33,928 nucleotides of DNA from positions 1-33,928 of the forward strand of contig JACQGL010000154.1 of NCBI GenBank assembly GCA_016199525.1. Direction: 5' to 3'. Below are positions 1-33,928 of this stretch, piece by piece; position 1 is the stretch's first letter, and the number at the start of each line of letters is the position of its first letter. The position numbers were made by a program, and so were the translations under genes. The notes under the pieces were generated by a model that saw only the letters and a list, made by a program, of their open reading frames with translations, was not told the DNA's origin and searched no databases. Source of the stretch: Armatimonadota bacterium. GTDB taxonomy: Bacteria > Armatimonadota > SYMT01 > JACQGL01.

Positions 1-1443
1 CTCTACGACAACGCCCTGCTAGCGTGGGTCTACCTGGACGCCTATCGGGAGACAAAGGACCCCTACTACCGCCGTACCGCCACGGAGATCCTCGACTTCG
101 CCCTCCGCGAGTTGCGCGATCCCAGCGGCGGATTCTGGGGTACGCTGGACGCGGACAGCGCGGTCCCGAACGGTGACAAGGAAGAAGGCAGGTTCTACCT
201 TTGGAGTCCGAGAGAAGTCGTCACGGTTCTGGGCAAGGAGGATGGCGGTCTCTTCAACCGCATCTACGACATTACCCCGTGGGGCAACTTCCAGGGACGC
301 AGTATCCCCAACCTGATCAAGAAGCCAGTGGAGGCGTGGGTCAGGGAGCTGAAAACCACACCAGAGGCGCTCGGGGCACGGCTGGATGGCATGCGCGCAA
401 AGCTGCTCACCATGCGGGAAAAGCGGCCCCGGCCACCGCTGGACGACAAGGTCCTGGCGAACTGGAACGGTCTGATAATTCGCTCTCTGGCGCTCGCCTA
501 CGAGATTACCGCAGCAGAGCGCTACCGACAGGCGGCCGAGAAGGCGGCAGCGTTCTTGCTTATTCCGATGCACAAGGACGGCAAGCTCCTTCACTCTTAC
601 CATCGCGGCAGGACCCAGCCGCAGGCCTTCCTGGAGGATTACAGCTTCCTTATCGTCGGCTTGCTGGCACTCCACCGCGCCACCGGTGAGGAACGGTGGC
701 TCAAGGAAGCGCAGGCGCTGGCGAAGCGCATGGTCGTCGACTTCTGGGACGAGAAGAACGGCACCTTCTTCTCCACACCCCACCACCACGAAGTGCTGCT
801 GGCCCGGCCGCAGTCGGCGGAGGACGGGGCCACGCCGTCCGGGCAGTCGATGGCCGCGCTGGCGCTCGTGCGCCTTTCCCGGCTGACCGGTGACCCGGAC
901 CTGCGCGCGAAGGCGCGGCGGCTGCTGGACGCCCACGCGTCATCGATGAAGCGCTACCCGGCGGCGATGCCGATGATGCTGCTCGCTGCCCACGATTACT
1001 TCGCGCCCGATGACGTCCTGTCCACGGCAGCCGAGAAGGGGGAGCCGGTTCAGGTGAGCCTGACCGGAGCACCCGCCGCCGTGCGTCCCGGGCAAACGTT
1101 CGTGGTAACCGTGCGGCTCGCCATCCAGCCTGGCTGGCATGTCAACGCTCGCACCGCCGATCGCGCTCTGGTGGCCACGCGGGTGGAACCAACAGCAGGA
1201 CCGTTTCGGCTGGAATCGGCCACTTATCCAGGCGCGCGCCAGGTCCGCCTGGGGTTCGCGCCCAAACCGCTGGCGGTCTACGAGGGTGATGTGGCCATCC
1301 GCCTGCGTCTGAAGGCCCTGCCGGGCGCCGAGCGGGCCCGTACCCTGCGCCTTCGGCTCCGCTACCAGGCGTGTAGCGACCAGGTGTGCGCCCGGCCGGT
1401 GGAGAGACTACTCACCATGCCACTGGCCGCCGGCCGCCGGTAG
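1..1443 (+). CDS. DUF255/YyaL-type (spermatogenesis-associated protein 20-like) protein, 5' truncated by window, with C-terminal DsbD-N-like domain
   Basis: Frame is open from base 1 (LYDNALLAWVYLDAYRETKDPYYRRTATEILDFALRELRDPSGGFWGTLDADS...), characteristic of the YyaL alpha/alpha barrel. C-terminal ~115 aa (VSLTGAPAAVRPGQTFVVTVRLAIQPGWHVNA...RYQACSDQVCARPVERLLTMPL) resembles the DsbD N-terminal (alpha) domain. Stop TAG at 1441-1443. Confidence 0.85.
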   Translation, partial: LYDNALLAWVYLDAYRETKDPYYRRTATEILDFALRELRDPSGGFWGTLDADSAVPNGDKEEGRFYLWSPREVVTVLGKEDGGLFNRIYDITPWGNFQGRSIPNLIKKPVEAWVRELKTTPEALGARLDGMRAKLLTMREKRPRPPLDDKVLANWNGLIIRSLALAYEITAAERYRQAAEKAAAFLLIPMHKDGKLLHSYHRGRTQPQAFLEDYSFLIVGLLALHRATGEERWLKEAQALAKRMVVDFWDEKNGTFFSTPHHHEVLLARPQSAEDGATPSGQSMAALALVRLSRLTGDPDLRAKARRLLDAHASSMKRYPAAMPMMLLAAHDYFAPDDVLSTAAEKGEPVQVSLTGAPAAVRPGQTFVVTVRLAIQPGWHVNARTADRALVATRVEPTAGPFRLESATYPGARQVRLGFAPKPLAVYEGDVAIRLRLKALPGAERARTLRLRLRYQACSDQVCARPVERLLTMPLAAGRR

Positions 1444-1574
1444 CGAATGCGCCCTCGGAGCAGGGAAGTCGTGCCACGATCCCACCTGCCCGGATAGCCC
1501 CGGGTGACCGTCGGCCTCGCTCCTCGTAGGAAATGGTAGCGCTCGCTCCGGATGCGAGACGCCGAAAGGAGACG

Positions 1575-2090
1575 ATGGCGATGCCGGGTACGTTACGCCG
1601 CTTGGCGATTGCGCTGGCTACGCTGGCGTTGCTGGTGCCACTCACCTCGGGAGCGGCAGCAGCCCTCAAGACCGGCGAGCTCGCGCCTGCCTTTACCGCG
1701 AAAACGGTGGGCGGCAAGAAGATCGCGCTGGCCGACTATAAGGGAAAGAGCGCGGTGCTCCTCAATTTCTATGCCAACTTCTGACCGATCTGTCGTGAGG
1801 AGTTTCCTCACCTGAAGAAGATCGATGAGAAGTATCGGAGTCAAGGTGTGCAGGTGATCTCCGTGCCTCTGGAAACCAGCCGTGAAGCCGCGGGCGCCTG
1901 GTCAAAGGAGTTTAAGGCCGCCTTCCCGGTGATCTTCGATCCCAAGCAGAAGATCGCCCAGGACTACGGTGTGACTGCGATTCCGTTCAACGTGGCCATC
2001 GACCGCGAGGGAAAGGTGGCGAAGATACTCGTCGGCGCCGCTCCCGAAGAGCTTGAGAAAGTCGCCAAGCAGCTGGCGGCCCGGAAGTGA
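1575..2090 (+). CDS. Secreted thioredoxin-like/redoxin selenoprotein, UPIC active site (Sec at TGA 1782-1784)
   Basis: ATG at 1575 preceded by AAAGGAG; signal peptide MAMPGTLRRLAIALATLALLVPLTSGAAA. ORFs 1533..1784 and 1848..2090 are in the same frame, separated only by TGA. Joined: ...GKSAVLLNFYANF-U-PICREEFPHLKKIDEKYRSQGVQVISVPLETS...ITAIPFNVAIDREGKVAKILVG-type redoxin fold. U replaces the first Cys of CPxC. Confidence 0.9.
1795..1811 (+). promoter_or_regulatory. Candidate bacterial SECIS hairpin for TGA 1782
   Basis: GUGAGG-AGUUU-CCUCAC, perfect 6-bp stem, 5-nt loop containing GU; loop starts 16 nt after the UGA. Confidence 0.7.
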
Positions 2091-2959
2091 CCCCGAAGAA
2101 GAGGGCGTTGTATATTCTTTTCGGAGCGGCAATCGTTGCCGGCAGCAGCGCGCTCGTGGCGGCGCGGGCGACTCGCAGGGACCGTAGCGTCCTGAACAAC
2201 GGTGAGCCGGTCGCCAGTATCCCGGCAGGCGAGCTTGCCGCAGAGCTGATACGTACCGCCCGCCGCTTGAAGGTGCATTTCTACGACGGGGAGCGCCGCG
2301 CGCTGGACTACGCAGCCGCGGGCCGTTCGGATGAATTGGCGCATCTCGTCCAGACGGCCTGCGCGCTGCGCGTGATGGACCTATCCTCCCTGGATTCACG
2401 CGCCAGGAAGCTGGCGTTCTGGATTAACCTGTACAATGCGCTCACGGTGCACGCCATCGTAGCGTTCAAGCCCGCCCACAGCGTGTGGGATACAAAGGGG
2501 TTCTTCGACCGGGCTGCCTACAACGTGGGCGGCTACCAGTTCAGCCTTAATGACATCGAGAACGGCGTGCTGCGGGCGAACCGTCCCGGGCCCTACTCCC
2601 TGCGCCGGCCCTTCTCTGCCCGGGATCCCCGGCGACGGTTCGCCCTAGCGGAGGCGGAGTTCGATCCGCGCATCCACTTCGCGCTCAACTGCGGCAGCCG
2701 CTCCTGCCCGCCCATCGCGTTCTACGATCCCGAGGAGATCGACCGGCAGCTGGACTTGGCCGCCCGCGCCTTCGTGCAGGGCGAGACGCAGGTGCGCGAC
2801 GGCAGGATCATCACATCCCCCATCTTCAACTGGTACCGGGGCGACTTCGGTGGCGACGTACGCGGCTTCCTGGGGCGGTACCTTGACCCGGCGGTCGCCC
2901 GGCAGCTGGCGGGGAAACGCGTGGGCTTCAGCCGGTACGATTGGAGCCTGAACCGGTAG
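2087..2959 (+). CDS. DUF547 domain-containing protein
   Basis: GTG start overlaps the stop of the upstream gene (GTGA). Contains KLAFWINLYNALTVHAIV and HFALNCGSRSCPPIAFYDPEEID, typical of DUF547. Confidence 0.85.
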   Translation: MTPKKRALYILFGAAIVAGSSALVAARATRRDRSVLNNGEPVASIPAGELAAELIRTARRLKVHFYDGERRALDYAAAGRSDELAHLVQTACALRVMDLSSLDSRARKLAFWINLYNALTVHAIVAFKPAHSVWDTKGFFDRAAYNVGGYQFSLNDIENGVLRANRPGPYSLRRPFSARDPRRRFALAEAEFDPRIHFALNCGSRSCPPIAFYDPEEIDRQLDLAARAFVQGETQVRDGRIITSPIFNWYRGDFGGDVRGFLGRYLDPAVARQLAGKRVGFSRYDWSLNR

Positions 2960-2979
2960 GGGAGCAGGAGAACCAGGGA

Positions 2980-4371
2980 GTGGAAACCTGTACGGAACGC
3001 ACCGTGGATGCCACGCAGAGCTTGTGTCCCCGCTGCGAGTCGCTCGTCCCGGCGGAGATCCTGATTCGCGGCGGCGCGGCGTACCTGCGGAAGGCCTGCC
3101 CCACGCACGGGCAGATGGAAGTCCTCCTGGATGCGAGCGCCGCGCGCTACCTGGCCGGGCGCCGCCCCGGCGGACGCCCTGCGGCGGACGCGCCGCTGGA
3201 TCTCCGCCAGGATCTGCGTACTACCCCCGATCAGGCGGTGTGCGTGGTAGTCATCGACGTCACGGACGCCTGCAACCTGCGCTGCCCTACCTGCTTCGCG
3301 GCGGCGGAGGGTCACCGCTTCCTCTCGATGGCGGGATTCGAGCGCGCGCTGGGCGCGGCGCTCGCCCGCAAGCCCGATCTGGACCTGCTGCAGATCAGCG
3401 GCGGGGAGCCTACCATCCACCCGCAGATCCTGGAGATCGTGGCGCGCGCCCAGGCGGCAGGCGTGCGCGTGGTGCAGATCAACACCAACGGCATCCGGAT
3501 CGCCCGCGACGACGACTTCCTGGCGGCTTTGGGCCGGCTGCAGCCGGCGGTGTACCTCTCCTTCGATACCTTCCGGCCGCATATCTACCAGGAGCTCCGC
3601 GGCGCCCGCCTGCTGGACCTGAAGCTGCGGGCCGTCGAACGGCTGGCGTCACTGGGCATCGCGATCACGCTCGCGTGCACCGTCCAGAGGGGCCTGAACG
3701 AAGACGAGCTGGCCGACATCGTGCGCTTCGGGATGAGCCACCCGTCCGTCCGCGCCGTGGTGTTCCAGCCGACGTTCTACGCCGGCCGCGCCCCGGACCA
3801 CGACCCCGGAGAGCGCGTCACCAGCAGCGAAGTGCTCGAACGGCTGGAGCAGCAAGTGGGGGGCGTCCTGAAGGCGAACGATTTCGTCCCTGTCCCCTGC
3901 TGCAATCCCGCCTGCACGCAGGTAACCTTTGTGTTCCGGGAGGGGGATGTCACCGTGCCGCTGACGCGGCTGGTCGATCCGGCGGACTACGAGGAATTCC
4001 TGCGCGGCCGCCTGGTGGACGCTACCCTCTCCGATCTCGTGAACCAGCCCAGCACCGGCCCCGCGCAGGCGGACGCCCCCTGTTGACCCGCCGACGGGGG
4101 GACGCCGGCGACGTCCCTATGGTGCGGTATCGACACGGCAGGCCTGCGCAGCGTCGGCGCGCACACGACTATGATCGCGGTGCACCACTTCCAGGATGTC
4201 CACACCTTCGACGCCAAGAAGGCGGGCACTTGCTGCGTCCACTACGCGCTGCCCAGCGGGGAGTTGGTCCCGTTCTGCGTCTACAACAACCTCTGGCGCG
4301 GCCGCGACGTCGGCCACGCCAGGGAGGCACCTGATGGAGATGCCGTCCCGCTTCTTGTCATCCCAACCTGA
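2980..4371 (+). CDS. Radical SAM protein, probable selenoprotein (Sec at TGA 4084-4086), MJ0619/Tes-like architecture
   Basis: GTG at 2980 preceded by AGGAG. N-terminal CPRCESLVPAEI...KACPTHGQMEVLL; CNLRCPTC (CxxxCxxC) cluster motif; ISGGEPTIHPQILEIV. ORF 2941..4086 ends at TGA and continues in the same frame in 4171..4371 with a Cys-rich C-terminus (MIAVHHFQDVHTFDAKKAGTCCVHYALPSGELVPFCVYN). Joined: ...QADAPC-U-PADGGTPATSLWCGIDTAGLRSVGAHTTMIAVHHFQD... Confidence 0.8.
4099..4117 (+). promoter_or_regulatory. Candidate bacterial SECIS hairpin for TGA 4084
   Basis: GGGACG-CCGGCGA-CGUCCC, 6-bp perfect stem; loop begins 18 nt after the UGA. Confidence 0.55.
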
Positions 4372-5182
4372 TATCCGCGGCGATGCCGGGGTTCCCGACG
4401 GGAGGGAGCTGAAGGCGTGCTGCGCCTCGCTCTACGAGGCCGGGATCGTCCGCTACCTGCTGGGGGAGAGCTTCCACCCCGGGGGCCTAGCGCTCACCGG
4501 GCGGTTGGGAGAGGCACTCGGGCTTGGCCCCGCGGACGTCGTTCTGGATGTGGCGTGCGGCCAGGGCGCCTCGGCGTGCTACCTGGCGAAGACCTTCGGC
4601 TGCCGGGTGGTCGGTGTAGACCTGAGCGAGGCGAGCCTGCATCACGCGCGCCAACGCGCCGTGGCGGAGGGCGTGGCCGACCGGGTGCGCTGCCTCCGCG
4701 GCGACGCCGAGCGGATTCCGGCGTCGGACGGCCAGTTCACCACCGCCGTCTGCGAGTGCTCGCTCTGCCTGTTTCCGGATAAGCCCGCCGCTCTGCGGGA
4801 TGTGCACCGCGCGCTTCGGCCGCTGGGCCGCATCGGCATCACCGACGTGGCGCTCGACCCCGAGCGCCTACCGGCGGAGTGGCGGGGAACGCTCTCGCGC
4901 GCCGCCTGCCTCGGGGACGCCCGGCCAGCCAGCGAGTACCGCCGGCTCCTCCAGGACGCCGGCTTCACGGATCTCCTGGTCGAGGACCACGCGGCGGCGT
5001 TGCGGGAGATGGCGCAGGGGATCGGCAAACGGATCCTGCTGGCGAAGATCGCCCAGGGGCTGGGCAAGCTGGATCCCGGTATGCTGGATCTGGACGAGGC
5101 ACTGCGTGTAGTCAAAGCAGCCGGTCGCCTGATCGATGACGGCACGATCACCTATGTCCTGCTCACCGGCGTCCGGCCGTGA
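4334..5182 (+). CDS. Class I SAM-dependent methyltransferase
   Basis: ATG 4334 with GGAGG upstream; overlaps the 3' end of the radical SAM CDS by 38 bp. Motif VVLDVACGQGASACYLAKTFGCRVVGVDLSEASL; N-terminal KACCASLYEAGIVRYLLGESFHPGGLALT. Confidence 0.85.
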   Translation: MEMPSRFLSSQPDIRGDAGVPDGRELKACCASLYEAGIVRYLLGESFHPGGLALTGRLGEALGLGPADVVLDVACGQGASACYLAKTFGCRVVGVDLSEASLHHARQRAVAEGVADRVRCLRGDAERIPASDGQFTTAVCECSLCLFPDKPAALRDVHRALRPLGRIGITDVALDPERLPAEWRGTLSRAACLGDARPASEYRRLLQDAGFTDLLVEDHAAALREMAQGIGKRILLAKIAQGLGKLDPGMLDLDEALRVVKAAGRLIDDGTITYVLLTGVRP

Positions 5183-5240
5183 GGATCGGCGCGGCCGCGC
5201 CCGAGGCCGGAGGGTCGCTCTCCCCCGAAAGGAGCTTACG

Positions 5241-6290
5241 ATGAACCGACGATCGCTGCTCGGCGCCGCGGGCGCCGGAGTCCTGAGCGCCTGGGCCTCT
5301 CGCCTGCTCGCGGACGCCCCGGCGCCCGATCTGCCGGGCGCGCTGCGGCGCTTCGTGGAGGTGGACTGGCAGAAGCATGCCGTGATGGTCAAACCCCCGG
5401 GGGCGGAACCGCCCTGGCAGCTGCGGCTGGAGGCCGAGTACCAGGCCGCCTGCGCCGGGGAAGCGGCAGTCGCGCCGCTGCTGGATCTAAGCGAGCACGC
5501 CAGCCCGCACGTGCGGGGCTTCGCGGCCCAGATGCTCGGCGTAATCGGCGAGCCCCGTGCGCAGGACCGCCTGCTCTCCCTGCTCCGGGACGATCCCTCC
5601 GCCCTGGCGCGCAACTACGCCGTGGAGGCGCTCAGCCGTCTGCCCAGTGCGCCCGAGGACGCGACGGTCGCCGCCGCCATCGCCGCTACCCGCCGCGACG
5701 CGAACGGGAACGTCGCCTTCTCCGCGCAGCAGGCGGAGCTGCGCCTGCAGAAGCGCGTCCCCGGCGGCAACGCGCTGTGCGAACAGTGGGTCGCAGGCTA
5801 TGACCCCGGGCGGCTGGGGGCGGCGCGGGTCGCGGAGCCGGCGCCCGCCTTCGAGCTGGCCGACGACCGCGGCGAGAAGGTGCGCCTAGCCGGCTTCCAG
5901 GGCCGGAACCCGGTGGTGCTCCTCTTCCAGCTGGCAGACTGGTGACCGGTCTGCAACCGGCAGCTCGGCGAGCTGCAGAAACGGTTGGTGGCGTTCGAGG
6001 CGCAGGGAGCGCGCCTGCTGACGGTGGTGGGCCAGGAGCCGTTTCGCGCCGCCTGGTGGCGGGAGAAGCTCCGGCCCGGGTTCCCCGTGCTGGCGGATCC
6101 GGTAGTGCGGGTACAGGGGCTCTACGGCGTGGCCCGCCAGCTGGTGGTCCACGACGAGTGGGTGAACGTGCCCGCCGCGTTCGTGATCGACCGGCAGGGA
6201 GTGCTGCGCCAGGCGCACGTGGGGCGTGGGTTCAATGATCGGGTCACGACGGAGCAGCTGCTGGATGAGGTCTCGGCGCTGCCACGCTGA
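5241..6290 (+). CDS. HEAT-repeat + peroxiredoxin/AhpC-TSA-like selenoprotein, UPVC active site (Sec at TGA 5943-5945)
   Basis: ATG 5241 with GAAAGGAG upstream; Tat-like leader MNRRSLLGAAGAGVLSAWASRLLADAP. HEAT-like region ASPHVRGFAAQMLGVIGEPRAQDRLLSLLRDDPSALARNYAVEALSRLP. ORF 5136..5945 ends ...VVLLFQLADW-TGA and continues in frame PVCNRQLGELQKRLVAFEAQGARLLTVVGQEPF...VPAAFVIDRQGVLRQAHVG. U replaces the first Cys of DWCPVC. Confidence 0.9.
5960..5976 (+). promoter_or_regulatory. Candidate bacterial SECIS hairpin for TGA 5943
   Basis: GCAGCUC-GGC-GAGCUGC, 7-bp perfect stem (or 6 bp with loop CGGCG); loop begins about 21 nt after the UGA. Confidence 0.6.
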
Positions 6291-6361
6291 GGAGCACCCG
6301 ACCCCTCCCACACAAACGCGAGTGTTCTCCCGCCCTGCAGGGCATCAGAGGAGGCCAGACC

Positions 6362-6607
6362 ATGTCCGACCCCGGCCACCAGGTAACGGTCTATACGCAG
6401 CCCGGGTGATTCTTCTGCGGCAAGGCGAAGGAGTTTCTTTCGCAGATGGGCGCGCCGTACACCGAGCGGGACGTCACCCAGGATCCGGGTGCCATCGCTG
6501 AGCTGCAGAAGCTGGGCGTGATGACTACCCCGGTCACGGTGATCGATGGGACAACCGTGATCGTCGGCTTCGACGTAGAGAAGCTGCGCGGCGCCCTGAG
6601 CGGCTAG
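6362..6607 (+). CDS. Glutaredoxin-family selenoprotein, UFFC active site (Sec at TGA 6407-6409)
   Basis: Absent from the ORF track. ATG 6362 preceded by AGAGGAG. Reads MSDPGHQVTVYTQPG-U-FFCGKAKEFLSQMGAPYTERDVTQDPGAIAELQKLGVMTTPVTVIDGTTVIVGFDVEKLRGALSG*, a complete glutaredoxin with TTPV cis-Pro motif and GFD. Confidence 0.93.
6426..6442 (+). promoter_or_regulatory. Candidate bacterial SECIS hairpin for TGA 6407
   Basis: CGAAGG-AGUUU-CUUUCG (one G-U pair); loop AGUUU identical to the hairpin at 1795-1811; loop begins 22 nt after the UGA. Confidence 0.65.
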
Positions 6608-6662
6608 TCGTGGGCGGCCATCGCCGCGCGAAGCGCAGCCGCGAGCGTGGCGTAGTCACGCG

Positions 6663-6809
6663 GCACTGGCGCAGAAGCCGGATCTGGATCTGCTCCAGTT
6701 GAGCGGTGGCGAGCCCACCATCCACCCGCAGATCCTGGAAATGGTGGAGCGGGTTCAGGCCGCGGGTGTGCGGACGGTCCGGATAAACACCAACGGTGTG
6801 CGGATCGGA
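6663..6809 (+). pseudogene. Fragment of a second radical SAM gene, paralogous to 2980..4371
   Basis: ALAQKPDLDLLQLSGGEPTIHPQILEMVERVQAAGVRTVRINTNGVRIG matches 40/49 residues of ALARKPDLDLLQISGGEPTIHPQILEIVARAQAAGVRVVQINTNGIRIA in the intact gene; no homologous flanks on either side. Confidence 0.85.
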
Positions 6810-6854
6810 GCGCCCCCTGATCGACCGGGGGCGGGGCGCAGCCCGCGCCCGGAG

Positions 6855-7046
6855 TAATGAGTAGGCGTAACGTCGGATGAGGTTGACGCTGACCTTACGG
6901 GCCGGTGGATCAGGCATCCCGTTCTCGCCCAGCCAGCGAGCGAAGTGGCGAAACCAGAACTGGTAGGCGGTGTGGGTGGAGGCGGAATGCCCGAGTTCGT
7001 GGCGCGCGTACTCCAGGCAGTCGCGCGTCGCTTCCGAGAGAACCAT
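6855..7046 (-). pseudogene. Truncated tyrosine recombinase (N-terminal core-binding domain only)
   Basis: ATG at 7046 with AAAGGAG upstream on minus strand: MVLSEATRDCLEYARHELGHSASTHTAYQFWFRHFARWLGENGMPDPPARKVSVNLIRRYAYSLLRAR, Xer/phage integrase SAM-like N-terminal domain. The ORF then runs antisense through the radical SAM fragment. No catalytic domain. Confidence 0.65.
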
Positions 7047-7146
7047 CGATGGTCTCCTTTCCGGATTCTGACCGTCGGGATCAGAAACGGGGGACGCAGA
7101 ACCCACCGCCTCATGGCTGTGAACCCATGCTCACACCCAAGAAGAA

Positions 7147-7173
7147 GGGGTATGAGCGGTGTGCTCATACCCC
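7147..7173. repeat. Perfect 10-bp inverted repeat containing a near-copy of the tRNA anticodon arm
   Basis: GGGGTATGAG-CGGTGTG-CTCATACCCC; bases 7148-7166 match 18/19 to 7224-7242 inside the tRNA. Confidence 0.8.
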
Positions 7174-7190
7174 CTGCCAATGTAAGAAGG

Positions 7191-7264
7191 TAGCGGAGGG
7201 CGGACTCGAACCGCCGACACCACGGGTATGAGCCGTGTGCTCTGACCAACTGAGCTACTCCGCC
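7191..7264 (-). tRNA. tRNA-Met (anticodon CAT; elongator, initiator or Ile2 not resolved)
   Basis: Minus strand GGCGGAGTAGCTCAGTTGGTCAGAGCACACGGCTCATACCCGTGGTGTCGGCGGTTCGAGTCCGCCCTCCGCT A: cloverleaf with CAT anticodon in CTCATAA-like loop and TTCGAGTCC T-arm. Confidence 0.92.
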
Positions 7265-7932
7265 GCAGCGGCGATATTATAGCAAACCCCATCCGCCCGC
7301 GCAAGCGAAACGCGGCGGAGGTCAGGGTGGACGCATCTAAATATGGGAACGGGTTCGGGAGCTCCGGCCGTATTGCGGGCCGTCTTTTACTCTCCGAAGT
7401 TCCGATAGGCCTGCTTTGTTGCTGACTGAGCATTTTGCCTCCCTGCCGGATCCGCCCGTACGAGACGACCCCCTCCCTGGAACGGCTGATCCGGGAGGTG
7501 CGGCGCAGGACCGATCTCATGGGGAGCCTTGGCGGGCCGGGTGAGTTGCGACCGCCCTTACGGGCGTATGCCCGCCTGCTGTTTGGCGTTTTTTTGCGCA
7601 TCTCAAGCGGTAGAGGGTCTGCGCCGTACCGAGACATTCCACCCTCCTGCGCGTCCTGGCCCGCTGGCATCCTACCTCCTGGTGAAGACGCGTGACGCTG
7701 CTCCTGCGGCACGCAGGGGCGTGCCCATGATCGCATGAACTCCCATCATGGAGTGCCTCACTAACCCGGTGTAACAATACCCCGGCGCTCTGGACATGAG
7801 GGTGGCGTGTGATTCCGCGTGGACCGCTCTGTCCCGTGATCTTTCTGCCAATGGTGCCGATCGGTGGTGGCTTTCTGGTCCTGGCACCGACCTGTTCTCT
7901 ATTCCCTGCTCGAGGAAAGTGAGGTAGCGCGC

Positions 7933-9621
7933 ATGGATCCGCGAATGAAGCTGGCTCTGTGCGCGCTCGGCGCGTCGCTGGTGCTGGGCGTGCTCGGCGA
8001 TGCCTTGCTGCGGGCCACTCCCTGGGGCCTCAATGTCGGTCTCTGGGTCGGATCGCTGGCGGTGGCGGCCACGGGGCTGATCCGCTGGTCCCGACACCCA
8101 GTCGGGACGGTAGCGGGCAGTGTGTGCTGGCTGGCCTTGCCAGCGCTGTTCTTTGCCTTTGCCCTGGCATGGCGGGACTCCCCCACGCTTAACTGCCTGA
8201 GCGGCCTGGGGCTGCTCATCACCCTGGCGCTCGCCGCCCTGCGGGCACGCACGGGACAGCTCGCCGTGGCGGGGATCATGGAGTACACGCTGGGGCTCTG
8301 TGTCGCGGGAATCCGGGCAGCGGTGGGGATCTTCCCGCTGGCCAGCCACGATATTCAGTGGAAAAGCCCGCCGTGCGCCGGCTGGTCCGATAAAGCAAAG
8401 GCGGTGGCGCGCGGGATCGCCCTCGCCCTGCCGCTGCTGCTGCTGTTTGGCGCCCTCTTCGCGGCGGCGGACGCGGTATTCGCGGATATCGTCCGCAACC
8501 TCTTTGATTGGCGGCTTGACGACCTGTTGGACCGTCTCTTCCTGATCGCTTTCTGGGCCTGTGTGAGCGGCGGCTTTCTACGCGAGTTGCTGCTGCGCCA
8601 GCAGATCCCGAAAGCATTCGGGACCCATCCCGACCGAGCCGGGACGGCGGCCGCCAACGGCGCGAGGGGCGGTCGTGATCACTGTCCACGGCTTGGGATG
8701 CCTGCCGTGAGCCCCAGCGGTGGTCAACGGACCCCGTTGGCGGCGGAATCAGCACCGGAGCCGGTTGTCTCCCTGGGCATCGTCGAGATCGGGATTGTGC
8801 TGGGCGCGCTGAACGTCCTGTTCCTGGCGTTCCTGCTCGTGCAGTTCCGCTACTTCTTCGGCGGCGCGGCGCTCGTCCAGGCCACCATTGGGCTAACGTG
8901 GGCGGAGTATGCGCGGCGCGGCTTTTTCGAGCTGGTCACCGTCGCCGCGCTGGTGCTGCCCGTGCTGCTACTCGCGCACTGGCTGCTGCGCCCGGAGCGT
9001 CCGGCGCACGAGCGTCTGTTTCGCATGATGGCGGTGGCACTGGTAGGGATGCTGTTCTTGATTATGGCGTCCGCGCTGGGGCGGATGCGCCTCTACACGC
9101 AGCAGTTCGGCCTCACCGAGTTGCGGCTGTACACCGTTGCCTTTATGGGCTGGCTGGCGGCGGTCTTCTTCTGGTTCCTGGCCACCGTGCTGTGCGGCCG
9201 GCGAGAGCGGTTCGCCTTCGGAGCGCTGATCGCCGGGCTGGTGGCGATCGCCCTCCTCCACGGGGTGAACCCGGACGCGGTGATCGTGCGCGCCAACACT
9301 CGCCGCCTGGAGGCGGCGCCGGCGTTCGACGCCTGGTATGCCGCCTCGCTCAGCGCCGATGCCGTACCCGCGCTGGTGGCGGCACTGCCCCAGATGAATA
9401 CGGCAGACGGCCAGCAGGTGGCGTCCCTCCTCCTCTCCCGCTGGTCATCCCCCGAGCGGGCAGACTGGCGTACGTGGAACTGGGCGCGCGCACAGGCCTG
9501 GCGGCTGATGGGAGCGAATCGGGAGGCGTTGCAGGGGATGGCAGAAGCGAGACAGGATAGAAGTCAAGATCGCTCCGGCGCCTTCCCTACTCTGGACGGC
9601 GAGAATCCGCCCCGGCATTAA
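7933..9621 (+). CDS. DUF4173 (DUF4153-like) multi-pass membrane protein
   Basis: Many hydrophobic segments; LRPERPAHERLFRMMAVALVGMLFLIMASALGRMRLYTQQFGLTELRLYTVAFMGWLAAVFFWF and GVNPDAVIVRANTRR typical of DUF4173. Confidence 0.8.
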   Translation: MDPRMKLALCALGASLVLGVLGDALLRATPWGLNVGLWVGSLAVAATGLIRWSRHPVGTVAGSVCWLALPALFFAFALAWRDSPTLNCLSGLGLLITLALAALRARTGQLAVAGIMEYTLGLCVAGIRAAVGIFPLASHDIQWKSPPCAGWSDKAKAVARGIALALPLLLLFGALFAAADAVFADIVRNLFDWRLDDLLDRLFLIAFWACVSGGFLRELLLRQQIPKAFGTHPDRAGTAAANGARGGRDHCPRLGMPAVSPSGGQRTPLAAESAPEPVVSLGIVEIGIVLGALNVLFLAFLLVQFRYFFGGAALVQATIGLTWAEYARRGFFELVTVAALVLPVLLLAHWLLRPERPAHERLFRMMAVALVGMLFLIMASALGRMRLYTQQFGLTELRLYTVAFMGWLAAVFFWFLATVLCGRRERFAFGALIAGLVAIALLHGVNPDAVIVRANTRRLEAAPAFDAWYAASLSADAVPALVAALPQMNTADGQQVASLLLSRWSSPERADWRTWNWARAQAWRLMGANREALQGMAEARQDRSQDRSGAFPTLDGENPPRH

Positions 9622-10352
9622 CCTGGCGAATTCCGCGTGCCGCACGCCGCACTTCCGTGGGCTTCCGCCAGGGCGCGCTCCAGTTGCCCGGCTTCCACCC
9701 ACCGCACCTGGGCGCCGAATGCCGCGGCGATCCCCTCCGCCACGGGGCGGAGCGTCTCCTCGATGGACACGGCGCGGCCCAGCGCGCGCGCCAGGGAAGT
9801 GACCCCCCGATCCGCAATCCCACACGGCACGATCAGGCGGAAGTAGCTCAGATCCACGCTCGCGTTGAGCGCGAAGCCATGGTAGGTAACCCACCGCCGC
9901 ACGCCCACCCCGATGGCAGCCACCTTTTCGTCACCCAGCCAGACGCCCGTGGCCCCGGGGACACGCTGCCCGGAGAGGCCAAAGGTGGCAAGGGCGTGGA
10001 TCAGCCCCCCCTCCAGGTCGCGGAGGAAACGGTGCACGTCCCGGCCACGCGCCATCAGGTCTACGATGGGATAACCTACCAGCTGGCCGGGACCGTGGAA
10101 GGTGACATCGCCGCCACGGCCGATACTCCGCAGGGCGATGCCGCGCCGGAGCAGTTCGCCAGGATCGGCCAGCAGGTGCTCGGCGCGGCTGGACCGGCCC
10201 AAAGTCACTACCGGCGGGTGCTCCAGCAGAAGCAGCGTATCAGGGACCGCTCCCCCCCGCCGCGCGACGAGAAGCCTTTCCTGAAGCGAGTGGGCGGCGT
10301 CGTAGGCCACGCGGCCAAGCCAGACCACCCATAGTTCTGCTGGGTCCGACAT
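9618..10352 (-). CDS. lipB: Octanoyltransferase LipB
   Basis: LLLLEHPPVVTLGRSS, GRGGDVTFHGPGQLVGYPIVDL, GATGVWLGDEKVAAIGVGVRRWVTYHGFALN, IVPCGI: canonical LipB motifs. Confidence 0.95.
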   Translation of the reverse strand: MSDPAELWVVWLGRVAYDAAHSLQERLLVARRGGAVPDTLLLLEHPPVVTLGRSSRAEHLLADPGELLRRGIALRSIGRGGDVTFHGPGQLVGYPIVDLMARGRDVHRFLRDLEGGLIHALATFGLSGQRVPGATGVWLGDEKVAAIGVGVRRWVTYHGFALNASVDLSYFRLIVPCGIADRGVTSLARALGRAVSIEETLRPVAEGIAAAFGAQVRWVEAGQLERALAEAHGSAACGTRNSPG

Positions 10353-10559
10353 CAACACAGAGGGTAGCGGTGGCAGGGGAGAAAGAGAACGCAGGGCGTC
10401 AGGGAGGGGGGGCCTCCCGGGTTCTCATCTCTTCTCGCGGCAGAGGGGCGGCGGGAAGGCTGAAAGGCCGGCAAGATCCCTCGGCGAAGAGCCAGGCGAT
10501 CCATCCTTCCAGCCCTCCTATCTATTCTGACGCCGGCAGTCCCCTGGCCGATCATCTTA

Positions 10560-11801
10560 TTATTTGCACTCATTCATCCGGCTGGCGAGCAGTTCACCCG
10601 CGGCGGCGCGCAGCCGCGGCCAGGCCTGCGGTCCCACGGACATGCGCCGCTCGTGGCGGTAGAGTGTGCGGCTATAGTCGGCGGGGTCCAGGATATAACC
10701 CAGCTCATCGTTGCCCAGTGCGACCACAAGCGACACGTCCGCCCCAATGGCTCGCTTCAGCTCCAGCGCCGGTTTGGGCAGGACCTCGCCAGGGAGGGTG
10801 ATGGCGCGCACTGGCCCCAGGTCCAGGCGGCAGACCTCGGTAACCATCTCATCGTTCTGCGGCGGTCCAACAATCACCCCCGCCACAGCCAGCGCGCGGA
10901 GGTTCTCGTTCTCCAGCGGAATCCGCACTTGCCGGGAGGCAAAGCCCAGGCCGGCGACATCCACCGTCGGGCGACCCTCCAGGGCCGCCACGGCGGTGTT
11001 CCCCACCATCTCGCCCACGCGGGTGACCTCTGCCCAGGTGCTGCCGGAAATCTGCGGCGTTACCATTCCGCCCAGCGCCCCGTTGATGAACAGCCCCACG
11101 CCACCCAGACGCTTCTCCACGCGCTTTAACGCGGGGCCGCAGTAATCGGCGGTGATCAAGGTGCCGGAATCGGACATCACCTCCGGATGGCAGCCGAAGT
11201 GAACCAGGGTGGCCACCGTGCGCGCCCGGCGATCGATGAAGCGCAGGGCGGTCACGTCGGGGTCCTGGATTGGCTCGCGAGCGTTGTAGGCCACGCCCTC
11301 GGGAATCGGCCGGGAGCCGACCTGGAGGCCGACGGGGCGCAGGCGGCGGGCCGCCTTCTCCACTGCGGCTACAATCCGATCCTGGAGCAGGCGCAGGTAG
11401 TGTGGATCGACGCCCGTTTCCCACTCGTTGGGACCCCACAGGCCGAGGGTATCTGGCCCCGAGTGCACGTGCGTGCAGACAATGATCACCCGCTCGCCGG
11501 GGAGCGCGTGGATGCGTTTCCGGATCGCCTGGACGTGCTGGTGGAACAGGCCGATCAGATCCAGCGCCACGATGGCGAGGCGTTCTCCCCCCGCTTCAAG
11601 CACCAGGGCGCGGGCGTAGAGGGGATCGTGTACACCGGTGGCGCGGCGGTTCTGGCCAAATCCAGCCAGGTAGACGGGCCGCGTCAGGGAGGGGGTGATT
11701 TCCACCACGGCGGCGCCCGCGCGCAGGCCCCGTCGGTCCTGGGCTTCGACAAGGCCGGCGGCCAGTCCGGCGGCGCCGAACAGGAAGCAGCGGCGGTTCA
11801 C
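10560..11801 (-). CDS. Neutral/alkaline non-lysosomal ceramidase-like protein
   Basis: GTG start with GAGGA upstream; leader NRRCFLFGAAGLAAGLVEA; RAGAAVVEITPSLTRPVYLAGFGQNRRATGVHDPLYARALVLEAGGERLAIVALDLIG, CTHVHSGPDTLG. Confidence 0.8.
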   Translation of the reverse strand: MNRRCFLFGAAGLAAGLVEAQDRRGLRAGAAVVEITPSLTRPVYLAGFGQNRRATGVHDPLYARALVLEAGGERLAIVALDLIGLFHQHVQAIRKRIHALPGERVIIVCTHVHSGPDTLGLWGPNEWETGVDPHYLRLLQDRIVAAVEKAARRLRPVGLQVGSRPIPEGVAYNAREPIQDPDVTALRFIDRRARTVATLVHFGCHPEVMSDSGTLITADYCGPALKRVEKRLGGVGLFINGALGGMVTPQISGSTWAEVTRVGEMVGNTAVAALEGRPTVDVAGLGFASRQVRIPLENENLRALAVAGVIVGPPQNDEMVTEVCRLDLGPVRAITLPGEVLPKPALELKRAIGADVSLVVALGNDELGYILDPADYSRTLYRHERRMSVGPQAWPRLRAAAGELLASRMNECK

Positions 11802-11998
11802 AGGCGTGTCCTCGGAAAGCGCGCGGCCATCGATGCGGCCGGCGCCACCGCATGGTTGCGCCCCGGGGATGGATCTCACCTCCTGACGAGGGGGAAGCGA
11901 GGAGGCGCCGTCTCACTCCTTTAGTCGCTCCCTTATTCCCTCCTTCACCTCTGGACCCCGCGCTTCGCCCGCATTCTCCCCGTTCCCGCGGCGGTCCG

Positions 11999-12574
11999 CT
12001 ACGGAGGGTGAATGGCTGCGGGCCAGTCGTCCCGGTACGGCCACCCCAGCTGGGCGCAGACAGCCTGCCAGCGGGCGCGGTGCCGGGCGTCGAACAGGAC
12101 GGGCAGCAGTCCCAGACGCAGGTAGGTTCTGATCGCAGGCAGCCGCCAGTCATCGGTGCTGAGTTGCGCGCGACGGAAGCCCTGGTCGGCGAGCCAGCGC
12201 AGGACTGCGAGCGTGAGCAGCGTTCCCAGGCCGTGCCCGCGACACTCCGGGGCGACGCCGACCATATGGATGGTCCCCAGGTCGCGCTGGCCAGGAGGTT
12301 GGATTTGAGCGCAGGCGGTGCCCACGGGCTCATCGCCGCGGGTAGCGAAAAAGAAGCTATCCGGCGGGATGGCAGGGTTCTCTACCATTTCACGGCGGCA
12401 GCGATCGGTGGTCCAGTCCCGCCCAATGCAGTGATTCATAATGCGCGCCCAGGCGGCTTCGTCCCCGGGGCGGTAGGTCCGCAATCCGAAGCCCGCCGGC
12501 AGGGCGAGTTCCGGCAGGCCCTCCAGGTGGGGACGGAGCATGTACATCTGGGATGGCGAGGCGATCTCAGGCAT
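11999..12574 (-). CDS. GNAT family N-acetyltransferase
   Basis: GTIHMVGVAPECRGHGLGTLLTLAVLRWLADQGFRRAQLSTDDWRLPAIRTYLRLGLLPVL: GNAT acetyl-CoA binding motif. Start choice (12574 or 12547) uncertain. Confidence 0.85.
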   Translation of the reverse strand: MPEIASPSQMYMLRPHLEGLPELALPAGFGLRTYRPGDEAAWARIMNHCIGRDWTTDRCRREMVENPAIPPDSFFFATRGDEPVGTACAQIQPPGQRDLGTIHMVGVAPECRGHGLGTLLTLAVLRWLADQGFRRAQLSTDDWRLPAIRTYLRLGLLPVLFDARHRARWQAVCAQLGWPYRDDWPAAIHPP

Positions 12575-12737
12575 CGATGGCAGGGATCCCCACGTCAGGG
12601 AGCCAGGGGTTTCAATCCTCACCCGGCCCGGAGGCCGGGTGCTCTGTGGGGGGCGGGAGAGAGTAGCCGAGCAGTCCTTCATCCCTTCACCCACTCCGCT
12701 GTTCTCCCATTCCCACACTCCCCCTCCTCCCGTTCCT

Positions 12738-13364
12738 CTAGTCGCTCGCCCGGGGAGGTTCCGTTCCGGCGGCTTCGCTGGCTTCCAGCTCTTCCTCGAC
12801 CATCCGTGGCACGGCGGGGCTGGTGATGCTGACCACCACCTGCCCGGGATCCACGCCCTGCGCCAGCTCCACCCCGGGCGGGAGGGCCAGGTCGGCGATG
12901 CGAATGGCATCCCCGATCTCTGATTGCGAGACGTCCACCGGGAGGGTGGTAGGCAGATCACCGGCGCGGCAATGGACATCCAGGTGGTCCAGCTGAATCT
13001 GGGCCACGCCTCCGTTTTCCTCCACATGACCGACCCCGACCACGGTAAGCGGCACGCGGGCGGAGATAATTTCGGAAAGAGCGACGCGCTGGAAGCCGAG
13101 GTTGACAATCGCTCCCGTCGCCGGGTGGCGGCCTACCTCTTTCAGCAGCGCGGTCTGGATGGTGCCCTCCAGATCCAGATCCACCAATCCGCCCGAGCCC
13201 TGATGGGTGAGCAGATGCTCGACCTCCCGAATGGGGATCTGGATGGAGAGCGGGTCTCCGTGCCCGTAGACCACGCCGGGGATGTAGCCCTCGCGGCGGA
13301 TGCGAGTGAGCAGGGCGCGCCGGCCGACAGTGCGGGGACGAGATGTGAGACGCGTGCGGAGCAT
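12738..13364 (-). CDS. rplY: 50S ribosomal protein L25/general stress protein Ctc
   Basis: MLRTRLTSRPRTVGRRALLTRIRREGYIPGVVYGHGDPLSIQI...DIPTTLPVDVS-like and C-terminal VVVSITSPAVPRMVEEELEASE (CTC form). Confidence 0.9.
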   Translation of the reverse strand: MLRTRLTSRPRTVGRRALLTRIRREGYIPGVVYGHGDPLSIQIPIREVEHLLTHQGSGGLVDLDLEGTIQTALLKEVGRHPATGAIVNLGFQRVALSEIISARVPLTVVGVGHVEENGGVAQIQLDHLDVHCRAGDLPTTLPVDVSQSEIGDAIRIADLALPPGVELAQGVDPGQVVVSITSPAVPRMVEEELEASEAAGTEPPRASD

Positions 13365-13512
13365 GGAGAGCCTCCTGGGTAAGTGCGCGCACGGAGCCGG
13401 CCGGGGGCGTAGCCGGGCGCTCGCGCGCCGAGATGGTGTATATTTACCCCGCTCCCACCGGCACAAAACGCTCGGTCGCTTGGCGGCGAGGGTCGGGGGG
13501 CGGCGGCGTGGC

Positions 13513-14571
13513 TCAAGGGGTCCAGTCCTGATCGGCGCGCAGCCGCTCGATGAACGCGGCGCAGAGCCGACAGCCGTTCTCCAGGTCTGTCAGGGAGAGC
13601 ACCTCGCAGGGAGTGTGCATGTAGCGCAGCGCCACGGAAACCAGGCCGGTGGCCATTCCGGCCTTGTTGAGTTGCATAGCGTTGGCGTCCGTACCCGTAC
13701 CGCCGGGCGTCGCCTCCACCTGGTAGGGGATGCTCTCTTCCTCGGCCGCTTGCACGAGTCGCTCGAAAACGCGGGGGTTGATGTTGGCCCCGCGGGTGAT
13801 CACCGGCCCGCCGCCAATACGGATATCCCCTACCTTGCGCTTGTCCGCGTCGGGGTAGTCGGTGGCGTGGGTAACGTCGATGGCGATGCCAATCTGCGGA
13901 TCGACGCCAAAGGAGGCGGTGCGCGCACCGCGCAGGCCGATCTCTTCCTGGACGGTGGAGACGCTGTAGACGCCGGCGGCGATCTTTTTCCCGTGCAGCA
14001 GGCGGAGCGTCTCGGCGCACACGAAGACTGCCATGCGGTTATCGAAGCTCTTCGCTACCGCCAGTTCGTTTGCCAATCGATCGAAGGGCACGTGGATAGT
14101 AACAGGATCGCCGATGGCGACCCGCTGCGCGACGGCCTCGCGGCCTGAAAGCCCCACGTCAATCCAGAGGGTGTGCAGTTCCGACTTCTTGCGCCGCTCC
14201 TCCTCGTCCAGCAGGTGGATGGCGCGCTTACCGATCGTGCCGCGCAGGGGGCCGGACCGGGTGTGCACCGTTACCCGCTGTCCCACGACGATCTCCGCAT
14301 CCCAGCCGCCTACCGGCCCGAAGTAGAGGTAGCCCTCATCGTTGATGTGGCGCACCAGGAAACCGATCTCATCCGCGTGTCCGGCCAGCATCACGCGCGG
14401 CTGGCCGTCCGGATTGAGCGCGGCGATGGCATTGCCCATCACATCGATGCGCACAGACTCGCTGTAGGGCTGAACGTAATCGCGGAACAGGGACTGGACC
14501 GGCTGCTCATATCCGGAGGGAGCGCCGGTCTCCACCAGAACCTTCAGGAATTCGAGTGATTCTTCGCGCAT
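13513..14571 (-). CDS. M42 family metallopeptidase
   Basis: SGYEQPVQSLFRDYV, VMLAGHADEIGFLV, SFDNRMAVFVC, VSTVQEEIGLRGARTASF, DVTHATDYPDADK: M42/FrvX metal-binding motifs. Confidence 0.93.
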   Translation of the reverse strand: MREESLEFLKVLVETGAPSGYEQPVQSLFRDYVQPYSESVRIDVMGNAIAALNPDGQPRVMLAGHADEIGFLVRHINDEGYLYFGPVGGWDAEIVVGQRVTVHTRSGPLRGTIGKRAIHLLDEEERRKKSELHTLWIDVGLSGREAVAQRVAIGDPVTIHVPFDRLANELAVAKSFDNRMAVFVCAETLRLLHGKKIAAGVYSVSTVQEEIGLRGARTASFGVDPQIGIAIDVTHATDYPDADKRKVGDIRIGGGPVITRGANINPRVFERLVQAAEEESIPYQVEATPGGTGTDANAMQLNKAGMATGLVSVALRYMHTPCEVLSLTDLENGCRLCAAFIERLRADQDWTP

Positions 14572-14811
14572 CCACTGGCCTCTCGCTCTGCCGGGATCGC
14601 GGGCGCTCTCCCATCACGCGTACCGGAGAACAGACCCGGAAATCCAGAGGGGAAAGCGGCAGCCTTGCACCCCCCGTCTATCCATCTCAAACCCGCCTCC
14701 TCTCCGGCATATCCCCGCTGCCTTTTCGGCCACCCAACGACCAGGCGTCCGGCAGCCGTCCCGGCGAGTTCCGAACTATTATACTACGAATGTAGTCCCC
14801 GTAAACGAACG

Positions 14812-14853
14812 CCTGCCGTTGGGCCGCCCCTCCCGAACGGACCCAACGGCAGG
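14812..14853. repeat. Long inverted repeat, possible terminator/REP-like hairpin
   Basis: CCTGCCGTTGGG (14812-14823) perfectly complementary to CCCAACGGCAGG (14842-14853), 18-nt loop; intergenic. Confidence 0.8.
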
Positions 14854-15424
14854 TAATTGAGGATCGTCCCCGAAGACGGACAAACCGCCCTCGAAAACTA
14901 CCGTGGCGCTGTCGCGCTCGCCGGAGCGCCGCCTCATCACCGGTCTCCCGCTACCCGGCTCTGCGGCGACGCCTGATCTGCGGACGCTTCAGTTACCGAC
15001 GGGAATTTTCCCACCCCAGAGGTCGGTTAAACTCCATCTTTTTGCCCTGCTCCCCGCCCTTCAACGGCCGGGTCCGGAGGCGGCAGCAGATCCCGCCCAA
15101 GGAGCACCCCTACAGCTAGCACGCGGGCAGAGCGGAAGCCCACCTGTAGGCGGGCGTCTGGTGATCACGGCGCAGAAAGGCCGTTGACCAGTTCCCTTGC
15201 CGCCACGCGGGGAACAAGCGCCTCCCGCGGCGTGCGGCGAACGGCACGGACAGGGCGCGAGGGTGGCGGCTCTCCTTGAGCTTGATCGTGGGATAATTCA
15301 CCGGTAATGGGTTCTGGCTGATCCTGTACGCAGGGAAGGGCGTGCGGAGACCCCGAACGTCCCGAGACCCTCGGGGGCCGAGCGTCCCGAGGACCTCGGG
15401 GCTTTCGGGGCTGGATTTATCGCT

Positions 15425-15784
15425 ATGGTTCGCACAGGTCGAGTCTACGATGAGCCCCAGCCGGAAGACGGCCATCGCATCCTGGTGATGCGCCGCTGGC
15501 CACGCGGGGTGAGCAAGGAGCGGGTGGACGAATGGCGGCCGGAGCTGGGGACGCCGCCGGAGCTGATCCGCGCCTGGAAGCAGGTCGCCATCCCGTGGGA
15601 GGAGTTCGAGTGGCGCTACCGGGAGGCGATGGCGGATCAGGGAGCCGCCATCCGCGCTCTCGCGGAACGCGCCCGCACCGAGACCATCACCCTCCTGTGC
15701 GGCTGCGCGGATGAGAACCGTTGCCACCGCCGCATTCTCAAGGAGCTGGTCGAGGAGGCGATGGCGGCCAGTGGTCCGCAATAA
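15425..15784 (+). CDS. DUF488 family protein
   Basis: GRVYDEPQPEDGHRILVMRRWPRGVSKERVDEWRPELGTPPEL...LLCGCADENRCHRRIL: DUF488 signatures. Confidence 0.9.
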   Translation: MVRTGRVYDEPQPEDGHRILVMRRWPRGVSKERVDEWRPELGTPPELIRAWKQVAIPWEEFEWRYREAMADQGAAIRALAERARTETITLLCGCADENRCHRRILKELVEEAMAASGPQ

Positions 15785-16517
15785 CGATCGGCGTGCCGAC
15801 GTCGATCCACTCCCAGAACCATCTCGCCGGGTTCTTGCCGGTCAGCGGCAGGCGAACGCAGCCGTGAGATGCCGGTCGCCGAGGGACGCTGCGGAAGCCG
15901 TGGATGAAGACGTCGCCGATGACCTGCACGCTCCAGGGCATGGGGGCGTTGCCGTAGAGCCGGGAGTAATGCATTCGGTCCTTGATCGGTCCGGCTCGAA
16001 AGGATCCGGTGGGCGTCCGGTGCCCTGGCATGCCCGTGCTCACGCGGGTATCCAGCACCAGTCGCTCACCCTGCCAGGCTCGCAGGCGCTGGACGGCACG
16101 GTTGATGGCTACGCGCTTGGCCCCTTCCCGTACCCAGAAGACGCGCTCTGCGTGCGTGATGCTGGTCATTCCCCGGGTGTGGTCCCAGCCCAGTCGAACT
16201 CCCTGTGCAGTCAGGGCGCGCAGTGGGACGAGGAGCGTATCGTTCGGGAGCCAGCGGGCGCGTGCGGGGGGCACGGGTGCGTTATTCAGGTAAAGGGTCC
16301 CCGTGCGGCCATGCCAGCGCAGCGGCCAGCCGAGCGCCGTGGCCACTTCCCGCGCTGGCAGATAGAGGACGCCAGGTTCTACGGCAAAGGTGATCCCGTC
16401 CAAAGCCGCTGCGGGAGGCGCCGCCGGGCCGCGCTTGGGAGGCGGCTGCGCGGCCGACGGCAGGGACACGATCAACCAGGCAACCAGAATGAGCGCGGCA
16501 GCGGTCTTCAGGCGCAT
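15738..16517 (-). CDS. L,D-transpeptidase (YkuD) with copper-amine-oxidase-N-like domain
   Basis: Signal peptide MRLKTAAALILVAWLIVSLPSAA; LYLPAREVATALGWPLRWHGRTGTLYLN; VFIHGFRSVPRRPASHGCVRLPLT catalytic HX(n)SHGCVR. Confidence 0.92.
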   Translation of the reverse strand: MRLKTAAALILVAWLIVSLPSAAQPPPKRGPAAPPAAALDGITFAVEPGVLYLPAREVATALGWPLRWHGRTGTLYLNNAPVPPARARWLPNDTLLVPLRALTAQGVRLGWDHTRGMTSITHAERVFWVREGAKRVAINRAVQRLRAWQGERLVLDTRVSTGMPGHRTPTGSFRAGPIKDRMHYSRLYGNAPMPWSVQVIGDVFIHGFRSVPRRPASHGCVRLPLTGKNPARWFWEWIDVGTPIVIADHWPPSPPRPAP

Positions 16518-16770
16518 CGCGTCTCCCGCACGCGGATTGGCGGCCACGGATTAGGGAAACCGCGGGGTGGTTCGGCTGGAGGTACGTTGATATACCAGGA
16601 GTCCGACGTTTGCCTTGCACCCCGTGTGGCTCTCTAGATCAGCCTACCCAGCGAGCGGGATGGGTAATGCCCGGCAGAGGAACCCGCACTGCCGAATACG
16701 TGGCAGCGCACGGCAAGCATGCCACGGGAGCAAGCCCCAGAGCGAGGAATGGGTGAGTCGCTCTCTCGGT

Positions 16771-16810
16771 GCCGGAAGAGAGCCGCGCGGCGTGCAGGCG
16801 GCTCTCCGGC
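16771..16810 (+). repeat. Strong GC-rich hairpin upstream of the prepilin-like gene
   Basis: GCCG-GAA-GAGAGCCGC-gcggcgtgcag-GCGGCTCTC-CGGC: 9-bp plus 4-bp stem with an internal asymmetry. Confidence 0.6.
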
Positions 16811-16973
16811 GAGGGACGAACCGTGCTGATAAACCGGGCAGAGGTTGGTTCCCTCCCCGGTGAGAAATAAGGAAGTAAATAGCCTACAAAGGAAGTGACG
16901 GCGCTCCGCCCGCGGTTGCAGCCTGTCATTCGGTAGCCGCAAACCCGGCGTTTTGCCTACAGGAGGGACAGCA

Positions 16974-17828
16974 ATGCTATTCCGACCTGTCTGCCCCGCC
17001 AGAGGGCGGAATCGCCGCGCCTTCAGCCTTGTCGAAGTACTGGTGGTTATTGCCATCATTGCGATCTTAGCCGCCATCCTCTTCCCGGTGTTCGCACAGG
17101 TACGCGCCAAGGCACGGCAGATCCAGTGCCTATCAAACCTGAAGCAGATAGCCCTGGGCGTGCTGATGTACATGCAGGACCACGATGATATCTTCCCATC
17201 AGGGCTTATGCTCGCTGTGCCCGGGTCCGCGTGCCTGGCAACCTCCGATCCGTGGGCGTGTATGTACGCGCACGTCCCTGCTACCGCCCGCTCTATCGCT
17301 GGCAACTGCACCGGCCCGTCGCCGCCGTTCACCTGCTCCTTCTACTACTTCCGGGACTTCACGGGACAGTTCCGCCCTTCCGTGGCCCAGCAGATCTGGT
17401 CCTATGTGAAAAGCGAGCGGGTGTTTTATGATCCGGACGACCCGACGGGCGATCGCTTTGCTTCCGGGCGCTGGGCCGGGCCGATGATGGTATCCAGCTA
17501 CATGTGGGTGGCGGGGCCGTCATTAGGCAACATGGATTGTCTTTCGAGCGCGTCACCCTTCAGCCTCGGTGTTGTTGCTGCCCCGTCCAAGCTGCAGATG
17601 GTCCAGGATGCTTGGGTCGATATGCATACCTACGGCGTCCGACAGAAACGGTGGAATATCGCATTCCTGGACGGGCACGCGAAGTTAACCCTCTATATAG
17701 ATCGGGAAGCGAAGTGCTGGTTCCAGGGCGGCGTGCGCGGCGGCCCGTGGGCCTGGAACTACTGCAATCCGCACGACCCGCAGGATGTGAGCACCCGGCT
17801 GCCCCGGCGGCCCCCCTACTGCAACTGA
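16974..17828 (+). CDS. Prepilin-type N-terminal cleavage/methylation protein (DUF1559-like)
   Basis: AGGAGGG RBS; RNRRAFSLVEVLVVIAIIAILAAILFPVFAQVRAKARQIQCLSNLKQIALGVLMYMQDHDD; C-terminal WNIAFLDGHAKL (H-X9-DG-like). Confidence 0.92.
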   Translation: MLFRPVCPARGRNRRAFSLVEVLVVIAIIAILAAILFPVFAQVRAKARQIQCLSNLKQIALGVLMYMQDHDDIFPSGLMLAVPGSACLATSDPWACMYAHVPATARSIAGNCTGPSPPFTCSFYYFRDFTGQFRPSVAQQIWSYVKSERVFYDPDDPTGDRFASGRWAGPMMVSSYMWVAGPSLGNMDCLSSASPFSLGVVAAPSKLQMVQDAWVDMHTYGVRQKRWNIAFLDGHAKLTLYIDREAKCWFQGGVRGGPWAWNYCNPHDPQDVSTRLPRRPPYCN

Positions 17829-17940
17829 CCGGTTGGGTTGGGGGGCCAGAGGGACGAACTGCCGGGGTGAGAACACCCTGCGCATGCCTCCCGATTACAT
17901 CGGAACCGGCGCAGGGTCCCGAGTAGGCCAACAGGCTCCC

Positions 17941-18393
17941 TCAATCCCTGGGGAACCGGTAGGTGAAGTAGGCGGCGACCACGAGGCCGAGGAGCACCCC
18001 CGCGGCGCCCGCGAGCAGGCGTCCCTCCATCCACCAGAAGATGCCGATGCCAATCTGAACGAGGCCGAGGAGGGTCATCAGGGCGTCGAACAGGCGCTGC
18101 CCGGAGGCTCTGGGTGCGTCCACGGGGGCCGACCCCTCCTTGAGCGGCCGATCCGTGGGGCGCACCACAGCGAGGGCCTTCAGCTCGCGCAGCCGGGCCA
18201 CCAGCTCGTTCGCCTCCTGCGGGTCGTCGCACACGAATATCAGACTGGGGATGCGGCGGACCATCTCCACGCACTCGGCGGTGCTCATCCCCGTCAGCCG
18301 TTCCAGGAACATAATCAGCGGCGCTCCCAGGGGACCCGGGTCAACCAGGTAAACGGCGTGGCGGACTCTTTCGCGGGAAGCGTGCATAGACAT
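17941..18393 (-). CDS. Hypothetical small membrane protein
   Basis: MSMHASRERVRHAVYLVDPGPLGAPLIMFLERLTGMSTAECVEMVRRIPSLIFVCDDPQEANELVARLRELKALAVVRP... then two hydrophobic segments; no family recognised with confidence. Confidence 0.6.
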   Translation of the reverse strand: MSMHASRERVRHAVYLVDPGPLGAPLIMFLERLTGMSTAECVEMVRRIPSLIFVCDDPQEANELVARLRELKALAVVRPTDRPLKEGSAPVDAPRASGQRLFDALMTLLGLVQIGIGIFWWMEGRLLAGAAGVLLGLVVAAYFTYRFPRD

Positions 18394-18460
18394 AGTGGTT
18401 AGCGATAGTGGTTGGCGCGTTGGCGGATTGGAACGTCATCTGCTCCGCGTTTATGTTGCC

Positions 18461-20479
<2,019 letters not shown>

Positions 20480-20682
20480 TGCTTGAACCCCACGTTAGCC
20501 GCGCGCAAACGCGAGTGGACATAGATTGAGGGGAGAGAACGAGAAAGCGAACGGGCGAGGAACGAGCCCTCGTCGCCGTGATAGGAACTGCCTGTTGTTG
20601 AATCATCTCCTCTTCTCGTCCATTTGCGTCCACTGGCGCCTATTTGGGACTGATCCCCTCTTGAGTGCTCGTTATTCGCGGT

Positions 20683-21258
20683 TCATCCCGTTTGCTGTTC
20701 CACGCGGCAGGCGGGGCAGAGGGACCCACGGCGCGGGTTCGGGGCGCCGCAGCGCCCGCAGACAGGGGCGCCTTCCCGGCGCGTTTGCCGCTGGCGCGCC
20801 TCTTCGGCGTAAACCTGTTCCAGCAGGCGCGCGATCTCGGGGTCGGGATGCTCCGCCTGCCGGCGGGGGACCGCCGGTTCGGCGGCTCTTGACGCCGCAG
20901 GCGGGTCCGGCGGCGTCTGCGCACTGGTTTCTCCTTGCCGCTGGCCTACTCTGGCGCGGACCTGCTGCGCGTTGACCCGGAAGCGCAGGTCTCTCACCAC
21001 TCCTTTGCCCAGCCGGCGGCGGTACTCGGCGAGCAGCCCCGGTTTTAGCAGGGAGAGCTCCTGTTCCCAGACCGAGTGATCCGTGACGATGACCAGGACG
21101 CCCTCCTGAAAGGCGACCGCGCAGGAGTGGGCCGCCGTGTGTGGGCCCGCCACATCCGGCCAGAGGGTAACGGCCATCGCCGCCCGTGCGGTGGCGGCCA
21201 GGCCCAGGGCGTCCAGCGCTTCCGGCAGGGCTTCCCCCAGCGGCTTCATGCGTCGCAT
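20683..21258 (-). CDS. DUF721 (DciA-like) protein with C-terminal zinc ribbon
   Basis: PLGEALPEALDALGLAATARAAMAVTLWPDVAGPHTAAHSCAVAFQEGVLVIVTDHSVWEQELSLLKPGLLAEYRRRLG; C-terminal CGRCGAPNPRRGSLCPAC. Confidence 0.8.
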   Translation of the reverse strand: MRRMKPLGEALPEALDALGLAATARAAMAVTLWPDVAGPHTAAHSCAVAFQEGVLVIVTDHSVWEQELSLLKPGLLAEYRRRLGKGVVRDLRFRVNAQQVRARVGQRQGETSAQTPPDPPAASRAAEPAVPRRQAEHPDPEIARLLEQVYAEEARQRQTRREGAPVCGRCGAPNPRRGSLCPACRVEQQTG

Positions 21259-21521
21259 AGATATATCCCAGTTCGGTTTGCGGGAACAGCCCTCCTCGCC
21301 GCACAGGCCGGGGCAAGGTTTCTGGTTTGGGGTTCCTCGTTTTCCAGGGATCCGGCTTCGCAGACCTTCGGGCCCGCTGGCCTCATATTCCTACTGTTAC
21401 TTGAATGCCTGGGGCCGAGAGTAAGATACCTTAACGCAGGAAACGCGCGTGCGCACGCGCGAATGATGGGTGGCCGTCGGGGTCTTCGACGGCCGGGCGT
21501 TCCGCTGCGAGGGAAGGATAG

Positions 21522-22400
21522 ATGCGACTTCGCCAGTGGCCTGGGCACGTTCTACTTATCAGCGTGCTGATTGCGGTGGCGGCCGTGCCCCGTGTGGCCC
21601 AGGGGCAGGAACCCAGCGTGCGGAAGGACGTCGTCTACGGCGAGGTGGATGGCCAGAAGCTGCTCCTCGACATCTATCCCGCCACGAAGGGAGCGGGCGC
21701 GCGCCCGGCGCTCCTCCTCATCCACGGCGGTGGATGGTCGGGAGGTAACAAAGGCGCCTACGCAGGCGTGGCCCCGCTATTCACCCGGGAAGGCTACACC
21801 GTTATCAGCGTCGGCTACCGTCTGGCTCCCAGGTATCACTACCCCGCGCAGGTAGACGATGTGCAGCGCGCCGTGCGCTGGGTGCGCGCGCACGCGAACG
21901 AGCTGAGCATTGATCCGGAGCGCATCGGCGCGCTGGGCCACTCCGCAGGCGGGCACCTCGTCCAGATGCTCGGCGTGCGGGATACGCGCGAGAACTCCGA
22001 TCCCAAACTGGCCCACTACAGCAGCCGCGTGAAGTGCGTGGTCAACGTCTTCGGCCCTACCGACCTCACCTCAACGGTCTTCCCCAACGTAACTAACGGC
22101 ATCCTCCATAACTTCCTCGGCAAGACCCGCGCCCAGGACCCCCAGGTCTACCGTGATGCCTCCCCGATCACCTTTGTGGGTAAGAGCTCCGCCCCCACCC
22201 TCTTCTGCCACGGGACGGAGGACCCACTGGTCCCGCTAAGCCAGTCCGTGCTCTGCATGGAGGCGCTGCGGCGGGCGGGTGTGGAGGCAAAGATTGTGGT
22301 CGTGGAGGGGGCCGGGCACGGCTGGGCGCCCGATAGCCCTGGCGGGGTGCAGGTCCATCAAGCCACGCTGGAGTTCCTGCGCCAGCACCTGCAGCCGTGA
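21522..22400 (+). CDS. Alpha/beta hydrolase (BD-FAE/esterase-like), secreted
   Basis: Signal-like N-terminus; LLLIHGGGWSGGNK, IGALGHSAGGHLVQML, PTLFCHGTEDPLVPLSQS, GAGHGW. Confidence 0.9.
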   Translation: MRLRQWPGHVLLISVLIAVAAVPRVAQGQEPSVRKDVVYGEVDGQKLLLDIYPATKGAGARPALLLIHGGGWSGGNKGAYAGVAPLFTREGYTVISVGYRLAPRYHYPAQVDDVQRAVRWVRAHANELSIDPERIGALGHSAGGHLVQMLGVRDTRENSDPKLAHYSSRVKCVVNVFGPTDLTSTVFPNVTNGILHNFLGKTRAQDPQVYRDASPITFVGKSSAPTLFCHGTEDPLVPLSQSVLCMEALRRAGVEAKIVVVEGAGHGWAPDSPGGVQVHQATLEFLRQHLQP

Positions 22401-22414
22401 ATCCCGGCCCCTCC

Positions 22415-23446
22415 CTACCGCAAACCCATTAGATTCCGCAGGATGAACAGCTCCAGCCCCTCGTAGTCGCGACGATCGACGAAGTCCTGCCACTCCTGGC
22501 GGTCGATGCGGCGGCTGACCTCCACCAGCTGTGAGAAGATCTCTTTGCTGTTCTGGAGGTGCTTCCACGCCAGGTCAAACGGCTGGGTGCGCATCGCCTT
22601 CACATCCAGGCCCACCCACTCGCCGTTCTGCCCGTAGTTAGCGCGCTCCAGCACGTTCACCTGGTTGAACGCCCGCCGCAGGTCCACCGTTCCGAACGTC
22701 TTGTCCTGATCGAACTTCAGGCCGTTCTGATCGTTCAGGTGCACGGACCAGAGCTTGCCGTGCCAGAGGGCGAACGCCATCTCATCACTGGGGTCAAGGC
22801 CCGCCAGGACGCAGTGGGCGCTCTCGATGAGCACGCCGGCGCGCGTGGGGTCTACGGTGCGGTAGCAGAGGGAGAGGAAGTGGCCGGTGGTGGGCATGTA
22901 CATCAGGTCCATCGGCTCATTAGGCTTCATCTCGCCCAGGATACGGATTTCGGGGTCGTATTCGAGCAGGGCGTTAGCGTAGTCAAGCATCCGCTGGAAG
23001 GAGGCGCGGGCGTCCTTGCTCTCACGGATGTAGGTCCCCTCGCGGGCGGGCCACCAGACGATGTCCCGCGTGCCGATGATGCGCGCGATGTCTACGGCGC
23101 GCTTGCTGCGATCCAGGGCGTACTGCCGCTCGTCGGCGCGGTTGCTGGTGACCGGTCCGTCCGCGGTACGGGGATCTTCCCAAAGTCTCGGGGCGATAAA
23201 TTCCGCCGCCAGACCCTGGTCGTCCAGCATCTGTTTCACCTGGCGGACGCCCCGCTCCAGCTGGCCGGCGGGCAGGTCGGCGGGGACCACGTCATCATCG
23301 TGGAACTGGATGCCCTGGAAACCCAGGCGGACGGCGATGTCCAGCTTCTCGGTGAACTCGCGCGTCGGCCGCACGGGCGGCCCGAACGGGTCCGCGCCTT
23401 CGTGCAGGTTCCAGGGGCCAAACGAAAAGCGGTACTGACCGGGCAT
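22415..23446 (-). CDS. Xylose isomerase-like TIM barrel protein
   Basis: YRFSFGPWNLHEGADPFGPPVRPTREFTEKLDIAVRLGFQGIQFHDDDVVP...VWWPAREGTY...ILGEMKPNEPMDLMYMPTTGH...SVHLNDQNGLKFDQDKTFG: sugar isomerase metal and substrate motifs. Confidence 0.8.
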   Translation of the reverse strand: MPGQYRFSFGPWNLHEGADPFGPPVRPTREFTEKLDIAVRLGFQGIQFHDDDVVPADLPAGQLERGVRQVKQMLDDQGLAAEFIAPRLWEDPRTADGPVTSNRADERQYALDRSKRAVDIARIIGTRDIVWWPAREGTYIRESKDARASFQRMLDYANALLEYDPEIRILGEMKPNEPMDLMYMPTTGHFLSLCYRTVDPTRAGVLIESAHCVLAGLDPSDEMAFALWHGKLWSVHLNDQNGLKFDQDKTFGTVDLRRAFNQVNVLERANYGQNGEWVGLDVKAMRTQPFDLAWKHLQNSKEIFSQLVEVSRRIDRQEWQDFVDRRDYEGLELFILRNLMGLR

Positions 23447-23812
23447 GGAACACCTCCTTCTTGCAGCGGCAGAGACACCTGGGATAAGTCAGGCGCCAGG
23501 GAGGGAGGAACCTGCGTCCTGAGAGTGCAGAGTGCGGATTTCAGACAGCCACCGGAACGCGGGGAAGGGAAATGGAACAGTGGGTATATGCCAGTTTGCG
23601 CCGAAAGACGTTGTGAATGGCGTGCAGATGACGCACGTGGAACGGCGCGCCGTGGCGGGACGCCGGAGTTGGATCAGAAACAGGGGGTGAGAGGCAGCGC
23701 GCGTCCGACGTGCGACTCTCAACGGTGCAGGTCGGTATAGTTTCCTTACTCCTCCTGTAACATCTACACCTCTGTAGCCGCTAGAATATTCTTTACTCTC
23801 CCATTCCCCCGC

Positions 23813-24511
23813 TCACAAATGGCCGTGGCGCTGCCACACCACGCTGCCCAGGATGCGCTCGATGGCGGGCCCGAAGCTGCCGATAGCGCTCTGCGGGGCG
23901 GTCACGGTTACCTGGTAGGCGAACGCGCCGCTCCCGAAAAACAGAGTGTGCATCTCCCACAGTTGCGCATCACTGCCTGGGACACCCATGGTTCGGATAC
24001 GCAGGGCGGGGATGCCGGAAACCATCACCCGCCGCCGGTCGAACCCGTCGCCGACGAGACGGGCGCGCAGGGCGGCGTCCTCCTCCGCGCGGCGCAGCCA
24101 GGCAGGCGGCGCCAGCGCCCTGGGCGACTGAAAGCGCTGCACGAACAGACTCGCCCGCGGCGGTTGGAACTGGGCCAGCGCCATCGGCTGCATCTCCAGA
24201 TTGCCGACCGGTCGGGCGGCCCGCTGCCCGAACAGGGGCGTTATCTGCCACCGGACGGGGTACTCGAAGGAGAGGCCCTCTTCGGTGAGGTCGAACCGCC
24301 GCCACTGCTCGCGCGGCCAGTCAATGGGGAGGGCGCGCTCCAGGCGCAATGGGGGTCCCGCAGGCGCCCGGGATGATCGCCGGCTGGGGGACCAGGGCCC
24401 CCACATCCACACCATCAAGACGACGCCAAGCGCGAACAGCCCGCGGCCCAGCCAGCGCCACGCGTTGGCCTTCGGTTTCGCCTGCCCCACCACTCCCCGC
24501 CGGTTGCCCAT
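23813..24511 (-). CDS. Hypothetical membrane-anchored protein
   Basis: One N-terminal TM segment (WLGRGLFALGVVLMVWMW) followed by an extracytoplasmic domain; GC-codon bias consistent with coding. Confidence 0.6.
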   Translation of the reverse strand: MGNRRGVVGQAKPKANAWRWLGRGLFALGVVLMVWMWGPWSPSRRSSRAPAGPPLRLERALPIDWPREQWRRFDLTEEGLSFEYPVRWQITPLFGQRAARPVGNLEMQPMALAQFQPPRASLFVQRFQSPRALAPPAWLRRAEEDAALRARLVGDGFDRRRVMVSGIPALRIRTMGVPGSDAQLWEMHTLFFGSGAFAYQVTVTAPQSAIGSFGPAIERILGSVVWQRHGHL

Positions 24512-24812
24512 CGAAGTTCAGTATAGCGTGGCGCGGCGCACGGCGACAGGCAGAGGCAGGATTCTATATCCCAAGCGACCAGAAGGCAGGTGCCCCACAG
24601 TGCCAGGAGACTGCCCTATCCCTGGCGGGACCTTAGGTTCGATCTGCTCAAGCGAAACCTCCACCGGCGCAGCCAGGCAAGCATGTATCGGTTGCGGGCG
24701 GTTTGCCAGAGCCCCATCCCCTCGGGGAGAAGGGAAACCACGCGTGTGTCCGGTAATGCCCTCTTCCCCGGGAGGGGGCCAGAGGCTTAGGTTCGCCGTC
24801 GGGGCCGCTGTC

Positions 24813-26498
24813 CTACCCCTCTCGCCCCGTAACAGCGAGCCCCTGCCCGTTCCCGCTCACGGGGACGGCCTCCAGGCGCGCCTCGCGGTAGGCAATCATC
24901 GCCTCTACCAACCCCCGGAAGAGCGGGTGAGCACGGTTCGGCCGGCTCTTGAATTCAGGGTGGAACTGGCTGGCAATGAAGAATGGATGCACGCTCGACG
25001 GCAATTCGATCATCTCCACCAACACGTTGTCGGGCGAAGTACCGGAGAAGATCATGCCGTGGCCGTAGAGGATCTGGCGGTACTCGTTGTTCACCTCGTA
25101 GCGGTGGCGGTGGCGCTCGCCAACTTCGGTGACCCCATACAGGCGATGCGCCAGCGTCCCCTCACGGATCCGGCACGGGTAAGAGCCCAGACGCATCGTG
25201 CCGCCCTTCCAACGCACCGTCTCCTGGCTCGGCATTAGGTGGATGACGGGATGCGGTGTGGGGCGGATCGCCTCCTCATCGAATTCAGTGCTGTTCGCGT
25301 TCTGCAGCCCGCAAACGTGCCGGGCGAATTCCACCACCGCCATCTGGAGGCCCAGACAAAGGCCGAGATACGGAATGCGCTGCTCGCGTGCATAGCGAAT
25401 GGCGGCGATCTTCCCCTCCGCGCCGCGGCTGCCAAAGCCTCCCGTGACGATGATCCCGTCCACCCCCTCGAGCAGCGCGGGCGCCGTCGCCGGGGTGACT
25501 TCGGCGGCTTCCACCCAGCGGATGTTCACTCGCGCGTAGTTGGCGATGCCTCCGTGGCGCACCGCCTCCTGCACGGAGATATAGGCGTCCCCGTTTTCCG
25601 TGTACTTGCCCACAATCGCCAGGTCCACATTGTAGCGGGGGTTTTCGATGCGGCGCACCATCTCCTCCCACTGGGAGAGATCCGCGAGGCGGCTTTCCAG
25701 CCCCAGCCGGCGGATGACCAGGTTAGCAAAGCCCCCCGCCTCGAAGCGGAGCGGAATCTCGTAGATGTTCTGCGTATCCTGGGCATCGATGACGGCGTCC
25801 ACATCCACATCGCAGAACAGGGCGATCTTCTCTTTCATCTCGCGGGTGAGCGGCGCCTTGGACCGACACACGAGCACATCCGGCTGGATGCCCATCTCGC
25901 GCAGCGCCATCACGCTGTGCTGGGTGGGCTTCGTCTTCACCTCTCCCCAGGGGCTCACGGCGGGGACCAGGGTCACGTGCACGTAGAGGACGTGGCCCGG
26001 GCCCACGTCCTTGCGGAACTGCCGGATGGCTTCCAGGAACGGCTGGCCTTCGATGTCGCCCACGGTGCCGCCCACCTCGATGATGAGCACGTCCGGATTA
26101 CTCTCCACAGCCAGGGCGCGGATGCGGGATTTGATCTCGTTGGTGATGTGAGGGATCACCTGCACGGTTCCGCCCAGATACTCGCCCCGTCGCTCCTTCT
26201 CGATGACAGCGGCGTAAACCAGGCCGGTGGTGACGTTGGACATCCGCGTGAGGTTCACGTCCACGAACCGTTCGTAGTGGCCCAGGTCGAGGTCCGTTTC
26301 CGCGCGGTCGTCGGTGACAAACACCTCTCCGTGCTGGTAGGGGTTCATCGTGCCCGCGTCCACGTTCAGATAGGGGTCAATTTTCATCATTGAGACACTG
26401 AAGCCGCGGTTCCGGAGCAGCCGACCCAGGCTGGCGGTGGTAATTCCCTTGCCAATGGACGATACCACCCCACCGGTAACGAATACGTACCTGGTCAT
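24813..26498 (-). CDS. pyrG: CTP synthase
   Basis: [78 protein letters not shown]; GATase [19 protein letters not shown]. Confidence 0.98.
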
Positions 26499-26636
26499 TG
26501 CTGGACTCCTCTCCGGATGAAGCGCAGGCATCCCATACCCATACGGGACCGTAAGGTCGGGCCGTATGGCTTGCCTGCACGCCGCACTCTTCCCGCGTCC
26601 CGAAAGCCTTCGGGGCGCTCCAGGAAGCCTCCCCCG

Positions 26637-27581
26637 TTACTTTAGCCCCGCCGGCTTCAACACGTGGACCACCGGCCGCGTGTTGTTCAAAGTGGAGCGG
26701 TAAACGGTCTCTGTGTCTTGATTCAGAGACTTCACATCCGCAAACTGAACCGTGAACGACTCCACGGGCTGGAGCACCCTCGCCAGATCCGGGGCCGTGC
26801 CGCCGGTTCGGTAGTGCATTGGAATCACCAGGCGTGGGTTCAGCTGTTCCACCACCTGGCGCGCTTCCGCGGGGCCGATGGTGAACGTCCCCCCCACGGG
26901 TACCAGGAGGACGTCTACCCGCCCGATGGCCGCCACCTGCTCCGGCGTCAGGATATGGCCCAGATCGCCCAGGTGGACGAGCCGCGTTCCGTCCATAGCC
27001 ACGATGAACACCGTGTTCGGACCTCTCTCCGCGCCCTGCCTCGTATCGTGATAGGTGCTCACGTGGGAGATGGTCACCTTCCCACGCCGGGCGACGGCTG
27101 ATCCAGCGTCGAGCACGGTAAGTGTCTGGCCCGGAAACGCCCGGACCGCGGCGCGGTAGTTGTGGTCGCGGTGGTCGTGGCTGATGGTCACGAACTGCGC
27201 CTGCAGGTCCAGCGGTGCGTAGCCAGTAAACCGGTGGTCGTAGGGATCGGTAACCGCGCTCACCCTATCGTTCCCGCTGCCGGCGGTGATCAAGAAGCAG
27301 GCGTGCCCCCAGTACTGGATACTGAACAGGGGCGCTTCGTCCCGTGGGGCGCCGGGGGAAGGACCCGCCGGCAGATTGGCTGCCGTAGCCCCATCCGCAC
27401 CTGCGGGTGGCCGGTTAGCCACTGCTCCCGCGCCACCGGTGGAGGTGCCGGGCCCTGTCTCTGGAGCAGCGGCGGGGCTCGCGGGCCGCCGCGCGAGCGA
27501 CTGGAGCACGATCGCCAGCACGACGACTACCAGGGCCACCACCCCCGCCGCAATGGCAATTGGTTTAGTTCGTTCGGACAT
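26637..27581 (-). CDS. MBL-fold metallo-hydrolase (UlaG/YtnP-like), N-terminally anchored
   Basis: N-terminal TM; YWGHACFLITAGSGNDRV, VTISHDHRDHNY, LVHLGDLGHILTPEQV, LNPRLVIPMHYRT. Confidence 0.88.
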   Translation of the reverse strand: MSERTKPIAIAAGVVALVVVVLAIVLQSLARRPASPAAAPETGPGTSTGGAGAVANRPPAGADGATAANLPAGPSPGAPRDEAPLFSIQYWGHACFLITAGSGNDRVSAVTDPYDHRFTGYAPLDLQAQFVTISHDHRDHNYRAAVRAFPGQTLTVLDAGSAVARRGKVTISHVSTYHDTRQGAERGPNTVFIVAMDGTRLVHLGDLGHILTPEQVAAIGRVDVLLVPVGGTFTIGPAEARQVVEQLNPRLVIPMHYRTGGTAPDLARVLQPVESFTVQFADVKSLNQDTETVYRSTLNNTRPVVHVLKPAGLK

Positions 27582-27641
27582 CGGTCTTCCTCTCGCTCTT
27601 CGGCGTCCGGTTTGGGCCCCGCAACCATCTCTCGCCCGCCG

Positions 27642-28502
27642 CTATCCGCCCGCGCGCCCCGCAGTCCCGAAAGCTTTCGGGACGCCAGGACGCCGCACTT
27701 GACGGGCTGCTTCCCATTCCTCCACCAGGGGCGGCAAGCCGGCGAGGGAGGGCAGAACCACGTCCGGCTGGCACTCCTCCGGAAGGCCGGGCACCTCCTC
27801 CGCCCTCGTCACCCCGGTTAGGACCAGGGCGGTGCGCATGCCCAGTCGTTTGGCGCCCAGGATGTCGGTCTCAGCACGGTCCCCCACCATCAATGCCTCC
27901 TCCGGCGCCGCGCCCGTTACGCTCAGGATGAGCCGCCAGGGGTGGGTCTCCGGCTTGCCAACCGTCACCGGTTCCACACCCGTGGCGCAGGCCAGCGCGG
28001 CGACCATCGCGCCGCCGCCGGGGATTTCGCGCCCCCCCTCGATCGGGTAAGTTGCATCGCGGTTGGTGGCGATGAACGCCGCCCCACCGCGCACCTGGTC
28101 GTAGGCCCGTGCCAGCCGCGCGTAGGTGAGCTTGCGGTCGAGCCCCACGACCACGTAGTCCGCCTGCTCCTCCGTATCGTCGGGGAGGACCCGCAGCCCC
28201 GCGAGCGCCAGCTCCTCCGCCATACCCTCCTCGCCGATGGTGTAGACCGTTCGCCCGGCGGCCCCGCGCTCGCTCAGGTAGCAACCGGTGACGTGGGAGG
28301 AGGTCACCACCTGGTCCGGCCGCGCGGGTATGCCCATGCGCGCCAGTTTCTGCGCGTAGTGGCGCCGCGAACGGGTGGAATTGTTGGTGAGAAAGAAGAG
28401 CGAGTAGCTGCGCTGGGAGAGGAGGTTCAGGGAGGGGACGGCTCCGGGGACGGGCGTTTCTCCCCGGTAGACGACGCCGTCCAGATCAAGAACAATGACC
28501 AA
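27642..28502 (-). CDS. HAD-IIA family hydrolase (NagD-like)
   Basis: TTG start with AAGGAG upstream; LVIVLDLDGVVYRGETPVPGAV, FFLTNNSTRSRRHYAQKLARMGI, FIATNRDATYPIEGGREIPGGGAMVAAL, LMVGDRAETDILGAKRLGMRTALVLTG. Confidence 0.92.
   Translation of the reverse strand: MVIVLDLDGVVYRGETPVPGAVPSLNLLSQRSYSLFFLTNNSTRSRRHYAQKLARMGIPARPDQVVTSSHVTGCYLSERGAAGRTVYTIGEEGMAEELALAGLRVLPDDTEEQADYVVVGLDRKLTYARLARAYDQVRGGAAFIATNRDATYPIEGGREIPGGGAMVAALACATGVEPVTVGKPETHPWRLILSVTGAAPEEALMVGDRAETDILGAKRLGMRTALVLTGVTRAEEVPGLPEECQPDVVLPSLAGLPPLVEEWEAARQVRRPGVPKAFGTAGRAGG
27664..27683. repeat. 20-bp perfect palindrome, member of a dispersed TCCCGAAAGCnTTCGGGA repeat family
   Basis: GTCCCGAAAGCTTTCGGGAC; related copies at 8606-8623 (TCCCGAAAGCATTCGGGA) and 26598-26615 (TCCCGAAAGCCTTCGGGG). 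Confidence 0.8.
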
Positions 28503-28636
28503 ATGCCGCTCCTTGCAGGGGGAATTTTGAATATGATAACCCGCCGTGGCGGGGGCGTCAAGGGAACGCAGGGCTTGCTTGCCGGAAACCGGAGCACGCG
28601 GAGGGCGGGTCTGGATGCCGCCGTCCGCATTCGGCA

Positions 28637-30154
28637 TCAACGCAGCGCCATTCCCCCCAGCTCCACCAGACCCTCGGCGATCTGCTGCGCGGCCTGAAGG
28701 ATGCCTGCGGGAATGAGGCCCAGGAGGATGGTGCCCAGCGCGGCCAGGGCCAGCCCGGTGCCCAGGTGCGGCCCGGCGCTGGCCTGGGGCGCTTGCTCGC
28801 CCTCGACGGCAGGCCGCATATACATCACCGTCACCACGCGGATGTAGTAGTAGAAGGAGACGACGCTGGTGAGCGCCAGAGTGATGACGAGCCACCACAT
28901 GCCCACCAGGGGCGATAGGGCGGCGCGGATGAGATAGAGCTTGGCAAAGAAGCCCGCCGTGGGCGGCATGCCGGCCAGGGAGAGCATGAAGAGCGCCATC
29001 AACGCTCCCAGCCAGGGATAGCGGAAGCCAAGTCCGGCGTACTCCTCGATGTTCAACAGCTCCTCGCCGCGCCGACGCAGGGCCAGCACCACCGCGAACG
29101 CGCCCAGGTTCATAAACGTGTAGGCCAGTGTGTAGAAGAGGACTGCGGAAACTCCTTCTGCGGGCGCTGCCGGGTTCCGAAGCACCGCCACCACGCCCAC
29201 CAGGATATAACCCGCGTGCGCGATGCTGGAGTACGCCAGGAGCCGCTTGATGTTCGTCTGCAGCACTGCGGCGGTATTCCCCACGACCATCGTGAGCATA
29301 GCGATGCTGGCGACAACGGCCCCGACCTGGTGGCGCAGATCCGCGCCCGGAAATGCCAGCGCGAACACCCGCACGAACGCCGCGAATCCAGCGGCCTTGG
29401 CCACCACGGACATAAAGGCCGTAGCGGAAGTGGGGGCGCCCTCGTAGACGTCCGGCGTCCAGATGTGGAATGGCACCACCGCCACCTTGAAGCCGAAGCC
29501 GACGAGCAGCAGCCCGATGCCGGTCAGCAGGAGCTGGTTGGCGGCGGCACCCTGTCCGGCACCGGCTGCCCTCGCAATCGCGTGTAGATCCAGGCTGCCT
29601 GCATACCCATACACCAGGGCCATCCCGTAGAGGAAGAACGCAGACGCGAAGGCGCCGAGCAGGAAGTACTTGAGCGCCGCCTCCTGTGATTCCCGTCGCT
29701 CTCGCTGGTAGCCCGCCAGGATGTAGAGCGAGATACTGAGGATCTCCAGCCCGAGGAAGACGACGATCAGGTGCCCCGCTGCGGCCATAACCATCCCGCC
29801 GAAGGCAGTGAACAGCACCAGCGCGTGGTACTCTCCGTGCGCGCTGCCATCCCACTCCAGGTAGTCCGTGGAAAGCAGCAGGCTAATGCCCGCGCCCACG
29901 AGCAGCACCAGGTTGAAGAAGGCGGTGTAACCGTCCGGAACGATCATGCCTCCGAGCACTGGGGTTACCTGCCCCCGGGGCCAGAAGCGCGCCTGGAGGG
30001 CGCCCGCGCCGATCAGCCCCAGCAGCGCCAGGTTTGCCAGCTGCCGCTTGGAGATCCTCGGCCAGATGGCGTCTATCAGGAGGATGATCAATCCGAGCGC
30101 CGCCACCACCAGGTGCGGGCTGATATTCCAGATATCGCGGGGGGTGATCTGCAT
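28637..30154 (-). CDS. nuoN: NADH-quinone oxidoreductase subunit N
   Basis: Multi-pass Mrp-antiporter-like: LEILSISLYILAGYQRERRESQEAALKYFLLGAFASAFFLYG, KVAVVPFHIWTPDVYEGAPTSATAFMSVVAKAAGFAA. Confidence 0.95.
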   Translation of the reverse strand: MQITPRDIWNISPHLVVAALGLIILLIDAIWPRISKRQLANLALLGLIGAGALQARFWPRGQVTPVLGGMIVPDGYTAFFNLVLLVGAGISLLLSTDYLEWDGSAHGEYHALVLFTAFGGMVMAAAGHLIVVFLGLEILSISLYILAGYQRERRESQEAALKYFLLGAFASAFFLYGMALVYGYAGSLDLHAIARAAGAGQGAAANQLLLTGIGLLLVGFGFKVAVVPFHIWTPDVYEGAPTSATAFMSVVAKAAGFAAFVRVFALAFPGADLRHQVGAVVASIAMLTMVVGNTAAVLQTNIKRLLAYSSIAHAGYILVGVVAVLRNPAAPAEGVSAVLFYTLAYTFMNLGAFAVVLALRRRGEELLNIEEYAGLGFRYPWLGALMALFMLSLAGMPPTAGFFAKLYLIRAALSPLVGMWWLVITLALTSVVSFYYYIRVVTVMYMRPAVEGEQAPQASAGPHLGTGLALAALGTILLGLIPAGILQAAQQIAEGLVELGGMALR

Positions 30155-30206
30155 AACCGTGATCTACTTACGTCTTCACCGCAGAAAGGCAGTGGAGAAG
30201 AGCAAC

Positions 30207-30355
30207 CGCCGATGCACGCCGATGAATGCAGATAAGAGCAAACGGGACAGATCCGGCGGGAGACAGCCGCCGCTGCCTTCCGCCAGTGTGGGTATGGCTT
30301 CGTGTCGTGTTCTCATCCTGTGCCCGTATCAGCGTTCATCCGCGTTCATCTGCGG
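30207..30355. repeat. Inverted-repeat-bounded repeat element between nuoN and nuoM
   Basis: Left CGCCGATGCACGCCGATGAATGCAGATAAG (about 30207-30236) is a diverged inverted copy of the right end CGTATCAGCGTTCATCCGCGTTCATCTGCG (about 30325-30354). Confidence 0.7.
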
Positions 30356-32065
30356 GTCCACATCCGTCTCATCCCCGGCCGTCTCCGCGGCAAGCGAAGA
30401 CGCTTCTCGCATCGGTCGGCGCGGCAGCTTCTGGGCCACGATAGCCCTCGTGCCGGACCCCGGCAGCGCCCCGTGCGGCCCGGGGCCCCCAGGCGACGGC
30501 AGAGCGGGCGGGAACTGGCGGATCTTTGCCTGCTGCACCGGCAGCACCACGTTATCAGCCACTGCCTGATCGAACAGCCGCAGGAGGGCGTTCGGGTAGA
30601 TCCCGATCCAGAACATCAGTACGACGAGAGGAACGAGGGTCCACAGCTCCCGCCAGTTCAGATCGCGAAGCTTCTGGTTGGCGGGGTTGTCCAGGGGCCC
30701 CTGCATCACCCGCTGGTACATCCAGAGCATGTAAACCGCGCCCAGAACCACGCCGCTGGCGGCAGCGACGGTGATCCACGGCCCCGCCATCCAGGAACCC
30801 AGCAGGATCATGAACTCGCCGATGAACCCTGCCAGGCCCGGCAGACCGATGGACGACAGGGTGGTGATCAGGAACAGGGCCCCGAAGACGGGAATCACCT
30901 TCCACAACCCGCCGAAGGCGGCGATCTCGCGCGTGTGCCGCCGCTCGTAAAGCATTCCCACAATCAGGAACAGTGCCCCGGTTGCCAGCCCGTGGTTGAT
31001 CGACTGGAGCATGCTGCCCAGGACGCCCGTATTGATCAGGTTCTGATCCGCGGCGGCCACCCGCATGAAGGCGAACATCCCCAGCATGCAGAAGCCGAGA
31101 TGGCTCACGGACGAGTAGGCTACCAGCTTCTTCACATCCTCCTGGGCAAACGCCACCACCGCGCCGTAGATGATGCCGATGACCGACAGGATGATGATCC
31201 ACGGCGCGGCCCAGAGGGCGGCTTCGGGGAACAGCGGTAGGCAGAAGCGCAGGAACCCGTAGGTGCCCATCTTGAGGAGCACGCCCGCCAGGATGACGCT
31301 GCCCGCAGTGGGCGCCTCCACGTGCGCGTCCGGCAGCCAGGTGTGGAACGGCCACATCGGCACCTTGATCGCGAACGCCAGGGCGAAGGCGAGGAACATC
31401 CAACGCTTCACCTCGGGGGCGATGCTGCCCAGCACGAAGTTCTCCGGCGCCAGGATATACTGCAGGTCGAAACTGCCGGTGGCGGCGGCCGGGCCGGTGC
31501 GCGTGTAAAGATAAAGGGCGACGATCGCTACCAGCATCAGCAGGCTGCCAACCAGGGTGTAAAGGACGAACTTGATCGTTGCGTAGATGCGGTTTGCTCC
31601 GCCCCAGACACCGATGAGCAGGTACATCGGCACGAGCATCGCCTCCCAGAACACGTAGAACAGCACCAGATCCAGGGCGGCGAACACCCCGAGCATCCCG
31701 GTCTCCAGCACCAGGAGTGCGATGTAGTACTCCTTCACTCGCTCGGTAACGGCGGACCACGAGGAGAGGATGGCGAGAGCGCTCAGCAGCGTGGTGAGCA
31801 GGATCAATGCCAGGCTGATGCCGTCCACGCCCACCTTATACTGAACGCCAAACTGCGGGATCCAGGCGACGTTCTCCACCAGCTGGAAGCGGGCGTCGTC
31901 CAGCGTATCGAACGATCCCAGCAGCCCCAGCGACAAGAGGAAGGTGATGCCGGAGACGAGTAGCGCCCCCCATCGCATCACCCCTTCGCTCCCGCGAGGG
32001 ATCAGCAGCAGTCCGATCGCCCCCAGCAGCGGCAGAAAGATGACAAGGCTAAGAGACATCCCCAA
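30329..32065 (-). CDS. nuoM: NADH-quinone oxidoreductase subunit M
   Basis: VFWEAMLVPMYLLIGVWGG, KVPMWPFHTWLPDAHVEAPTAGSVILAGVLLKMGTYGFLRF, KKLVAYSSVSHLGFCMLG. Confidence 0.96.
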   Translation of the reverse strand: MGMSLSLVIFLPLLGAIGLLLIPRGSEGVMRWGALLVSGITFLLSLGLLGSFDTLDDARFQLVENVAWIPQFGVQYKVGVDGISLALILLTTLLSALAILSSWSAVTERVKEYYIALLVLETGMLGVFAALDLVLFYVFWEAMLVPMYLLIGVWGGANRIYATIKFVLYTLVGSLLMLVAIVALYLYTRTGPAAATGSFDLQYILAPENFVLGSIAPEVKRWMFLAFALAFAIKVPMWPFHTWLPDAHVEAPTAGSVILAGVLLKMGTYGFLRFCLPLFPEAALWAAPWIIILSVIGIIYGAVVAFAQEDVKKLVAYSSVSHLGFCMLGMFAFMRVAAADQNLINTGVLGSMLQSINHGLATGALFLIVGMLYERRHTREIAAFGGLWKVIPVFGALFLITTLSSIGLPGLAGFIGEFMILLGSWMAGPWITVAAASGVVLGAVYMLWMYQRVMQGPLDNPANQKLRDLNWRELWTLVPLVVLMFWIGIYPNALLRLFDQAVADNVVLPVQQAKIRQFPPALPSPGGPGPHGALPGSGTRAIVAQKLPRRPMREASSLAAETAGDETDVDPQMNADER

Positions 32066-32085
32066 TTGTCTTGCTTATCGTAGGA

Positions 32086-33928
32086 TCACGGCGCCCCCGC
32101 CGGCCGCGCCTGTATCAGCCACAGCAAGCAGCCGATCACAAACGCCGCACCCGCCAGCACCGTGAGGGCATAGCTGCGCACGTAGCCGGTCTGCAGCCAG
32201 CGAAACGCATCCCCAAAGAAGTTGACCACTCGCCCGGTGAAGTTCACCAGACCGTCGATCACCAGCACATCAATCAGGTGCCACACCGCCACGCAGGCCG
32301 CCGCGCCGCCCACCACGAACACGCGGTGCAGGAGCCAGTCGTAGTAGAAGCGGTTTTCCAACAGCCGCACCCACCCGGCCTTTTCCGGCCACCCGCGCGT
32401 GTACCATCCGGCGGTGTGCCCCAACACCCCCAGACCGCCGCCTGCCAGGAAGGCGATGAAGGAGAGCCCCGCCATCGACCAGGGACCGATCGGGCCGTGG
32501 GTGGCGGAGGCCGCTTCATGCTCCGCCTCACCCAGCGCCGGCAGCGCGGGGTGGAGGAACTGCTCCAGCCGGAACCCGCCGCCCGGCAAGAAGCCCACCA
32601 CCAGCCAGCCACCCACCAGGGACAGGGCCGCCAGCGCCACGAGCGGCCAGTTCATTACCGGCGTTTCCCGGTGGATGTGGACGTGCGGGCCCACGCGGCG
32701 CTCGCCCGCGAAGACTCCCAGGAAGAACCGCGTCATATAAAAGGCGGTAATGGCGGCCACGAACAGCGCCAGCCAGCCGATGCCCGGATAGCCGTGCGTG
32801 AACGCGCCCTCGATGATCTGGTCCTTGCTATAGAAACCAGACAGGCCCGGTAGCCCCGAGATTGCCAGCCAGCCGATCAGCGCGGTGGCGGCGGTCACGG
32901 GCAGGGCGCGGCTCAAACCGCCCATCTTGCGGATATCCAGCTCGCCGTGCAGGGCGTGCAGCACCGCCCCCGCGGACAGGAAGAGGAGCGCCTTGAAGAA
33001 AGCGTGCGTGACTAGGTGCGCGATTCCCGCCGCATACGCTCCCACGCCCACACCGATAAACATGAAGCCCAGCTGGGAGATAGTGGAATAGGCCAGGATG
33101 CGCTTGATATCATACTGAACGATGGCCACCAGGGCGGCAAACAGCGCTGTCACCACCCCTACGGTGGCGATGATCGCCTGCGTGCCCGGGGCCAAGTCGA
33201 ACAACGGCGCCGAGCGGGCGACCATGTAGACGCCGGCGGTAACCATGGTAGCGGCGTGGATCAACGCGGACACCGGCGTGGGGCCTTCCATCGCATCCGG
33301 TAGCCAGAGGTAAAGCGGCAGCTGGGCGCTCTTACCCGTAGCGCCGATGAACAGGAGCAGCGTGATAACCCCGATGCCCAGGGGCGCGGCGTGCCGCACC
33401 TTTTCCAGCGTCTCCGGCTGGAACAGCTCGCTGAAGGTAAGCGTCCCTGCCGCCCCGGCCAGGGCGATCATGCCGACCAGGAAGCCCCAGTCGCCCACGC
33501 GGTTCACCAGGAACGCCTTCTTGCCCGCCTGCGCCGGGGCGTGCCGATCGAACCAGAACCCGATTAGCAGGTAGGAGCAGAGCCCGACCCCCTCCCAGCC
33601 GATGAACATCACCAGATAGTTGTTCGCCAGCACCAGCAGCAGCATGGCGAACATAAACAGATTCAGGTAGGTGAAGTAGCGCGCGTAGCGCTCCTCTTCC
33701 GCCATGTAGCCCACGGAGTAGAGATGGATGAGGGCTCCCACGCCGGTAACCACCAGGCCCATCACCAGGGATAGGGCATCCACCCGCGTGCCCAGGGGGA
33801 CGTGGAGGGGCGCCCAGGCGAGGTTGTCGGCGCTCCCCAGCCAGTCGTAGAGGACGAAGTCACGATACGGCTGGCCCGCAAGCAGAGCTGCACGGCTGAA
33901 GAAGAGTGCCAGCGCCGCGGCAAACGCC
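32086..33928 (-). CDS. nuoL: NADH-quinone oxidoreductase subunit L, N-terminus beyond window
   Basis: MFIGWEGVGLCSYLLIGFWFDR, KSAQLPLYLWLPDAMEGPTPVSALIHAATMVTAGVYMVAR; frame remains open upstream of 33783 (DFVLYDWLGSADNLAWAPLHVPLGTRVDALSLVM), so it runs off the window. Confidence 0.95.
   Translation of the reverse strand, partial: AFAAALALFFSRAALLAGQPYRDFVLYDWLGSADNLAWAPLHVPLGTRVDALSLVMGLVVTGVGALIHLYSVGYMAEEERYARYFTYLNLFMFAMLLLVLANNYLVMFIGWEGVGLCSYLLIGFWFDRHAPAQAGKKAFLVNRVGDWGFLVGMIALAGAAGTLTFSELFQPETLEKVRHAAPLGIGVITLLLFIGATGKSAQLPLYLWLPDAMEGPTPVSALIHAATMVTAGVYMVARSAPLFDLAPGTQAIIATVGVVTALFAALVAIVQYDIKRILAYSTISQLGFMFIGVGVGAYAAGIAHLVTHAFFKALLFLSAGAVLHALHGELDIRKMGGLSRALPVTAATALIGWLAISGLPGLSGFYSKDQIIEGAFTHGYPGIGWLALFVAAITAFYMTRFFLGVFAGERRVGPHVHIHRETPVMNWPLVALAALSLVGGWLVVGFLPGGGFRLEQFLHPALPALGEAEHEAASATHGPIGPWSMAGLSFIAFLAGGGLGVLGHTAGWYTRGWPEKAGWVRLLENRFYYDWLLHRVFVVGGAAACVAVWHLIDVLVIDGLVNFTGRVVNFFGDAFRWLQTGYVRSYALTVLAGAAFVIGCLLWLIQARPAGAP

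Follow-up and report, generated by a model that had tools for sequence, protein, structure and literature searches.

A lineage-restricted, high-copy family of short hairpin palindromes within and between genes of an Armatimonadota genome

How does one short palindrome come to lie in frame in unrelated genes, and again between genes, of the same stretch of bacterial DNA? The question arises in a 33,928-bp contig of an Armatimonadota genome (the window), in which the first-pass annotation had noted a palindrome encoding PKAFGT in a membrane protein gene (8606–8623), the same palindrome encoding VPKAFGT in a HAD gene (27664–27683) and an intergenic one at 26598–26615. All three are present: TCCCGAANGCNTTCGGGA matches exactly at 8606, where the full reading is IPKAFGT, and at 27665, and with a single mismatch at 26598, between two genes, whereas 0.26 matches at three or fewer mismatches are expected in the window (Table 1). 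We consider it likely, with a probability of roughly 0.75, that these copies belong to a lineage-restricted, high-copy family of non-autonomous mobile hairpin palindromes of 17–18 bp that are REP-like without the usual terminal tag.

Table 1. Family members in the window and features of the gene that carries the 8606–8623 copy
Feature	Position	Strand	Sequence	Context or basis
18-bp palindrome, T-type, loop variant AGCA	8606..8623	.	TCCCGAAAGCATTCGGGA	In frame as I-PKAFG-T, DUF4153 gene
Decayed second copy of 17-bp class, one stem mismatch, four bases 3' of first palindrome	8628..8644	.	TCCCGACCGAGCCGGGA	Inferred from family definition
Extra loop between two helices, probably disordered, about 45 residues beyond closest orthologue	8600..8763	+		Orthologues; pLDDT
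11-bp perfect inverted repeat bounding remainder of insert	8650..8744 (arms 8650-8660/8734-8744)	.	GCCGCCAACGG / CCGTTGGCGGC
Host gene, DUF4153 family membrane protein	7864..9621	+		Pfam
17-bp class member	18506..18522	.	TCCCGACTGCATCGGGA	Encodes IPMQSG, C-terminal tail of DinG-like helicase gene
Mixed-type copy	26598..26615	.	TCCCGAAAGCCTTCGGGG	Between two same-strand genes
T-type copy	27665..27682	.	TCCCGAAAGCTTTCGGGA	In frame as VPKAFGT, C-terminal tail of HAD-family gene

A high-copy hairpin family

The source is one draft genome of 3.74 Mb in 266 contigs, at 88% completeness. A genome-wide search, which the first-pass annotation had proposed, returned 332 places within two mismatches of the palindrome, versus 3 for a reversed control. 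At one mismatch or fewer there are 195 places in this genome versus 0–3 in each of 60 relatives, and with a free N6 interior 164 versus 0–10 in each of 290 relatives from the phylum; the nearest genomes compared share only the order, and 'lineage-restricted' is meant no more finely than that. We found no exact copy of the palindrome in viral contigs, and 218 kb from the two relatives of the same order yielded no comparable hairpin family built on different arms.

Family statistics were taken from 1.50 Mb (40% of the genome), in which a home-made hexamer model called 1,415 genes (83% coding). This sequence contains 224 hairpins with the common arms TCCCGA/TCGGGA and interiors of 5 or 6 nt. Arms of TCCCGA enclose a 5-base interior in 65 hairpins and a 6-base interior in 95, other permutations of the hexamer giving three or fewer, and CCCG...CGGG is enriched at spacings of 7 and 8. 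In the six-base class the interior is AAGCTT, free at a single position of the loop (AGCN: T in 90, G in 20, C in 8 and A in 5 cases). The five-base class is mostly a GNA triloop closed by a C-G or T-A pair, as in 49 of the 69 paired cases (8.6 expected); loops of this kind give DNA hairpins unusual stability. As DNA, the hairpins have predicted stabilities of −6.8 to −9.6 kcal/mol (z about −3 to −4).

The outer pair distinguishes two types, the T-type (T...A, that is, TCCC...GGGA), to which the 8606–8623 copy belongs, and the C-type (CCCCGAAAGCTTTCGGGG), an 18-bp CCCC...GGGG subtype. The family consensus is R-TCCCGA-(A-AGCN-T or C/T-GNA-G/A)-TCGGGA-Y, in which most copies have an R next to the 5' arm and a Y next to the 3' arm; T-type flanks otherwise share little. 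Exact copies number 65 and copies with one mismatch 29. Of these 29 single substitutions, 18 change one of the two loop positions, which indicates a constant stem around a variable loop.

Copies are divided almost evenly between genes (112 of 224, 99 of them in genes of at least 150 codons) and intergenic regions (111), with one across a gene edge, as the first-pass annotation had anticipated for a repeat family found inside and between genes. By length, density is 0.09 per kb in genes versus 0.44 per kb between them. Copies also cluster, with 16 gaps shorter than 100 bp versus 3.3 by chance. Genic copies occur in all three frames and yield different peptides; their hosts include the genes for alanine racemase, LigA, MoeA, MurC and NuoF, where the elements sit in variable loops with a net gain of 0 to 6 residues. 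Two long proteins stand out for the number of elements that they carry: one of 1,133 amino acids with an N-terminal FAD-binding match has six (L090:16600-19998), and one of 1,259 amino acids has several (L095:2786-6562).

The insert in the DUF4153 protein

The window gene had been named DUF4173 in the first-pass annotation; Pfam instead assigns it to DUF4153 (PF13687, E = 6.6e-75). Matches to its orthologues across the phylum mostly break between residues 243 and 300, and the closest orthologue has 46 residues where the window protein has 91. Among 21 orthologues from other phyla the loop is absent in 18, and 3 have an unrelated long loop in the same place. The hydrophilic stretch of about 50 residues that the first-pass annotation described as starting at the palindrome is real and, in the orthologue comparison that it had suggested, missing from most orthologues. 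The palindrome itself, however, encodes just 6 of the approximately 45 extra residues. The decayed second copy adds about 6 more; the two together cover about 13 residues of the insert, and the remainder is other sequence with the 11-bp inverted repeat.

An AlphaFold2 model of the window protein has pLDDT below 50 at residues 247–260 and 268–296, between two helices. When the insert was searched for elsewhere in the genome, the matches listed were essentially those of the palindrome itself. The three orthologues with a loop of their own are of an acidobacterial type (L157, L176 and L178); this long hydrophilic loop is unrelated and lies exactly at the position of the window insert, and the site therefore tolerates insertions. 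The insert resembles the 'extended' inserts around RPE-4 of Rickettsia (PMC3767692).

Evidence for insertion

Three pairs of occupied and empty paralogous sites, all C-type, differ by exactly 22 bp (L008 and L109 versus L016; L010 versus L016, in which the empty copy reads CAGT; and L091 versus L060). The 22 extra bases consist of the 18-bp palindrome and a second CAGG/CCTG, and the flanks overlap by four bases in the empty copy. Although any single pair could alternatively reflect a deletion between CAGG repeats, the three comparisons show that the C-type subtype has inserted into these sites. Among the 38 C-type or mixed copies that lie between genes, 18 have an exact 4-bp direct repeat on their flanks, versus 5.0 with shuffled right flanks, and nearly all of these repeats are CAGG or CCTG. 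The data fit either a 4-bp target duplication or the insertion of a palindrome-plus-CAGG unit behind a CAGG target. Because a 22-bp insertion should shift the frame, C-type copies would be expected mostly between genes if frameshifting copies are removed; C-type or mixed copies are intergenic in 38 of 47 cases, compared with 31 of 76 for the core T-type.

For the T-type, the subtype of the 8606–8623 copy, and for the 17-bp class, the evidence is from protein comparison, which supports insertion for the wider family; empty sites were found for the C-type only. Relatives have orthologues of alanine racemase, LigA, leucyl aminopeptidase and MurC, but these sites, like the others, were compared with solved homologues. 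Judged against these distant homologues, residues have been added at the element site in MoeA (+6), leucyl aminopeptidase (+5 to 6), LigA (+3, a C-type element), MurC (+2 to 4), NuoF (+2) and phytoene desaturase (+2). In alanine racemase, an FGGY kinase and molybdopterin dehydrogenase the alignments are ambiguous and there are no clear added residues, and the paralogues L011/L074 and L023/L083 look like replacement rather than clean insertion. A 3-bp duplication at 7 of 45 genic T-type copies (2.3 expected; P = 0.003, uncorrected for many tests) is marginal, and no target duplication was detected at copies of the 17-bp class in the 1.5 Mb. We rejected a variable target duplication common to all classes, as the pooled 4-bp signal came almost entirely from C-type copies with CAGG or CCTG.

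Relation to known repeats

The first-pass annotation had likened the palindrome to the Rickettsia palindromic elements (RPEs). As in RPE-1 to RPE-3, repeats are read in frame in conserved genes and in exposed loops, and some edge longer inserts (PMC3767692). The likeness extends to insertion without destruction of reading frames, given that half of the copies lie in called genes, in all three frames, and that the DUF4153 protein has an extra loop. Membership does not follow. RPE-1 to RPE-3 are units of 100–150 bp (PMC3767692), whereas the units here are 17–18 bp and encode about six residues; the sequence common to copies ends at about 20 bp, beyond which the flanks hold little information. 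Nor is there a conserved CGTC tag, and among the genomes tested the family is restricted to this lineage. Our best reading is that it works like the RPEs without being one of them.

A second close relation is to CGTC-tagged REPs. To this group belong dRS3 of Neisseria and RPE-4/RPE-6 of Rickettsia, and it has intragenic copies and no known transposase (Di Nocera et al. 2013, PMC3733652). Like these REPs, the present palindromes form short hairpins in which the arms are perfect and conserved and the small loop varies, and they occur at high copy number and also in genes; a search for Y1_Tnp in the 88% complete genome gave no match. The present family differs in sequence and lineage, in having CAGG repeats beside its C-type copies, and in lacking a conserved CGTC tag or CCA-type tail: of 215 copies, 5 have CGTC no more than 6 bp away on the 5' side of an arm, and 76 have the overlapping form CG|TCCCGA at either end. 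Its arms, (R)TCCCGA(N) around a loop of 3 or 4 nt, also depart from the 8–9-bp stem starting with A-T pairs and the 4–5-nt loop of CGTC REPs. GTAG REPs moved by RAYTs are likewise short hairpins that are species-specific, mostly intergenic and in some cases intragenic (PMC2817692); here, in contrast, there is no GTAG tag (9 of 215 copies within 6 bp) and no Y1 transposase in the 88% complete genome. Untagged REP-like families exist in other bacteria (PMC3733652). The family is thus a member of the class of short palindromic repeats, with the high copy number and conserved hairpin of that class and with occupied and empty sites for the C-type only, and its nearest systems are the CGTC-tagged REPs and the RPEs.

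Alternative explanations and proposed mechanism

A mobile family is not the sole way to fill a genome with palindromes. HIP1 of cyanobacteria is a very short perfect palindrome present in high copy number within and between genes, and it is not known to insert. By analogy with what has been suggested for HIP1, the palindromes could be binding sites for a host protein with a role in the nucleoid, repair, partition or methylation, made and kept by selection on point substitutions. Perfect stems in unrelated flanks and the scarcity of decayed copies fit this proposal, as do the genic sites with no net gain of residues (alanine racemase, FGGY kinase) and the replacement-like paralogues. Selection on substitutions would leave unexplained the three 22-bp empty sites and the residues added in several proteins, which set the family apart from HIP1, and also the clustering of copies and the pairing of one arm sequence with loop classes of two different lengths. 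We therefore regard a host-selected site as unlikely. A model of uptake signals or half-sites was rejected: only 38 half-sites occur away from the palindromes, roughly half of which are themselves decayed palindromes, and they do not form pairs.

If the family is mobile, the familiar agent would be a RAYT whose gene has been lost or falls outside the assembled part of the genome. Short hairpins, intergenic enrichment, a tetranucleotide beside C-type copies and the 88% completeness of the genome speak for such a classical REP family. However, no match to PF01797 (Y1_Tnp) was found in the 88% complete genome, in searches in which control genomes gave matches; RAYTs are described as always flanked by REPs (PMC2817692), and here there is neither a Y1 gene flanked by repeats in the 88% complete genome nor, at nearly all copies, a GTAG tag. 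This makes the RAYT explanation quite improbable. In the same 88% complete genome we found no TnpB and no reverse transcriptase (RVT_1), and a MITE with an autonomous parent sharing its terminal inverted repeats was rejected because no pair of half-palindromes lies 60–4,000 bp apart in the 1.5 Mb. It is very improbable that the palindromes are RNA hairpins acting as terminators or attenuators: the stability of the hairpins and their intergenic enrichment would suit that role, but half of the copies lie inside genes, along their whole length, no T-run follows the copies 3' in the listed flanks and only 16 of 100 placed intergenic copies fall between convergent genes, a setting that holds 11% of intergenic bases, which amounts to no convergent bias. 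A conserved protein motif, for which the shared PKAFGT of the 8606–8623 and HAD copies might speak, is already refuted by the use of three frames for different peptides and by the copies outside genes, as is a chance repeat by the 332 versus 3 control matches.

For the preferred reading, a family of mobile hairpins, the unchanging stem, together with the loop types and the tetranucleotide, suggests that an enzyme acting in trans may recognize the unit in its folded, single-stranded form and spread it. The family is probably selfish. The main palindrome is free of stop codons in all frames, and for this reason copies that keep the frame, with a net length that is a multiple of three, could survive in genes as short peptides such as SRKLSG, PKAFG and PESFR, presumably in exposed loops or at protein ends. 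More tentatively, the 18-bp palindrome may insert at CAGG with duplication, through an enzyme outside the RAYTs and the other IS200/IS605 relatives. It would be one of the smallest mobile units described, with the T-type and 17-bp forms inserting short peptides in frame genome-wide; we hold this fuller version to be possible but doubtful.

Intragenic REPs are already known, but there is no accepted mechanism for families that are untagged or that lack a candidate transposase. The present family, with its clean empty sites and fixed tetranucleotide, its loops of the stable-hairpin type and its many genic copies in essential enzymes, makes both the spread of transposase-less palindromes and the tolerance of proteins to them testable. 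Recurrences of SRKLSG, PKAFG and PESFR in annotated proteins of this lineage should be read as a DNA repeat, not a protein motif.

Other repeats and structures

Several composite repeats of the form GTAGCG-CAGGCATCCTGCCTG-...-CGCTAC carry one or two hairpins in differing arrangements (L019 12496-12568, L024 3109-3181, L039 4247-4313, L074 8075-8119 and L093 3012-3056). Another short palindrome, (G)CCCGTACGGG(C), has 42 copies in the 1.5 Mb (for example, in L008 near 1453); its 10-mer CCCGTACGGG was counted 24 times in the first 593 kb versus 3.2 expected. The contig L016 ends in a 31-bp foldback (13837-13916) centred on an element inside an IS5-like transposase gene; the foldback may have arisen in assembly or may be a genuine hairpin junction. 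Within the window, two imperfect hairpins, TCCCGAGACCCTCGGGG and TCCCGAGGACCTCGGGG, lie 25 bp apart upstream of a gene (15360-15401) and are perhaps local structure rather than members of the family.
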